Below are positions 1 through 59,885 of a stretch of 59,885 bases of DNA, piece after piece. The notes below the pieces were generated by a model. The model ran no database searches and was not told the DNA's origin. It saw only the letters and a program-made list of their open reading frames with translations. The first letter of the stretch is position 1. Every line of letters begins with the position of its first letter. Source of the DNA: an uncultured Bacteroidota bacterium (GTDB taxonomy: Bacteria; Bacteroidota; Bacteroidia; B-17B0; Aurantibacillaceae); assembly GCA_903834765.1 (NCBI GenBank), contig CAILKE010000077.1:1-59885 (forward strand), given 5' to 3'. Both the position numbers and the translations under genes were made by a program.

Positions 1-22
1 AGGTTTTTAAAACCTGACAGGT
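1..22. repeat. Palindromic intergenic repeat fragment at window edge
   Basis: Positions 1-7 (AGGTTTT) and 9-15 (AAAACCT) are exact reverse complements around one T. A second small palindrome, ACCTG-A-CAGGT, overlaps at 12-22. Nested palindromes of this wording are, from memory, common intergenic repeats in Bacteroidota. The element is probably cut by the window edge, so its full length is unknown. Confidence 0.45.
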
Positions 23-93
23 GTGGAAATTAAATAAAATATTTAGTAAATTAGTGTACTTATTAATGATGGTAATTTTTATATGGGTAAAAA

Positions 94-393
94 ATGGCAA
101 AGAATATTATTTTAACTTTGGTTTTGCTGATTTTAGGCCTTTGTTTACAAGTTATTTTAATTGGAACTTCTCCAAGAATAGCTTCTAATGAATTAATAAA
201 TCAGTTTTTTGTTTTATGTAAAAGTTTAGTTGTAGAATATATAATACTTCTCACAATACAATTTGTTGCGCTAAAATTTGGATTTAAAGTAAAAACGCGA
301 GAATTATTTATTTACCTTGTAGTCTTTACTCTATTTTACTTGGTTTCTTTTGTGTATTTCTTTTATAATTATGCACAAGATTGTATTAAATAA
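94..393 (+). CDS. Small hypothetical membrane protein
   Basis: This 99-residue protein is not recognised. It is almost entirely hydrophobic, with three likely membrane helices at about residues 5-25, 47-65 and 72-92, separated by short polar turns (one holding KFGFKVKTRE). It has no catalytic or binding motif. The ATG at 94 is the first usable start. No gene clearly shares its transcript: a 20-codon hydrophobic reading frame follows at 397-459, then a broken antitoxin gene. It may be a genuine small inner-membrane protein; the function is unknown. Confidence 0.5.
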   Translation: MAKNIILTLVLLILGLCLQVILIGTSPRIASNELINQFFVLCKSLVVEYIILLTIQFVALKFGFKVKTRELFIYLVVFTLFYLVSFVYFFYNYAQDCIK

Positions 394-501
394 AAAATGG
401 TTTCACTTGTAATCTTTATAATTGCTCTAATTGTATTTTTTTACCAAACTACAAATTAAAAATAAAAGAAGTAAATTTAACAACCGAATAAATTATAGAT
501 T

Positions 502-729
502 ATGAAGGCTATAGCTATAAAAAAAGAAATGCATCACGTAATTGATGTAATAGAATTAAAAGTAGTCTGTTCAATTTTAAATGAAAAATCAAAGGAGTAC
601 TATTATGAATTAAGTGATGATGATAAAGTAGAGTTAGATAGTTTAAAAAAATAAAACAAAGCTGATAAACTTAAATCAGTTAGTATAGAACAGATTAGAA
701 AAGATGCCTACAGTAATACTAGAACATAA
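502..729 (+). pseudogene. Antitoxin-like gene broken by an in-frame stop
   Basis: The frame from ATG 502 gives 50 residues (MKAIAIKKEMHHVID at the start) ending at TAA 652-654. The same frame then stays open for 24 more codons (NKADKLKSVSIEQIRKDAYS and on) to TAA at 727-729. The composite lines up with the intact antitoxin at 1740-1976: an N-terminal ...AI(K/R)xxxHxxID segment and a C-terminal Lys-rich ...TxxEVRKxI-like end. I read it as a decayed paralogue of that antitoxin that lost one codon to a stop. No toxin partner follows; bshB1 begins 6 bases later. A real 50-residue protein starting at 502 is the alternative. Confidence 0.6.
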
Positions 730-735
730 AAATTT

Positions 736-1452
736 ATGAAATTAGATATATTAGCCATAGGCGTTCATCCTGATGATATTGAATTATCTGCATCAGGGAC
801 CATTTTAAAACACATCGCTTTAGGCAAAACAGTTGGCATACTCGATTTAACACTTGGAGAATTAGGTACAAGGGGTAATGCAAATTTAAGAACACAAGAA
901 GCAAATCATTCTGCTAAAATACTGGGCGTTTCAGTGAGAGAGCAATTAACGATGGCAGATGGTTTTTTTGAAAATAATGAAACGCATCAAAAACAAATTA
1001 TACAAATCATTAGAAAATTTCAACCAGAACTAATTTTATGCAATGCAGTTTCTGACAGACATCCTGATCATGGCAGGTCCGCTAAACTCGCATCGGATGC
1101 TTGTTTTTACAGTGGCTTAGTGAAAATTGAAACCAAAGAAAACGGTGTCATTCAAAAACCGTGGCGACCAAAGGCCGTGTATCATTACATACAAGATAAT
1201 TTTATTGAACCTGATTTTGTAATTGATATTACCAGCTTTATGGATAAAAAAATGGAATCGATAATGGCGTATTCATCTCAGTTTTTTGATCCAAATTCTA
1301 AAGAGCCTGAAACACCTATATCCTCTGCTAGTTTTATTGAATACCTAAAAGCTAAATCAACTTTGTTTGGCAGAGCTATCAATTGCGATTATGCCGAAGG
1401 TTTTACGGTTGACAGATATATTGGCGTTGATAATTTATTTGATTTAAGATAA
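736..1452 (+). CDS. bshB1: N-acetyl-alpha-D-glucosaminyl L-malate deacetylase BshB1 (bacillithiol)
   Basis: This LmbE/PIG-L family zinc deacetylase removes the acetyl group from GlcNAc-malate, the second step of bacillithiol synthesis in the cytoplasm. The 238 residues carry the family signature GVHPDDIE at residues 9-16 (H11 and D14 as metal ligands, D13 as likely catalytic acid/base) and a second metal motif HPDH at 109-112. Length and the GELGTRG segment near residue 41 fit the BshB1 branch rather than mycothiol enzymes. bshA and bshC are not in the window. It starts 6 bases after a broken antitoxin gene and has no clear operon partner. Confidence 0.88.
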   Translation: MKLDILAIGVHPDDIELSASGTILKHIALGKTVGILDLTLGELGTRGNANLRTQEANHSAKILGVSVREQLTMADGFFENNETHQKQIIQIIRKFQPELILCNAVSDRHPDHGRSAKLASDACFYSGLVKIETKENGVIQKPWRPKAVYHYIQDNFIEPDFVIDITSFMDKKMESIMAYSSQFFDPNSKEPETPISSASFIEYLKAKSTLFGRAINCDYAEGFTVDRYIGVDNLFDLR

Positions 1453-1739
1453 AAATACTTATACCGATATACACTTGATTGTTTTTTGTTTTGAAGTGTA
1501 AATACTCGTAAATATATTTCCTTAATCAATTTCAAAAAGTCGTCTAGTTTATGGGCGTTTAAAACTTTCTATTATCAAACACCATAAAGTATTTAAAGTC
1601 AGTGTAAAAGTTATTGGTGATTAATATTGTATTAGAAAACTAAACTCGGCGCGATATTTTATTTGACAAAATATGGCAAACGAAAATTTGGAAACGAAAC
1701 ATTTATTTATTATTTTTAGACAACAATTCTAAATATTGT
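1453..1739. other. Intergenic, no gene recognised
   Basis: This AT-rich stretch lies between bshB1 and the toxin-antitoxin pair. I found no open frame of useful length, no strong hairpin and no exact TAnnTTTG box. It must hold the promoter of the toxin-antitoxin pair, but I cannot place it. Confidence 0.4.
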
Positions 1740-1976
1740 ATGACAACAACAGCCATAAGGACTAAGGTTCACAAATATATAGACGAAGCAGACAACAATG
1801 TATTGGACGTAGTTTATAGACTACTCGAGGTTTATCGCCAAGGGAATAAGAGTATATTAACAAATGAACAACAAAAAGAAGTTCTTAAAAGATCAACGTC
1901 ATATAAAGCAGGTAAAATTAAAGGTTACACATTAACAGAGGTTCGGAAAAGGATAAAACAAAAGTTAGCTGAGTAA
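1740..1976 (+). CDS. Antitoxin of a RelE/ParE-type toxin-antitoxin pair
   Basis: This 78-residue polar protein directly precedes a RelE/ParE-like toxin, with one base between them. It has a helical N-terminus (HKYIDEADNNVLDVVYRLLE at about 11-30) and a C-terminus with the GYTLTEVRKRIKQKL pattern typical of the short Bacteroidota addiction-module antitoxins; that end would wrap the toxin. It has no recognised DNA-binding fold, so self-repression of the operon is possible but not shown. The broken gene at 502-729 is a likely paralogue. Function is inferred from gene order and general pattern. Confidence 0.75.
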   Translation: MTTTAIRTKVHKYIDEADNNVLDVVYRLLEVYRQGNKSILTNEQQKEVLKRSTSYKAGKIKGYTLTEVRKRIKQKLAE

Positions 1977-1977
1977 A

Positions 1978-2283
1978 ATGGCGTCGTATAAGTTAATTAT
2001 ACTTGAAGATGCCGTTTCCGAACTTGAGTACGCCTGTTTATTTTATAACAACAAAGTTGTTGGTTTAGGTTTGGAATTTGAGGAAGAAGTTTTTACTTTA
2101 CTCGATTTTATTAAGCAAAATCCCTTACTATTTCCAGTTAAATTTGCACATATTCATGAAGCTGTAATGAAGCGTTTTCCATTTGTTATAAACTACGAGG
2201 TTTCTGGAAAACAAATTATTGTTTCAGCAATTTTTCACGTAAAGCAAAACCCATCAAAAAAAATTAAAAGAAAGCGTAAGTAG
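1978..2283 (+). CDS. RelE/ParE superfamily toxin
   Basis: This 101-residue basic protein has the family layout: a first strand (YKLIILEDAVSELEYA), two helices with LEFEEEVFTLLDFIKQNP at about 33-50, then a strand motif RFPFVINYEV and a closing strand IIVSAIFHVKQNP. Members either cleave ribosome-bound mRNA (RelE) or poison gyrase (ParE); the sequence does not decide which. It follows its antitoxin by a single base and is surely co-translated. The C-terminal KKIKRKRK tail is highly basic. Confidence 0.82.
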   Translation: MASYKLIILEDAVSELEYACLFYNNKVVGLGLEFEEEVFTLLDFIKQNPLLFPVKFAHIHEAVMKRFPFVINYEVSGKQIIVSAIFHVKQNPSKKIKRKRK

Positions 2284-2585
2284 TTTTAATTAAATAGCTA
2301 TGAAACGAATACTTTTGTTAACAAGCGAACCATCGGGAGCTTCATAAAGGAACATAGGATGACGTAAAGTCTAAGAAACACAGAAAGCATTTATTAAAAA
2401 CCTTACAGTTGTTACATCAAAGCTCCATTTAAATTTAGAATAATTCCAAATAAGCAATATTTAGTCATTGTTTAAACCTAATTGGGCTTAAACTTGTTAT
2501 TTAGTTGATAAAACGGATAAAAAAAATTGGTTTAAACGCTTACCAATTATACATTTGCCGAGTAAAAAACTAATACACAAAATTT
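2284..2585. other. Intergenic before sdhC, with a possible minus-strand coding trace
   Basis: No intact gene is present. On the minus strand, roughly 2370 down to 2290, a short frame reads TLRHPMFLYEAPDGSLVNKS... to a stop at 2292-2290, which looks like coding sequence, but it lacks a start and any length. The sdhC promoter occupies the right end. Confidence 0.35.
2527..2557 (+). promoter_or_regulatory. Bacteroidota-type promoter of sdhCAB
   Basis: TTG at 2527-2529 and TACATTTG at 2550-2557 match the Bacteroidota -33/-7 consensus (TTG, about 17-23 bases, TAnnTTTG) with a 20-base spacer. The -7 box lies 28 bases upstream of the sdhC ATG, so transcription should begin near 2562-2565. Confidence 0.7.
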
Positions 2586-3248
2586 ATGAGTACAGGATTC
2601 TTAAAAACATCAGTCGGAAAAAAAGTATTAATGGGCTTAACGGGATTATTTTTAGTTTCGTTTTTAGTCGTTCACGTAAGTTTAAATGCAACTATTTTTA
2701 TGATGGATGGTGGTCAAACATTTAACTCTGGCGCTGATTTTATGGCTCATAATCCTGTAATACGTATTGTGGAAATTGTGTTGTTTGCAGGTTTGATTAT
2801 TCATATTTTGCAAGCATTAACACTAACCTTAGCGAATAAAAAAGCGCGACCTGTTGCTTATGCTAAAATAGATGGGGCGGCTAATTCTAGCTGGTATAGC
2901 CGCAGCATGGGGATTTTAGGCTCTTTGTTATTGTTGTTCTTAGTAACTCATTTATCTCATTTTTGGATCGACACTAAAATTGCTGTGTTTAAACACCAAG
3001 AGCATAATACTTACTTAGAAATGAAAGAAGTGTTTTCTCATTGGTATGTAGTGCTTATTTATTTAGTTGGTGTTATCGCTTTATGTTATCACTTATTGCA
3101 TGGCTTTCAATCAGCATTTCAATCATTAGGACTAAATCATAAAAAGTACACACCGCTTATTAAAAAAGTAGGCGTTTGGTTTTCAATCATTGTGTGCTTA
3201 TTGTTTGCTGCAATGCCTGTTTGCATGTTCTTAAATATTGTTCAATAA
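2586..3248 (+). CDS. sdhC: Succinate dehydrogenase cytochrome b558 subunit
   Basis: Membrane anchor of complex II, binding haem b and passing electrons from SdhB to menaquinone. The 220 residues form five likely helices (about 17-38, 58-80, 108-128, 152-173, 193-215). Histidines H30, H73, H122 and H169 (or H172) fall in the helices in the spacing of the di-haem b558 family known from Bacillus and Bacteroidota, so the single polypeptide replaces SdhC plus SdhD. It is first in sdhC-sdhA-sdhB; a strong promoter lies just upstream, and sdhA begins 30 bases after its stop. Confidence 0.92.
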   Translation: MSTGFLKTSVGKKVLMGLTGLFLVSFLVVHVSLNATIFMMDGGQTFNSGADFMAHNPVIRIVEIVLFAGLIIHILQALTLTLANKKARPVAYAKIDGAANSSWYSRSMGILGSLLLLFLVTHLSHFWIDTKIAVFKHQEHNTYLEMKEVFSHWYVVLIYLVGVIALCYHLLHGFQSAFQSLGLNHKKYTPLIKKVGVWFSIIVCLLFAAMPVCMFLNIVQ

Positions 3249-3278
3249 TTTTCAATTTCATATTTTTAATTTTTCATT

Positions 3279-5291
3279 ATGAGTAAATTAGATTCAAAGA
3301 TTCCAGAAGGTACGATAGATCAAAAATGGTCTAAATACCGTTCTACAGTTCACCTTGTAAACCCAGCTAATAAGCGTAGCTTAGAAGTATTAGTTGTAGG
3401 TTCTGGCTTAGCTGGTGCTTCGGCAGCAGCTTCGTTAGCCGAAATGGGATATAAAGTAAAAGTATTTTGTTTTCAAGATTCTCCGCGTCGTGCTCACTCT
3501 ATTGCAGCGCAAGGTGGCATCAACGCAGCTAAAAATTATCAAAATGATGGTGATTCAACTTACCGTTTATTTTACGATACAATCAAAGGTGGTGATTATA
3601 GAGCTCGCGAAGCAAACGTTCATCGTTTAGCTGAAGTATCTTCAAGCATTATCGATCAATGTGTAGCTCAAGGTGTGCCTTTAGCTCGCGAGTACGGTGG
3701 CTTATTAAGTAACCGTTCGTTTGGTGGTACTCAAGTGCAACGTACGTTTTATGCGGCAGGACAAACTGGCCAACAATTATTATTAGGCGCATACTCGGCT
3801 TTACAACGACAAGTTGGTATGGGTGCAGTTGAATTATGTGCTCGTCACGAAATGTTAGATGTAGTTACTATTGATGGTATTACCCGTGGCATCATAGCTC
3901 GTAATTTAATAACAGGCGAAATGGAAAAACATTTTGGTCATGCTGTTTTATTATGCACAGGTGGTTATGGAAACGTTTTCTACTTATCTACAAACGCGAT
4001 GGGAAGTAACGTAACAGCTGCATGGAAAGCTCACAAAAAAGGAGCGTTTTTTGCAAATCCTTGTTACACTCAAATTCACCCAACTTGTATCCCTGTTTCT
4101 GGTGATCACCAATCTAAATTAACATTAATGTCCGAATCGTTGCGTAACGATGGGAGAATTTGGGTTCCAAAAAAGAAAGATGACACTCGTAAAGCAACTG
4201 ACATTCCTGAAGAAGAGAGAGATTACTATTTAGAGCGTCGTTATCCTGCGTTTGGAAATTTAGTTCCTCGTGACGTAGCTTCTCGCGCAGCCAAAGAGCG
4301 TTGCGATGCTGGTTACGGTGTTGGTAATTCTAAAATGGCAGTGTATTTGGATTTTGCATTCAATACTGCTCGTTACGGAAAAACTGAAGCTACTAAACTA
4401 AACATTCACAATCCAAGCCAAGAAGACATCATGCGCTTAGGGAAAGAAGTAGTGAAAGAAAAATACGGTAACTTGTTTGACATGTATCAACAAATTACTG
4501 GTGAAAATCCATACGAAGTACCAATGCGTATTTATCCTGCAGTTCACTATACAATGGGTGGATTATGGGTTGATTACAACTTAATGACAACAGTAAAAGG
4601 GTTGTACGCATTAGGTGAAGCTAATTTCTCTGATCATGGAGCTAACCGTTTAGGCGCTTCAGCTTTAATGCAAGGTTTAGCTGATGGTTATTTCGTAATA
4701 CCATATACTTTAGGTGTTTATTTATCCGCCGAAGTAACTCGTATGAGTGCTGAAAAAGATAATGCAGATTCTATTGATAAATTAAAAACAAACCATCCTG
4801 CATTTGAGACTGCATTAAAAGAGCAAACAGAATTAATCAATAAATTTTTAAATATAAATGGCACTAAATCAGTAGAAAGTTTCCATAAACGTTTAGGATT
4901 AATTATTTGGAATAAATGTGGCATGGCTCGTAATAAAGAAGGTTTAACAGAAGCTATTTCTGAAATACAAGCATTACGTAAAGAATTTTGGAGTGATGTA
5001 CGTGTATTAGGAAGTGCAGATGAGTTTAACCCAGATTTAGAAAAAGCAGGTCGTGTGGCTGACTTTATAGAACTAGGCGAATTAATGTGTAAAGATGCAT
5101 TACATCGTGAAGAAAGCTGTGGAGGCCACTTCCGTGAAGAACACCAAACAGAAGAAGGCGAAGCAAAACGTGATGATGTGAACTTTGCATATGTTGCTGC
5201 TTGGGAATATAAAGGTGTTAGCGAATGGGAATTGAATAAAGAAGAATTAAAATACGAGAATATTAAAATAGCACAACGTTCTTATAAATAG
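3279..5291 (+). CDS. sdhA: Succinate dehydrogenase/fumarate reductase flavoprotein subunit
   Basis: This 670-residue catalytic subunit oxidises succinate to fumarate with covalent FAD. The Rossmann motif GSGLAG is at 41-46 and the FAD-linking histidine H73 sits in [13 protein letters not shown]. The substrate-capping and active-site segments HPTCIP and [12 protein letters not shown] are intact, as is [14 protein letters not shown] near the second FAD contact. It belongs to the long b558-type SdhA group. The TAG stop is part of the left arm of an 11-bp inverted repeat, which continues into a decayed element before sdhB. Confidence 0.96.
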
Positions 5292-5508
5292 TGATTAGTG
5301 AATTAGGAGATTTACTTTCATGATTTATTTTATCACAAAAATTAGGATTCCAAACTCATGATAAACTCAGTAAAATGTGGACTCTTATTGAAGAAGAATC
5401 AAAAATGATTAATAGTTTAATAACCGTAATTAAAAAATAATAAAAAATAAAAAACTTGACAAGTGCTTAGTTTTGCATTAATCACTTGTCACTAATAACT
5501 AATCACTA
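5289..5508. repeat. Inverted-repeat-bounded insertion between sdhA and sdhB
   Basis: TAGTGATTAGT (5289-5299) and ACTAATCACTA (5498-5508) are perfect 11-bp inverted repeats enclosing about 200 bases. A second perfect inverted repeat, GACAAGTG (5458-5465) and CACTTGTC (5483-5490), lies near the right end. Inside is the tail of a four-helix-bundle gene. The left arm includes the sdhA stop; the right arm ends 6 bases before the sdhB ATG. I infer a small inserted element, now decayed. Confidence 0.55.
5300..5440 (+). pseudogene. Remnant of a four-helix-bundle (23S rRNA intervening-sequence type) protein
   Basis: One frame from 5300 reads ELGDLLS, a TGA at 5321-5323 where the family usually has Trp or a similar residue, then FILSQKLGFQTHDKLSKMWT and EEESKMINSLITVIKK to TAA at 5438-5440. 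The closing pattern E(E/I)SKM(L/I)NxLI is typical of the last helix of four-helix-bundle/S23 proteins, which are very common in Bacteroidota intergenic positions. Only the last third remains and it has no start, so it is a relic. Family assignment is by recall of pattern, not by search. Confidence 0.55.
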
Positions 5509-5514
5509 AATAAA

Positions 5515-6288
5515 ATGGGATCAGGACACGGAACAGAATTGAATCTAACTTTAAAAGTTTGGAGACAAAAAAACACGAAAGCTTCAGGTAGCTTCGAAAC
5601 TCATCAATTAACTGGCATCTCTACGGATATGTCGTTTTTGGAAATGTTTGATGTGTTAAACGAAAAATTAATTCATGAAGGGAAAGAAGCAATTGCATTT
5701 GACCATGATTGCCGAGAAGGGATTTGCGGAATGTGTTCAATGTACATTAATGGTCGCCCACATGGACCAAAAAATGGTGTTACAACTTGCCAGTTGCACA
5801 TGCGTTCATTTAAAAATGGCGACACAATAGTTGTAGAACCTTGGAGAAGTGCTGCATTTCCTGTCATTAAAGATTTAGCAGTTGATAGAGGTGCTTTTGA
5901 TAGAATTATAGCTTCAGGTGGTTATGTATCTGTAAACACAGGTAATGCTCGTGACGCTAATAATATTTTGATACCAAAAGATGCAGCAGATGAAGCTTTT
6001 GGAGCAGCAGCTTGTATTGGTTGTGGAGCTTGTGTTGCAGCTTGTAAAAATGGATCTGCAATGTTATTCGTATCTGCTAAAGTTTCTCAATTAGCTTTAT
6101 TACCTCAAGGACAAGTAGAGCGTAAAGCACGTGTGCTAAAAATGGTTGCGGCGATGGATGAAGAAGGATTTGGAAATTGTACCAATACAGGAGCTTGTGA
6201 AGCTGAATGTCCAAAAGGAATTTCTTTAGAAAATATAGCGCGTATGAATCGTGAATTAACATCTGCAGCGTTAACTTATACTAAATAG
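5515..6288 (+). CDS. sdhB: Succinate dehydrogenase iron-sulfur subunit
   Basis: This 257-residue electron-transfer subunit links the SdhA flavin to SdhC. The plant-type 2Fe-2S domain has C66, C71, C74 ([10 protein letters not shown]) and C92. The C-terminal dicluster domain has [15 protein letters not shown] (about 167-181) and [16 protein letters not shown] (about 221-236) for the 4Fe-4S and 3Fe-4S centres. It ends the sdh operon and is followed by a strong terminator. The 223-base gap from sdhA is unusual for this operon and is filled by the inverted-repeat element; an internal promoter for sdhB is not evident. Confidence 0.95.
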
Positions 6289-6308
6289 CTTATTTAATTA
6301 ACTAATTG

Positions 6309-6345
6309 AAAGCCTTTGTAATTATAATTACAAAGGCTTTTTTGT
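6309..6345 (+). terminator. Rho-independent terminator after sdhB
   Basis: AAAGCCTTTGTAAT (6309-6322) pairs perfectly with ATTACAAAGGCTTT (6327-6340) over a TATA loop, followed by more T. It is a 14-bp stem that should end the sdhCAB transcript. Confidence 0.9.
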
Positions 6346-6417
6346 TTTGGTCATCTATTAAAAAATAAAATCACTTAAAATCCTACTTTTCAAAAAACAA
6401 AGTATAACAAACTCTGT

Positions 6418-6425
6418 TATATTTG
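6418..6425 (+). promoter_or_regulatory. -7 promoter box of the DAHP synthase gene
   Basis: TATATTTG matches TAnnTTTG and lies 53 bases upstream of the GTG start at 6479. No clear TTG is found at the -33 position, so only the -7 part is supported. Confidence 0.45.
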
Positions 6426-6478
6426 TAGCCCTAAAAAAGTAATTCGTTATTTTTTTAATGTAACTTTAAAACATACTT

Positions 6479-7558
6479 GTGAATATACAACCACTCAATA
6501 CATGGATTACAAAAGACAATGAGCCCTTGCTTATTGCTGGACCGTGTGGAGCAGAAACCAGAGATCAACTTTTACAAACAGCAAAAGAGATATCTGAAAT
6601 AAAATCTGTTAAATTATTCAGAGCAGGGATTTGGAAGCCACGCACACGCCCTAATTCCTTTGAAGGAGTGGGCGAGGAAGGTCTTCAATGGCTGAATGAA
6701 GTTCAACACCAATATAATTTAAAAACAACTGTAGAAGTTGCAAATGCACAGCATACTGAATTAGCGCTTAAGTATGGTGTTGATGTATTATGGATTGGTG
6801 CACGAACAACTGTTAATCCATTCAGTGTTCAGGAAATTGCAGACGTATTGAAAGGAGTTGATATACCTGTTTTTGTAAAAAATCCGGTGCATGCTGATTT
6901 GCAATTATGGATTGGTGCTATCGAGCGCTTGTCTTTAGCCGGAATTACGAAATTAGCTGCAATTCATCGTGGATTTCATTATGCTGGTAAATCAAAGTAT
7001 CGTAATAAACCTTTGTGGGAAATTCCAATTGAATTGAAAACGATTATGCCCGAATTGCCTATTATATGCGATCCAAGTCATATATCAGGAAAAAGAGAAT
7101 TAATTCAATCAGTATCTCAAAAAGCATTAGACCTAGGCATGAATGGTTTAATGATTGAAACCCATATTAATCCTAGTGTAGCATTAAGTGATGCTCAACA
7201 ACAATTAACACCAATTGCTTTAAAAGAATTATTAGCTAAGTTAGTTTATAGAAAAGAATCGTTTGAGAACGTTGAATTTACTGACAAACTCAGTCAGTTC
7301 AGAAATATGATTGATGAAGTGGATGATGAATTAATCAATGTATTGAAAAAACGAATGACAATTATTGAAGAAATTGGACATTATAAAAAAGAACATGAGA
7401 TTACAATTTTTCAATTAGAACGTTGGCAGGAAATTTTGAAAACCCGATCTCAATGGGCTGAAAAACTAGGTATTCCAAAGTCATTTATAGAAAAGATGTG
7501 TCAACATTTACATGATGAATCTATTCGGATACAAACTGATGTAATGAATAAAAAATAA
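6479..7558 (+). CDS. Bifunctional DAHP synthase / chorismate mutase
   Basis: Shikimate pathway entry enzyme fused to the enzyme that commits chorismate to Phe/Tyr. Residues 1 to about 250 form a class I DAHP synthase barrel of the AroF/KDO8P-synthase-like type: LLIAGPCGAE at 17-26 and the phosphate/PEP-binding KPRTRPNSF near 53-61. Residues about 265-359 form an AroQ-type helical chorismate mutase (FRNMIDEVDDELINVLKKR, then GHYKKEH). The fusion suggests that mutase ligands control DAHP synthase, as known for the related Bacillus and Porphyromonas enzymes. The start is GTG. It converges on the histidine kinase with a 3-base gap and no visible terminator. Confidence 0.92.
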   Translation: MNIQPLNTWITKDNEPLLIAGPCGAETRDQLLQTAKEISEIKSVKLFRAGIWKPRTRPNSFEGVGEEGLQWLNEVQHQYNLKTTVEVANAQHTELALKYGVDVLWIGARTTVNPFSVQEIADVLKGVDIPVFVKNPVHADLQLWIGAIERLSLAGITKLAAIHRGFHYAGKSKYRNKPLWEIPIELKTIMPELPIICDPSHISGKRELIQSVSQKALDLGMNGLMIETHINPSVALSDAQQQLTPIALKELLAKLVYRKESFENVEFTDKLSQFRNMIDEVDDELINVLKKRMTIIEEIGHYKKEHEITIFQLERWQEILKTRSQWAEKLGIPKSFIEKMCQHLHDESIRIQTDVMNKK

Positions 7559-7561
7559 GCA

Positions 7562-9064
7562 TTAGCCTCTATTTAATAAAATTCTAAATGTAGTGCCATT
7601 ATTTTCTTCGCTCTGTAAAACAAAAATTTTTCCATTGTGATAATTTTCAATAATCCGTTTACATAAAGATAGCCCTAATCCCCAACCACGCTTTTTAGTA
7701 GTAAATCCTGGCTTAAATACAGATTTGAATTTAGATTTATTAATTCCTTTTCCTGAATCCCTTATATCTATGCACGCACCTTCAGGTATATTAGTAACGG
7801 TGACTGCTAATTCTCCTTTCCCATCCATCGCATCTATTGCGTTCTTACAAATGTTTTCAATTACCCATTCAAATAAAGGGACAGATAGTTGTGCGTGAAT
7901 TTCAGTATTAGGTAAATGTAAACTATAATTTACATTTTTGGATGTTCGCGTTTTTAAATAATCAATAGCATTTCTCAAAACCAAACAAACATCTTCATCT
8001 TGTAAAGTTGGCTGTGAACCAATTTTAGAAAATCTTTCAGTAATCATATTTAAACGCATTACATCACGATTCATTTCATCAACAACAGACTCATCTGTGC
8101 CACTATTCTTTAGGTAATCGATCCATGCCATTAAAGATGAAAGTGGTGTACCTAACTGATGTGCAGTTTCCTTACTCATACCAACCCACACTTGATCTTG
8201 TTCGGCTTTTCGAGCAGTACTAAACAAAATATAAGCAATTAGTAAGAATACACCTATAACTCCAAATTGTATATAGGGATAATACTTCAATTGTATAAGT
8301 AAAGGAGATTGCTCATAAAAAATATAATTTTTGGAACCTTCTCCTAAATCTACTAAAATTGGACTGTTTTGAAGTTCCATGAATTGAATAATAGTAGTAG
8401 ATTTTTCTGGCGTATTGATTTTTGTAGAATCAATATTGCCATATGCGATGATGTTTGTTTTAGAGGAATCGGTATAGATAACAGGAACGGCAGCACTATT
8501 AATTGCCACTTCTGATATAAAAGATTTAATTAAGCTATCAAATACAACTTTTATATCATTAAATAAGCGACTGTCTTTATAGTATAAATAATTTTTTTGC
8601 CCGCGATATACTTCTATTTCTACAGGTTCATAAAGGGATTTCATGACGACTAATTCTTTTTGTAAAGCAACTTTATCATTAGCAATTATCGAATCAAAAT
8701 TTCTACTAGCTGTTACATTATTTTTTTCGTCAGTTAAAATTACAGGTACAGTTGTATTATCTTGTAATACCTTTAATACAAAAGAAATATCTGATAAGTC
8801 GCTATTGAGCTGTTTAGTAGCTAAAGCATATAACTCAGCTTTTTTACGTTCTTCTATTTTTAGTTTTTGAAATAAATCGTTGGTGAATTTTACAAGTTTT
8901 GCTTTTTTCTGAACAGCTTCTGCCCATAGGGTAACTTTTTTTTGTTCGTCGTTAGCTATTCGATTTACTAAATTATTTGTGTACCAGAGCGATGTGAATA
9001 CAATGCCAATTGCTACTATAAAAAGTATCCATTTCCATTGTTGTTTTTTTGAGTAAATATTCAT
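7562..9064 (-). CDS. Membrane sensor histidine kinase
   Basis: This 500-residue protein has an N-terminal helix (10-28), a periplasmic sensor region, a second helix (264-283), a HisKA dimerisation helix with H302 in ETAHQLGTPLSS, and an HATPase domain (NICKNAIDAMDG, DSGKGI, GWGLGLSL). The sensor region contains two matching halves: VPVILTD...NFDS...KNYLYY (about 106-162) and VPVIYTD...NIDS...KNYIFY (about 193-250), which look like a tandem duplication. No response regulator is adjacent; the lone CheY-like protein at 19802 is 10 kb away. The signal is unknown. It is transcribed toward the DAHP synthase gene and ends 3 bases from it. Confidence 0.88.
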   Translation of the reverse strand: MNIYSKKQQWKWILFIVAIGIVFTSLWYTNNLVNRIANDEQKKVTLWAEAVQKKAKLVKFTNDLFQKLKIEERKKAELYALATKQLNSDLSDISFVLKVLQDNTTVPVILTDEKNNVTASRNFDSIIANDKVALQKELVVMKSLYEPVEIEVYRGQKNYLYYKDSRLFNDIKVVFDSLIKSFISEVAINSAAVPVIYTDSSKTNIIAYGNIDSTKINTPEKSTTIIQFMELQNSPILVDLGEGSKNYIFYEQSPLLIQLKYYPYIQFGVIGVFLLIAYILFSTARKAEQDQVWVGMSKETAHQLGTPLSSLMAWIDYLKNSGTDESVVDEMNRDVMRLNMITERFSKIGSQPTLQDEDVCLVLRNAIDYLKTRTSKNVNYSLHLPNTEIHAQLSVPLFEWVIENICKNAIDAMDGKGELAVTVTNIPEGACIDIRDSGKGINKSKFKSVFKPGFTTKKRGWGLGLSLCKRIIENYHNGKIFVLQSEENNGTTFRILLNRG

Positions 9065-9138
9065 GTTTTGTGTAACTAAAAATAGCTATTAAATAACGCT
9101 AAAACAAACGAGATATTGTTTTTTCTACTATCAGTATA

Positions 9139-11679
9139 TTAAAACGGATAGCCGATTCCGAAATTGAGAATTGTAGTATTTTTTATAGGATGCTTATCAA
9201 ACGTCCATCGATTATTTTCTGCATACTGTGGGTCTCGAATTCGAACAGCAGCATCTAAACGAAGTACAAAAAAACTAAAATCATAACGAATACCAAACCC
9301 ACTACCTATAGCTATTTCCTTATAAAATCTGCTTGCATCAAGGTTTCCATTTGGTTTATTAGGGTCTTTGTTTAATGTCCACACATTTCCCGCATCTATA
9401 AACCATGCACCGTAAAAGGATTTAAAAATATGGAACCTAAACTCCAAATTACTTTCAAGTTGTACATCGCCAATTTTGTCATATAGGGCAGAAGAGTTTG
9501 ATGGGTCATAGCTTCCTGGCCCAAGAGTTCTAGCTCTCCAAGCTCTAATCCCATTTGGACCACCACTAAAAAAACTTTGTTCATATGGTAATACAGAAAG
9601 ATTTGATAAAGGCTTACCAATACCACCAGCAAAGCGATATACTAATTTATCTAGTTTTCTAATTTTAAAATATAAACGATAATCAATTTCAGCTTTTACA
9701 AATTGAGAAAATGGAATACTAAATAATTTAAATCTACCTAAACTATCTTTCGGTTGTTCTGTAATATTATAAAATCCTCTTAATATACTGCCAGATGAAC
9801 TTAACGTGATTTTGAGATAGGTAAGCGTGGTTTTTTTAGGTACATTTTGATTATTGAATGTGGCAGATAATTTTGATAAGGTTGTTAAATGATCTTGAAA
9901 AGCATTTAATAAAAAATAATCTTTAGAGCTATATAATGTCGCTTGATATTCGTCTGTTAATTTAGCCTTTACGGTATATGCCTCAATTGGCACTATATCA
10001 TAAGTTAATAAGCCTTTACTATTATTAAACCTAAATCCATAAGACATATTAGCGATGGTTCGTGTAAATAATTGACTGGATTGATAATTAAGTGAGGCAT
10101 TTAAAATGGTTTTAGGTTGTGAAAAAAAATGCTTTTCCTTTTCGTTTTTTTTGTAATAAAATAAGGTAAAAGGAAATAAGGGTTTAGGAAAATAAATGCT
10201 TAATTCAGGTCCAAATTGAAACGTGTTAAAGATTTTTTGAATATTAGTTAAGTCTGTTGAATTTTCACTGCTATTTAATGCTTTTTGTGCTGTAAGCGAA
10301 CCTTTTAATTTAAGTTCTACTAATTCAGCCCCTTTAAAGGTGTTTTTGTTTTGAAACACAATATTACCAGCTACCCCTAAGTTGCCAGATGTATTTGTGC
10401 CTTCTAACTCTATACTAATAGCTTGCTTTACAACAGGCTGACAAACAATATAACAATCTAATTTATCTGAATAATAAGGGTTTTTAACGTATTGTAAAAA
10501 AACAGTCTTGAATACTTTTAATCCTGTTAATTCTTTATAAGTATCTTCGGCTAAATCTTGTTGATAGAGTTGACCTGTTGCCACTGATAAACACCTTGAA
10601 ATATCTTTACGTTTAAATAGTAATTTATTATTATGAAGAAAAGTGACACCATTATATAGCGTTGTGTCTTTCATATATATATCAGAGGCTTTTCCTCTGA
10701 ATTCAGGAATAGTTTCAGGAATGACATAGATGTTTTGCAAATAATAACGTGGATGGTTTCTATAAACGAGAGAGTCGTTTGATGAAGAATAAGGCTCAGA
10801 ATATTTACTAATAATTTGCGTGAGATGAATGTTGTTTCCTGATAAATTAGTATCTACAAGGTATTTTACATATTCCGAGGCAAAGAAATAAAATCCGTTA
10901 TTGAGTTGATCATTTGCAATACGATCTCTTTCTTTTTGAAAAATACTTTCATTATATATAGTATTACGTTTAATGAGAGAAGCGCTTGTGTCATTAAAAA
11001 TAAAATGTTCGAGTATGGGGTCTTCAATTTTATAGGATAACGACTGAATTATATATGGAGCAGATTTTGAAATACTAAAATAGATTTTAGCGCGCTTCTG
11101 CTTTTTATCTAAGACAACACTATCTTGTACTTTAGAATCGAAATAACCGTTAGAAAACACATATTGTTGTATTTGATTTACTGTAATGCTAGTGAGCGAA
11201 GGATCCAAAATCACAGGAGCTTCTCCTGCTTCTAAGATACTTTCTCTAAAAGTTGGCTTTTCTTTATTTTTTAGCCTAGGTAGTTTAGCAGGTTTGCCTT
11301 TTGCAATACGTTTTTCGTTTTTAGCAGCATTTTTTGCACTGCGTTTTTCGTTTATTTTATCATACTTGAGATTACGCTTTTCTTTATAGGCTAACATTTT
11401 CTGTTGATTCACCTGATTGTATAACCATAAATTAAATCGGAATAATTTTAAAATTTTTCGATTTGGCTTTTGCCTAATAAAGGCTTCTATCTCTGATTTT
11501 TCTAATGAAGTACCGTTTTTAGAAATGGTGTTTTTTTCAACTAAATATTCGTTTTCGGCTAAGTATTTATTAACGTTGCAGGAACTAGCAAATATTAATA
11601 CGAATAAACATAGCAAGATTGTCCGCCCAAATAACGACCGATGATTAAAAAAAGTATGAATATAAATCTTAAAGCTCAA
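9139..11679 (-). CDS. TamA-like outer-membrane assembly lipoprotein (TamL type), Omp85 family
   Basis: An 846-residue Omp85 protein thought to help insert proteins into the outer membrane. The signal peptide ends in a lipobox with C34 (FASSC), the feature that marks the Bacteroidota TamL branch. POTRA-like repeats follow (about 40-420, with a very basic KEKRNLKYDK... insert), then a 16-strand barrel region ending in an aromatic-type strand (NFGIGYPF). The barrel holds the conserved GGPNGIRAWRARTLGPGSY loop. tamB, its usual neighbour, is not here. It diverges from the TrmH-family gene over 43 bases. Confidence 0.85.
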   Translation of the reverse strand: MSFKIYIHTFFNHRSLFGRTILLCLFVLIFASSCNVNKYLAENEYLVEKNTISKNGTSLEKSEIEAFIRQKPNRKILKLFRFNLWLYNQVNQQKMLAYKEKRNLKYDKINEKRSAKNAAKNEKRIAKGKPAKLPRLKNKEKPTFRESILEAGEAPVILDPSLTSITVNQIQQYVFSNGYFDSKVQDSVVLDKKQKRAKIYFSISKSAPYIIQSLSYKIEDPILEHFIFNDTSASLIKRNTIYNESIFQKERDRIANDQLNNGFYFFASEYVKYLVDTNLSGNNIHLTQIISKYSEPYSSSNDSLVYRNHPRYYLQNIYVIPETIPEFRGKASDIYMKDTTLYNGVTFLHNNKLLFKRKDISRCLSVATGQLYQQDLAEDTYKELTGLKVFKTVFLQYVKNPYYSDKLDCYIVCQPVVKQAISIELEGTNTSGNLGVAGNIVFQNKNTFKGAELVELKLKGSLTAQKALNSSENSTDLTNIQKIFNTFQFGPELSIYFPKPLFPFTLFYYKKNEKEKHFFSQPKTILNASLNYQSSQLFTRTIANMSYGFRFNNSKGLLTYDIVPIEAYTVKAKLTDEYQATLYSSKDYFLLNAFQDHLTTLSKLSATFNNQNVPKKTTLTYLKITLSSSGSILRGFYNITEQPKDSLGRFKLFSIPFSQFVKAEIDYRLYFKIRKLDKLVYRFAGGIGKPLSNLSVLPYEQSFFSGGPNGIRAWRARTLGPGSYDPSNSSALYDKIGDVQLESNLEFRFHIFKSFYGAWFIDAGNVWTLNKDPNKPNGNLDASRFYKEIAIGSGFGIRYDFSFFVLRLDAAVRIRDPQYAENNRWTFDKHPIKNTTILNFGIGYPF

Positions 11680-11722
11680 TTGTATTAATTACATTTATAA
11701 TCAGCTAATTTAGGCTTAAAAA

Positions 11723-12487
11723 ATGATTAGTAAAAACCAGATAAAATTTATTCAATCGCTGCACTCTAAAAAAAATAGAGATCAGGAAGAGTTATTTATT
11801 ATTGAGGGTGTTAAATTAGTAAATGAATTTTTGTTAACCTCTCTTTTTGAAATACATTCAGTTTATGGAACGCTTGATTTTATTAATAAAAACAAGCACA
11901 TTATAGATAAATCAAAAACAATTATTAATGAAATATCTGAAGAAGAACTAAAAAAAATCAGTTTACAATCCTCTCCCAATCAAATTTTAGCAGTTATTAA
12001 GGCTAATATGCCTAAACTTAATACTGTGCTTTTAAATTCGGCTATAAATCTGTTTTTAGATGATATCAGAGATCCAGGTAATTTGGGCACTATCATCCGT
12101 ATTGCTGATTGGTTTGGAATCAAGCAAATTATTTGTTCGCCAACTTCTACTGAGTTATTTAATCCAAAGACCCTGCAAGCTAGTATGGGTGCTGTTTTGA
12201 GAGTAAATGTAGTTTATATGGAATTTGATGAATTGAAAAAGGAATTAAAAGATGTTTCTATTTACGGAGCTGTTTTAAATGGTCAAAATATTTATTTGTC
12301 TGCTTTGCAAAATGGACTTATTGTTATAGGCAACGAGGCAAATGGCATTTCCGAAAACACCCTAAAACAGATCACTCATCCTATAACTATTCCAGCAGCT
12401 ACTAATAATGGTAGCGAATCATTAAATGCAGCTAATGCTTGTGGAATGATTTGCAGCGAGTTTTTCAGGCAACTTAATTTTAAATAA
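11723..12487 (+). CDS. TrmH/SpoU-family rRNA methyltransferase
   Basis: This 254-residue SPOUT enzyme probably methylates a 2'-O position in rRNA using SAM. The N-terminal substrate-binding part (residues 1-100) begins ISKNQIKFIQSLHSKKNRDQ. The knotted SAM domain has motif 1 DDIRDPGNLGTIIRIADWFG (about 113-132), motif 2 VIGNEANGIS and motif 3 IPAATNNGSESLNAANA. It resembles RlmB-like and tsr-type proteins; the exact target base cannot be read from sequence. It is divergent from tamL, an arrangement common in Bacteroidota. Confidence 0.88.
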   Translation: MISKNQIKFIQSLHSKKNRDQEELFIIEGVKLVNEFLLTSLFEIHSVYGTLDFINKNKHIIDKSKTIINEISEEELKKISLQSSPNQILAVIKANMPKLNTVLLNSAINLFLDDIRDPGNLGTIIRIADWFGIKQIICSPTSTELFNPKTLQASMGAVLRVNVVYMEFDELKKELKDVSIYGAVLNGQNIYLSALQNGLIVIGNEANGISENTLKQITHPITIPAATNNGSESLNAANACGMICSEFFRQLNFK

Positions 12488-12542
12488 TTCTATTTCATGA
12501 AATTTTGCAGCAAAAATAATTTCCTTACTCGTAATATTAAGT

Positions 12543-12550
12543 TAGTTTTG
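12543..12550 (+). promoter_or_regulatory. -7 promoter box of the DUF3822-rsmD pair
   Basis: TAGTTTTG matches TAnnTTTG and lies 20 bases upstream of the TTG start at 12571, which supports that start. No convincing -33 TTG is present. Confidence 0.45.
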
Positions 12551-12570
12551 TAAATTGAAATAAATATAAT

Positions 12571-13413
12571 TTGTCATCCGAAAAACATACGCAATCAATT
12601 ATCTTCGGGCAAAGCATAGAAGCTGCTGATACGTTAATTATTGAGATATCAAATCATGATATTTATTTTTGTGAAATAGATAGTGAAAAAAATATCCCTT
12701 TATTTGTATGTTCTTTTCCCTTGGATATTACAGTCAATAATAATATTTCTGAGCAATTGCTTATAGCTACTAATCATTTTGGATTTTCAAAGAAAAAGTA
12801 TAAAACCGTTTTGGTAAATAAAGTAAGCTCACAATTTACTCTTTGCCCAACAGCCTTATACGAACCTGATAATGCTAGAGCATTGCTAGAGTTTAATTGC
12901 GGTGATACAGAACAACAAATTATTATAACTGATGATATTCACTCAACAATTAAATTAATATATACAATTAACGAAGCTTTAAAATCGACCTTAGATAAAT
13001 TATTTCCTCAACATCAGTTGAGACATCAAATTACTGTGTTAGCCCGCTTAATGCTAAATACAGAAGAATTATCAAAAGAGAATATACTTTTTTCTATTCG
13101 GGATAATAGCATTGAAGTGATTGTTAAACAAAATCAACAATTGATATTAGCGAATCAATATAGTATTAAAACAAATGAGGACGTATTGTATTATGTACTG
13201 TTTATTATAGAACAGTATCAGTTAAATCCTTTAACGGTAGCAATAACTTTAGTTGGTAACAAGGAGTCAAATTCTGAATTAATTGTATCTTTAAAAAAAT
13301 ACATAAAGCATATTCGTTTAGCTACTGGTCATAAAACGATTAATTGGCAATACTTAACAGGTATGCCACAACATTTTAATTACTCTTTATTAAATAGACT
13401 ATTTTGCGAATAA
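12571..13413 (+). CDS. DUF3822 family protein
   Basis: This 280-residue protein of unknown function resembles the Bacteroidota DUF3822 family, which has an actin-like (ASKHA) fold and is regularly encoded next to rsmD. Visible features are the ADTLIIEISNHDIYF strand pattern at the N-terminus and NCGDTEQQIIITDD near residue 110. No nucleotide-binding motif stands out. The start is TTG. Its last 10 bases overlap rsmD, implying translational coupling and perhaps a shared role in ribosome assembly; that role is a guess. Confidence 0.75.
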   Translation: MSSEKHTQSIIFGQSIEAADTLIIEISNHDIYFCEIDSEKNIPLFVCSFPLDITVNNNISEQLLIATNHFGFSKKKYKTVLVNKVSSQFTLCPTALYEPDNARALLEFNCGDTEQQIIITDDIHSTIKLIYTINEALKSTLDKLFPQHQLRHQITVLARLMLNTEELSKENILFSIRDNSIEVIVKQNQQLILANQYSIKTNEDVLYYVLFIIEQYQLNPLTVAITLVGNKESNSELIVSLKKYIKHIRLATGHKTINWQYLTGMPQHFNYSLLNRLFCE

Positions 13414-13943
13414 TTGGCGGCACACTAAGAGGTAAACAAATACTAGCGCCTAAAAATTTACCTATTAGGCCAACTACGGATTTTGCAAAAGAAGGGCTGT
13501 TTAATATTTTAAACAATCGCATTGATTTTGAAGATTGTTTAGTACTCGATCTTTTTTCAGGAACTGGTAACATCGCTTTAGAATTTGCTTCTCGCGGAGC
13601 AAAAAAAATAACAGCAATCGATATGCATTCGCCTTGTTTAAATTTCTTGCGCGATACTGCTAAGGCTCTTAAACTAAATTCTATATTTACCGAACGTGCA
13701 GATGTTTTCAAATTCCTTGAAAAGGCTCATTCTACATACGATGTAATATTTGCCGACCCACCTTATGATCTTGAAAATATCCCCGCTATTCATGATTTAG
13801 TGTATAAAAATAATTTACTAAACGAAGATGGCTTGTTGATAATTGAACATTCAATAAAAACTAATTTGAGTGATAAAGAATTTTTTATCGATACCCGAAA
13901 ATATGGTAATGTTAATTTTAGTTTCTTTAGAAAAACTGTTTAG
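13404..13943 (+). CDS. rsmD: 16S rRNA (guanine(966)-N(2))-methyltransferase RsmD
   Basis: This 179-residue methyltransferase modifies G966 of 16S rRNA in the small subunit. It shows the family start MRIIGGTLRGKQI, the segment RPTTDFAKEGLFNIL (22-36), SAM motif I DLFSGTGNIALE (49-60) and the catalytic DPPY (118-121). The start is TTG and overlaps the end of the DUF3822 gene by 10 bases, so both are expressed together. coaD, often the next gene in relatives, is absent here; a structured repeat follows instead. Confidence 0.93.
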   Translation: MRIIGGTLRGKQILAPKNLPIRPTTDFAKEGLFNILNNRIDFEDCLVLDLFSGTGNIALEFASRGAKKITAIDMHSPCLNFLRDTAKALKLNSIFTERADVFKFLEKAHSTYDVIFADPPYDLENIPAIHDLVYKNNLLNEDGLLIIEHSIKTNLSDKEFFIDTRKYGNVNFSFFRKTV

Positions 13944-14031
13944 GGGAAATCTGAAAAGTAAATTCTTCGACATTTTAGTAAAATTTAGTTATTTAAACTA
14001 ACGCATACATTGGTAGTGGTGCGGTAGGGGT

Positions 14032-14160
14032 GGACGAACGGAGCGAAATTTTTTTTTACAGCAAACAGTGGGCAGGCTTTTGGAGCGTGTAAAAACAAAA
14101 TATGGCGTTCGTCCTTGTCACGCCAAGGCGTGATTGCTTCTTTTGGTCAAGCAAAAGAAA
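14032..14160. repeat. Structured GC-richer intergenic repeat element
   Basis: Within the 323-base gap after rsmD, GGACGAACG (14032-14040) pairs with CGTTCGTCC (14106-14114). Next come a tight hairpin TCACGCC-AA-GGCGTGA (14118-14133) and a third, TTCTTTTG (14138-14145) with CAAAAGAA (14152-14159). A competing stem TTGCTT/AAGCAA uses 14134-14139 and 14149-14154. Base composition is richer in G and C than its surroundings. The wording resembles multi-copy intergenic elements of Bacteroidota genomes; copy number cannot be seen from one window. Confidence 0.55.
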
Positions 14161-14239
14161 GAAAAAAAATATTCCTTTGTTTTTTAAGAATTTTAGATTA
14201 ACATTTCTTTGCTTCAGCTTCATTATAAATAGTGTAACT

Positions 14240-14267
14240 TATCTTATATTTGGTATTATATAAGATA
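14240..14267 (+). promoter_or_regulatory. Promoter -7 box inside a 10-bp inverted repeat
   Basis: TATATTTG (14245-14252) matches TAnnTTTG 14 bases before the ATG. It is embedded in a perfect inverted repeat, TATCTTATAT (14240-14249) and ATATAAGATA (14258-14267), with an 8-base centre. The repeat reaches the A of the start codon. It could be an operator or a 5' hairpin. Confidence 0.55.
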
Positions 14268-15679
14268 TGCGAATTTTAACAATCTTTTTTTTAATTACGT
14301 ATTTTAATAGTGTCTCGCAAAACGTTACTATTAAAGGAAAAGCACATGCTTCACATATAGGCAAAGAAATTGTGTTAAGTGATTATTCCGATTATGTGAC
14401 CTATACAAAAACAAAAGAAAGCATTGATACCGTTGATAAAGACGGTTATTTCGAGTTGCAAATTCAAACACAAACTACTAAACCTGTTTTAATAAGCATT
14501 AATAATTTAGTTGGTAAACTATACATACAGCCTAATTTCGTGTATGGTATTTATTTCCCTCAAGTTGATTCTACTTATAATAATCAGGAAGGGACAGAAT
14601 CAAAGGCAACGATTTCTGTATATGGAAAAGATAGCACAGAGTTAAACGCATTAATTATTGATTTTAACGAACAATACAATACCTATTTTGCTAAAGCCAA
14701 CGAGCGATATTTATCTCCAACTAAACTGAATGCAGTATTAGATACGTTTTACATGACGACTCGTAAACGCTATAAAGCTATTAAGAACAGCTATTTCAAA
14801 AATTATGTCGATTATTCTTTTGCAAATTTTTATTCCAACACATCTCGTAGTAAAGCATATTTACAAAAATCCTTTATTGACAATAAACCTATTTTATATA
14901 ACAATTACGAGTATATGGAGTTTTTCAATTCCTATTTTAAAGGTTATTTAAAAGCTTTTGCGTCAACTAAAACTGGCGGTTCTATTTTTAATAGCATTAA
15001 TTCTTTCGCTGATTATAATGATTTGCGCAATCAATTTAATTCAGATAAAACAATTACCAATGATACTATTAAAGAATTAATTATTTTGAAAGGTTTGATT
15101 GATTTTTATTATAGCCCTGATTTTGATAAACATCAAGTACAAAGTGTCATTGAACAATTATACCGTTCCACGCCTTCCGTTCAAAATAAAAAAATTGCTT
15201 TTAATTTGTTGCAAACCATATATCAACTACAATCTGGTGCTCCCGCACCTGATTTTGTTGCTAACGACAAAGCAGGCGTGAAAGTAAATTTATCTTACTA
15301 TAAAGGAAAATATATTTATCTTAATTTCTTTTCTACAACAAGTGATATTAGTTTGAAGGAAATGCAAAAAATTTCTGACCTCAAAAAGAAGTTTAATGAT
15401 AAAGTAACCTTTATCAGTGTATGCCTAGATGACAGCGTAAAAACTTATAAGCAATATTTGAAATTAAATCCAAAACAAGATTGGATTATCCTACATCAAG
15501 CAACAAATAGTTCTGCTAAACGGGCTTATAATATCACTTCTTTATCAGGTTATTTCTTTATCAATCAACAATTACAATTAGTGCAATCGCCAGCCTTAAC
15601 TCCTAGTGAAGGCATAGAATACAAGTTCCATGCATTATTCAGACCAAAACGTAAAAATACGATTACAGGTGTAAGGTAG
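14267..15679 (+). CDS. Secreted thioredoxin-like protein lacking the CxxC pair
   Basis: This 470-residue protein has a signal peptide (cleavage near 19) and an N-terminal DUF4369-like beta domain (about 20-110). A helical middle follows, then a C-terminal TlpA/AhpC-type thioredoxin fold from about 320 (GAPAPDFVANDKAGVKVNL, then GKYIYLNFFSTTSDISLKEM). Where TlpA proteins have a WCxxC redox site, this one has FSTTSDIS, so it cannot do thiol-disulfide exchange by the usual route. It probably acts outside the cytoplasm as a binding or structural protein. It stands alone, with its own promoter and a hairpin downstream. Confidence 0.8.
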   Translation: MRILTIFFLITYFNSVSQNVTIKGKAHASHIGKEIVLSDYSDYVTYTKTKESIDTVDKDGYFELQIQTQTTKPVLISINNLVGKLYIQPNFVYGIYFPQVDSTYNNQEGTESKATISVYGKDSTELNALIIDFNEQYNTYFAKANERYLSPTKLNAVLDTFYMTTRKRYKAIKNSYFKNYVDYSFANFYSNTSRSKAYLQKSFIDNKPILYNNYEYMEFFNSYFKGYLKAFASTKTGGSIFNSINSFADYNDLRNQFNSDKTITNDTIKELIILKGLIDFYYSPDFDKHQVQSVIEQLYRSTPSVQNKKIAFNLLQTIYQLQSGAPAPDFVANDKAGVKVNLSYYKGKYIYLNFFSTTSDISLKEMQKISDLKKKFNDKVTFISVCLDDSVKTYKQYLKLNPKQDWIILHQATNSSAKRAYNITSLSGYFFINQQLQLVQSPALTPSEGIEYKFHALFRPKRKNTITGVR

Positions 15680-16023
15680 TTTTTAATTGAGTTTATAATC
15701 GATTTTCTTTGATGTTTTCTCTAATGATCTCAATCATCATGTTCAAAAAATCATAAATTAAATTATGATTTGAAGCCATATGTTCATAGTCTTATAAATA
15801 TTTTTGTCATAAAAAAGGCTACGTTGCACATCCCCGCAGAAAGCACCGTAGCCATATTTTTTGGTTTAAACAAAACAAAACCGATGATAAAGAACGTAGT
15901 GTAAAATTAATACCTAAGTAGTTCAAAAAATACAGCAAATTAATAAGTGGTGGGATTTATTTGATAAGTGGTCGTTTTCTTCGGATTAGTGTTTTTTTAT
16001 TTACCTTAAAAATACACTAAACA
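15680..16023. other. Intergenic between convergent genes
   Basis: Besides the hairpin at 15811-15862, this holds only a minus-strand frame of 28 codons (15779 to 15693, MASNHNLIYDFLN...), too short to accept, and AT-rich sequence without a visible signal. Confidence 0.4.
15811..15862. terminator. Bidirectional terminator-like hairpin
   Basis: GGCTACG (15817-15823) pairs with CGTAGCC (15847-15853). Six A precede the stem and six T follow it at 15857-15862, so both strands read stem then T-run. It lies between two convergent genes. The 23-base loop containing TCCCCGCAG is larger than in ordinary terminators. Confidence 0.6.
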
Positions 16024-17337
16024 TTAATGTTCTTTAATCCATTTGGAAATGTCTAAAATTATTTGCTCTTCAACATTATTTGGTTTTTCATATTCGTCTG
16101 GATTTGATTTTTCTTTGCCAGTCATAAAAAGGTGGTTTAAACTTGGGTATGAAATGAATTTATTTTTTGAATTTAATCCAAGGGTTAGTTTCCATAAATC
16201 AAAATCTGTCATTGTTACCTGATAGTCACGTTCGCCTTGAAGAATTAATATGGGTTGTTTTATTTTTTTTGCAATTTCTGTTTGCTTGTATGCATTTAAT
16301 GATTGCCAATAATATGAATCTAAGCCAAGTGGTAAATCCTCCGATTTAGCTGATTTTAAAAGGCTTTCACTCTTTACTGATTTTACTTGACCTTCAAGTT
16401 TAAGCAAATCTTGTTTTTCGTTTTCATCAATACTGTCTAATCCATAAATATAATTGAATTGATCTATAAGCAAATCTTCTAAAGATCTTGCGTTTCCTGC
16501 CAATAAAATGATAGTCTTAACACCTTTAGATTTTTTAGCAATTAATGGTGCGCACATAGCTCCAAGACTATGACCAATGATAGTGATTTTTGATTTTGCT
16601 AACAATGGATTTTTTTTAAGCAAGGCAATTGCACTAAGCGCGTCTTCAATCACTTCCTCATTAAGACCAACTTTACCCTTCTGCTTCATCAATTCTTTAC
16701 TGTAAGTTAAGGTTCTTTTATCGTAGCGAAATGTTGCTATGCCTAAAGTTGCTAAACCAGTAGCAATGTCCTTTAAGGGTTTGTTTGGGCCAATAGTTTC
16801 ATCTTTATCGTTTGGTCCAGATCCTGCTAATAATAATGCTACAGGTGGATTTTCGATATTATTAGGTATACATAAAATTCCAGGAAGGCTGTAGGTTCCA
16901 GTTTTTACAGATAATCTCGATTCATAAAAATTTGAGCTTTTGCAATAAGTTGGTTCAACGTATGCTGCCGAACTTTTAGCTGGTTTAAAAAATAAACCAA
17001 TTAATTTGTGTGATTGGTTGTATGTCAAGGCAAGATCTAACTTTGTTTTTTCGAATTCGCATCGGACGAGATTTGTTTCAGTAGTGTCTGTTCTTGTTGA
17101 TGTTATAGTTGAATAGCCTTTGTAATCACCTAAAAATCTAGATATACCACCCCACATTTCTTTCATCATATCAGTAGATATTTTATTGGTGAGTGAGGTG
17201 TCCATAAATTGTTGGCAGCTGTCAAATTCGGCTTTTTGCATGAATTGCATAAATTTAGCAGAGGTTGCCTCGTAGGTTTGGGCTTTGCAAATGTTAGTAA
17301 AAGCTATTAAAAGAATCGTTACGTGTATTTTTTTCAT
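16024..17337 (-). CDS. Secreted alpha/beta hydrolase with DUF3887-like N-terminus
   Basis: This 437-residue protein has a signal peptide (cleavage near 20). An N-terminal DUF3887-like domain (about 22-120) is of the kind often attached to Bacteroidota hydrolases. A serine hydrolase domain follows with LLLAGSGPNDKDET near 169-181 (oxyanion region), the nucleophile S257 in IIGHSLGAM, an Asp in GERDYQV near 370 and a His in SLNHLFM near 400. It probably cleaves an ester or peptide outside the cytoplasm; the substrate is unknown. It is a single gene on the minus strand. Confidence 0.8.
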   Translation of the reverse strand: MKKIHVTILLIAFTNICKAQTYEATSAKFMQFMQKAEFDSCQQFMDTSLTNKISTDMMKEMWGGISRFLGDYKGYSTITSTRTDTTETNLVRCEFEKTKLDLALTYNQSHKLIGLFFKPAKSSAAYVEPTYCKSSNFYESRLSVKTGTYSLPGILCIPNNIENPPVALLLAGSGPNDKDETIGPNKPLKDIATGLATLGIATFRYDKRTLTYSKELMKQKGKVGLNEEVIEDALSAIALLKKNPLLAKSKITIIGHSLGAMCAPLIAKKSKGVKTIILLAGNARSLEDLLIDQFNYIYGLDSIDENEKQDLLKLEGQVKSVKSESLLKSAKSEDLPLGLDSYYWQSLNAYKQTEIAKKIKQPILILQGERDYQVTMTDFDLWKLTLGLNSKNKFISYPSLNHLFMTGKEKSNPDEYEKPNNVEEQIILDISKWIKEH

Positions 17338-17398
17338 TATTTTTTTACGTTACATAACTGTTTATAATAAAAGTATTATTTCAGAATGTTACTAAACT

Positions 17399-17436
17399 AA
17401 AAAAATCTAATCAATTTTTTATGATTAGATTTTTTT
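17399..17436. terminator. Terminator after purL (bidirectional)
   Basis: AAAAAAATCTAATCA (17399-17413) pairs over 15 bases with TGATTAGATTTTTTT (17422-17436), with an 8-base loop. It lies just past the purL stop at 17456 on the minus strand. A/T runs flank both sides, so it could work in either direction. Confidence 0.8.
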
Positions 17437-17455
17437 AAAAAGTTTAATAGAATTA

Positions 17456-19687
17456 TTAATTCATATAACCTTCAATGCTTGTATCAAAGGAATGCTTGTA
17501 TTCGCTAATCAAGCCATAGTTTGTATTATCAACTACAACAGCTTTTCCTTTTACAACGCCAAGTTTAGTAAATTCAATGTTTTGTTTTTTTAATTCAGTC
17601 TCTATAGCAGATGTGTTATCGGCTGAAACACTAACAATTACTCTGCTTTGAGCTTCTCCAAACAAGAAGGCATCTTTACGCACAGAAGCTTCAGTTGTAA
17701 TTTCAAAACCTAAGTTATTTACCATGGCACTTTCTAATAAATTCATAAATACACCGCCATCACTCACGTCGTGAGCCGATACGATTGATTTATTTTTTAT
17801 TAAAGAAGTAATACATGCTTGTATTTTAAATTCAGTGTCTAAATCAAAAAATGGTGCAGGTGTGTTTTTTACTTTATGGTAGCTATATAAATATTCAGAT
17901 GATGAAATATCATTTTTGCTTTCACCAATTAAATAGATCACATCTCCTTCATTTTTAAAATCTAAAGTTGTTTGAGTATTTTTATCTGCTAAAATTCCAA
18001 TCATACCAATAGTTGGAGTAGGGAATACAGGTCCTTCATAACTAGATTGATTATAAAAGCTCACGTTGCCGCCAGTTACAGGTGTTTCAAATTTTAAACA
18101 AGCTTTACTCATTCCTTTGATAGATCCAACAAATTGCCAATACACTTCTGGGTTGTAAGGGTTACCAAAATTTAAACAATTAGTTACTGCGCTTGGAATA
18201 CCTCCACTACAAACAATATTACGAGCGGCCTCGCTTACTGCAATAGCGCATCCAATTTCAGGATCAGCATTTACATAACGTGAGTTACAATCAACTGTCA
18301 TAGCTAATGCTTTTTTAGTTCCTTTTACATTTACTATGGCCGCATCGCTTGGTTTATTGGTGCTCATGTTAATGCCACCAACCATACTGTCGTATTGATT
18401 GTAAATCCAACGCTTACTGGCTAAGTTTGGTAACTTTGCTAAAAATTGCATGACTGGTTTTAAATCTTTGGGTTCTTCTATCGAAGAGATATTGAATTTT
18501 TTTGATTCTGCATAATAAGCAGGTTCTTTGTAATCACGCTTATATATTGGTGCACCGCCTCCTAATACTAAAACATCAGCAGGAACATCAGCCACCAATT
18601 CATCGTGCATATAATATTTTAAACGATCGCCCGCAGTTACTTCTCCAATTTGCTCGCAATTCAAATCCCATTTATCAAATACAGCTTGTACTAAGTTTTC
18701 TTTACCTTTTTCTACAACCACCAACATGCGTTCTTGAGATTCAGATAATAAAATCTCAAATGGATGCATTCCAGCTTGACGAGTAGGAACTTTGTGTAAC
18801 CAAATATTCATTCCGTGTTCGCCTTTGGCACTCATTTCGGATGTTGAACAAGTAATCCCTGCTGCTCCCATATCCTGCATGCCAATAACAGCGCCAGTTT
18901 TAATTACTTCTAACGTTGCTTCTAATAATAATTTTTCTTGGAAAGGATCTCCAACTTGAACAGAGGGTAAATCTTTCGCAGAATCTTCGGTTAAATCTTT
19001 ACTCGCAAAAGCAGCACCTGCAATTCCATCTTTACCGGTTGATGAACCTACTATAAATACAGGGTTTCCAACTCCATAAGAAGTTGCACTTACTGTTTCT
19101 CCTTCTTTAACAATACCAACACTCATGGCATTTACCAAAGGATTCACGTTATAGCATTCGTCAAAAAATACTTCGCCGCCAACCGTTGGAATACCAAAAG
19201 CATTACCATAATCACCAATTCCTTTTACAACACCTTTCACTAACCATTGTGTTTTTTGAGAATTGATATCTCCAAAACGCAAAGAGTTTAATTGCGCGAT
19301 TGGGCGAGCGCCCATTGTGAAAATATCACGGTTAATTCCACCAACACCAGTTGCAGCACCTTGATATGGCTCTAAAGCGCTTGGATGATTGTGAGATTCA
19401 ATTTTAAAACAACAACCCAAACCATCTCCAATATCAACCAAACCAGCGTTTTCTTCGCCAGCTTTTGCAAGCATGTGTGGACCATCTTTTGGTAATGTTT
19501 TTAGCCAAGTAATAGAGTTTTTATATGAGCAATGCTCACTCCACATTACCGAAAAAATGGATACTTCTGTGAAATTAGGAGTACGACCTAAAATTTCTTT
19601 GATTCGATCATATTCTTCAGGTAGAAGCCCTAAATTTTTTGCATCTTCAACAGAAGCTAACTGCGCGGAGTAATTGGTGATTGCCAT
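17456..19687 (-). CDS. purL: Phosphoribosylformylglycinamidine synthase subunit PurL
   Basis: Fourth step of purine synthesis: converts FGAR to FGAM with ATP, using ammonia delivered by PurQ through the PurS-bridged complex. At 743 residues it is the small form, so separate purQ and purS genes are needed; neither is in the window. It shows [12 protein letters not shown] (48-59), the glycine-rich ATP segment around [33 protein letters not shown], and the second half-domain with [12 protein letters not shown] and HDVSDGGV. A promoter box precedes it and a strong terminator follows, so it is monocistronic. Confidence 0.96.
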
Positions 19688-19712
19688 AAAATTGCTAATA
19701 ATAATTAGGCGA

Positions 19713-19720
19713 CAAAGATA
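19713..19720 (-). promoter_or_regulatory. -7 promoter box of purL
   Basis: On the minus strand 19720-19713 reads TATCTTTG, an exact TAnnTTTG match, 25 bases upstream of the purL ATG. No TTG is found at the expected -33 distance. Confidence 0.5.
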
Positions 19721-19801
19721 CAGAAATACTAAAAAGGAGAGGGATTTGTTAATGAGTTTTAATAAATATTATGCCAGAAAATAAAACTCTGGAAGTAATT
19801 A

Positions 19802-20161
19802 TTAAGCCTTTTTTTCGATAGCTGCTTTAATATCATCAATTGAAACTGGTTTTATACAAAAGTCTAGCATATTTGTTTTTTCTGCCCTTATTTTTGTTGA
19901 TGGTTCAGAATTGCCAGTTAAATAAATAGCTTTTACATCAGAAAAGAGTTGTATTTGCTCCATTGTTTCAATTCCATCTATTGGGCCTTCTATTCTAATA
20001 TCCATTAGTATTATATCTGGCTTGTATTTTTTTGTGGCTTCAATGGCATCTAATCCGTTTCTAACAGCTAGCACAACTTTGTGCCCTAATGATTCAACAT
20101 AATGTGTGTTAACCATTGATAATATCATGTCATCTTCAACTATAAGTATCTTTTTAACCAT
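19802..20161 (-). CDS. Single-domain CheY-like response regulator
   Basis: This 119-residue receiver domain has no output domain. The acidic pocket D10/D11, phospho-acceptor D54 (ILMDIRIEGPIDG), T82 (IYLTGNSE) and K104 (FCIKPVS) are all present, so it should be phosphorylated. The IEGPIDGIE stretch after the phospho-site is characteristic of the PAS-kinase-associated receivers. No kinase is adjacent; the kinase at 7562 is a possible but unproven partner. It probably works by protein contact in a phosphorelay. It carries its own promoter box. Confidence 0.9.
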   Translation of the reverse strand: MVKKILIVEDDMILSMVNTHYVESLGHKVVLAVRNGLDAIEATKKYKPDIILMDIRIEGPIDGIETMEQIQLFSDVKAIYLTGNSEPSTKIRAEKTNMLDFCIKPVSIDDIKAAIEKKA

Positions 20162-20416
20162 AAATTATTGTTTAAGAGTTGCAAATACTAATTTAAATAA
20201 TTTTCTGTTATTAAATATTATATATACAAAGGTACCGTTTATTTGCATACAAAACTTGTCAATTAAAGTTGAATCTAAAGTTTTTATTTTATGATTTTTG
20301 TTATTTTCAAAGTCAGGCCCGGCATTTTTGTATTTAAAGGAATAATGGTCAGCCTGTACTAATAAAATTTCTCGATTATTTAATGAGTATAACGTCAATT
20401 TAATAATTATAAAGTA
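20162..20416. other. Upstream region of the response regulator
   Basis: This stretch contains the -7 box at 20234-20227 and its leader. A minus-strand frame of 77 codons (20398-20165) spans it, but its sequence is not protein-like and it runs through the promoter, so I do not call a gene. Confidence 0.45.
20227..20234 (-). promoter_or_regulatory. -7 promoter box of the response regulator
   Basis: On the minus strand 20234-20227 reads TACCTTTG, an exact TAnnTTTG match, giving a leader of about 60 bases before the ATG at 20161. A TTTTG at 20254-20250 lies 15 bases upstream, closer than the usual spacing. Confidence 0.5.
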
Positions 20417-21187
20417 CTATATTTTAAATCCAACGGTAATATAAATAAAATGTCCGTTAAAATACAAGTTTGATGGCGTGAAAGATTCATAAACTTTCAA
20501 CGGTGATAAAGCGTATTTAAATTGTAATTCTGCAAAAACAGCCCTCATTGTTTTAAGATTATTTTTTTGAAAGCCAGCACCTAAATTTAAAAAGGAGCTG
20601 TTGATAGAGCTAAATGCTGGGTTTTTAAAGGTTATTTTTTCAGATTGATTAATAATATCGTTACCATTTTCACTAACAGCCAAACGGCTCGATAATAGCC
20701 ATCTATAGCAATATCCGCCAAATATATATAAAGAAGACAGGCTATTTGTTTCATTAGTAAATGAATGTTTAAATTGAATAGGGAAATCAATTTCGTGCAT
20801 GGTTATGTCATATGTAAATCGCTCTCTATCTGCAGTATAAAGTTGTAAACTATCGGCATAAAAATAATATGATTTGAAATTTATGCCATGAAACATGTAT
20901 TCAGCACCTATACAAAAAAAATCACGATGGCGTTTACTTATGCTAATCTCTTCTTTGATTGAAAAACAAAATGACATTTTTTGTCGAGAACCAGATGTAA
21001 TATTTTTATTAGCAGTATATAATCCAATTACGGGCGAAAATCCAATTCGTGTTTTTACAATAAAATTTCTGCGATTTCCCATTAGTGCCTTTCCCTCATT
21101 AGTTTGAGTTTTAACATGCATTGTTAATGTAATTAAAAAAGCTGTCAAGAAATATGTAAGGTTTGATTTCAATGGCGAATATTGCAA
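20417..21187 (-). CDS. Putative outer-membrane beta-barrel protein
   Basis: This 256-residue protein has a signal peptide and alternating hydrophobic/polar strands ending in FIYITVGFKI, a typical C-terminal barrel strand, so it probably forms an 8-strand PorT/OmpX-like barrel. No specific family is recognised. The listed start is TTG (21187); a second TTG at 21172 would give MKSNLTYFLTAFLITLT, a more ordinary signal peptide, and may be the true start. It follows the DUF2480 gene by 5 bases on the same strand. Confidence 0.65.
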   Translation of the reverse strand: MQYSPLKSNLTYFLTAFLITLTMHVKTQTNEGKALMGNRRNFIVKTRIGFSPVIGLYTANKNITSGSRQKMSFCFSIKEEISISKRHRDFFCIGAEYMFHGINFKSYYFYADSLQLYTADRERFTYDITMHEIDFPIQFKHSFTNETNSLSSLYIFGGYCYRWLLSSRLAVSENGNDIINQSEKITFKNPAFSSINSSFLNLGAGFQKNNLKTMRAVFAELQFKYALSPLKVYESFTPSNLYFNGHFIYITVGFKI

Positions 21188-21192
21188 AAATT

Positions 21193-21708
21193 TTATCTGT
21201 TAGTAGGAGCTTTGTATAAAGGAACTGTACTACATGGCTCTCCATACATAATAGATTTAACAAAGGGCTTTAGTTTATTAGCTAGTGCTACATAGGCGTG
21301 CATCGGTACTGGTAAATTACCACACCCTTTAATAACTACTCGCTTGTCTGTATAATCACTGTAATTTATTTGGTTTATTACTTGGTCAAATAATATAGTT
21401 TCGAGGGTTTGCAAATCGCCAAAAATTACCTGAGTTGCATAAGGTTGTAGCGCAATACTTACTAATAAATAGGCCCATGTGGGAACTACTGCGTCAACTG
21501 AACAAACGATGGCAACATATTTATTTTGATAATTACTCCAATTGTGTTGTTTGATAAATTCTCTAAAATCTTTTTCCTTCAATATGAGCTCTTGAAATAA
21601 TAATGGTTTTAAATCAAACAAAACACGCTCACCTTTTGGGTAGTATTCTTCTAAGTCAATAGTAACTAAACCACTATTAGCAACTTTATTAATGATTTCA
21701 TTTTCCAT
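21193..21708 (-). CDS. DUF2480 family protein
   Basis: This 171-residue protein of unknown function matches the Bacteroidota DUF2480 pattern: MENEIINKVANSGLVTIDLE at the start, PKGERVLFDLKPLLFQ, then VIKGCGNLPVPMHAYVALA near residue 130. In relatives it is encoded close to SUF iron-sulfur assembly genes and DUF59 proteins, as here. I place the start at ATG 21708; a longer frame to 21816 would overlap the DUF59 gene and adds 36 residues unlike the family. A link to Fe-S protein maturation is inferred from neighbours only. Confidence 0.78.
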   Translation of the reverse strand: MENEIINKVANSGLVTIDLEEYYPKGERVLFDLKPLLFQELILKEKDFREFIKQHNWSNYQNKYVAIVCSVDAVVPTWAYLLVSIALQPYATQVIFGDLQTLETILFDQVINQINYSDYTDKRVVIKGCGNLPVPMHAYVALANKLKPFVKSIMYGEPCSTVPLYKAPTNR

Positions 21709-21761
21709 TTTAAAAAAATATGTAGTTTTTTTATTTCTTTTATTTTCTAGTGAAAATAAAA

Positions 21762-22091
21762 TTACATGAATCCTAGTTCTAATTGCGCCACTTCGCTCAT
21801 CATTTCTTTTGTCCAAGTAGGTTCAAAAGTTAATGTCAAGGTTGCAGATTGAATGCCTTGAACAAGCTTTAATTTTTGTTCAACTTCTGCAGGAAGTGTC
21901 TCAGCTACAGGGCAATTAGGAGACGTTAATGTCATCGTAATTTTTAAATCATTGGTATCATTCAAATCTAATTCATATATTAAACCTAATTCCCATATAT
22001 CTACAGGGATTTCAGGATCAAAGCATGTTTTGACTTCATCAATAACTCGCTGCATTAGTTCTGTGTTTTTTGTAATGATGATTGCGCTCAT
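21762..22091 (-). CDS. DUF59/MIP18-family iron-sulfur assembly protein (SufT-like)
   Basis: This 109-residue DUF59 domain protein probably assists Fe-S cluster assembly or transfer in the cytoplasm. The hallmark DPEIPVDIWELGLIY (25-39) and TLTSPNCPVAETLP (55-68), with the conserved cysteine C60, are intact. In Bacteroidota this gene normally sits in the suf operon beside sufE and DUF2480; here only DUF2480 follows, 53 bases on, and no sufBCDS genes are in the window. It is preceded by the small DUF1571-like gene on the same strand. Confidence 0.85.
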   Translation of the reverse strand: MSAIIITKNTELMQRVIDEVKTCFDPEIPVDIWELGLIYELDLNDTNDLKITMTLTSPNCPVAETLPAEVEQKLKLVQGIQSATLTLTFEPTWTKEMMSEVAQLELGFM

Positions 22092-22119
22092 TTATGTTAG
22101 GGATAATTAATGATAGATT

Positions 22120-22506
22120 TTAAAAATTGTAATCTTTGTATTTGCTAGTAAAATAAGTATCTTGGAGCTTTTGATTAACTTGCAAATAATGATATTCGTA
22201 TTGTTCATATAAACCTTTGTCATCTAATATTTTAATTCCTATAGGCAGAAAGTATAGTTGATTTATGAATAAAGTTACATCTTTTGCACAAGCATTAGGG
22301 ACTTTAAGTTGTTGTCCTTTTTTTTCTAGTTCTGTAATTTTTAAACTGTATTTTAATCGCTCAACAGACTCAATAGATTTTATCATTTTAAAAATAATTT
22401 CCTTGGGCGTAAAATCTACTTTTTTGGAATAAGTATGATTTAACCAAAATAGACTAAAATAAAGCGTTATATATAATTTGAAAGCTACTTTTGGCATTGA
22501 TGACAA
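22120..22506 (-). CDS. Short secreted protein resembling a shrunken DUF1571 protein
   Basis: This 128-residue protein has a signal peptide (about 1-27). Its first mature segment, PKEIIFKMIKSIESVERLKY, resembles the start of DUF1571 proteins, and its last, QYEYHYLQVNQKLQDTYF...YNF, resembles their end, yet the family is about twice as long. The middle beta-rich part seems missing or diverged; C73 falls in the joining segment. It may be a functional miniature or a product of internal deletion. The resemblance is by recall only. It ends 28 bases before the DUF59 gene on the same strand. Confidence 0.5.
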   Translation of the reverse strand: MSSMPKVAFKLYITLYFSLFWLNHTYSKKVDFTPKEIIFKMIKSIESVERLKYSLKITELEKKGQQLKVPNACAKDVTLFINQLYFLPIGIKILDDKGLYEQYEYHYLQVNQKLQDTYFTSKYKDYNF

Positions 22507-22615
22507 AGGTAAAATAAACTTTAATAGTTTTTGAATAAATGTTAATTACTTGGTTGTTAATTATTTACTAAACATGCTCAAGATTTTATAAATTTACATA
22601 TGTTATTAAGCTAAA

Positions 22616-23722
22616 ATGGAGTATATTCACAGTCCAAAAATGTTACAATACAATCAAATAACCCAATTAATTTCGGAGCTTTTATATAAGCATGATTGCG
22701 TTATTGTTCCAAACTTTGGTGGTTTTGTAGCGCGCCATCAAAGTGCTCATTTTAGCAAAGGGAATTCCTTGTTAAATCCGCCAACTAAGCAATTATTGTT
22801 CAATAAAAATCTAGTTCATCAGGATGGATTATTGGTATCTGCGTTAATGGAAAAAAAAGTAATTAGCTTTAATGACGCGGTAAATGAGATTAATGATTAC
22901 AAAGATTATATTCAATCTTTATTAGTTGCTAAAAAGCGATTTGAGTTGCATAATATTGGCCTATTATATATTGATGACGAAAATAGTTTGCGATTTGAAC
23001 CTAAAGCTGACATCAATTTCCTAATAGAAGCTTTCGGATTTGAACCAGTTTTATCTAATGAATTATTAGCGATTGAGGTTGAAAAATCAACAGTAACGAA
23101 ACAGTTTGAAGATAGACGGGCTATTGTTGAAGCATCAGGAAAACAAAAAAGATCTTATGCTAAAATAGCAACATTAGCTATAGGATTACCGGCAACATTA
23201 GCTTTTTTATTATTAGCAGCATACTCTAAACCAATGAAACCACTCTTGCAGTCTTCATTAAATCCATTTTATACACCCGAAAAAATTTACACTCCCAATA
23301 AAGATTACCAACGAAAAGCCTTCGTAATTAATACCGTCGAAAAACAACCCATTATAGAAGATATTAATGGATATAGTACTTTTAAGCTTTCAGAAACAGG
23401 CAATATAATAGTGGCATCTTCAAATGAATCAGATGTAAAACTTGATAAAACTGCAGTTTCTAAATATGTGAGCACTGAAAAGCGTACAACTCAGTTTGAT
23501 GGCAATTATCAGGTGGTTGTTGGTTGTTTTGGTGTTGTTGAAAACGCTAATAAATTAATTAACACGTTACAAAAAAATAACCTGAATGCAGGTATCAGTG
23601 GTACTAATGCGAAAGGTTTACATGTAGTTAGTTGTGGCGGTTTTAATTCTAAAGATGAAGCAGCTCAATTATTGTCATCCGTTAAAGCATCTTATCCAAA
23701 TGCTTGGATAATGAGAAAGTAA
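22616..23722 (+). CDS. HU/CCDC81-like domain protein with SPOR domain
   Basis: This 368-residue protein is of a kind nearly restricted to Bacteroidota. The N-terminal part (about 10-140) has the CCDC81-like HU pattern: CVIVPNFGGFVARHQSAHF and LLNPPTKQLLFNKNLVHQDG. One membrane helix lies at about 185-205 (IATLAIGLPATLAFLLLAAY). The C-terminal SPOR domain (about 290-368; NYQVVVGCFG, VSCGGFNSKDEA) should bind denuded peptidoglycan at division sites. The order suggests the HU-like part faces the cytoplasm and SPOR the periplasm, possibly linking the nucleoid or a cytoplasmic partner to septal cell wall. That link is inference. Confidence 0.85.
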   Translation: MEYIHSPKMLQYNQITQLISELLYKHDCVIVPNFGGFVARHQSAHFSKGNSLLNPPTKQLLFNKNLVHQDGLLVSALMEKKVISFNDAVNEINDYKDYIQSLLVAKKRFELHNIGLLYIDDENSLRFEPKADINFLIEAFGFEPVLSNELLAIEVEKSTVTKQFEDRRAIVEASGKQKRSYAKIATLAIGLPATLAFLLLAAYSKPMKPLLQSSLNPFYTPEKIYTPNKDYQRKAFVINTVEKQPIIEDINGYSTFKLSETGNIIVASSNESDVKLDKTAVSKYVSTEKRTTQFDGNYQVVVGCFGVVENANKLINTLQKNNLNAGISGTNAKGLHVVSCGGFNSKDEAAQLLSSVKASYPNAWIMRK

Positions 23723-23913
23723 TTTATTATTAGTAATAATATAAATCTTTTTTCATTTTCTTTTTTTGAAGCCAATCATAATTATGTTACTATTTTTATA
23801 TTTCCATGTATGAATACTTGAGAGCTTCGCAATTCGCTCAAAAATACATTATAACAATTATTACAAAATAAATTTAAACAGGCTCTTAGCTATTTTATTT
23901 ATATTCGCATATC

Positions 23914-24567
23914 TTGAAAACAATTGTAGTATTTATTATAAATTTATTATTTGCAAATATTGTATTTGCACAAAACGACACTCTTGTTAAGCCTTTGATT
24001 AAAGATACAACTGCGTTTAACCCAAAAAAAGAAATAGCGTATGATGGAAAACGATACAGGGTATACAATAATTGGCTTACATTTGGAATAGGACAGGGTT
24101 ATAATTCGCATTGGTATAAAGATGAAAAAGATGAAAAAAATGCGGCGGTAGATTATAGTTTTCATTTGAAACAGTATTACTTTAGGATAGGTGGTTTTAT
24201 GAGCGGAAGAGATTTTAATCAGTTTAATAATTATTCATTCCATGCAGGAATAGGGTTAAGAAAAGAAGCTGAAAAATATAATTTGTCTATGTTCTTGGGC
24301 CCCTCTATTTCTTATTTCAGACGACCGTTAAGTGACAGTACCAAATATGGTTTAAATACAGTATTAGGTAGTGTAATTAATAGAGTAGGAGGTTATGCCT
24401 GCATAGAAGCCATTTACAAATTCAAGTATGATTTAGGATTAGGTGGGCAAATATTTTGCGATTATAATGAAGTTCAGATTGTTTATGGAGTTAGAATTGT
24501 GACTTATTTTTCGAGTGCTTATAGAGGTATAAAATATGGACGAAAAACAGCCCCTAAAAAAAAATAA
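23914..24567 (+). CDS. Putative outer-membrane beta-barrel protein
   Basis: This 217-residue protein has a signal peptide ending at FAQ (about 20), then repeated short amphipathic strands rich in Tyr, Gly and Phe (FGIGQGYNSHWY, FHAGIGLRKEA, LGLGGQIFCDYNE). It has no recognised family. The end is basic (YGRKTAPKKK) instead of a terminal barrel strand. The start is TTG at 23914. It overlaps the following oxidoreductase gene by 32 bases, so the two are probably translated together, though their roles look unrelated. Confidence 0.6.
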   Translation: MKTIVVFIINLLFANIVFAQNDTLVKPLIKDTTAFNPKKEIAYDGKRYRVYNNWLTFGIGQGYNSHWYKDEKDEKNAAVDYSFHLKQYYFRIGGFMSGRDFNQFNNYSFHAGIGLRKEAEKYNLSMFLGPSISYFRRPLSDSTKYGLNTVLGSVINRVGGYACIEAIYKFKYDLGLGGQIFCDYNEVQIVYGVRIVTYFSSAYRGIKYGRKTAPKKK

Positions 24568-25618
24568 TTCAAATCAATTAGATTTTATAATTGTTGGTCA
24601 AGGCATTGCAGGCTCCGTATTAGCTTTGTCATTAATAAAATCAGGCTATAGTGTATGCGTCATTGATAAACAGGATTTATCTTTAAGTTCCAGAATTGCA
24701 GCTGGAATATGGAATCCTGTTGTATTTAAGAGGCTTACAAAAAGCTGGTTAGCTGATGATCTAGTTTCTGAATTAATCCGTTTTTATGAATTCTTTGAAA
24801 AGGAAATGAATGTATCGTTTATTAATAGACGCTATATTTTAAAGCCATTTTCAGAAGAACAAGAAAAAACATTTTGGTTAAAAAAAGCTGAATTAGATAA
24901 TAAATTTTTAGACAAATCAATTTATGAAGATTTTCAATTAACAGATTCTTATAACATAAAATCGTATTCAAAAGTAATGCAAGCTGGAAACATTGATCTG
25001 CCAATGTTTTTGGAAACTACTAAAAAGTACATATCTCAATACCATCAATTAATTGAAGAATCATTCGATCATCATAATTTAAAACGAACTGAGGATGGTG
25101 TAACGTATCAATCAGTTATAGCTAAAAATATAATATTTTGCGAAGGACATTTGATCTCTAAAAATCCTTATTTTAATTGGATTCCTTTTAAACCTGCTAA
25201 AGGTGAGGTATTAACAATAACTTGTATAGGTTTGCATTTAGAAAACGCTATTTTTAATAAAGGATTTTTTATTATGCCTTTAGGAAACAATACCTATAAG
25301 GTTGGTGCTACCTACGAATGGGAAAACCTGAATGATACACCAACGGAAAGTAAAAAACAAGAATTAATCGCAAAGTTAAATAGTGTTATTTCTATACCTT
25401 ATCAAATTGTGAAACATGAAGCTGGTGTAAGGCCGTCCGTTATAGACAGGCGACCTGTTGTGGGCTGTCATCCTGAATTTAGTAATGTTTATATATTTAA
25501 TGGGTTTGGAAGCAAATCTGTAATGTTGGCTCCCTATTTTGCAAAACAATTAGTTAATTTCATTCAAAATACCTCGTCTATAGATTCAGAAGTTAATCCT
25601 TCTCGGTTTACTATCTAA
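24536..25618 (+). CDS. FAD-dependent oxidoreductase, DAO family
   Basis: This 360-residue flavoprotein has the dinucleotide fold at the start (DFIIVGQGIAGSVLALSL, GxGxxG at 21-26, Asp at the end of the second strand in CVIDKQ). The family's GIWNPVV and the C-terminal HEAGVRPSVIDRRPVVG and FNGFGSKSVMLAPYFA segments are present. Relatives include glycine oxidase and D-amino-acid dehydrogenases; the substrate is not evident and no thiamine genes are adjacent. Its start overlaps the end of the preceding membrane-protein gene. Confidence 0.8.
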   Translation: MDEKQPLKKNNSNQLDFIIVGQGIAGSVLALSLIKSGYSVCVIDKQDLSLSSRIAAGIWNPVVFKRLTKSWLADDLVSELIRFYEFFEKEMNVSFINRRYILKPFSEEQEKTFWLKKAELDNKFLDKSIYEDFQLTDSYNIKSYSKVMQAGNIDLPMFLETTKKYISQYHQLIEESFDHHNLKRTEDGVTYQSVIAKNIIFCEGHLISKNPYFNWIPFKPAKGEVLTITCIGLHLENAIFNKGFFIMPLGNNTYKVGATYEWENLNDTPTESKKQELIAKLNSVISIPYQIVKHEAGVRPSVIDRRPVVGCHPEFSNVYIFNGFGSKSVMLAPYFAKQLVNFIQNTSSIDSEVNPSRFTI

Positions 25619-25833
25619 ATTAAATATTTTTTTGAGTATTATCTTTAACATTATATAATCAATTTTTAACTGCTGTATTCTTCTTTTTTTGTGCAATAAA
25701 TATAGTTTGGTATGAAGTTAATGGTTTAAGAAGATGTTAATTTGAATAATAGTGTGAACATTAATTACAGATAAAATGATTTTTTAGAAAAGTTTTTTGT
25801 TTGACGAAAAAGCCTTAAATTGTATCCTCTTTT

Positions 25834-26262
25834 ATGTTACACAAAAAGTCGAAAATAAAATTAATAGGACGTCGTGAATACGTTAATTTTCCTTTGCTTA
25901 ATCTTTTCAATATTGAAGCTAAGATTGATACAGGAGCTTACACCTCAGCTATTCATTGTAAGACTATTATTCAAAAAGTTGAAAACAATAAATCAATCTT
26001 ATGCATTCGGTCATTAGATGATGTAGAACATTGCTTTGATACATATTCATTAAAAAAAATAAAAAATTCTTTCGGCGAAATAGAAGAGCGTTACATTATT
26101 AAAACACTAATTTCTATTGGCGGAAAAAAAATTAACACAACCATTTCGTTAAGTGACCGCGAAAGCATGCGCTATCCGGTTCTTATAGGAAGACGCTTAT
26201 TAAAAGGAAGGTTCGTAGTAGATGTTAATCAAATTTATACAAACGGAGTTACATTAAAATAG
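25834..26262 (+). CDS. Retropepsin-like aspartic protease, RimB / 'ATP-dependent zinc protease' family
   Basis: This 142-residue protein carries the retropepsin signature AKIDTGAYTSAIHC with D32-T33-G34 and the second family motif YPVLIGRRLL near 116-125. Although annotated in the past as an ATP-dependent zinc protease, the family looks like a dimeric aspartyl protease. In Pseudomonas the homologous RimB is encoded with RimK and opposes its glutamylation of ribosomal protein S6. Here rimK follows 79 bases later, so the same pairing is likely. Function is inferred from family and context. Confidence 0.82.
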   Translation: MLHKKSKIKLIGRREYVNFPLLNLFNIEAKIDTGAYTSAIHCKTIIQKVENNKSILCIRSLDDVEHCFDTYSLKKIKNSFGEIEERYIIKTLISIGGKKINTTISLSDRESMRYPVLIGRRLLKGRFVVDVNQIYTNGVTLK

Positions 26263-26341
26263 CAAATGAAATAGCCAAAAACAAACATTAATGAATATAG
26301 GCTTATTCCATATGACAATAAAAAAATAATAATATCTACGC

Positions 26342-27238
26342 ATGAAAATAGTAATCTTATCCCGCAACAAAAATTTATATTCCACAAAACGTTTGATCGA
26401 GGCAGGCGAAAAAAGAGGACATGAAATGTTGATACTCGATCACATGAAATGTGTTTTAGTAATAGAACAAGGCAGACCACATATTTATTATAATGGTAAA
26501 GAAGTGAATGATGTGAATGCAGTTATACCGCGTATTGGCGCAAGCGCTACATTTTACGGAACCGCAGTAGTTCGTCAATTTGAAATGATGAAAATATTCA
26601 CTGCTGTTGAATCTCAGGCATTAGTTCGTTCTCGTGATAAATTAAGAAGTTTACAAATATTAGCGCGCGCTGGTTTAGGTATCCCAAAAACTGCATTTGC
26701 AAGTTCGCCAAACGATAGAGACATTGATAGTGTGATTGAAGCTATTGGTGGTGCACCTTGTGTTGTTAAGCTTTTAGAAGGAACACAAGGAATAGGAGTT
26801 ATCTTAGCAGAGAATCAAAAAGCAGCTAAGTCTGTTATTGAAGCATTTTTAAAATTAGAAGCAAACATGTTGGTTCAAGAATTTATCAAAGAATCTAAAG
26901 GTGCTGATTTACGTGTGTTTGTTGTTGATGGGCAAATAGTAGGCGCGATGAAGCGTCAAGCAAAAGAAGGAGAGTTTAGAAGTAATTTACATCGTGGAGG
27001 TACAGCATCATTAATTGAATTATCATCCGAAGAAAGAGCAACGGCTATTAAAGCATGTAAAAAATTAGGTTTAGGAATAGCTGGCGTTGATTTATTGCAA
27101 TCCGATCGAGGCCCTTTAGTTATGGAAGTGAATTCATCACCGGGGTTAGAAGGAATTGAAGGCGCTACTGGCGTTGATATTGCTGCAAAAATAATTGAGT
27201 ACATCGAAAGAAATGAGTTTAATAAGCCAGGCGAATAA
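26342..27238 (+). CDS. rimK: RimK-family alpha-L-glutamate ligase
   Basis: This 298-residue ATP-grasp ligase adds glutamates to a protein C-terminus, classically ribosomal protein S6. The N-terminal preATP domain ([20 protein letters not shown]) includes [14 protein letters not shown]. The ATP-grasp core has [46 protein letters not shown] and the metal-binding [13 protein letters not shown] (about 262-274). Length and motifs match true RimK. It sits between a RimB-like protease and an M14 desuccinylase-like gene; its stop and the next start overlap as TAATG. Confidence 0.92.
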
Positions 27239-28179
27239 TGAAAGATTTTGTTATTAATTTTCAAACTATAAGTCCTGGTGAGTGTAAACAAATTGCATTG
27301 AATTCCTATGAACTGCATACTAAAACAAAGATAGAAATTCCAGTTTTTGTTTTTAGAAGTAAAAAGACTGGACCAACTCTGCTTTTATCTGCAGGGATGC
27401 ACGGAGAGGAAACCAATGGCATAGAAATTATTCGAAAAATAATTACGCGCGATGAAATAAAAAAATTGAATTGCGGAAGTGTGATTGCTATTCCCGTTAT
27501 CAACAGTGTGTCGTTTTTATTTGGAAGTAGGGATTTACCCGATGGCAGAGATTTGAATCGTTGCTTCCCTGGTAAAAAAAATGGTTCATTTGGAAGTCGT
27601 ATCGCATACGATATTATGAAAGAGATTATTCCATTAATTGATTTTGGTGTTGATTTTCATACTGGAGGTGCTAAAATAAATAATACGCCACAGATACGTT
27701 GTGTATTTGAATTTGCAGATAATGTTTCGTTGGCCGAAAAATTTTCGCCACCAATCATAATTGATAGTCCTTATCGTGATGGAACATTCAGAAAAGAATC
27801 AGCTAAAAAAGGGAAACCTATTTTAGTTTATGAAGGCGGTGAAAGTATGCGTTTTGATTACACTGCTATCAATGAAGGAGTAAATGGTTGTTTACGATTA
27901 TTAAAAAAATATAAAATGATTGATATTGACGCACCAAACAATCATTCTGTTAAAATAAAAAACGATACTTGGATCAGAGCCAATGCTAGTGGTCTTTTTC
28001 ATATGAATGCTTCAAACGGCGCATACATTGAAAAGGGAGATCTTTTAGGAGTTATTTGTAATCCATTTGGAAGTATTGAACACCAAATTCGTTCAACAGT
28101 AGATGGATACATCGTTGGTATTAATAATCAGCCTGTTGTTAATCAAGGTGATGCACTTATTCATTTAGGAATCGAATAA
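27238..28179 (+). CDS. Succinylglutamate desuccinylase/aspartoacylase-family (M14) hydrolase
   Basis: This 313-residue zinc hydrolase is of the M14 aspartoacylase branch. The ligands H55 and E58 lie in SAGMHGEETNG, the third ligand H141 in VDFHTGG, the substrate-binding N107-R108 in RDLNRCFPG, and the probable catalytic E199 in VYEGGES. A C-terminal beta domain (about 230-313) contains DTWIRANASGLFHM. Coupled by TAATG to rimK, it may remove or trim glutamates that RimK adds, or supply another step of the same pathway. The family acts on N-acyl amino acids, so the exact reaction is open. Confidence 0.82.
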   Translation: MKDFVINFQTISPGECKQIALNSYELHTKTKIEIPVFVFRSKKTGPTLLLSAGMHGEETNGIEIIRKIITRDEIKKLNCGSVIAIPVINSVSFLFGSRDLPDGRDLNRCFPGKKNGSFGSRIAYDIMKEIIPLIDFGVDFHTGGAKINNTPQIRCVFEFADNVSLAEKFSPPIIIDSPYRDGTFRKESAKKGKPILVYEGGESMRFDYTAINEGVNGCLRLLKKYKMIDIDAPNNHSVKIKNDTWIRANASGLFHMNASNGAYIEKGDLLGVICNPFGSIEHQIRSTVDGYIVGINNQPVVNQGDALIHLGIE

Positions 28180-28353
28180 AGAAAAGATTATTTTATGACT
28201 TTAAATACTAAATTCATCACTGTTAATGTAATTAATGGAACCAATTTTTGATTAACCGTTGAAACTACCATTTTACTGAGTTATTACATCAAACAACTTA
28301 TTAAAACATTGCTACCAAATCAGATTTGACTAGTAAATTGTATTAAATTTCAA

Positions 28354-30930
28354 ATGATGATTACTTTACTCAGATTGACCCTATTATTATTATTTTTTAG
28401 CTTTTTGTCTATTAAATGCTACGCTCAGGCGGATTGTAATAATGCGGCTCCATTTTGTGCGAATCAAGGCGCGGTAACTTTTCCTGCTAATACCAATACT
28501 TCAGCAACAGCAGGACCTGATTATGGTTGTTTATTTTCACAACCAAATCCTGCTTGGTATTATTTTCAAGTTTCAGCAAGTGGGAGTATTATTATTGATA
28601 TTGCTGGTACAGGTGGTGGTGATGTTGATTTTGTATGTTGGGGCCCATTTACTTCTCAATCTTCAGCTTGTGGAGGGTTAACGAGTAATTGTTCTCCAAA
28701 CTGTGTTTCAAATGGTTCTAATCCAGGATTTTATCCAAGTGGCAATATGGTTGACTGTAGTTTTTCATCCAGTCCTACTGAAACATGTACCATTACTAAT
28801 GCTATTTCGGGTCAATATTATATGCTATTATTGACTAACTTTTCGGGTCTTGCTCAAAATATTTCGTTTAGTCAAACTACAGGCACAGGTAGTACAAACT
28901 GTGGTTTATTATCGAGTGGCGTTAATAGTCAAACTATTTGCCCAAATAAAACGGCAACTTTAAATGCTAATACAAATATTACGAGTCCAACGTATGTGTG
29001 GAGCCCTGGGGGTGCTACCACTGCAACTATCAATGTAAGTCCAGCATCTACAACTATTTACACAGTTACAATTTCAGGTATTAATCCAGCTACTAATGCA
29101 GCTGCTACTGTTGTAAATACAGGAACAGTAACTGTATTAGCACCTCCTACAATTACACTATCTAGTAATGCTATGGTTTGTCCTGGTTCCTCTATAAATT
29201 TAAGCGCATCATCTGGCTTTACTAATTACGCTTGGTCAGGCCCTCCTGTTTATACTCAAACAACAAGTATTAGCTCTGTATCTATTAGCAATGTTACTAA
29301 TAACATGGCGGGCACTTATTCGGTTTTGGCCACTTCTGTTCAGGGTTGCACAGCAACAGCTACTACTTCAGTTGGAGTTGTTTTAACGTCTAGTGTTTCT
29401 ACAACACCTACTTTTACAGTTTGTCAAGGAGGTGATGTATATTTGACAGCTAATGCCATTGGTGCATCAACTTATAATTGGACTGGGCCTAGCGCCTATA
29501 CTTCAGCTGTTCAAAATCCAACTATTACTTCCATTTTATTAAACCAAGCAGGAACATATTCAGTAGTTGCAAGCTTTATATCAGGAGCCGCTACTTGCAC
29601 TCAAATAGCTACAAGTATAATTACTATTATTCCTTCCTCACCAGCGGCTCTCAGCCCAATACCCATAGTTTGTAATAATGGAAATATTCCTTTATCAGCC
29701 CCTAACGGAGGCAATTCTTATTCTTGGTCTGGACCGAATACTTTTACATCAGCGATACAAAATCCTACTGTAACGAATGCTTCACCAATTGATCAAGGCA
29801 TATATACTGTTGTTATTACTACTAATGGGTGTGTAAACACTGGAACTGTTTTGATTAACGTTTATAATCCATTAAATTTTGTAACTACTCCGTCTAATAT
29901 AGCCATTTGCAATGGACTTACAGGAGTTCTTAGTTCTAGTGGTATTGGTGGAAGTGGAAATTTAAACTACACTTGGAATCCACCAACAGATTTATCGACT
30001 CCAAATGCTGCTACAACTTCAGTTACAGGAAATACAACCACCACGTATACACTTACTTTATCCGATGCTAACTGCCCCGTTACTTTATCTCCTTCAGTAG
30101 TTGTTACAGTTACAGTTAATCCTAAACCAGTTATTACGTTTAGTACAAATAACACTAGAGGGTGCGAACCATTTTGTACAGATTTAATAAGTTCAAGCAT
30201 TCCAGCATCTGCTAATTGTATATGGAAATTTACAGGTAACTTAGGATTAAATGCTTGTAATACACCTTCATTTTGTTTCTCTAATCACTCAACCTATTCT
30301 GCTTCATTAACCGTTACTGATATTAATGGATGTATAGATTCGATTAGTCAAAATGCCTTTATTATTGTTGATCCAAAGCCTATTGCTAATTTTGATTGGA
30401 CAGAAGCCAATCCTACTATAATTTCGAATGAAGTTAAGTTTTACGATAGATCTACCATTGGTTTACCAATGACTAGTTGGAAATGGAGTTTCGGTGATAA
30501 TTATATACCTCTTGGATCAGACACATCAACCAATCAAAATCCCCTACATTTATATAATAATGTAGATACATATTTAGCATCGTTAAAAGTTATTAATAGC
30601 TTTGGTTGCATTGATAGTATTAGTAAACTAGTGAAAATTGAAGACGAATTTGCTATTTATATTCCTAATGTATTTAGTCCAACAAACGATGATGGTAAAA
30701 ATGATGTGTTTAAAGTGTCAGGCATGGGCTTTTTATCCGATAGTTTTGAAATGGCAATCTATGATAGATGGGGGGCATTAATATTTAAAACAAATGATGT
30801 AACTAAAGGCTGGGATGGAACAGTTAAAGGTTCTGTTATTGCTAAACAAGACGTATATATTTATAAAATAAAATTGAAAGACTACAAATTAAGAAGCAAA
30901 GAATATGTAGGTCATATTACACTTTTGTAA
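28354..30930 (+). CDS. Large secreted protein with Ig-like/PKD domains and T9SS type B C-terminus
   Basis: This 858-residue exported protein has a signal peptide (about 1-24, ending CYAQA) and a Cys-rich N-terminal domain (about 25-180; GGGDVDFVCWGPFT). Several Thr/Ser-rich Ig-like repeats follow, each with a Y-x-W-(S/T)-G-P core (AWSGPPVY, NWTGPSAY, SWSGPNTF). A PKD-like domain is at about 673-765 (WKWSFGDN). The C-terminal CHU_C type B sorting domain spans about 768-858 (IYIPNVFSPTNDDGKNDVFK, YDRWG, GWDG). It should pass the outer membrane through T9SS and stay at the cell surface, perhaps as an adhesin. PorT of that system is encoded at 38715. Confidence 0.9.
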   Translation: MMITLLRLTLLLLFFSFLSIKCYAQADCNNAAPFCANQGAVTFPANTNTSATAGPDYGCLFSQPNPAWYYFQVSASGSIIIDIAGTGGGDVDFVCWGPFTSQSSACGGLTSNCSPNCVSNGSNPGFYPSGNMVDCSFSSSPTETCTITNAISGQYYMLLLTNFSGLAQNISFSQTTGTGSTNCGLLSSGVNSQTICPNKTATLNANTNITSPTYVWSPGGATTATINVSPASTTIYTVTISGINPATNAAATVVNTGTVTVLAPPTITLSSNAMVCPGSSINLSASSGFTNYAWSGPPVYTQTTSISSVSISNVTNNMAGTYSVLATSVQGCTATATTSVGVVLTSSVSTTPTFTVCQGGDVYLTANAIGASTYNWTGPSAYTSAVQNPTITSILLNQAGTYSVVASFISGAATCTQIATSIITIIPSSPAALSPIPIVCNNGNIPLSAPNGGNSYSWSGPNTFTSAIQNPTVTNASPIDQGIYTVVITTNGCVNTGTVLINVYNPLNFVTTPSNIAICNGLTGVLSSSGIGGSGNLNYTWNPPTDLSTPNAATTSVTGNTTTTYTLTLSDANCPVTLSPSVVVTVTVNPKPVITFSTNNTRGCEPFCTDLISSSIPASANCIWKFTGNLGLNACNTPSFCFSNHSTYSASLTVTDINGCIDSISQNAFIIVDPKPIANFDWTEANPTIISNEVKFYDRSTIGLPMTSWKWSFGDNYIPLGSDTSTNQNPLHLYNNVDTYLASLKVINSFGCIDSISKLVKIEDEFAIYIPNVFSPTNDDGKNDVFKVSGMGFLSDSFEMAIYDRWGALIFKTNDVTKGWDGTVKGSVIAKQDVYIYKIKLKDYKLRSKEYVGHITLL

Positions 30931-30956
30931 TATCTTTTAAAACTTTTAATAAGTAT

Positions 30957-30992
30957 AAAAAATCCTTTCTTAATTTATAGAAAGGATTTTTT
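30957..30992 (+). terminator. Terminator after the T9SS cargo gene
   Basis: AAAAAATCCTTTCT (30957-30970) pairs exactly with AGAAAGGATTTTTT (30979-30992) over an 8-base loop, 26 bases after the stop codon, insulating thyA. Confidence 0.88.
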
Positions 30993-31021
30993 AATTTAGA
31001 ACCTGTTATTAGTAAATTAAG

Positions 31022-31816
31022 ATGAAACAATACCACGATTTAATGCGACATGTATTAGCACATGGAGCAAAAAAGGAAGATAGAACAGGAACAGGAACAG
31101 TTAGTGTATTTGGTTATCAAATGCGCTATAATTTAGCAGATGGATTCCCTTTAGTGACAACTAAAAAATGCCACACCAAATCTATTATTCATGAATTACT
31201 TTGGTTTTTGAAAGGCGATACTAATATTAAGTATTTAAAAGATAATGGTGTTCGTATTTGGGATGAATGGGCGGATGCAGAAGGTAATCTTGGGCCCGTA
31301 TACGGTTATCAATGGCGTAACTGGCCAACACCTGACGGAAAACATATCGATCAAATTACACAAGTGATTGATATGATAAAAAATAATCCTGATTCACGAC
31401 GCTTAATTGTTAGTGCTTGGAATGTAGCTGATATCAATCAAATGAAGCTTCCGCCTTGTCATGCTTTTTTTCAGTTTTATGTAGCTGATGGAAAATTAAG
31501 TTGCCAATTATATCAACGCAGTGCGGATATTTTTTTAGGTGTGCCTTTTAACATTGCTTCTTATGCTTTATTAATGATGATGGTGGCGCAGGTCTGTAAT
31601 CTTCAATTGGGTGATTTTATTCATACTCTTGGTGATGCCCATCTCTATTCAAATCACATTGATCAAGCCAATCTTCAATTGACTAGAGAGCTAAGGCCTT
31701 TACCAACAATGAAAATTGATCCAAATGTGACTTCTATCTTTGATTTCACGATTGATGATTTTACGCTAGAAAATTATAATCCGCATCCGCATATTAAAGC
31801 TGATGTGGCTGTTTAA
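31022..31816 (+). CDS. thyA: Thymidylate synthase
   Basis: Methylates dUMP to dTMP using methylene-tetrahydrofolate. The 264 residues match the standard E. coli-length ThyA. The phosphate-binding R21 lies in DRTGTG, the nucleophile C146 in [12 protein letters not shown], and the signature region [20 protein letters not shown] follows. The C-terminus VAV ends as in the family, where the last residues close the active site. dihydrofolate reductase, its usual partner, is not in the window. It starts 29 bases after a terminator, so its promoter must lie in or over the hairpin; none is obvious. Confidence 0.97.
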
Positions 31817-31872
31817 CAAAGACTTTTAATTTCAAAAAATAACTTAACTTTACACAAATAAAAAATAATACA

Positions 31873-32433
31873 ATGAGCGATATAAAAACAGTTTTAGAAA
31901 GTGCAAAAAATCAGATGGAAAAAACCATTGCGCATTTAGAAGTTGAATTAGCAAAGGTAAGAGCAGGTAAGGCAAACCCTTCGATGTTGGATAATGTGAT
32001 GGTAGATTATTATGGATCTAAAGTAACGTTAAGTAATACCGCCAGTGTAAATACACAAGATTCTCGCACCATTATTGTTCAACCCTGGGAAAAAGCAATG
32101 CTGACTCCTATTGAGAAAGCAATACAAGCCGCTAATTTAGGATTCAATCCTCAAAATGACGGTGTACTTATTCGTATCATCGTGCCGCCTTTGACAGAAG
32201 ATCGTCGCAAGGATTTAGTAAAAACTGCTAAATCAATTACGGAAGATGCTAAGGTAGGTATTAGAAATATTCGCAAAGAAGCGATGGAAAGCGTGAAAGG
32301 ACTTCAAAAAGCTGGTACTCCTGAAGATGAAGTAAAAAGTGCAGAAGCAAAAATTCAATCAACTACCGACGAGTTTGTAGTGAAATGTGATAAGCATTTA
32401 GAACAAAAGGAAAAAGAGATTATAACAATCTAA
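31873..32433 (+). CDS. frr: Ribosome recycling factor
   Basis: Splits post-termination ribosomes together with EF-G. The 186-residue length, the helical RTIIVQPWEKAMLTPIEKAI segment and the NDGVLIRIIVPPLTEDRRKD motif are canonical, as is VGIRNIRKEAMESVKGL. It begins 57 bases after thyA. pyrH, its usual upstream partner, is not adjacent here. Confidence 0.97.
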   Translation: MSDIKTVLESAKNQMEKTIAHLEVELAKVRAGKANPSMLDNVMVDYYGSKVTLSNTASVNTQDSRTIIVQPWEKAMLTPIEKAIQAANLGFNPQNDGVLIRIIVPPLTEDRRKDLVKTAKSITEDAKVGIRNIRKEAMESVKGLQKAGTPEDEVKSAEAKIQSTTDEFVVKCDKHLEQKEKEIITI

Positions 32434-32474
32434 AATTCAAAACACTTTATTTAATAATAGATACTTTGTGTAAT

Positions 32475-32744
32475 TTACATTACTTGTAAATTATCTGAGG
32501 TATCTTTTGTATAAAAGAAATTAATGAAATTGAATACCGAAAAATGGGGAATTGAATTGATATTTTTGTTCGATTTTACAAACTTCTCAGGAGTAACGAC
32601 TTTATTTTTTTCTTGTACAGAAACCGAGGTAGTTTTAATAATTTGAAGATGTTTTACACAATCTTTAGCGTTAGGCTGTTGCTTTCCGCTCAATGAAAAT
32701 AAGCAACCAAATACAAACACATAAACAAAAATTAAAGGTTTCAT
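32475..32744 (-). CDS. Small secreted hypothetical protein
   Basis: This 89-residue protein begins with a hydrophobic export signal (MKPLIFVYVFVFGCLFSLSG). It then has a Lys/Asn-rich stretch and an aromatic end (HFSVFNFINFFYTKDTSDNL). It is not recognised. A frame extending to 32813 exists, but a full promoter (-33 at 32795-32791, -7 at 32771-32764) lies inside that extension, so the ATG at 32744 is the right start. It stands between frr and recG; its stop faces frr 42 bases away. Possible outer-membrane or periplasmic peptide; the VFGC at 11-14 is a poor lipobox. Confidence 0.6.
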   Translation of the reverse strand: MKPLIFVYVFVFGCLFSLSGKQQPNAKDCVKHLQIIKTTSVSVQEKNKVVTPEKFVKSNKNINSIPHFSVFNFINFFYTKDTSDNLQVM

Positions 32745-32763
32745 TTGTAAATTATTATAAGAC

Positions 32764-32795
32764 CAAAAATAATCGAATTTAGTTACAAACCAAAA
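32764..32795 (-). promoter_or_regulatory. Bacteroidota-type promoter of the small secreted protein
   Basis: On the minus strand TTTTG (32795-32791) is followed after 19 bases by TATTTTTG (32771-32764), an excellent -33/-7 match. It lies 19 bases before the ATG at 32744 and fixes that start. Confidence 0.7.
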
Positions 32796-32817
32796 CCAAT
32801 TGTAATTAACCATTGTT

Positions 32818-34959
32818 TTATCCGATTTTACGCCATGATTCTTTTATTTTACTTTGCTTATCCAATTGTTGAACCAATAATTGATTTTCAGGCTTTAAGA
32901 GTTGTTGATCTTCGTTTAAAATAGCTTGCGCCGAAGACCTTGCTAGTTGAAGGATTTGGCCATCCTGAGCCAAATCAGCAATTTTTAAATCTAAAATACC
33001 ACTTTGTTGTGTACCATCTAAATCGCCAGGCCCGCGAAGCTTTAGGTCTACTTCACTAATTTCAAATCCATCATTAGTGCGCACCATGGTTTCCATTCGG
33101 AGTTTACTGTCGGCGCCTAATTTATATGAGGTCATTAAAATACAATAAGATTTATCAGCACCTCTACCAACTCTTCCACGCAATTGATGTAGTTGTGATA
33201 ATCCGAAACGCTCGGCACTTTCAATTACCATTACAGATGCATTTGGAATGTTAACACCTACTTCGATAACCGTTGTTGCTACCATGATTTGAGTTTCACG
33301 TTTAATAAAACGCTGCATTTCAAATTCTTTTTCTGCAGATTTTAATTTACCATGCACAATGCTGATTTGGTATTGAGGTGGCGGAAAGTCATCCAACAGT
33401 GCATCGTAGCCATTTTGTAAATTTTGAAAATCTAATTTTTCACCTTCCTGAATAAGCGGATAAACAATATACACTTGTCGGCCTAACGCAATTTCCTGTT
33501 TCATAAAGCCAATTAAACGCAAACGTTGGCTTTCCATAAAGTGCATAGAAGTAATGGGTTTACGGCCTGGCGGTAATTCATCAATAACAGATGTATCTAA
33601 ATCGCCGTACAAGGTCATCGCTAATGTCCGTGGTATGGGCGTTGCCGTCATGATTAATATATGTGGAGGCTGTGAATTTTTTTTATGAAGTTTAGCGCGT
33701 TGAGCTACTCCAAAGCGATGTTGTTCGTCAATCACAACTAATCCTAAATTTTTAAATACAACGATATCTTCAATTAATGCATGTGTGCCAATTAAAATAT
33801 GAATAGAACCTGCTTCTAATTGCTGATGCAAAAGTCGTCGTTCCTTTGTTTTGGTAGATCCTGTGAGTAAAGCAACTTTTATCCCTATGGATTCCACTAA
33901 GTGATGTATGGTAATAAAATGTTGTTTGGCTAAAATTTCGGTTGGAGCCATCAAGCAGGATTGAAAGCCATTATCACAAGCTAATAACATAGATAATAAG
34001 GCTACTAACGTTTTCCCGCTCCCTACATCACCTTGCACTAATCGATTCATTTGTTTACCTGAACCCATATCAATTCTTATTTCTTTTACTACGCGCTTTT
34101 GTGCATTAGTTAATTCAAATGGAAGATGATTGTTGTAGAAATTAGTAAATATTTCTCCCACTTTAGAAAATACAAAGCCTCTAACAGTTAGAGTCCTAAT
34201 AGACTGATTACGGAGTAATTTGAGTTGTAAAAAAAATAACTCTTCAAACTTCAATCGATAGCGGGCTTTATCCAACAATTCTTTTGAATCAGGAAAATGA
34301 ATTTGTTTCATTGATTCGCATCGAGACAAAAAGCGAAAATCTTGAATGATAGATTGAGTTAATGTTTCAGGGATAGACTGCTCGGTAAGTAAGGTGTTTA
34401 AATTTCTTTGAGATCTGCGAATACCATCACTATCTAAACTTTTAAATTTTAATTTTTCGGTGCTATGGTATACTGATTGAAAAGCTGACTGATTAGTTAA
34501 TATCAATTCATTTACAATTTCAATATCAGGATGAGCCATATTAAAGCGTCCATTAAATGATGTTGCCTTTCCGTACACGATATATTCGTTATTGGCCTTT
34601 AGTTTTTCATACATCCATTTATAGCCCTGAAACCAAACTAATTCTAATACACCCGATGCATCTTTAAATTTAGCAACTAATCGTTTTGTTCGTTTATCTC
34701 CAATAACCTCTAGTTCTATAATGTGCCCTCGCAACTGATAATAAGCGGAGTCTTCCGTTACTTCTCGTACACTTTGAAACTGAGTTTTATCAACGTATCT
34801 GAATGGATAATGAGTGAGAAATTGTTGGTAAGTGTAAATAGATAATTCTTTTTGTAAAGCTTCAGCACGTTGGGGCCCAATACCTTTAAGGAATTCGATG
34901 GGATAATCTATTAAAGAAGTATGTGGCTGTTGATTCACTCTTGTAAAATTACAATTCAT
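32818..34959 (-). CDS. recG: ATP-dependent DNA helicase RecG
   Basis: Branch-migrates Holliday junctions and stalled forks. The 713 residues contain the N-terminal wedge/OB domain (FLKGIGPQRAEALQKEL, helix-hairpin-helix like; RYVDKTQF), Walker A GDVGSGKT near residue 310, Walker B-type DEQHRFG, motif TATPIPRTLAMT, and the C-terminal helicase motifs ATTVIEVGVNIPNASVMVIE and QLHQLRGRVGRG. All helicase motifs are intact. I use the ATG at 34959; an in-frame TTG at 34974 would add five residues. It is transcribed alone, toward the small secreted protein gene. Confidence 0.96.
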   Translation of the reverse strand: MNCNFTRVNQQPHTSLIDYPIEFLKGIGPQRAEALQKELSIYTYQQFLTHYPFRYVDKTQFQSVREVTEDSAYYQLRGHIIELEVIGDKRTKRLVAKFKDASGVLELVWFQGYKWMYEKLKANNEYIVYGKATSFNGRFNMAHPDIEIVNELILTNQSAFQSVYHSTEKLKFKSLDSDGIRRSQRNLNTLLTEQSIPETLTQSIIQDFRFLSRCESMKQIHFPDSKELLDKARYRLKFEELFFLQLKLLRNQSIRTLTVRGFVFSKVGEIFTNFYNNHLPFELTNAQKRVVKEIRIDMGSGKQMNRLVQGDVGSGKTLVALLSMLLACDNGFQSCLMAPTEILAKQHFITIHHLVESIGIKVALLTGSTKTKERRLLHQQLEAGSIHILIGTHALIEDIVVFKNLGLVVIDEQHRFGVAQRAKLHKKNSQPPHILIMTATPIPRTLAMTLYGDLDTSVIDELPPGRKPITSMHFMESQRLRLIGFMKQEIALGRQVYIVYPLIQEGEKLDFQNLQNGYDALLDDFPPPQYQISIVHGKLKSAEKEFEMQRFIKRETQIMVATTVIEVGVNIPNASVMVIESAERFGLSQLHQLRGRVGRGADKSYCILMTSYKLGADSKLRMETMVRTNDGFEISEVDLKLRGPGDLDGTQQSGILDLKIADLAQDGQILQLARSSAQAILNEDQQLLKPENQLLVQQLDKQSKIKESWRKIG

Positions 34960-35051
34960 TGGGCGCTTATACAATGTCTTCTATGCGATTTATAAACACT
35001 TTGTTTTAAATAAATATAAAAACCAATTTAGATCATCATACTAGAATACCT

Positions 35052-35059
35052 TACTTTTG
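35052..35059 (+). promoter_or_regulatory. -7 promoter box before the 35083 gene
   Basis: TACTTTTG matches TAnnTTTG and lies 23 bases before the GTG start, supporting that start. The -33 candidate TTTAG (35027-35031) has the right distance but is imperfect. Confidence 0.45.
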
Positions 35060-35082
35060 TTCTGTAATTCATTATTTAGCTG

Positions 35083-35754
35083 GTGTTTAAAAAAGTAAGT
35101 TTGATTGTATTTATAGTATGTCGTTTAACCATAAACGCACAGTTTTTAGATACCATAAAATCAATCACTCATAAAAGACCAAGTGTTGATGCAAGAATAG
35201 AAACTCGGAATTCTTTTTTTGAAAATGGACGAGCTAAAGTAACTGGGGTAAGGTTAGGATTGATCTTTCAAAAAAAATTAAGAGCAGGGGTTGGTTACAG
35301 TTGGTTGAGTTCTGATATTTCCGAGAAAAAAGCAATCACCAATTATTTAGGGAATAAAGACACGGTCAATAATTACTTAAAATTTGGATACATTGCTTTT
35401 TATACTGATTTTGTTTTTTATAAAAAAAAACGCTGGCAAGTGAGCGTTCCATTGCAATGGGGCGCTGGACTTACTTGGTATAACTATAATAATGGCGCAG
35501 AAGACATAGCGTCCTCTAAAGATTATTTGTTATTATATGAACCAGGTATTTCAGTACAATTTAAGATTTTCAGATGGTGTGGTTTAGGCACTGATATAGC
35601 ATATCGTTTTACGTTGCAAAATAATCAAGGTCTTCGCAATAAGCTAAATTCACCAACCTATGGATTTAAGTTTTTAATATGGTTTGATCAGTTATATTAC
35701 TTAGGATTTCCTAAATCTAAACACAGTAAAAAATACGGTCCTGCTGATTGGTAG
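35083..35754 (+). CDS. Putative outer-membrane beta-barrel protein
   Basis: This 223-residue protein has a signal peptide cut near NAQ (about 19). Tyr/Trp/Gly-rich amphipathic strands follow (LRAGVGYSWLSSD, WQVSVPLQWGAGLTWYNY, WCGLGTDIAYRF), as in small barrels. It ends in a polar, Lys-rich tail (KSKHSKKYGPADW), not a barrel strand. It has no family that I recognise. The start is GTG at 35083, backed by a promoter box. Its layout resembles the protein at 23914 (signal peptide, barrel, basic tail), so the two could belong to one paralogous group, though I could not align them. Confidence 0.6.
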   Translation: MFKKVSLIVFIVCRLTINAQFLDTIKSITHKRPSVDARIETRNSFFENGRAKVTGVRLGLIFQKKLRAGVGYSWLSSDISEKKAITNYLGNKDTVNNYLKFGYIAFYTDFVFYKKKRWQVSVPLQWGAGLTWYNYNNGAEDIASSKDYLLLYEPGISVQFKIFRWCGLGTDIAYRFTLQNNQGLRNKLNSPTYGFKFLIWFDQLYYLGFPKSKHSKKYGPADW

Positions 35755-35778
35755 TGCTTATTTAGCTCTAGATGAAAA

Positions 35779-36141
35779 CTATTTCCCTATAATTTTTTTT
35801 CGATGCAATTTGCCCCAACATCTTAATTCAGAAATAACCTTTTCAAGTGATTTTCCATGTGCTGTTATTGAATACTCTACGATAGGCGGAAAATCATCAT
35901 AAACTGTCCGTTTGATTAAATGATTCAACTCTAATTCTTTTAATTCCTTAGATAACATTTTATCGGTAATGCCATTTATTTGAGCACTCATTTCTTTAAA
36001 TCGCTTATTACCAAAGGATAAAGAAATAATGATGGGGATTTTCCATTTCCCACTTAAAATATCTAAGGCGTCTCTAACAGGAAGTAACATAGTACTGCAT
36101 TCAGACGCCTTATGCTCAAGAGTTTTTACAGTTTTCGTCAT
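35779..36141 (-). CDS. HxlR-family winged-helix transcriptional regulator
   Basis: This 120-residue MarR-like dimeric regulator matches the HxlR pattern closely: the conserved cysteine C15 in SECSTM (redox-sensitive in relatives), ALDILSGKWKIPIIISL, RFKEMSAQINGITDKMLSKE (recognition region), LIKRTVYDDFPPIVEYSIT. Members often sense quinones or electrophiles through that cysteine and control a divergent oxidoreductase. Here it diverges from a nitroreductase gene over 113 bases holding a 12-bp inverted repeat, so it most probably represses that gene and itself. Confidence 0.9.
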   Translation of the reverse strand: MTKTVKTLEHKASECSTMLLPVRDALDILSGKWKIPIIISLSFGNKRFKEMSAQINGITDKMLSKELKELELNHLIKRTVYDDFPPIVEYSITAHGKSLEKVISELRCWGKLHRKKIIGK

Positions 36142-36164
36142 TGTTTAATTTACTTTCACTAAGA

Positions 36165-36192
36165 ATAGCACTATACTATTGTATAGTGCTAT
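36165..36192. promoter_or_regulatory. Operator: 12-bp perfect inverted repeat between hxlR and nitroreductase
   Basis: ATAGCACTATAC (36165-36176) and GTATAGTGCTAT (36181-36192) are perfect reverse complements around TATT. It lies in the divergent gap, 24 bases upstream of the hxlR start and 21 bases before the nitroreductase -7 box. Size and symmetry suit a dimeric winged-helix repressor. It is the likely HxlR binding site. Confidence 0.75.
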
Positions 36193-36213
36193 AAAATATA
36201 TAGTAAATATAAG

Positions 36214-36221
36214 TAAGTTTG
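36214..36221 (+). promoter_or_regulatory. -7 promoter box of the nitroreductase gene
   Basis: TAAGTTTG matches TAnnTTTG, 33 bases before the ATG at 36255. A TTG-started longer frame at 36219 would begin inside this box, so the ATG at 36255 is preferred. Confidence 0.55.
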
Positions 36222-36254
36222 TATATAAAAACAATAAACCCCAAAAAAATAAGT

Positions 36255-36884
36255 ATGAACTTAATAGAAAAATTAAATTGGCGCTATGCCACAAAACGTA
36301 TGAATGGACAAGTTGTTTCAGATTCTAGTCTTAATAATATATTAGAAGCAATGCAATTAGCTCCTTCCTCTATGGGATTACAACCATTCACCTTTATCGT
36401 GATTAGCAATAAAGAATTACTTCAAAAAATAAATGCACAAGCTTGTCAGCAACCACAAATTTTAGAAGCATCACATGTTATAGTTTTAGCAGCATGGAAA
36501 AGCATTACCGAAAAAAGCATTAATGATTATATACAAAATATTGCTGATACTAGAGGGACAACGTTAGAGAGTTTAGAAGGTTTTAAAAATATGCTTTTAC
36601 CTATGAGCAAGCGCACAGATGAAGTAAATAATAATTGGGCTGCTCGTCAAGCATACATTGCATTAGGCTTTGGATTAGTTGCTGCTGCTAACGAAGGAGT
36701 AGATGCTACACCAATGGAAGGTTTTAATCCTGTAGCTTTGGACGAATTGTTAGGGTTAAAAGAAAAAAACTTAGGTAGTATAGCTTTAATGCCAGTAGGT
36801 TTTAGAAATGCTGAAAGTGATTATTTAGTAAACACTAAAAAAGTAAGAAGAGATAAAAAAGATTTATTCATATTTATGAGTTAA
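36255..36884 (+). CDS. NAD(P)H-dependent nitroreductase-family oxidoreductase
   Basis: This 209-residue FMN enzyme is of the NfsB type; it probably reduces quinones or nitro compounds using NAD(P)H. Visible are the N-terminal LNWRYATKRMNGQVVSD with the FMN-binding RYATKR, LAPSSMGLQPFTFIVIS, the NWAARQAYIALGFGLVAAAN helix and the C-terminal KVRRDKKDLF. The context with a divergent HxlR regulator and operator implies induction by electrophiles or quinones. A decayed coding stretch continues in the same frame just after its stop. Confidence 0.88.
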   Translation: MNLIEKLNWRYATKRMNGQVVSDSSLNNILEAMQLAPSSMGLQPFTFIVISNKELLQKINAQACQQPQILEASHVIVLAAWKSITEKSINDYIQNIADTRGTTLESLEGFKNMLLPMSKRTDEVNNNWAARQAYIALGFGLVAAANEGVDATPMEGFNPVALDELLGLKEKNLGSIALMPVGFRNAESDYLVNTKKVRRDKKDLFIFMS

Positions 36885-37082
36885 TTTTATTTTATTACAA
36901 AAAATAAATATGAAAATATTAACGATTATTACTTCGTAAAATTACCTTTTACATTTGAACAAAAAGTGACCGAGTCTTTGTTTAAAGGGAAATTAACGAT
37001 AGTTCCTAATGATTATAATATTACAAAGGCGGGAACTCCTGATGTGGTAGAAATAGATCTAACGATCCCTGTTACAAAATAA
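36885..37082 (+). pseudogene. Coding relic after the nitroreductase gene
   Basis: The frame following the nitroreductase TAA stays open to TAA at 37080-37082 and reads like a real protein: NDYYFVKLPFTFEQKVTESL, then FKGKLTIVPNDYNITKAGTP and DVVEIDLTIPVTK. There is no start of its own. The strand pattern FKGKLTI...DYNI...VEIDLTIPV recalls the C-terminal end of YceI-like lipocalin-fold proteins, but this is weak. It is most simply the tail of a gene whose front was deleted. Its end lies 1 base from the stop of the convergent FAD dehydrogenase. Confidence 0.5.
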
Positions 37083-37083
37083 A

Positions 37084-38670
37084 TTATATTTTTTGAAATA
37101 TGGCATTCACACAGTTCACTCCATCCATTGCCGCACTAACGATTCCACCTGCATAGCCTGCACCTTCAGCACAAGGATATAAATTTTTGAGCTGAATGTG
37201 TTGTAAGGTTATTTTATCTCTTGGTATACGAACGGGTGTTGATGTTCGTGATTCAACACCAACAATAATAGCTTCATTGGTTACATAGCCTCTCATCTTA
37301 TTGTTAAAGGCTTTAAATCCTTGTTGTAAATTCAAGGCGATTTGCTTTCCTAATACATCGCTCATCTGCACTGATGCTACTCCCGGTTGATAAGAGCAAT
37401 CAATTAATTGTTTACTGACTTTATTATTTGTAAAGTCTAATAAATTTTGGGCTGGGGCAGTTTGCGTTTTACCGCCCATTATCCATGCTTGATGCTCAAT
37501 TTCTTTTTGCAATTGCAATCCAGCCAAGGCACCATGTTTTTTGTAAGGTTCAAAATCTCTTAGTTCTAAACCTACAACGATGCCACTATTAGCATAAGGA
37601 TTATTTCGCTTTGATGGACTCCAACCGTTAGTAACCACCTCATTTTGTGCTGTTGCGCAAGGTGCTATAATTCCACCTGGACACATACAAAAAGAATACA
37701 CGCCATAATTTTTGGCTTGATGAACGAGACTATATGAAGCAGCCGGAAGGTACTCGCGTTTTTCAATGACTTCTTTAATGTTGTTACAACTGTATTGAAT
37801 ACTGTCTACATAGTCTTGCGCATGCTCTACACGAACGCCTAATGCAAAAGGCTTTGCTTCTATTGCAATATTTTTTTTATCTAACAATTCATAAATATCT
37901 CTTGCTGAATGTCCCGTAGCTAATATGATATTATCGCAAGCATGTTCGATTGTTGAATTAGTTTCTGATTGTGTGATTCGTATTGATTTTACACTATCTC
38001 CAGAGTGATTAATATCAATTAATTTTGAGTTGAAATGAATTTCACCACCATGTTGTAATATGGTTTCACGCATGAAACTAATGATTTTTGGTAATTTATT
38101 CGTGCCAATATGTGGATGCGCATCAATTAAAATTTCTGCAGATGCTCCATGAAATACAAATGTTTTTAAAATATGTTCTATGTCGCCACGCTTACTTGAT
38201 CGAGTATAAAGCTTGCCATCACTGTATGTTCCTGCACCGCCTTCTCCAAAGCAGTAATTACTTTCTTCATTAATAAGGTGTAATTTATGAATGGCAGCTA
38301 AATCTCTTCTTCGTGATTGAACATCTTTACCTCGTTCAAATATGATGGGTTTAATACCTAACTCTAAACAACGTAAGGCCGCATATAAACCTGCAGGCCC
38401 CGCACCAATAATAGTAATTACGTGTTTAGATGCTGATACATCTTTGTAATTCATTATTATTGATTCATCAATAATAGGTTCGTTAATTGTGACTTCTACT
38501 TTTAAATTAATTTTAATGTTACGAGAACGAGCATCAATACTGCGTCTTAGTGGTTTTACAAAAAAAGTATCACTTTCATTTAATCCTAAACCTTCTCTAA
38601 TTTCTTGTTTAAGAAGTTGTTCATTGAAGGCAATGTTTGGAGGTAGTACTAATTGTATTTCTTTTTTCAT
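37084..38670 (-). CDS. FAD-dependent dehydrogenase (COG2509 type)
   Basis: This 528-residue flavoprotein is of an uncharacterised but widespread family. Residues 1-80 form a family-specific front domain (RRSIDARSRNIKINLKVEV). The FAD fold begins at 84 (VITIIGAGPAGLYAALRCLE, GAGPAG 89-94), followed by GKDVQSRRRD, NYCFGEGGAGTYSDGKLYTR, IILATGHSARDIYELL and the C-terminal LYPCAEGAGYAGGIVSAAMDGV. Substrate unknown. It is last in a minus-strand run after porT (44-base gap). Confidence 0.88.
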   Translation of the reverse strand: MKKEIQLVLPPNIAFNEQLLKQEIREGLGLNESDTFFVKPLRRSIDARSRNIKINLKVEVTINEPIIDESIIMNYKDVSASKHVITIIGAGPAGLYAALRCLELGIKPIIFERGKDVQSRRRDLAAIHKLHLINEESNYCFGEGGAGTYSDGKLYTRSSKRGDIEHILKTFVFHGASAEILIDAHPHIGTNKLPKIISFMRETILQHGGEIHFNSKLIDINHSGDSVKSIRITQSETNSTIEHACDNIILATGHSARDIYELLDKKNIAIEAKPFALGVRVEHAQDYVDSIQYSCNNIKEVIEKREYLPAASYSLVHQAKNYGVYSFCMCPGGIIAPCATAQNEVVTNGWSPSKRNNPYANSGIVVGLELRDFEPYKKHGALAGLQLQKEIEHQAWIMGGKTQTAPAQNLLDFTNNKVSKQLIDCSYQPGVASVQMSDVLGKQIALNLQQGFKAFNNKMRGYVTNEAIIVGVESRTSTPVRIPRDKITLQHIQLKNLYPCAEGAGYAGGIVSAAMDGVNCVNAIFQKI

Positions 38671-38714
38671 GTTTGGTTGGAAGATATTTATTCTTCAGAG
38701 TATTAATTCAAAGG

Positions 38715-39473
38715 TTATCCTTCAAAGGTGATTGAAAAGATGACCATTTTAGAATTTATTTTATCTATGCTATTACTGAAAATATTATTTTGTTTTTGTA
38801 TTAAATTTTTAGTGCCATTTATTAACTTTAATTCTAAACCTAATTTAAAATATTGTAAATAAAAATCGACTCCTAAGCCTCCGCTATAAAAATAATCATC
38901 ACGTGTTAATTTTATTGCGTCATCCAATTGGTTAGCTCCTCCTGATGATCCGCCACCACCTTTCTTTTTAGCAGCTAAATCAAGGGTATATCCTCCGCCA
39001 ATTATAACATAAGCGCCAAAATTATCTAAACGTTTTGATTGTAATTTGAGTTCGAGCGGAAAAATTAAAAAAGTTGATTCTACACTTTTTTTATAAACTT
39101 TAGAGCTGTCTCGAGTAACATTTTCTAATGTATATTCTAAATTTCTGGAAGCAAAACTAATGTTTGGAGTAAAGCGTAATCGTAAGTATTCATGTAATCT
39201 AAAATCGGCTATAATACCAATAGCAAAACCGGGATCTGACTTTGTATAAATAGTTTTTATGCCATATTTCACTCCATCAATCACGCTGTCAGGTAAGGCT
39301 GAGTTTTTCACACTATGCACCCTGAAATCTGTTTTGTTATAGGCTAATGAAAACCCAAAGTGTAATTTATTTTTATAAAATTTAGCTAAATTAACACCAC
39401 TTTCTTCTTTGTGTTGCGCAACCCCTTGATTAAATATCGAGCTAATAAACAGTATATAAAAAAGTTTTTTCAA
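38715..39473 (-). CDS. porT: Type IX secretion system outer-membrane protein PorT
   Basis: This 252-residue barrel protein is a core T9SS component needed for export of cargo such as the type B protein at 28354. It has a signal peptide (cut near VAQ, 19), LHFGFSLAYNKTDFRV, LRLRFTPNISFASRNLEYTL, VESTFLIFPLELKLQSKRLD and the ending NSIDKINSKMVIFSITFEG, all in PorT order. It contains a low-complexity KKKGGGGSSGGAN insert near 174-186. It follows lspA by 36 bases. ubiE, its neighbour in some relatives, is not here. Assignment by pattern recall. Confidence 0.8.
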   Translation of the reverse strand: MKKLFYILFISSIFNQGVAQHKEESGVNLAKFYKNKLHFGFSLAYNKTDFRVHSVKNSALPDSVIDGVKYGIKTIYTKSDPGFAIGIIADFRLHEYLRLRFTPNISFASRNLEYTLENVTRDSSKVYKKSVESTFLIFPLELKLQSKRLDNFGAYVIIGGGYTLDLAAKKKGGGGSSGGANQLDDAIKLTRDDYFYSGGLGVDFYLQYFKLGLELKLINGTKNLIQKQNNIFSNSIDKINSKMVIFSITFEG

Positions 39474-39509
39474 TATTTAATTAACGTTATAATAAGTTGT
39501 TTTAGTATA

Positions 39510-40190
39510 CTAATTGGAAATATCCCTAGTTGATGTTTCCTCTTTATTGGAATTTTCAATCACTACTTGGGCAATGGGGTGTGCAGGTTTAAAAAACCAT
39601 TTCTGAAACACTAATATAATTCCTACACCAAAAGAGATAGCCATATCAGCTAAATTAAAGATAGCATTGAAAAACTCAAAAGGTTCCCCTCCCCATATAG
39701 GAACCCAATTAGGGAATCTTCCTTGATATATTGGGAAATAAAACATATCTACAACTTGCCCATGCAAAAAACCCGCATAACCACCGGCAGCAGGCATAAA
39801 TTGTGCAACATCATAATCGTTTGTTTCGCTAAATACTAATCCATAAAATGCAGAGTCAATTATGTTTCCTAAAGCACCTGCTAAAATAAGAGCAACGCAA
39901 ATTATAAACCCTTTATGCTCACCTTCATTTACTATTTTTTTGACATAAAATATTCCAACAAAGACAGCTATAATTCTGAAAGCGCTAAGTACTAATTTTC
40001 CATAATTACCGCCAAACTCCAATCCAAATGCCATTCCTGGATTTTCAGTAAATGTTATTCTAAACCAATCTCCTATTACCCGTGTTACTTCGCCATGAGG
40101 ATAGTGAGATTTTATATATAGTTTAATCGTTTGATCTAAAATTAAAACTGTTAATACAGTAAGAATTGGAAGTCTATATTTTTTAAGCAT
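39510..40190 (-). CDS. lspA: Lipoprotein signal peptidase
   Basis: Inner-membrane aspartic protease that cuts the signal peptide of diacylated prolipoproteins. Numbering from MLKKYRLP, the catalytic pair is D112 (GALGNIIDS) and D182 (IFNLADMAIS); four membrane helices are evident. At 226 residues it is longer than the E. coli enzyme because of the loop GLVFSETNDYDVAQFMPAAG, common in Bacteroidota. I start at ATG 40190: the alternative ATG at 40220 lies inside the terminator of the upstream gene. The order ileS, dksA-like, lspA is typical of the phylum. Confidence 0.93.
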   Translation of the reverse strand: MLKKYRLPILTVLTVLILDQTIKLYIKSHYPHGEVTRVIGDWFRITFTENPGMAFGLEFGGNYGKLVLSAFRIIAVFVGIFYVKKIVNEGEHKGFIICVALILAGALGNIIDSAFYGLVFSETNDYDVAQFMPAAGGYAGFLHGQVVDMFYFPIYQGRFPNWVPIWGGEPFEFFNAIFNLADMAISFGVGIILVFQKWFFKPAHPIAQVVIENSNKEETSTRDISN

Positions 40191-40205
40191 ATTGCCTGCA
40201 AAATC

Positions 40206-40238
40206 AAAAAAGGTTATCATGTAAAGATAACCTTTTTT
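40206..40238 (-). terminator. Terminator between the dksA-like gene and lspA
   Basis: On the minus strand, after the dksA-like stop at 40263, AAAAAAGGTTATC at 40238-40226 pairs with GATAACCTTTTTT at 40218-40206 over a 7-base loop. It separates lspA from the upstream genes at least in part, and overlaps the longer lspA start. Confidence 0.82.
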
Positions 40239-40262
40239 TGAGTTTATGGTTTATTGTTAGTA

Positions 40263-41510
40263 TTACTGACTTAATTTAGCATCAATACCTAAAGTAGCAT
40301 GAGGTACTGAACGTAAACGTTCTTTTGGAATTAATTTTCCGCTTACTCGACAAATGCCATATGTTTTGTTTTCAATGCGCATTAAGGCGTTTTTCAAGTT
40401 AACGATGTATTTTTCTTGACGAACTGCAAGTTGTGCAGTTTCTTCTTTAGATAATACATCAGAACCATCTTCTAATAATTTGAAAGAAGGCGATGTATCG
40501 TCAGTTCCATGATTATCAGCATTTGATAATGTTTGCTTTAATAAATCGTAATCAGTTTGAGCTTCTTTTAATTTGTCAAGAATTAATTCTTTAAACTCTA
40601 ATAATTCTTTATCAGAATAACGGCTTCTATCATCTTTAGTATTTAAGAAAGGAACTGGCTGAGGTGCTTGTGGTTTTTTAATTAAAGGCTTTGTAATATC
40701 AATGTGCATTGGTCTATTACGTATATATGATTCAGAACCTACACTTCTTCCTTCATTTTTCTTTCTACGACCACGTCCACGTTTTTCAGGAATTTCATCA
40801 TCATCTTCATCTAAAGGAATCCCACCACCTTCTAAATCCAATACTGGTGGACCATCTAAATCAGCATCTAAAATAACATCATCTTCCTCTTCAGGCTTTT
40901 CATAATCATCTTTTACATCAACATCAGAATCATCTTCTTCTTCTGGCTCTATATCATCTTCCTCGTCATCTTCTTTTTTCCCTTTTTTCTTTCCCTTAGA
41001 AGCTTTAGCGGTTATTTTCCCGCCTTTTTTAATAATAGCATCAATAGGTTTTCCGGCTGTTTTAGCTGAGCCTTGGCGTGATATTTCTTTAACAGCCTTT
41101 TTTTCAGCTTTAGCTGGTGCTTTTGCAACAGGCTTAACTATTTTTTTCTCAACTTTTTTAGTAGCAGGCTTTGGAGCTTTTGCTGCAGTTTTTGCTACAG
41201 CTTTTGGTGCAGTTTTTTTAGTCACAGGTTTTGGAGCAGGTTTTTTAGTCACAGGTTTTGGTGCTGGTTTTTTTGGTATTACTTTTTTAGCAGTAGCTTT
41301 TGGAGCAGGTTTTGTTGCTTTTTTAATTACTTTTTTAATTGGTTTTGAAACTGGTTTAGTAGCCTTCTTAATAGGTTTAGGCGCAGGTTTCACTGCCTTT
41401 TTAACAGGTTTAGCTGCTGGTTTCGTAACTTTTTTAGCAGACTTTGCAGCTATTTTTTTAGGAGCTGGTTTACTTACTTTTTTTACCGGTTTTACAATTT
41501 TTTTTGCCAT
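40263..41510 (-). CDS. TraR/DksA-like protein with histone-H1-like and acidic N-terminal extensions
   Basis: This 415-residue protein has three parts. Residues 1 to about 150 are a Lys/Ala/Pro repeat (units like KKATKPAPKP and KKPAPKPVT) resembling the tail of histone H1 or AlgP. About 175-245 are strongly acidic (EEDDIEPEEEDDSDVDVKDD), followed by a basic patch RGRGRRKKNEGR. About 295-415 form a DksA/TraR domain: a coiled coil, then YGICRVSGKLIPKERLRSVP with only one Cys, so no standard C4 zinc site. Ordinary Bacteroidota homologues are about 130 residues. It begins 15 bases after ileS and probably shares its transcript. A role combining DNA binding with RNA polymerase contact is inference. 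Confidence 0.85.
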   Translation of the reverse strand: MAKKIVKPVKKVSKPAPKKIAAKSAKKVTKPAAKPVKKAVKPAPKPIKKATKPVSKPIKKVIKKATKPAPKATAKKVIPKKPAPKPVTKKPAPKPVTKKTAPKAVAKTAAKAPKPATKKVEKKIVKPVAKAPAKAEKKAVKEISRQGSAKTAGKPIDAIIKKGGKITAKASKGKKKGKKEDDEEDDIEPEEEDDSDVDVKDDYEKPEEEDDVILDADLDGPPVLDLEGGGIPLDEDDDEIPEKRGRGRRKKNEGRSVGSESYIRNRPMHIDITKPLIKKPQAPQPVPFLNTKDDRSRYSDKELLEFKELILDKLKEAQTDYDLLKQTLSNADNHGTDDTSPSFKLLEDGSDVLSKEETAQLAVRQEKYIVNLKNALMRIENKTYGICRVSGKLIPKERLRSVPHATLGIDAKLSQ

Positions 41511-41525
41511 GATAGCTGAAATAAA

Positions 41526-44500
41526 TTAATTTAACTTTTCTATAGAAATTAGTGTAGAGACAAGTTCATCGACTTCAACAGAATTTGCATTGGCAGAGGA
41601 CAAATTGGTTACCACTTGTAAATCGCCTGTTAAAGTTTCGGCGCAAATATAGTTCAAATTATTTTGAATGGCAGTATCTAATGCATCATTTTGCTGAATT
41701 TTTACTAAAATCTTGTCTGTTAGGTCTAAACCGCCCTCTTTACGCATGTTTTGGATGCGATTTACTAATTCTCGAGCCAATCCTTCTTCTCGCAATGAAT
41801 CGGTTAACGTAACATCTAACGCAACGGTTATTTGACCACTATTTGCCACTTTCCAGCCTGGAATGTCAATAGGAATGATCTCAACATCTTCAGTTTCTAG
41901 GGTAATCACTTCGCCTTCCACGTTTATGTCAAATTTCCCTGATTTTTCAATTTCCTTGATAATTTGGGCTCCATGATCGTTGGCATAAGCCTGAACGGTT
42001 TTCATGTGCTTACCACATTTTTTTCCTAAGGTTTTGAAATTCAGTTTAATATTTTTAACAATGTTTACTTTTTCTTCGGTCACAAACTCTAATTCTTTCA
42101 CATTTACTTCAGCCAGAATGATATCTTTCACCGCTTCAATGTGTTTTTGATATTGAGCATCCAAAATAGGAATTTGGATTTTTTGTAGGGGCTGGCGGAC
42201 TTTTAAATTTTCTTTTTTACGAATAGATAAAATCATGGAAGAAATTTTTTGTGCCATCTCCATGCGTTTTTCTAAATCGCTATCAATCAATGATAGTGTA
42301 GCTTTTGGGTAATTGGTTAAATGTACCGAATCAGCACCACTTACATTTTCGTTTAAGTTTTGATATAGCCAATCTGCGAAAAATGGTGCTATCGGACTCA
42401 TTAATTGAGATAATACACTTAAACATTCGTGTAAGGTTTCGTATGCTGCTTTTTTATCATCACTCATTTCGCCTTTCCAAAAACGACGACGAGATAAACG
42501 GATATACCAATTACTTAAATGCTCATCTACAAATTCTTCAATATAGCGAGCTGCCTTGTGTGGCTCAAAGTCTTCGTATTGACTGGTCACATCATTAATC
42601 AAGGAATTTAATTTCGATAAGATCCATCTATCCAATTCAGAACGGTTACTAACGTTTACAAGGTTATTTTTATTTACATTAAAATTATCTACGTTGGCAT
42701 ATAAAGCAAAGAAACCATATGTGTTATACAATGTGCCAAATAGTTTACGTTGCACTTCACCAATTCCTTCGATATCAAATTTTAAGTTATCCCACGGCGC
42801 GGCATTAGCAACCATATACCAGCGAGTAGCGTCAGCACCATATTTATCAATAGTTTCGAAAGGGTCGATTACATTTCCCAAACGCTTACTCATTTTTACA
42901 CCATTTTTGTCGAGCACCAAACCGTTAGATACTACATTTTTATAAGCAATAGAATCAAAATTCATAGTTGCGATGGCATGTAATGTAAAGAACCAGCCAC
43001 GGGTTTGATCTACACCTTCAGCAATAAAATCAGCTGGATAATATTTTCTATCGTCAATGAGTTCTTTATTCTCAAATGGGTAATGAACCTGTGCATAAGG
43101 CATAGCGCCAGAATCGAACCATACATCAATTAAATCGGGTTCACGGAATAATTTTTTGCCATTCCTTTCTAATACAATGTTATCAGCATAAGGTTTATGT
43201 AAATCAAAGGTGTCGTAGTTTTCTTTAGTGAAATTTCCTGCCACAAATTTACTTAAAGGATTTTCTGTCATGAAGCCTTTAGCAACCGCTTTATCAATTT
43301 CTTGTTTCAACTCTTCGGCGCTACCAATTACTATTTGATCAAGGCCATCTTCGCTTGTCCAAATAGGAATAGGGATTCCCCAAAAACGAGAACGCGATAA
43401 ATTCCAATCGTTCAAATTTTCGAGCCAGTTTCCAAAACGACCAGTACCAGTAGCTTCCGGCTTCCAGTTAATAGTTTTGTTTAATTCTAACATGCGATCT
43501 TTTGCTGCTGTTGATTTGATAAACCAGGAGTCTAAAGGGTAGTATAAAACAGGTTTATCTGTTCTCCAGCAATGCGGGTAACTATGTTCGTAGGTTTCTT
43601 TCTTAAATAATTTCCCTTCTTCTTGTAATTTTAAAACAATGCGTTCGTCCACACTTAAGTAGGCTTTTAATTCTTTTATTTTCCCCGCAGCTTCTAAAAT
43701 TTGTTTTTGTTTTTCAAATTCTATTTGTTTTTCAGCGTCCGTATGATATGCTTCTTTCACATATTCTTCGCCATATAAAAATATACCGTCTTTTATTTCA
43801 GGTAAAAAACGACCACGTTTATCAACTAAGGTTAAAGAGTCGATACCGTTTTGTTGAGCCACTCTAAAGTCATCTGCACCAAAGCTTGGGGCAATATGAA
43901 CTATGCCCGTACCATCAGTGGTAGTAACAAAATCGCCAATGATTACTTCAAAAGCTTTACCTTCAGGTTTAACAAAAGGTAATAGTTGTTCGTATTGAAT
44001 GCCAACTAAATCAGAACCCTTACAATGTCCTACAATTTTAAAAGGAATGTTTTTGTCACCAACTTTGTAATCTTCAAATTTTAGATCAGTGTGTTTTTCT
44101 GAAAAATATTTATTTACTAAATCCTTTGCTAATATTACCGTTTGCGGTTTTCCGTCAAATGGATTGAAACTTTCAACAAATACGTACTCAATATCTTTTC
44201 CTACCGCTAAAGCGGTATTAGATGGCAAAGTCCAGGGAGTGGTTGTCCATGCAAGTATATACAAAGGGTAATTGGCAATTGGCAATTTCAATTTTACTAA
44301 TTGCTCTTTACTAATTTCAAATTGTACGGTTGCCGTTCTATCTTTCACATCTTTATAACAACCGGGTTGATTTAGTTCGTGAGATGATAAACCTGTTCCT
44401 GCAGCTGGTGAGTATGGCTGAATGGTGAAGCCTTTGTATAAAAGATCTTTCTTTGATAAATTTTGTAACAACCACCAAACACTTTCAATGTATTTATTAT

Positions 44501-44972
44501 CATAAGTAATGTAAGGGTCACTCATGTCAACCCAATAGCCCATTTGCGATGTAATGTTTTCCCACTTATCTGTGTATTTCATTACTTCTTTTCGGCAAGC
44601 TTTGTTGTAATCTTCCACCGAAATAAATTTTTTGCTATCCGGATTTCCGATGTCTTCTTTGGTAATACCCAACGATTTTTCTACGCCTAATTCTATAGGT
44701 AAACCGTGAGTATCCCAGCCAGCCTTTCGTTTTACTTGAAAGCCCTGTAAGGTTTTGTATCTGCAAAAAATATCTTTAATGGTACGACCCATCACATGAT
44801 GAATACCGGGTAGACCGTTAGCGCTTGGTGGACCTTCGTAAAATACCCATGGCGTAGAGCCTTCGCGGGTAGAAATAGATTTATTGAAGGTGTTTTTTTC
44901 TTTCCAGTAATTTAAAATGTCTTTACTTATTTGCGATAAGTTTAGTTGGGAGTATGTAGGATATTTTTTCAT
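41526..44972 (-). CDS. ileS: Isoleucyl-tRNA synthetase
   Basis: Charges tRNA-Ile. The 1148 residues form the long, eukaryote-like IleRS type. It has the HIGH-type motif GLPGIHHVMG within PSANGLPGIHH, the KMSKR signature in KMSKRLGNVIDPF, an editing domain between them (TTPWTLPSNTALAV, GTGIVHIAPSFGADD), and an anticodon-binding helical end. It is first in the run ileS, dksA-like, lspA, porT. Some IleRS of this type resist mupirocin; whether this one does cannot be said. Confidence 0.96.
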   Translation of the reverse strand: MKKYPTYSQLNLSQISKDILNYWKEKNTFNKSISTREGSTPWVFYEGPPSANGLPGIHHVMGRTIKDIFCRYKTLQGFQVKRKAGWDTHGLPIELGVEKSLGITKEDIGNPDSKKFISVEDYNKACRKEVMKYTDKWENITSQMGYWVDMSDPYITYDNKYIESVWWLLQNLSKKDLLYKGFTIQPYSPAAGTGLSSHELNQPGCYKDVKDRTATVQFEISKEQLVKLKLPIANYPLYILAWTTTPWTLPSNTALAVGKDIEYVFVESFNPFDGKPQTVILAKDLVNKYFSEKHTDLKFEDYKVGDKNIPFKIVGHCKGSDLVGIQYEQLLPFVKPEGKAFEVIIGDFVTTTDGTGIVHIAPSFGADDFRVAQQNGIDSLTLVDKRGRFLPEIKDGIFLYGEEYVKEAYHTDAEKQIEFEKQKQILEAAGKIKELKAYLSVDERIVLKLQEEGKLFKKETYEHSYPHCWRTDKPVLYYPLDSWFIKSTAAKDRMLELNKTINWKPEATGTGRFGNWLENLNDWNLSRSRFWGIPIPIWTSEDGLDQIVIGSAEELKQEIDKAVAKGFMTENPLSKFVAGNFTKENYDTFDLHKPYADNIVLERNGKKLFREPDLIDVWFDSGAMPYAQVHYPFENKELIDDRKYYPADFIAEGVDQTRGWFFTLHAIATMNFDSIAYKNVVSNGLVLDKNGVKMSKRLGNVIDPFETIDKYGADATRWYMVANAAPWDNLKFDIEGIGEVQRKLFGTLYNTYGFFALYANVDNFNVNKNNLVNVSNRSELDRWILSKLNSLINDVTSQYEDFEPHKAARYIEEFVDEHLSNWYIRLSRRRFWKGEMSDDKKAAYETLHECLSVLSQLMSPIAPFFADWLYQNLNENVSGADSVHLTNYPKATLSLIDSDLEKRMEMAQKISSMILSIRKKENLKVRQPLQKIQIPILDAQYQKHIEAVKDIILAEVNVKELEFVTEEKVNIVKNIKLNFKTLGKKCGKHMKTVQAYANDHGAQIIKEIEKSGKFDINVEGEVITLETEDVEIIPIDIPGWKVANSGQITVALDVTLTDSLREEGLARELVNRIQNMRKEGGLDLTDKILVKIQQNDALDTAIQNNLNYICAETLTGDLQVVTNLSSANANSVEVDELVSTLISIEKLN

Positions 44973-45296
44973 TGTTGTTCTTTAAATTAACCGTAAAGTG
45001 CGCTGAGATTTTTCGCAGAGTTCGCTTAGAGGCTTAATGTAATATGTGTTGATTTAAGGGAAGCGAATTTACAAAAAAAATGATTGACGCCAAAGAATAT
45101 TACTTGCAATTAAAGGAATTAGGAGTATTTTGGTAACTTTAAGGTTTGATAGACAAGCTCGTTAAACAACAGTTCTGTTTTTAGCACTTAGTCGCTCAGA
45201 TCCTATTACCAAAACATCCGGGCAATTGAAAATTAATAATGTTCAAAAGGATGATTTGTTATTTATTGGGTTTCAGGCTAAGTCTTATAAAAAAAA
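44973..45296. other. Intergenic upstream of ileS with decayed coding traces and a short tandem repeat
   Basis: Imperfect tandem units, CGTAAAGTGCGCTGAGA and CGCAGAGTTCGCTTAGAG, lie near 44991-45032. Coding-like fragments follow: an ATG at about 45079 giving MIDAKEYYLQLKELGVFW then stop, and another frame near 45238-45300 reading NNVQKDDLLFIGFQAKSYKK. None is intact. I see no T-box or other riboswitch fold and no clear promoter for ileS. Confidence 0.4.
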
Positions 45297-45662
45297 TTAT
45301 TCCATTTTTCCCATTTGTTTCATTTTTTGCTGAAACGTATAACCTATGGTTTGCGCTCTTAATAAGGCTTTTTGAGCATTTTCGCCGCTAAACAAATGAT
45401 TAACAGTGTTTTCAAAAGTCGCTAACCAAATGGTAAAATGATTTTCCGTCAATGGTAAATTGACATGTTTATCAAACACATTGGTTTTATAGCCTTCTTT
45501 ATCTAGCAATACAAATTCCCAAAAAGCGATCATGTGTGGTTTGTGTTTTTCGAAATCTATATGCCCAAAAATGGGTTTTATTTCCTCTATTTGCAAGAGG
45601 TTTGAGTAAAACGTGTTTACTAAAAGAGCAACGTCTTCTGAGGTTTTAATATCTTTTTGCAT
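45297..45662 (-). CDS. Truncated haemoglobin, group III
   Basis: This 121-residue trHbO/P-type globin fits group III: TSEDVALLVNTFYSNLLQIE, IFGHIDFEKHKPHMIAFWEF, the proximal-histidine region KHVNLPLTENHFTIWLATF, and a helical end. It binds haem and may handle oxygen or nitric oxide in the cytoplasm. It lies alone on the minus strand, 196 bases from the divergent ammonia-lyase operon. No promoter box is evident. Confidence 0.88.
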   Translation of the reverse strand: MQKDIKTSEDVALLVNTFYSNLLQIEEIKPIFGHIDFEKHKPHMIAFWEFVLLDKEGYKTNVFDKHVNLPLTENHFTIWLATFENTVNHLFSGENAQKALLRAQTIGYTFQQKMKQMGKME

Positions 45663-45763
45663 AGTTAATAGAAATGATAGCTAATGTTAAATTCTAAAAA
45701 TTTAATAATACTTGGTTAGAATAACTTTTGATTGATTGTAAATGTAGCATAAACTTAAACCTT

Positions 45764-45820
45764 AGTATAGTCAAATTTGATTTGGTAAAAAAAAGTATAA
45801 ATACTCACTTTAAAGTATAG
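45764..45820. repeat. Three AGTATA(G/A) repeats upstream of the ammonia-lyase gene
   Basis: AGTATAG at 45764-45770, AGTATAA at 45794-45800 and AGTATAG at 45814-45820 are direct copies 30 and 20 bases apart. The middle copy is also the left half of a palindrome AGTAT-AA-ATACT (45794-45805). They precede the -7 box and could bind a regulator. Confidence 0.35.
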
Positions 45821-45828
45821 TAAATTTG
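45821..45828 (+). promoter_or_regulatory. -7 promoter box of the ammonia-lyase operon
   Basis: TAAATTTG is an exact TAnnTTTG match, 30 bases upstream of the ATG at 45859. No TTG lies at the -33 distance; AGTATA repeats occupy that region instead. Confidence 0.5.
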
Positions 45829-45858
45829 TTTCTATAATTGTAAATTGCAAGCATTATT

Positions 45859-47397
45859 ATGGTAAAAATAGGAGATAAGAAAATATCGGCAAATGATTTC
45901 TACAAAGTTTTAATAAATAATTTAGAACTAAAGTTAGATACTGAAGCTATTAAGAAAGTATATCGCAGTCATTATTTTTTAAAAGAATTTACACGCGAAA
46001 AACTCATTTATGGTATCAATACAGGTTTCGGGCCAATGGCTCAGTACCGCATTAACCATGATGATCAAATGAAATTACAGTATAATTTAATTCGCAGTCA
46101 TTGCTCTGGTTCTGGTAATCCTATTCCAGAAATTGATTGTAAAGCTGTCATGTTAGCTCGTTTAAATACCCTGATGCAAGGTTTTGCGGGCATACACCCT
46201 GATGCTCTTGAATTAATAAAAGAATTGATAAACAAAAACATTTCACCTGTTATTTACGAACACGGCGGATTAGGTGCTAGTGGAGATTTGGTGCAATTAG
46301 CTCATTTAGCATTGACTTTAATTGGGGAAGGTGAAGTGTATTATAATGGTGTTATTACTAGCACTGCTGAGGTTTTCAAAAAAGAAAATATAAAAGTGAT
46401 GGAAATCCATATTCGTGAAGGTTTAGCCTTAATGAACGGGACTTCTGCCATGAGCGGTATCGGTATGCTAAATGTGATTTATGCCGAAAACCTTATGAAT
46501 TGGAGTGTTTTGGCATCTGCCACAATTATGGAATTGGTTGAGAGTTTCGATGATCATTATTCAACACCACTTAATGAAGTCAAACATCATTATGGACAAA
46601 ATGCTGTATCTAATGCCTTGCAAAGCACCTTAAAAGATAGTAAGTTAGTAAAAAGTAGAGAAGAACATCATTATAATCAGAAAGTTGAAGTAGATGTATT
46701 GGTTGAAAAGATGCAGGAATACTACTCAATACGCTGTGTTCCACAAATTGTTGGACCTATTTTAGATACGGTTAATTATGCCAAAGAAGTATTAATTAAT
46801 GAAATAAATTCAGCTAACGATAATCCTATTGTTGATTGGGAGCGCAAAAACGTTTATCATGGTGGGAATTTCCATGGAGATTACGTGGCATTAGAAATGG
46901 ATAAATTAAAAATCGCCATCACTAAATTATCGATGCTTGCTGAACGTCAATTGAATTTTTTATTAAATAATAAACTCAACAATATCTTACCTCCGTTTGT
47001 TAATCATGGTGTGTTAGGTTTAAATCTAGGTATGCAGGGTGTTCAGTTTACTGCTACTTCTACAACTGCTGAAAATCAAATGTTATCCAATCCAATGTAT
47101 GTGCATAGTATTCCAAGTAATAACGACAATCAAGATATAGTCAGTATGGGTGCTAATGCCGCATTGATTTGCAAAAAAGTAATTTTAAATAGCTACGAAG
47201 TATTGGCGATTGAATGGATGACGATTTTACAGGCTATTGATTTTTTGAAAGTGGAACATAAATTATCAACGAAATCAAAAGAAGCATACACTAAATTAAG
47301 AGCTATTTTCCCTTGTTTTGTTGATGACTCAGTTAAATACAAAGATATAAAAGCTGTGAGAGATTATATATTTTATAACCATATTGAAATTTTATAA
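45859..47397 (+). CDS. Aromatic amino acid ammonia-lyase (HAL/TAL family)
   Basis: This 512-residue MIO enzyme eliminates ammonia from an aromatic amino acid. The self-cyclising triad A140-S141-G142 is in GGLGASGDLVQLAHLAL, and YGINTGFGPMAQ (51-62) supplies the catalytic tyrosine loop. The substrate-selecting pair is S80-H81 in LIRSHCSGSG, which recalls histidine lyases. Yet no hut genes are nearby; FabG, ketosynthase and ACP follow at once, as in flexirubin clusters, where the homologous enzyme is a tyrosine lyase making 4-coumarate. I favour tyrosine as substrate. The next gene begins on the base after its stop. Confidence 0.85.
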   Translation: MVKIGDKKISANDFYKVLINNLELKLDTEAIKKVYRSHYFLKEFTREKLIYGINTGFGPMAQYRINHDDQMKLQYNLIRSHCSGSGNPIPEIDCKAVMLARLNTLMQGFAGIHPDALELIKELINKNISPVIYEHGGLGASGDLVQLAHLALTLIGEGEVYYNGVITSTAEVFKKENIKVMEIHIREGLALMNGTSAMSGIGMLNVIYAENLMNWSVLASATIMELVESFDDHYSTPLNEVKHHYGQNAVSNALQSTLKDSKLVKSREEHHYNQKVEVDVLVEKMQEYYSIRCVPQIVGPILDTVNYAKEVLINEINSANDNPIVDWERKNVYHGGNFHGDYVALEMDKLKIAITKLSMLAERQLNFLLNNKLNNILPPFVNHGVLGLNLGMQGVQFTATSTTAENQMLSNPMYVHSIPSNNDNQDIVSMGANAALICKKVILNSYEVLAIEWMTILQAIDFLKVEHKLSTKSKEAYTKLRAIFPCFVDDSVKYKDIKAVRDYIFYNHIEIL

Positions 47398-48126
47398 ATG
47401 GAATACGCATTAGTTACAGGCGGTAGCCGAGGAATAGGAAAAGCCATTTGTTTGCGTTTAGCAGATATGGGTTATAATATTATTATAAATTATACCTCTA
47501 ATGATGAAGAGGCTTTGAAAACACAAGCACTTATTAAAGAAAAAGGAGTTGACGTACAATTAATGAAATTTGATGTAAGTGTTACTGCTGATGCTGATTC
47601 ACATATTGAAACATGGATCAAAGATAATTCTGAACATTCAATTTCTGTATTGGTTAATAATGCAGGCATTCGTAAGGATAATTTAATGGTATTCATCAGC
47701 CCTGATGATTGGCATCGAGTACTTGATATTACTGTAGATGGATTTTATAATGTTACTCGCCACATCGTAAAAAGTATGTTGACAAAGCGTAAAGGACGTA
47801 TTGTAAATATTGTGTCTTTATCTGGATTAAAAGGTATGCCGGGGCAAACAAACTATTCTGCTTCAAAAGGAGCTATTATAGCCGCAACCAAAGCATTGGC
47901 TCAAGAGGTTGGTAAACGCGGAATTACAGTGAATGCTGTGGCGCCTGGTTTTATTAAAACAGATATGACGCAAGATATCAGCGAAGCAGATTATAAAGCA
48001 ATGGTTCCAATGAATCGTTTTGGTGAGCCAGAAGAAGTAGCTGGTGTTGTTGCTTTTTTAGTTGGAAAAGATTCGAGTTATGTGACAGGTCAAGTTATTT
48101 CAGTAAATGGAGGACTTTATTCTTAA
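47398..48126 (+). CDS. FabG-like 3-oxoacyl-ACP reductase (SDR family)
   Basis: This 242-residue short-chain dehydrogenase reduces beta-ketoacyl-ACP with NADPH. The cofactor motif GGSRGIG is at 8-14, NNAG at 87-90, and the catalytic S140, Y153 and K157 lie in IVSLSGLKG and YSASKGA. Directly abutting the ammonia-lyase gene and followed by a ketosynthase and ACP, it probably serves aryl-polyene/flexirubin chain building and not housekeeping fatty acid synthesis. It is separated from the ketosynthase gene by an inverted-repeat segment. Confidence 0.9.
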   Translation: MEYALVTGGSRGIGKAICLRLADMGYNIIINYTSNDEEALKTQALIKEKGVDVQLMKFDVSVTADADSHIETWIKDNSEHSISVLVNNAGIRKDNLMVFISPDDWHRVLDITVDGFYNVTRHIVKSMLTKRKGRIVNIVSLSGLKGMPGQTNYSASKGAIIAATKALAQEVGKRGITVNAVAPGFIKTDMTQDISEADYKAMVPMNRFGEPEEVAGVVAFLVGKDSSYVTGQVISVNGGLYS

Positions 48127-48135
48127 TTATAAATT

Positions 48136-48184
48136 TTGAATGATAAAATATAAATGAAGCAAGTTGATATAATTTATCATTCAA
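48136..48184. repeat. 12-bp inverted repeat between fabG-like and ketosynthase genes
   Basis: TTGAATGATAAA (48136-48147) and TTTATCATTCAA (48173-48184) are perfect reverse complements 25 bases apart. The right arm runs into a tandem ATTCAAC duplication (48179-48193). It could be a small mobile remnant or an mRNA hairpin that sets the relative expression of the two genes. Confidence 0.6.
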
Positions 48185-48209
48185 CATTCAACATTTAAAA
48201 TTATTAAAG

Positions 48210-49430
48210 ATGCATAGAGTAGTTATAACAGGAATAGGCGCTTGGAGCTGTTTAGGCAAAAATGTGGATGAGGTAAAAGATGCTTTGTTTGCAGGAAAAT
48301 CGGGTATTGGTTTCGATCAAGAAAGAAAGGACATGGGCTATCGCTCAGCATTAACAGGCATTTTAACACGCCCCGAATTAAAAGGGTTATTAGACAGAAG
48401 ACAACGTATAAGTTTGGGACAACCCGCTGAGTTTGCTTATATGGCTACAGCTGAGGCTTTGCGAATGGCAAAGATGGAAATTGATTGGTTAGAAAAACAA
48501 GAGGTGGGTATTATTTATGGTAACGATAGTGTGGCGCAATCAACAATGGAAGCTATTGATATCACTCGCGCTAAAAAAGATACAACGCTTATTGGTTCAG
48601 GAGCCACTTTTCAATCGATGAATTCTACGGTAACGATGAATTTATCTACTATCTACAAATTAAAAGGAATCAACTTTACCTTATCTGCTGCTTGTGCAAG
48701 TGGATCTCACTCCATTGGGATGGGTTATTTATTAATTCGTACTGGCTTGCAACATCAGGTTATTTGCGGAGGAGCTCAAGAAGTAAATTCAAATACTTTT
48801 GGTAGTTTTGATGGTTTGGCAGCATTTTCTATTAGAGAAAACGAACCAACAAAAGCATCTCGACCTTTTGACAGAGATCGTGACGGCTTAGTGCCGAGCG
48901 GAGGTGCAGCAACTGTTATTTTGGAAAGTTTAGAATCTGCACAAAAACGAGGCGCTACTATTTTGGCTGAAATCGTTGGGTATGGTTTTTCTAGTAATGG
49001 TGAACATATTAGTAATTCTAGTGTTGACGGGCAAATACGTTCATTATCTATGGCATTAAAAGACTCTGGACTTCAAACCAAAGAGATACATTATATTAAT
49101 GCACACGCTACATCAACACCTGGTGGTGATAGAGTTGAGGCACAAGCCATTCATACTTTGTTTGGAGAAGATCAAACACCTGTGAGTTCTACCAAATCTA
49201 TGACTGGTCATGAATGTTGGATGTCAGGCGCAAGCGAAATCGTGTATTCTGTTCAAATGATGCAAAATGATTTTATTGCGCCTAATATAAATTTTGAGAA
49301 CCCTGATGAGGAATCTCAAAAACTAAATATTATTACTGAAACCAAAGAAACATCTCTCAACTGTATTTTATCCAATTCATTTGGCTTTGGTGGGACAAAT
49401 TCAACTTTGATAATTAAAAAATTTCATTAA
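48210..49430 (+). CDS. Beta-ketoacyl-ACP synthase (FabF/KAS type)
   Basis: This 406-residue condensing enzyme has the complete Cys-His-His triad: C162 in LSAACASGSHSIGMG, H299 in NAHATSTPGGD and H334 in KSMTGHECWMSGASE. It is an elongating KS with its own ACP gene 38 bases downstream. Sequence details (EHISNSSVDG where housekeeping FabF has a DAYHxTAP-like segment) suggest a secondary-metabolism branch such as aryl polyene or flexirubin. No second chain-length-factor KS is present in the window. Confidence 0.88.
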   Translation: MHRVVITGIGAWSCLGKNVDEVKDALFAGKSGIGFDQERKDMGYRSALTGILTRPELKGLLDRRQRISLGQPAEFAYMATAEALRMAKMEIDWLEKQEVGIIYGNDSVAQSTMEAIDITRAKKDTTLIGSGATFQSMNSTVTMNLSTIYKLKGINFTLSAACASGSHSIGMGYLLIRTGLQHQVICGGAQEVNSNTFGSFDGLAAFSIRENEPTKASRPFDRDRDGLVPSGGAATVILESLESAQKRGATILAEIVGYGFSSNGEHISNSSVDGQIRSLSMALKDSGLQTKEIHYINAHATSTPGGDRVEAQAIHTLFGEDQTPVSSTKSMTGHECWMSGASEIVYSVQMMQNDFIAPNINFENPDEESQKLNIITETKETSLNCILSNSFGFGGTNSTLIIKKFH

Positions 49431-49468
49431 TTTTGTATCTAGATTTAGTAACCTAGTATAACAAAACT

Positions 49469-49726
49469 ATGACACATGAAGAGATAATAAAAACCGTAAA
49501 TGGGTTTTTAGTTGAAGAATTCGAAGTTGATGAGTCAAAAATCACTTCTGAAGGTAATTTACGAGAAACATTGGAATTGGATAGTTTAGACTATGTGGAT
49601 CTTGTTGTAGTTATTGAAAGCAACTTCGGATTTAAAGTTAAAGGAGAAGATTTTTTAGCCATTCATACATTCAAAGATTTTTACAATTACTGCGACATTA
49701 AGGTTAAAGAAAAAGCAGTTGCTTAA
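49469..49726 (+). CDS. Acyl carrier protein
   Basis: This 85-residue acidic ACP has the phosphopantetheine serine S39 in LELDSLDYVDLVV. It is distinct from a housekeeping ACP in its EEFEVDESKIT front and dedicated position after the ketosynthase gene. It should carry the growing chain for the enzymes encoded at 47398 and 48210. A terminator follows 26 bases after its stop. Confidence 0.92.
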   Translation: MTHEEIIKTVNGFLVEEFEVDESKITSEGNLRETLELDSLDYVDLVVVIESNFGFKVKGEDFLAIHTFKDFYNYCDIKVKEKAVA

Positions 49727-49752
49727 ATTTTTTTAAGGTTGAATAATAAATT

Positions 49753-49780
49753 AAAACAAAACACTAAGTGTTTTGTTTTT
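49753..49780 (+). terminator. Terminator after the ACP gene
   Basis: AAAACAAAACAC (49753-49764) pairs with GTGTTTTGTTTT (49768-49779) over a TAA loop, followed by more T. It ends the ammonia-lyase/FabG/KS/ACP transcript before the acyltransferase gene. Confidence 0.8.
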
Positions 49781-49848
49781 TTGCTTAACAACGTTTCTTT
49801 AATTACATTACTTTTATTAGGTCAAAAAACGAACTTAAAAATTAAATA

Positions 49849-50748
49849 ATGTCGGCACAAAATAAATGGGATGGACAATCGCGGGCTAAAGTAACTGGGT
49901 ACAAAATATTTTTTGTTATCCTTTCAACTTTTGGCTTAAGCCCTGCTTATTTCATATTACGCTTTGTTGCTTTTTATTACTTCTTATTTTCTAAGCCAAA
50001 TATTCATATACGAAATTACTTCAAACAAGTGCATGGATACTCAAATTTGAAAGCACGATTAGCAGTTTATAAAAATAATTTTTTATTAGGCCAAACTATT
50101 TTAGATAAAGTAGCTGTGATGTCAGGTATTAAAAAAGCATTTAAAGTTATTCATATTAACGGAGAAAAACTTAATGAATTAACGGAGATTGGTAAAGGTG
50201 GTATTTTAGTGAGTGCGCATATTGGAAACTGGGAAGTAGCAGGGCAGGGCCTTAACAGACTAGGTACAGCTTTTAATTTGTTGATGTATTCGAATGAAAA
50301 AGAAGAAGTGAAAGAATATATGGATGGTAAGTTGAAAGAAAAGAAAATTAACATCATTGCAATCAACGAAGAAACAAAAAGCCATATTATTGAATTGCAC
50401 AAAGCCTTTACAAATAATGAACTCGTGGTAATGCACGGCGACAGATACCGAGCAGGTGCTAAAACCTTAACCGCTGATTTTTTTGGTAGGCCAGCTAAAT
50501 TCCCAGCAGGGCCCTTTGTGATGGCAGCTAAATTTGGAGTGCCATTATGTATAGTATTTGCTGTTAAAACAGACAATCATACCTATCAATTTTCAACAGA
50601 AGAACCAATACAAGTTAATAAAGTGCGTGGAGAAAATGAATTAGAAAGGGTTTGCCAAGAACTCTTGCAAAAATATATTACAGAAGTTGAAAAAATGGTG
50701 AAGGCTTATCCACATCAATGGTTTAATTATTATGATTTTTGGAAGTAA
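49849..50748 (+). CDS. LpxL/HtrB-like acyltransferase
   Basis: This 299-residue membrane-associated acyltransferase has an N-terminal helix (about 18-48), the catalytic H124-x4-E129 in VSAHIGNWEVAG, and HGDRYRAGAKTLTADFFGRP and FPAGPFVMAAKFGVPL typical of the lysophospholipid acyltransferase superfamily. In flexirubin and aryl-polyene clusters such an enzyme attaches the acyl product to its lipid partner. It is separated from the ACP gene by a terminator, so it has its own promoter (a near-match TACTTTTA lies about 40 bases upstream). A lipid A acyltransferase is the alternative. Confidence 0.85.
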   Translation: MSAQNKWDGQSRAKVTGYKIFFVILSTFGLSPAYFILRFVAFYYFLFSKPNIHIRNYFKQVHGYSNLKARLAVYKNNFLLGQTILDKVAVMSGIKKAFKVIHINGEKLNELTEIGKGGILVSAHIGNWEVAGQGLNRLGTAFNLLMYSNEKEEVKEYMDGKLKEKKINIIAINEETKSHIIELHKAFTNNELVVMHGDRYRAGAKTLTADFFGRPAKFPAGPFVMAAKFGVPLCIVFAVKTDNHTYQFSTEEPIQVNKVRGENELERVCQELLQKYITEVEKMVKAYPHQWFNYYDFWK

Positions 50749-50773
50749 TCTTTAACTAAAACTTCAAAACAGA

Positions 50774-52027
50774 TTACTCTAATTTTTCTAGATCTAAATT
50801 TTTCAATTCAGGGTTTAACTTATGAACGCCTAATACCACAAGTATTGTCATCACTCCACCAAAAACGATCGATGGAATTAATCCCATAATACGAGCTGCT
50901 ACTCCCGATTCAAAAGCACCAATCTCGTTACTGCTTCCAATAAAAATACTATTCACTGCCGCAACTCGTCCGCGCATATCGTCAGGTGTAGATAATTGTA
51001 AAATGCTTTGTCTGACAACAACACTGATGTTATCAAATGCACCTGTAAGTAAAAGCATAATAAATGCAATCCAGTAATTGGTGGATAGTGCAAACAAGAT
51101 GGTGAATAAACCGAAAGATGCAACCCCAAATAATAAACTTTTGCCTGCATACTTTGCGGGTTCGTTTGCCGCTAAGTAAAATGCCATTATAACTGCTCCA
51201 ATAGCTGGCGCTGTTCTTAGTAAGCCATAAGCTTCAGGACCAAGATGTAAGATCTTATCGGTGAAAGCAGGAATTAGCATTACCGCGCCACCAAATAATA
51301 CAGCAAATAAATCTAAAGAAAGTGCACTTAAAACAAGTTTGTTGTTGAATACAAATTTAACACCCACGCTCATGCTTTCTAAAAAAGATTCTCCTTTTAT
51401 TTTGACCGGCACAGGTTTCGATTTGATGATGCTAAAACAAAACAGAGCACATATAAACAATAAACAAGTAATAGCATAACACCAATCCGCATGAAAAGAA
51501 TGATGATAGCCATATAGCAAGCCTGCAACGACAGGACCAAGGATGGAGCCGACATGCCAAGCGGTGCTATTCCATGTAGCAGATTGTGTATATAATTCGC
51601 GAGAAATAATTTGACTCATAAAAGGCGCCATGGTAACTGCTAAAAACGAACGGATAATTCCAAAAACAAACACCACAAAAAATAAGGCATACATGCCAAA
51701 GCCCTGTATCCAATGAAACAGAGAGCTGCTGAATCCTAATAAAAATAAAGAACCCATTAATAAAGCAATGCAACCAACGAGTAATATTTTTTTACGATTA
51801 ATGATGTCTGCTAAATAGCCTGAAAAAAAGGAGGTCACAATAAATGGTAAAGCTTCCGTAATGCCTATTAAACCTAGCACAATTTCTTCTTTACTATATT
51901 CATAATAAATTTGCAGATTGATGGTACTCATCTGCATCTGAATGGCTAGTGTTAAAAAAAAACGAGCAAATACAAAATACCTAAATTCTTTATGTTTAAG
52001 TATTTGAAGGGAAGAATAGAAAGACAT
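50774..52027 (-). CDS. Major facilitator superfamily transporter
   Basis: This 417-residue protein has about 12 membrane helices and the MFS loop motif GYLADIINRKK (about 74-84). The overall pattern (PFMSQIISRELYTQSATWN, RQSILQLSTPDDMRGRVAAVNS) fits the MFS_3/EntS-like efflux group. Substrate unknown; siderophore or drug export are typical for relatives. It is a single minus-strand gene, convergent with the acyltransferase gene and divergent from radC. TACTTTTG (52040-52033, minus strand) lies only 5 bases before the ATG, suggesting a very short or absent leader. Confidence 0.85.
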   Translation of the reverse strand: MSFYSSLQILKHKEFRYFVFARFFLTLAIQMQMSTINLQIYYEYSKEEIVLGLIGITEALPFIVTSFFSGYLADIINRKKILLVGCIALLMGSLFLLGFSSSLFHWIQGFGMYALFFVVFVFGIIRSFLAVTMAPFMSQIISRELYTQSATWNSTAWHVGSILGPVVAGLLYGYHHSFHADWCYAITCLLFICALFCFSIIKSKPVPVKIKGESFLESMSVGVKFVFNNKLVLSALSLDLFAVLFGGAVMLIPAFTDKILHLGPEAYGLLRTAPAIGAVIMAFYLAANEPAKYAGKSLLFGVASFGLFTILFALSTNYWIAFIMLLLTGAFDNISVVVRQSILQLSTPDDMRGRVAAVNSIFIGSSNEIGAFESGVAARIMGLIPSIVFGGVMTILVVLGVHKLNPELKNLDLEKLE

Positions 52028-52080
52028 GAATACAAAAGTATTATTTTAAAATATATTTAAAAGTCTTATTTTTACTCAAA

Positions 52081-52782
52081 TTGGAAGATTCGGAAAATAT
52101 ACGTTTAACGATTAAGTCTTTAGCTGAGGATGATCGTCCTCGCGAAAAGCTTGTTGCAAAAGGTAGACAAGCTTTATCTGATGCTGAGTTGTTGGCAATT
52201 TTGTTGTCATCAGGTAATAGAGAAGAAACCGCGATTCAATTGGCCCAACGAATTTTAAGTGAAAACCTAAATTCAATTAACCAATTAGCGAAATTACAAC
52301 TCAATGATTTAAAAAAGTATAAAGGAGTAGGTGAGGCAAAAGCAGTAACTGTTTTAGCTGCTTTAGAAATAGGTAGGAGGCGCACGGATATTGGAGTAGA
52401 AGAAAAAATAAAAGTTATTTCTTCGCAAACTGCCTATAATGCAATTAAATCCAAGTTAAGTGATTTGCCACACGAAGAATTTTGGGTTATTTTTTTAAGT
52501 AGAAATAATAATGTAATTAAAACGGATTGCATAAGTAAAGGAGGTGTTAGTGGAACTGTTGTGGATATGCGTTTGATTCTTAAACCAGCGATTGAGAATT
52601 TAGCTTCTGGCATCATCCTAGCGCATAATCATCCGTCGGGTAATTTAAAACCGAGCCAAGAAGATATTCATTTAACAAAAAAAGTAAAAGAGGCTGCAAG
52701 GCTTATAGATATGATTGTTCAAGACCATTTAATTATTGGTGATCAAGAGTATTTTAGTTTTGCAGACGAAGGAATTCTATAG
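52081..52782 (+). CDS. radC: RadC family JAB-domain protein
   Basis: This 233-residue protein has an N-terminal helix-hairpin-helix region (LAKLQLNDLKKYKGVGEAKA) and a C-terminal JAB/MPN metalloprotease-like domain with the metal motif in AHNHPSGNLKPSQED. The role is uncertain; despite the name it is not an established DNA-repair enzyme. The start is TTG at 52081. It is followed after 4 bases by wecB, so they are probably co-transcribed, although no functional link is known. Confidence 0.92.
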   Translation: MEDSENIRLTIKSLAEDDRPREKLVAKGRQALSDAELLAILLSSGNREETAIQLAQRILSENLNSINQLAKLQLNDLKKYKGVGEAKAVTVLAALEIGRRRTDIGVEEKIKVISSQTAYNAIKSKLSDLPHEEFWVIFLSRNNNVIKTDCISKGGVSGTVVDMRLILKPAIENLASGIILAHNHPSGNLKPSQEDIHLTKKVKEAARLIDMIVQDHLIIGDQEYFSFADEGIL

Positions 52783-52786
52783 AATT

Positions 52787-53932
52787 ATGATAAAAATTGT
52801 AACCATTATTGGCGCAAGACCTCAAATTATTAAGGCAGCAGCATTAAGTAGAGCAATCAATAAAAGATTTTCGAATCAAATAACGGAGATAATTGTTCAC
52901 ACAGGGCAGCACTACGATGAGAATATGAGTCAAGTATTTTTTGATGAGTTAGGTATTCCTGCTCCAAATTATAATTTGAATGTTGGAAGTGGGAGTCACG
53001 GAAAACAAACAGCTACAATGATTTCAGGCATTGAAGAAATATTGATGCAAGAAAAACCTCAGGCTATTATATTATATGGCGATACAAATTCGACTTTAGC
53101 TGGCGCAATTGCCGCTAGTAAAATTCATATTCCGGTTGTGCATATTGAAGCGGGTTTGCGTTCATTTAATAAAGCAATGCCAGAAGAAGTGAATCGTATT
53201 ATGTGTGACCATGTATCTACACTATTGTTTTCCCCAACAAAAACAGGTTTTGCCAATTTAGTAAAAGAAGGTTTTAAGAGCGAAACAAGTAAGCCATACT
53301 CTGCCAATAACCCTAAAATATACCATAGTGGTGATGTGATGTTTGACAACAGTTTGTACTTTAGTGAAATTGCTGGAACTAAAACAACGATCATTTCAAA
53401 ATATAATTTAGATAAAAATAAATTTATTTTAGCAACGATTCATCGAAACAACAATACAGATGAGCCGTTGCGATTAAATGCCTTATTTAATGCTTTGTAC
53501 AAAATCTCCGAACAAAATCAGTTAGATGTGTTATTGCCATTGCATCCTCGCACTGCCAAATTGTTGAGTTTTAATTTAGATGCCGAGTTATATGCTAAAA
53601 TTAAAGCAAGTAAGCATTTTAAAATTATAGAACCAGTTTCTTTTTTAGAGATGATTGCTTTGGAAAAAAATTGTAAGATTGTTATGACAGATAGTGGTGG
53701 TGTGCAAAAAGAAGCATTTTATTTTGAAAAGCCCTGTGTTATCCTTCGCCCGGAAACTGAATGGGTAGAACTTGTAGAATGCGGCACTGCTATTATTACG
53801 GATGCAGATGAACAAAAAATTGTAGAAGCATTTAATGTATTGACTTCTAAACCCAATATGCTTTTCCCTAAATTATATGGTGATGGAAAAGCTGCTGAAT
53901 TTATTTGTGAAGAAATGCTGAGTAATCTTTAA
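52787..53932 (+). CDS. wecB: UDP-N-acetylglucosamine 2-epimerase (non-hydrolysing)
   Basis: This 381-residue cytosolic enzyme interconverts UDP-GlcNAc and UDP-ManNAc for surface polysaccharides. It has IIGARPQIIKAAALSRAI, VHTGQHYDENMS, YGDTNSTLAGAIAA, HIEAGLRSFNKAMPEEVNR, and the C-terminal nucleotide-binding TDSGGVQKEAFYFEKPCVI. I start at ATG 52787, 4 bases after radC; a frame open from 52736 would overlap radC and adds residues unlike the family. The convergent polysaccharide genes at 53938-59840 may use its product. Confidence 0.93.
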   Translation: MIKIVTIIGARPQIIKAAALSRAINKRFSNQITEIIVHTGQHYDENMSQVFFDELGIPAPNYNLNVGSGSHGKQTATMISGIEEILMQEKPQAIILYGDTNSTLAGAIAASKIHIPVVHIEAGLRSFNKAMPEEVNRIMCDHVSTLLFSPTKTGFANLVKEGFKSETSKPYSANNPKIYHSGDVMFDNSLYFSEIAGTKTTIISKYNLDKNKFILATIHRNNNTDEPLRLNALFNALYKISEQNQLDVLLPLHPRTAKLLSFNLDAELYAKIKASKHFKIIEPVSFLEMIALEKNCKIVMTDSGGVQKEAFYFEKPCVILRPETEWVELVECGTAIITDADEQKIVEAFNVLTSKPNMLFPKLYGDGKAAEFICEEMLSNL

Positions 53933-53937
53933 GGAAT

Positions 53938-55257
53938 TTATTTTTTCGAGTTATCTATTTGCCACATAGCCTCCAATACTAATGAGGAATCTAAGCTTAT
54001 GCCTTTTTCCTTTGCCCGGCTTTCAGTATCAGAAAGCCATTGAGTATTAGATTTAATTATTGCTATAATCTCTTTTAGCTTAGCAATATATTCAGGAGTT
54101 TTAGAGGATATTAAGGGACTACTTTTTCCTTTAAAAAAATCAGAAAACTGTTTAATTGACCCCCATCCTATTTCTTTAATAGATGTTTCTGAGGCCATTA
54201 TAATAAATACTTCATGATTTTTAATTTCATCCCCTAAATTTAATTGAGATACAATTAGCTCTGTGTTTTCTGGCTTTGGAAATACTTGTTTATTATAATA
54301 CCAAAAATGAGAGTCTTTAAAGCTCTTGGTTATTCCTAAATTATACATTGTCCAATAAAAGCTATCGGAAATAACTAAAACACTTGGTTTAGTTTTGCCA
54401 GATTCGTCCTCAGTTTTGAGATCTGGATAAGCCATTTTGAAACTTTTGAATTTAAATAGTAGATTCATTCCATTTGCAATATCTTCATCTCCATATTTAG
54501 CATCGTCTAGTTCAATTGATTTTATTTTTAAATTTGGAATATCTATGTTTCTTTTTGATTCTATATAATTAATTAATGAGTCTGCGGCAAGTGCAGCTCC
54601 ATACCAACTCCAATGAACTCCATGTTGAGGATATAGTGGATATTTTGCTTTATATTTATTATTCATAAACCACTTATTAAAGTCTATATTACTTATTCCT
54701 AATCGGTTTATTTTTTTAGATAAAGCTTCATAATTTGAAATTCCTTTTTTAGGTAAATATTCATTAGGGATATATTCAGGATAAAATGATGCTTTTCCTG
54801 CGGCAAAAACAATAATTAATTCTTTATTTAGTTTATGCAACGTATCAGAAATAAATTTTATTTTCTCGCAAAGAGAATCTGTTTCAGTATTTCCTATATA
54901 ATCTAATCCCGTGTAACCATTAATATAATTAATTTCATACATGTAGTTTTCCTTGCCTATAATTACGCCTTTAGCTTTGGCTTTATTAAAAATACTATAA
55001 GCTATTTGATTGTTTAGTCTAACAAATAAAGAACGAAATCCGAACATTGAGTTCAAGTATTCTTCTTTTTGTGATTGAAATTCACCAGAGAACCAATTTT
55101 CTTTTTTAAATTCTACATCGCTGGGCAACCTAACATCACCTTCAAGTGGGTATGTAGTTTTAAATACATTAAATGTGTTTTGGATTAGCGGTATAAATAG
55201 CACACAAAATATCCCTATTAATAAGCTCTTTTTAACTATGTTGGAAAAATCATGCAT
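53938..55257 (-). CDS. AlgX/AlgJ-like SGNH-fold protein (polysaccharide O-acetylation)
   Basis: This 439-residue protein has one N-terminal membrane anchor (about 11-29) and a periplasmic domain. Features shared with AlgJ/AlgX and DHHW proteins are FGFRSLFVRLNNQI, GKENYMYEINYI, VHWSWYGAALAADSLI (Asp/His-type site reduced to G-V-H-W) and the serine block VLVISDSFYWTMYNLG. With the MBOAT protein encoded just upstream (overlap TAATG) it forms the usual acetyl-transfer pair: MBOAT moves acetyl across the membrane, this protein places it on the glycan. Alginate itself is unlikely, since no other alg gene is present. Confidence 0.8.
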   Translation of the reverse strand: MHDFSNIVKKSLLIGIFCVLFIPLIQNTFNVFKTTYPLEGDVRLPSDVEFKKENWFSGEFQSQKEEYLNSMFGFRSLFVRLNNQIAYSIFNKAKAKGVIIGKENYMYEINYINGYTGLDYIGNTETDSLCEKIKFISDTLHKLNKELIIVFAAGKASFYPEYIPNEYLPKKGISNYEALSKKINRLGISNIDFNKWFMNNKYKAKYPLYPQHGVHWSWYGAALAADSLINYIESKRNIDIPNLKIKSIELDDAKYGDEDIANGMNLLFKFKSFKMAYPDLKTEDESGKTKPSVLVISDSFYWTMYNLGITKSFKDSHFWYYNKQVFPKPENTELIVSQLNLGDEIKNHEVFIIMASETSIKEIGWGSIKQFSDFFKGKSSPLISSKTPEYIAKLKEIIAIIKSNTQWLSDTESRAKEKGISLDSSLVLEAMWQIDNSKK

Positions 55258-56672
55258 TAAAATCTAAAATATATAAATGGATTAAATCCTGATGATGTTA
55301 TTGAACTTATTGATAATAAAAATACAATCAGACTTATGCCACACACTAGAATATGCTTGTTATTTGAATAGTTATTAAAGTATACTGCATCTTGAATTTT
55401 TTGTCCCATTTTTCCAAAAGCGAAAAATGAAAAGAAAATAGCGATACAAAAGTAAGTGATGAACTCAATGTCAAATACCATATTGTGATTTGATTTATAT
55501 GAAAACATTGTTTTTAAAAAACGAAAGGCATCTGATATTTTTTCGATTCTAAAAAATACCCAGCCAACATTGACTATAAAAAATGTAAAAAAGATGCTTG
55601 GTATTTTTCCTATTTTATGCAATATTTTTCCGAAAAAGGCTCGTTCTATTACTAAAAAGAATCCATGGTAGGCACCCCAAAAAATAAAACTCCAACTCGC
55701 TCCATGCCATAAACCAGATGCTAAAAAAACAATCCATAAATTCAAATACAAACGAGTTGTAGATACCTTATTTCCACCCAAAGGAATGTATAAATAATTA
55801 CGCATCCAGCTTCCTAAGGTGATGTGCCATCTGCGCCAAAATTCGGTAATACTTTGTGAGATATATGGGTTGTTAAAGTTTTCTGGAAATTTAAAACCAA
55901 TCATTTTTGCTAAGCCTATTGCCATATCACTATATCCACTAAAATCAAAATAAATTTGAAACGTATAGGCGATACTACCTATCCAAGCAGTTATTGTATC
56001 TAATTCGGAATAATTTGTAGCAAACACAGCATCCGCTAATTGGCCCATTTGATTGGCAATTAAAACTTTTTTAGCAAGACCGAACGCAAAACGATAAAAG
56101 CCAGTTAACTTATCATCAATAACTTCCTTACGTTCTGTAATTTGATCGGCTAATTCATGATAGCGAATAATTGGCCCTGCTATGAGTTTGGGAAATAAAA
56201 TAATGTATAATTGATAATCCCAAAACTTGGTTAGTGGTTTGTGTATTCGCCTGTAAACATCTACAACATAAGTAATAGTTTCAAAGGTATAAAATGAAAT
56301 GCCAATTGGTAAAATTAATTTGGTCCAATGTATTTGTTTGTCCCCAAATAGTGATAGCACGGCATTCACGTTTTCTATAAAAAAATTAGAATATTTAAAA
56401 TAGAACAATAATCCTAAATTAACAGACACTGAAAGTAATAGCATTAGCTTACGCTTTGTTTCATTAGTGGTTCTATCCATCCATGTCACTAAATGAAAAT
56501 CTAAGAAAGTAGTAAATAAAATTACAAAAATAAATTTTGGAGCTCCCCATGCATAAAAGAAAATACTTCCTAATAAAATGACGCCATTTTTATATTTTTT
56601 ATCAATCAAATAATAGATCAATAAGAAAATTGGTAAGAAATATAAAAGAAAAACGATGCTGCTAAATACCAT
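55257..56672 (-). CDS. MBOAT-family O-acyltransferase (AlgI-like)
   Basis: This 471-residue protein has about 11 membrane helices. Signature segments are LPIGISFYTFETITYVVDVY, FPKLIAGPIIRYHEL, YFDFSGYSDMAIGLAKMIGF, NFNNPYISQSITEFWRRWHI and the invariant histidine in FLASGLWHGASWSFIFWG. It transfers an acyl (probably acetyl) group across the inner membrane to a partner. Stop and next start share TAATG with the AlgX/AlgJ-like gene. It lies 26 bases after the DUF2304 gene in the same direction. Confidence 0.92.
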   Translation of the reverse strand: MVFSSIVFLLYFLPIFLLIYYLIDKKYKNGVILLGSIFFYAWGAPKFIFVILFTTFLDFHLVTWMDRTTNETKRKLMLLLSVSVNLGLLFYFKYSNFFIENVNAVLSLFGDKQIHWTKLILPIGISFYTFETITYVVDVYRRIHKPLTKFWDYQLYIILFPKLIAGPIIRYHELADQITERKEVIDDKLTGFYRFAFGLAKKVLIANQMGQLADAVFATNYSELDTITAWIGSIAYTFQIYFDFSGYSDMAIGLAKMIGFKFPENFNNPYISQSITEFWRRWHITLGSWMRNYLYIPLGGNKVSTTRLYLNLWIVFLASGLWHGASWSFIFWGAYHGFFLVIERAFFGKILHKIGKIPSIFFTFFIVNVGWVFFRIEKISDAFRFLKTMFSYKSNHNMVFDIEFITYFCIAIFFSFFAFGKMGQKIQDAVYFNNYSNNKHILVCGISLIVFLLSISSITSSGFNPFIYFRF

Positions 56673-56698
56673 ACTATTTATGCTTTACTAAAATGGAA

Positions 56699-57076
56699 TT
56701 ATTTTTCTTTTTTAGGATCTTTAAATAATGATTCTAGTTTTTCTTTGAACAAAGCCATTTCTTGCGTTAAATCCTTTATTTGCTTATGCTGACGAGAATT
56801 AACAACTGATAAATGAACTAAAAAAATAACAATAGCGAAGATCGCGCCTAAAAATATAAGTGAAGGTGCATAATAGATTCCCATTAATTTTGCAATAACA
56901 TCCAAGCCATTACGCCATATAGCAAAGAGTAGTAATAGAGCAGTACATATAATCCAAATAAAAGAATACTCTTCACGTAATTTACCTTTAGCAATTAGTC
57001 TAAAAATAAAAAACATAAATAGAATTGCTATACTAATAGCTAATAATTGCAGTCTATAAGGTATCACGTTTTCCAT
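56699..57076 (-). CDS. DUF2304 family membrane protein
   Basis: This 125-residue protein has three predicted helices (about 7-25, 35-52, 70-90) and a charged coiled-coil tail (HKQIKDLTQEMALFKEKLES). The LREEYSFIWI segment is typical of DUF2304. The family is nearly always encoded beside a GT2 polyprenyl-phosphate glycosyltransferase, as here (23-base overlap), and is thought to help that enzyme or its lipid product; the role is unproven. Confidence 0.85.
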   Translation of the reverse strand: MENVIPYRLQLLAISIAILFMFFIFRLIAKGKLREEYSFIWIICTALLLLFAIWRNGLDVIAKLMGIYYAPSLIFLGAIFAIVIFLVHLSVVNSRQHKQIKDLTQEMALFKEKLESLFKDPKKEK

Positions 57077-57794
57077 TAAATTTCAAGCGAATATACAAAA
57101 AGATTGTTCCTAATGAAACTTTAAACATGTAGTAAGCAGTTTTGTATGCTCTAATAGATGATTCACCGCCTTGACGTTCTCTCATAAAAACTGGCACCTC
57201 CATTATATTTAATTTATTTAAGGCGTATAAAATAATGGTTTCTGGTTCAGGATATTCATCGGGATAATAGTTCGCTACAATTTGCAAAGTTTTTTTATTA
57301 AGTGCACGATAACCTGAAGTACTATCATTAATTTTTACTCCAACTAATAATTTATTTAATTTTTTAAAATAGTTAATTCCAAATCTTCTTAAACTAGATG
57401 ATTGAAATCCTTCTTTAGTGATATACCGAGAGCCAATAACAATATCAGCTTCTTTATAATGTAATGGTGTTAAAATTTTTTCGAGTTCACTAGGAGGATG
57501 TTGCCCATCGCCATCCATTTGAACAGCAATGTCAAATCCATTGCGAAGGGCATATTTGAAACCAGTTTGAACTGCACCTCCAATTCCAAGATTAACTGGC
57601 AAATTAATATGAGGTATATTATTTTCTTTTAAAATGGTTTTTGTTTTATCTATCGAACAATCGTTAATAAAAATTGGTTCAATAAAAAAATGAGAAGAAT
57701 TGACAGTATTTTTTATTTCTAAAAACAACTTTAAAACAGAGTCCTGTTCATTATAACAAGGAACAATAATTAATACTTTACTAATATTACTCAT
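57054..57794 (-). CDS. Glycosyltransferase family 2 (polyprenyl-phosphate sugar synthase type)
   Basis: This 246-residue GT-A fold enzyme has LIIVPCYNEQDSVLKLF at the start, FINDCSIDKTKTIL, GIGGAVQTGFKYAL, the metal-binding MDGDGQHPPSELEKIL and GSRYI. It resembles DPM1/ArnC-like enzymes that load a sugar onto undecaprenyl phosphate for later transfer by GT-C membrane enzymes. It overlaps both neighbours (23 bases with DUF2304, 8 bases with the upstream polytopic membrane protein), so all three are translationally coupled. Confidence 0.92.
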   Translation of the reverse strand: MSNISKVLIIVPCYNEQDSVLKLFLEIKNTVNSSHFFIEPIFINDCSIDKTKTILKENNIPHINLPVNLGIGGAVQTGFKYALRNGFDIAVQMDGDGQHPPSELEKILTPLHYKEADIVIGSRYITKEGFQSSSLRRFGINYFKKLNKLLVGVKINDSTSGYRALNKKTLQIVANYYPDEYPEPETIILYALNKLNIMEVPVFMRERQGGESSIRAYKTAYYMFKVSLGTIFLYIRLKFNGKRDTL

Positions 57795-59196
57795 CCCTTT
57801 TACCTGTTAATAGATTTTCATAATTAGGGTGTTTAAATAGTGTTTCTAAATATATTCTATCAATTTTTTTAGCATTAAAGAGTGTATAAAAATACGCATC
57901 CTTAGTCATGCTATCCCAATGAAACAGATTATTCTTCATTAAATATGTTTGATACATATTCGTTGCGCAAAAAAACACTGATGTTGAAATAAATATTAAG
58001 CCCAGTAAAATAGTCATTATTTTTTTTCTATGAATCGTAAATACCCAATTAATAAAAAAGGCTAAAGGAATAATTAAGAATGCATAGGATTGAACTAATG
58101 CTCGCATGCCAAATGCTCCCCCAAAACCCCAGTCCCACCAACAGGAAATTAAATATAAATTTATGATGAAATATAAAAATATTGAATAAAACAAATCTCT
58201 ACGTTTAAAAAACATCATAGTTAATCCTATAATTGCAAACAACATTAATGGTGTATAAATAAACCACCCCTTGCGCCAACCAAATAATACATTGTAAAAT
58301 TGAGGATCTGTAAAATAAAAACCTTCTCTATTTCCATATGAAAAAAATAAAAATTGCCCTGTGAATATTTTCCAATAAATGAATTGCGGAATAAGTGGTA
58401 AGAAAAAACAAAAAATAGCAACTATTAATTTCCATTTTAAGTTTTTAATTTCAATTAATCTTTCTTTTAATTCTGTTATATTACTTACATAAATTAATAA
58501 AGGGAAAAGTAAAATAAGTATTTCAGTAGGTCTTATCAGAGCTACTAATCCAGCAATAAGTGAAAAATAATAAATGTATTTAGTTTTACTAGTTTGTCTC
58601 CATTTTAAAACATGATAAATAAATAGAGAAAATAAAAAAAATAAATAGCTATGAGGCATTTCACTTTCTTTAAAAGTGTAATAAAATAAATTAGTCCCAA
58701 AAAAAATAATTACTATGCTAATCGTTGCAACCCATTCATTAAAAAATAATAGAAGTGATTTTCTGCTATACCAAACCCCAATTAAGACGTATATAATAGA
58801 ACCAAAATGCAAGCACCAAGAATAGGGAGCACTATAGCCAAGAGCATCAAAATCAAATGCATAAGCAATATTGTCCGCTAAAACAAAAAAGGGTAAATAT
58901 AATAGAGATAATCCCATCGTAACTTTAGGAACATATAAATGGGTAGGAGTTTCAACGAGCCAATAAACATGATTAAAATGAAAAGAAAAATCATGATGAA
59001 TAAATTGTGCAATCAGATATGAATAATATTGGTCTACATCATTGGTAAATGGAACGCCTGCACCTCCCCAATTAATCCAAAATTTAAATGTTGTGGCAGA
59101 AAAAACACTCATTACCAAAAAAACAAACACAGAGGGCGTTATTAATTTTTTTAAAATTAATGTACTTAAATTTGTATTTTGGTTTTGTGATTTCAA
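57787..59196 (-). CDS. Polytopic membrane protein, probable GT-C-like glycosyltransferase
   Basis: This 469-residue protein has about 10 membrane helices. The first periplasmic loop carries acidic and aromatic residues (WGGAGVPFTNDVDQYYSYLI, about 33-52) as in GT-C enzymes using lipid-linked sugars, and a WGFGGAFGMRALVQSYA loop near 350. I do not recognise a named family. Its position before a GT2 loader and DUF2304 fits a transferase that uses the polyprenyl-linked sugar they make. The gene overlaps the GT2 gene by 8 bases. Confidence 0.7.
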   Translation of the reverse strand: MKSQNQNTNLSTLILKKLITPSVFVFLVMSVFSATTFKFWINWGGAGVPFTNDVDQYYSYLIAQFIHHDFSFHFNHVYWLVETPTHLYVPKVTMGLSLLYLPFFVLADNIAYAFDFDALGYSAPYSWCLHFGSIIYVLIGVWYSRKSLLLFFNEWVATISIVIIFFGTNLFYYTFKESEMPHSYLFFLFSLFIYHVLKWRQTSKTKYIYYFSLIAGLVALIRPTEILILLFPLLIYVSNITELKERLIEIKNLKWKLIVAIFCFFLPLIPQFIYWKIFTGQFLFFSYGNREGFYFTDPQFYNVLFGWRKGWFIYTPLMLFAIIGLTMMFFKRRDLFYSIFLYFIINLYLISCWWDWGFGGAFGMRALVQSYAFLIIPLAFFINWVFTIHRKKIMTILLGLIFISTSVFFCATNMYQTYLMKNNLFHWDSMTKDAYFYTLFNAKKIDRIYLETLFKHPNYENLLTGKRDE

Positions 59197-59207
59197 TTTT
59201 TTTGTTC

Positions 59208-59840
59208 TTATGATTTTAGTTTAAATAAAATAAAATTAGGAGTTGCTGAAATTACATTGTAACTGTTTAAAAAATTAAAAGCTCTCTTGTTTGTTGATTT
59301 GAATGACTCTAAGCTAATATTTAATAAGATAAAGTCCACTTGTTTTTTCTCATTTGTTGATTTTTCGAAAATAGTAAGTTCCTCATTACCTAGATACCAA
59401 TTTGGCATATTAGTTTTGTTCCATTGTACTGGAAAGTAATCGTTGTTTGCTTCATAATTTTCAAGTAACACTAACGGTTTATTTTCGCCTAAGTAGTTAT
59501 TAATATGCAAAAATAACCAATTATCACTTTTATTAATTTCGAAAACAGAAGCGTAATCTGGTATTTTTTGTTCTATAATAGATAGTTCATTTATAATCGT
59601 ATTTAGGTTTTTTTGAACTGAGTAAATTGATTTTAATCGAAATGAATTAATAATAAATACAACAGCTATGCAAGCTATTATTACCCTTTTATTAATAGTA
59701 ACTAATGATAAAATTATAATTACCAAAATATAAATAAGCAAACCTAATCTTATACTAAAATATCCTGCGTAACCATCAGAATCAGGTATTTTGAAATAAA
59801 ATATAATAATACATAAATACAAGTTATTGTGCCATATCAA
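59208..59840 (-). CDS. C-terminal part of a membrane protein of the polysaccharide cluster, possibly 5'-broken
   Basis: This 210-residue frame starts with TTG directly after an in-frame TAA. It begins mid-membrane (YLCIIIFYFKIPDSDGYAGY), has two or three helices, then a soluble C-terminal domain (about 75-210; DYASVFEINKSDNWLFLHIN, MPNWYLGNEELTIFEKS). That structure looks like the end of a much larger GT-C-like membrane protein, whose front may lie beyond the window in another frame or be lost. It ends 11 bases before the next membrane protein gene. Either a frameshifted gene or a short gene with a TTG start. Confidence 0.5.
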   Translation of the reverse strand: MIWHNNLYLCIIIFYFKIPDSDGYAGYFSIRLGLLIYILVIIILSLVTINKRVIIACIAVVFIINSFRLKSIYSVQKNLNTIINELSIIEQKIPDYASVFEINKSDNWLFLHINNYLGENKPLVLLENYEANNDYFPVQWNKTNMPNWYLGNEELTIFEKSTNEKKQVDFILLNISLESFKSTNKRAFNFLNSYNVISATPNFILFKLKS

Positions 59841-59885
59841 TTAAAAGAATTACTCTCTCCAAAAATAACAACAATTATTTTTAAG

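Follow-up and report, generated by a model that had tools for sequence, protein, structure and literature searches.

Alignment with sister copies confirms, at the level of sequence, that positions 5289-5508 of the 59,885-nucleotide stretch of DNA analysed here (the window) hold a decayed four-helix-bundle gene of family PF05635 (23S-IVS/S23), a dead member of a class of small elements. We consider it probable, at about 0.66, that this segment is what is left of an element in which two inverted arrays of ~7-nt repeats enclose one PF05635 gene, and that the unit spreads at the DNA level in the manner of a homing element.

The insert between sdhA and sdhB

The features of the locus are as follows.

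3279..5291, + strand: sdhA (flavoprotein); Pfam FAD_binding_2 1.5e-48, Succ_DH_flav_C 3.1e-36
5289..5301, + strand: left arm (TAGTGATTAGTGA); same letters in three sister copies (L030, L033, L037)
5294..5440, + strand: PF05635 four-helix-bundle gene remnant, from alignment with the sisters; in-frame TGA at 5321-5323
5457..5491, + strand: inner hairpin, halves 5457-5469/5479-5491
5479..5508, + strand: right arm, degenerate heptads TAATCAC TTGTCAC TAATAAC TAATCAC TA, the inverse of the left-arm words
5515..6288, + strand: sdhB (iron-sulfur subunit), starting 6 nt past the right arm

The initial annotation had placed, at the sdhA stop, an inverted-repeat element containing a dead four-helix-bundle gene, and alignment to the sister copies bears this out. 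The outer repeat it described (5289-5299/5498-5508) is an 11-bp perfect inverted repeat that extends over 5282-5299/5498-5515 as 18 nt at 83%, and its inner repeat is likewise present, with 13-nt halves matching at 92%. The element may, as proposed there, supply the sdhA stop, since the TAG at 5289-5291 sits within the left arm. The frame with one TGA in which a likeness to an S23/four-helix-bundle protein had been seen runs from 5294 for 48 codons and stops at 5438-5443. Pfam returned 0 families at E up to 1 for the window fragment alone, and the bundle identity of the remnant comes from its DNA alignment with L030, L033 and L037; the intact sister orthologue L086, which is the gene in L030, matches PF05635 at 7.1e-30. 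In that alignment the window copy lacks ~230 internal nt relative to its orthologues and carries the in-frame stop, the N-terminal part of the gene having gone by an internal deletion with its junction near 5301-5304. The heptad reading of the right arm is backed by the period-7 test run on other elements (below).

Taken alone, the 11-bp repeat is only mildly unusual and is weak evidence: of 3150 segments of 400 nt drawn at random from this genome, 46 have an inverted repeat of that length at 150-260 nt spacing, and one arose in 11 of 2000 mononucleotide shufflings of 5282-5515. The first of these frequencies is what speaks for an unremarkable sdhA-sdhB spacer holding a terminator or an inverted repeat that arose by chance, a reading that we regard as extremely improbable because sister species carry homologous genes at the same site, the pattern extends across the class, and the alignment already contradicts it. 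The case thus rests on the relatives; within the same genome, DNA resembling the whole window element gave short weak matches only. Elsewhere in the window, two small adjoining ORFs (1740-2283) resemble, by eye, a type II toxin-antitoxin pair.

Occupancy of operon junctions in relatives

A search with SdhB gave matches in 57 of 60 genomes, the window's own included; 30 of these loci, again with our own, were inspected for the sdhA-sdhB gap, which was measurable in 29 (sdhA was not found at L054). The genus set comprises 20 genomes, in 19 of which the junction is readable, the G009 match starting at a contig end, and SdhB is 92-95% identical to that of the window in 15 of 19 genus relatives. 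Orthologues of the window remnant occupy the junction in three genus genomes (open in L030 and L037, with a stop in L033), while a second kind of bundle gene is found there in L031 and a third in L034 and L042; identity is 38-53% between the three kinds and 89-95% within the first. Beyond the genus, L049 and L050 hold a further bundle kind at the same place.

The frame therefore has homologues in sister species, and the segment is absent from several others, so that it is not a fixture of all relatives. The empty site that the initial annotation had suggested looking for is seen in five genus genomes as an 8-nt sdhA-sdhB gap (tagaaact in four, tagaaacg in one). Four genus genomes have gaps of 23, 46, 113 and 119 nt, with arm-like words, by eye, in those of 23, 113 and 119 nt. 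In L040, L041 and L043 the gap measures ~1.1 kb and is occupied by an unrelated gene. The pairs G015/G005 and G010/G002, each united with 100% bootstrap support in an sdhB tree that is weakly resolved overall, are sister species with different occupants.

Two further junctions, between genes that we take to be sufC and sufD and, presumably, nuoJ and nuoK, behave similarly. At the former, an element is present in 5 of 20 genus genomes and a remnant in one (G013); the next start lies 1-2 bases past the sufC stop in 11 (two of them on short contigs, read by eye), and the remaining three have gaps of 35-44 nt. At the latter, 4 of 19 matched genomes carry an element, the gap is 11-49 nt in 13 and 110 nt in one, and one contig ends at the junction. 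The short nuoJ-nuoK gaps of G006 and G017 contain a right-arm-like heptad run that reads as the scar of a lost element, and in some carriers the final codons of the upstream gene resemble arm sequence (by eye). Elements stay long at a junction, yet in sister species they are absent or reduced to scars.

Decay is also seen at other loci. A paaB-paaC bundle gene split over two frames (L006 1501-1870) is a second decaying copy in the window's genome, and an internal stop interrupts the bundle frame of Pedobacter borealis (L239 2001-2318).

Architecture of the elements

The window's own genome has 8 PF05635 matches, which make 7 genes, one of them frameshifted. Our discovery set comprised 153 distinct PF05635 matches, a few being halves of one broken gene, of which 139 were full length; they were drawn from nearly all of 81 genus entries (20 genomes), the sdh loci, and 70 class loci among the matches listed from 119 genomes (30 automatic and 40 top-ranked). 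As controls we used 331 genes located in 450 kb of the window's own genome. A common architecture is apparent, in which one bundle gene, usually between co-directional genes, is flanked by arrays that repeat every 7 nt exactly and are mostly G-rich when read inward. Where both neighbours could be called, they share the element's strand at 78 of 78 loci (those of the genus together with L049 and L050 from the family) and at 58 of 71 elsewhere in the class; for comparison, of 151 gaps measuring 30-260 nt in the 450 kb, 100 are co-directional at all.

With stringent scoring of inverted arms, 120, 103 and 88 of the 139 elements exceeded the control 95th percentile, 99th percentile and maximum, respectively, leaving 36 arm pairs not above the 99th percentile; the direct orientation gave 16 of 139, against the 103 and 88 above the upper two thresholds. 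This scoring was adopted after a lenient first scoring (79, 34 and 15 of 139 above the same thresholds) had separated elements from controls less well. An element's own arm was the best among 139 partners in 55 elements, and 45 of 68 stood above the control maximum when one element per junction class was counted. Own arms beat median cross arms in old junction classes (16/16, 11/13, 8/8 and 8/8) and mostly did not among close orthologues (1/5, 0/4, 1/4 and 1/3), own and cross scores being equal in most close-orthologue sets; in three further close-orthologue classes own arms won in 2/3, 2/3 and 3/3.

Relative to shuffles, 93 elements with clean spacers showed an excess at period 7 (z 18 and 26) and at period 14 (z 11 and 18), with a small excess at period 8 (z 3 and 6), whereas 84 control gaps of the same genome gave z 1.5 at period 7. 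Strong period-7 runs were found in 38 of 222 elements (53 kb) versus two places in 450 kb, one of which is within a gene and the other of which is a gene-less hairpin of the window. The left spacer contains 19% G and 8% C, while G makes up 8% and C 20% of the right spacer; 82 of 93 elements show both skews. Among 176 loci with usable arms, G exceeds C on the inward strand in 162, falls below it in 11 and equals it in three. All 15 elements lacking two co-directional neighbours showed the same inward excess (14 distinct, L144 being the L293 record; L175 and L181 are orthologues), which implies that the polarity belongs to the element and not to the host operon. L228 and L238 carry the arm words of L227 with the U and D sides swapped, that is, with reversed polarity.

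One claim of the initial annotation, that the elements have common TAGTGATTAG-type ends, did not hold, since each locus has its own inverted pair. The TAGTGATTAG 11-mer occurs six times in the genome, twice at the window element, and by eye the other four sites have no bundle gene or inverted partner; the seven other bundle genes of the genome have, by eye, seven different inverted pairs. Shared TAGTGATTAGT ends were accordingly rejected. The rule common to the elements is a 7-nt period and a polarity, not a sequence, and terminal repeats common to copies, as in a classical transposon or MITE, are not a feature of the present elements.

Among the 151 gaps already mentioned, two ~80-nt hairpins with heptad arms and no gene stood out, the names of the adjacent genes being our assumption.

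48127..48209, + strand: gene-less inverted heptad hairpin, 83 nt, between presumed fabG-like and KAS-like genes of the window
L200 12757-12836: gene-less heptad hairpin between presumed atpA-like and atpG-like genes of the same genome

The two hairpins look like the arms of the pdhA-pdhC element L004, and exact 12-base words are common to the L004 arms and the window hairpin; the remaining strong hairpins among those gaps look like terminators.

Evidence for movement of gene and arms

The bundle gene was less diverged than its flanks in 35 of 55 orthologous pairs (>=80% identity), with a mean pS of 0.553 versus 0.604 (p 0.011). Six low pairs were chosen for testing, and two are extreme: L078/L079, with 3/66 synonymous differences in the bundle versus 226/417 in the flanks (p 4e-16), and L030/L037 at sdhA-sdhB, with 8/68 versus 197/377 (p 1e-10); the other four gave p 0.006-0.015, uncorrected. 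In both extreme pairs identity climbs within ~60 nt of the upstream stop and drops within ~70-130 nt of the downstream start. Two species pairs thus share the element more recently than its flanks, with a short co-transferred flank, and these two lateral cases (2 of 55 orthologous pairs) could be homing or ordinary short-tract recombination. The class does look mobile, as the initial annotation had suggested.

Arm words were compared for 113 elements with good arms beyond the genus, in pairs with no detectable flank homology (some flanks being short). At protein similarity >=0.6, arm-word similarity was 0.174 versus 0.100 in GC-matched pairs (122 pairs), and at >=0.65 it was 0.272 versus 0.101 (45 pairs); restricted to different genomes, the values were 0.175 versus 0.103 (116 pairs) and 0.271 versus 0.104 (42 pairs), with 0 of 2000 permutations in all four comparisons. 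The cut-offs tried were 0.5, 0.55, 0.6 and 0.65, giving 34, 10, 0 and 0 of 2000 permutations. The correlation between gene and arm words over all protein distances was not significant (141 of 1000 permutations), so the relationship concerns near relatives only. As arm words track protein relatedness at unrelated junctions, gene and arms have evidently travelled together.

These data also bear on the reading that the arms are mutational by-products of 7-nt slippage and quasi-palindrome template switching beside a bundle gene that is an ordinary small gene. Arm words do differ among elements of one junction, and a proposal that heptamers favour polymerase slippage is cited in PMC4692102. However, ordinary gaps of the same genome lack period 7, strong period-7 runs are concentrated in the elements, the polarity accompanies the bundle gene, and at unrelated junctions related proteins come with similar arm words; we judge this origin quite unlikely.

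In a poorly resolved tree of the 139 proteins, junction labels change 26 times against a minimum possible of 21, which implies that elements of the same junction mostly group and that moves to new junctions are rare. Three candidate recent ectopic jumps within the genus (L103/L105, L090/L098 and L066/L073) were not counted, each having a homologous neighbour gene on one side. No target-site duplication was seen when empty and filled sites were compared by eye, where the arms blur the edges. That gene and arms behave as a unit able to move, rarely to new junctions, is fairly well supported.

Replication and spread

For replication, named genomes were scanned with a single bundle protein, and the best 80 of 577 loci were taken together with six of the 29 matching plasmid records; 83 of these 86 loci were full length, and omission of L293, which duplicates a discovery locus, left 82. 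The mean own arm score was 19.9 versus 10.3 across loci, with 53 of 82 above the cross-locus 95th percentile and 58 of 82 above the control maximum of the discovery set. Period 7 recurred in 46 elements (z 24 and 24), 35 of which had both skews, and neighbours were co-directional in 70 of 75. Among 17 loci chosen for other phylum labels, 12 scored >=18 and L222, L265, L277, L290 and L301 scored 6-12; the high scorers include two Nostoc plasmids (AGGGAGT- and GGGAACA-type arrays), one Pontiellaceae genome, and MAGs titled Anaerolineae, Atribacterota and Omnitrophota, titles that may be wrong. Some cyanobacterial plasmid bundle genes lie within CRISPR operons (L222, L224, L226), at cas6-cas4 twice and once between cas10 and a Cmr3-family gene.

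Of 119 genomes sampled from the window's class, which named relatives suggest to be Bacteroidia, 95 carry PF05635, as do 301 of 395 in a second sample, evidently of the same class, as part of the first sample's places recur in it. With one bundle protein as query, 29 of 72,556 plasmid records matched, mostly cyanobacterial ones, and 0 of 50,697 phage records. As anatomy, the architecture is well supported as real and widespread.

The bundle protein

The bundle gene is under purifying selection: median omega between orthologues was 0.053, ranging up to 0.75, in 50 usable of 58 pairs (8 saturated). XCC0516 of Xanthomonas campestris is reportedly made of five four-helix bundles. A predicted model of the L227 protein (pLDDT 94.5) matches XCC0516 (2GSC, TM 0.90) and BT_0352 (2RLD), and XCC0516 in turn fits the bundle profile (2GSC, 4.8e-33). 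The median pI of 139 bundle proteins is 6.5, with 30 above 8, so nucleic-acid binding by the protein is not obvious.

The L227 model also resembles Avd of diversity-generating retroelements (DGRs; 4DWL, 8UB7) at a TM of about 0.8 and E 0.25-0.5, which points to the same fold. No reverse transcriptase, in contrast to DGRs, and no transposase or other additional gene was noticed in the elements inspected by eye. A partnership with reverse transcriptase was rejected, as PF05635 and RVT_1 are not associated: PF05635 occurs in 34 of 42 genomes with an RVT_1 match and in 61 of 77 without (tallied by hand), and 61 of the 95 bundle-bearing class genomes have no such match.

Relation to known systems

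Heptads are also known from the Nostoc trnL intron and as the cyanobacterial STRR heptamers. The heptamer tandem repeats of Xanthomonas and Nostoc (GGGAATC/GGGGAYT), as described in PMC4692102, are mostly intergenic and of unknown role; their G-rich strand is preferentially the sense strand downstream of a stop codon and the antisense strand upstream of a start codon, and they form inverted pairs in 70 and 75 cases in two Xanthomonas genomes. They share with the present elements the unit of 7 by start and stop codons, the preferred strand polarity and the inverted pairs, but are described there with one consensus per genome and no bundle gene, whereas our words vary by locus; the terms 'S23' and 'four helix' are absent from that paper. 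According to PMC4679880, TAACTGA heptamers occur in Beggiatoaceae, some Cyanobacteria and five Bacteroidetes, mostly intergenic and often just before a start codon, with a patchy spread and no evident mechanism. Unit length, intergenic siting and patchiness are as in our elements; unlike the present arms, these are direct repeats with almost no inverted pairs reported, and this paper likewise contains neither 'S23' nor 'four helix'. The published arrays (PMC4692102, PMC4679880) may be related to the present elements.

The 23S rRNA intervening sequences (IVSs) with an S23 ORF, as in Coxiella burnetii, have terminal repeats that form a 28-bp RNase III-cut stem and are described as selfish and decaying (PMC4990558, in excerpt). 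They have in common with our elements the PF05635 family and complementary ends around one ORF. They differ in that the window element lies between sdhA and sdhB and not in a 23S rRNA helix, and in that the present elements, known from sequence, have heptad arrays particular to each locus and often occur several times in a genome. MITEs and REPIN-RAYT systems similarly combine gene-less inverted relatives with gene-bearing elements, but the ends of our elements are not conserved between copies and no transposase was noticed. A phage-element table in PMC5524665, seen in part, lists a four-helix-bundle gene between guanylate kinase and nicotinate adenylyltransferase genes, which fits the pattern. 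The initial annotation's view of an overlooked class agrees with our literature search, which covered mostly listings, outside subscription papers and preprints, and turned up no paper tying PF05635/S23 bundle genes to heptamer arrays, such arms or operon gaps. As a whole, that annotation's interpretation is partly supported.

DNA-level or RNA-level function

The arms might instead be a domesticated mRNA device, forming a long hairpin in the polycistronic RNA that RNase III cuts, so that the bundle message is removed or the operon halves are uncoupled, with the protein binding its own stem and kept for regulation. Co-directional placement, purifying selection with long retention at a junction, and the RNase III-cut stem of 23S IVSs with an S23 ORF (PMC4990558, in excerpt) all favour such a device. 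Selected mRNA pairing should, however, favour sense-strand G.U among mismatches, and over 176 loci we counted 100 sense-strand G.U against 114 opposite transitions, with no excess and hence no RNA-strand preference. The patchy presence with empty sites between close species, and the good arms of the same polarity that are retained in elements not aligned with host genes, also weigh against it. The wobble result is compatible with RNA cleavage; because it lends the RNA reading no support, we prefer the DNA-level reading and regard the mRNA device as possible but unlikely.

DNA-level, homing-like spread is what we infer. The bundle protein, with its XCC0516-like fold, would hold or mark both heptad arms and may help to copy the unit into a matching gap, mostly by recombination via flanking homology and rarely into new gaps. 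The arms would change through 7-nt slippage and be kept complementary either through template switching or because protein binding is selected. An operon would stay readable with an insert placed between one gene's stop codon and the next gene's start, so that copies would be tolerated until they decay, as the window copy has.

More broadly, and only tentatively, as we doubt that the whole scheme will hold, the elements might be a mobile class without fixed ends in which the bundle protein is a specificity factor for inverted heptad arrays and mediates homing-like moves into operon gaps free of reverse transcriptase. The gene-less arrays of Xanthomonas, Nostoc and perhaps Beggiatoaceae would then be non-autonomous derivatives, and rRNA IVSs and DGR Avd specialised offshoots.

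Significance

Although PF05635 bears the name '23S rRNA-intervening sequence protein', no bundle locus with identified neighbours lies in rRNA. The housekeeping operons sdh and pdh harbour small elements able to provide a stop codon or the following gene's leader, and further hosts are presumably nuo and suf for elements and atp for a gene-less hairpin. The element may connect two features of bacterial genomes that lack an explanation: if bundle genes and heptamer arrays belong together, the repeats gain a protein and the protein gains repeats, both of which are testable.
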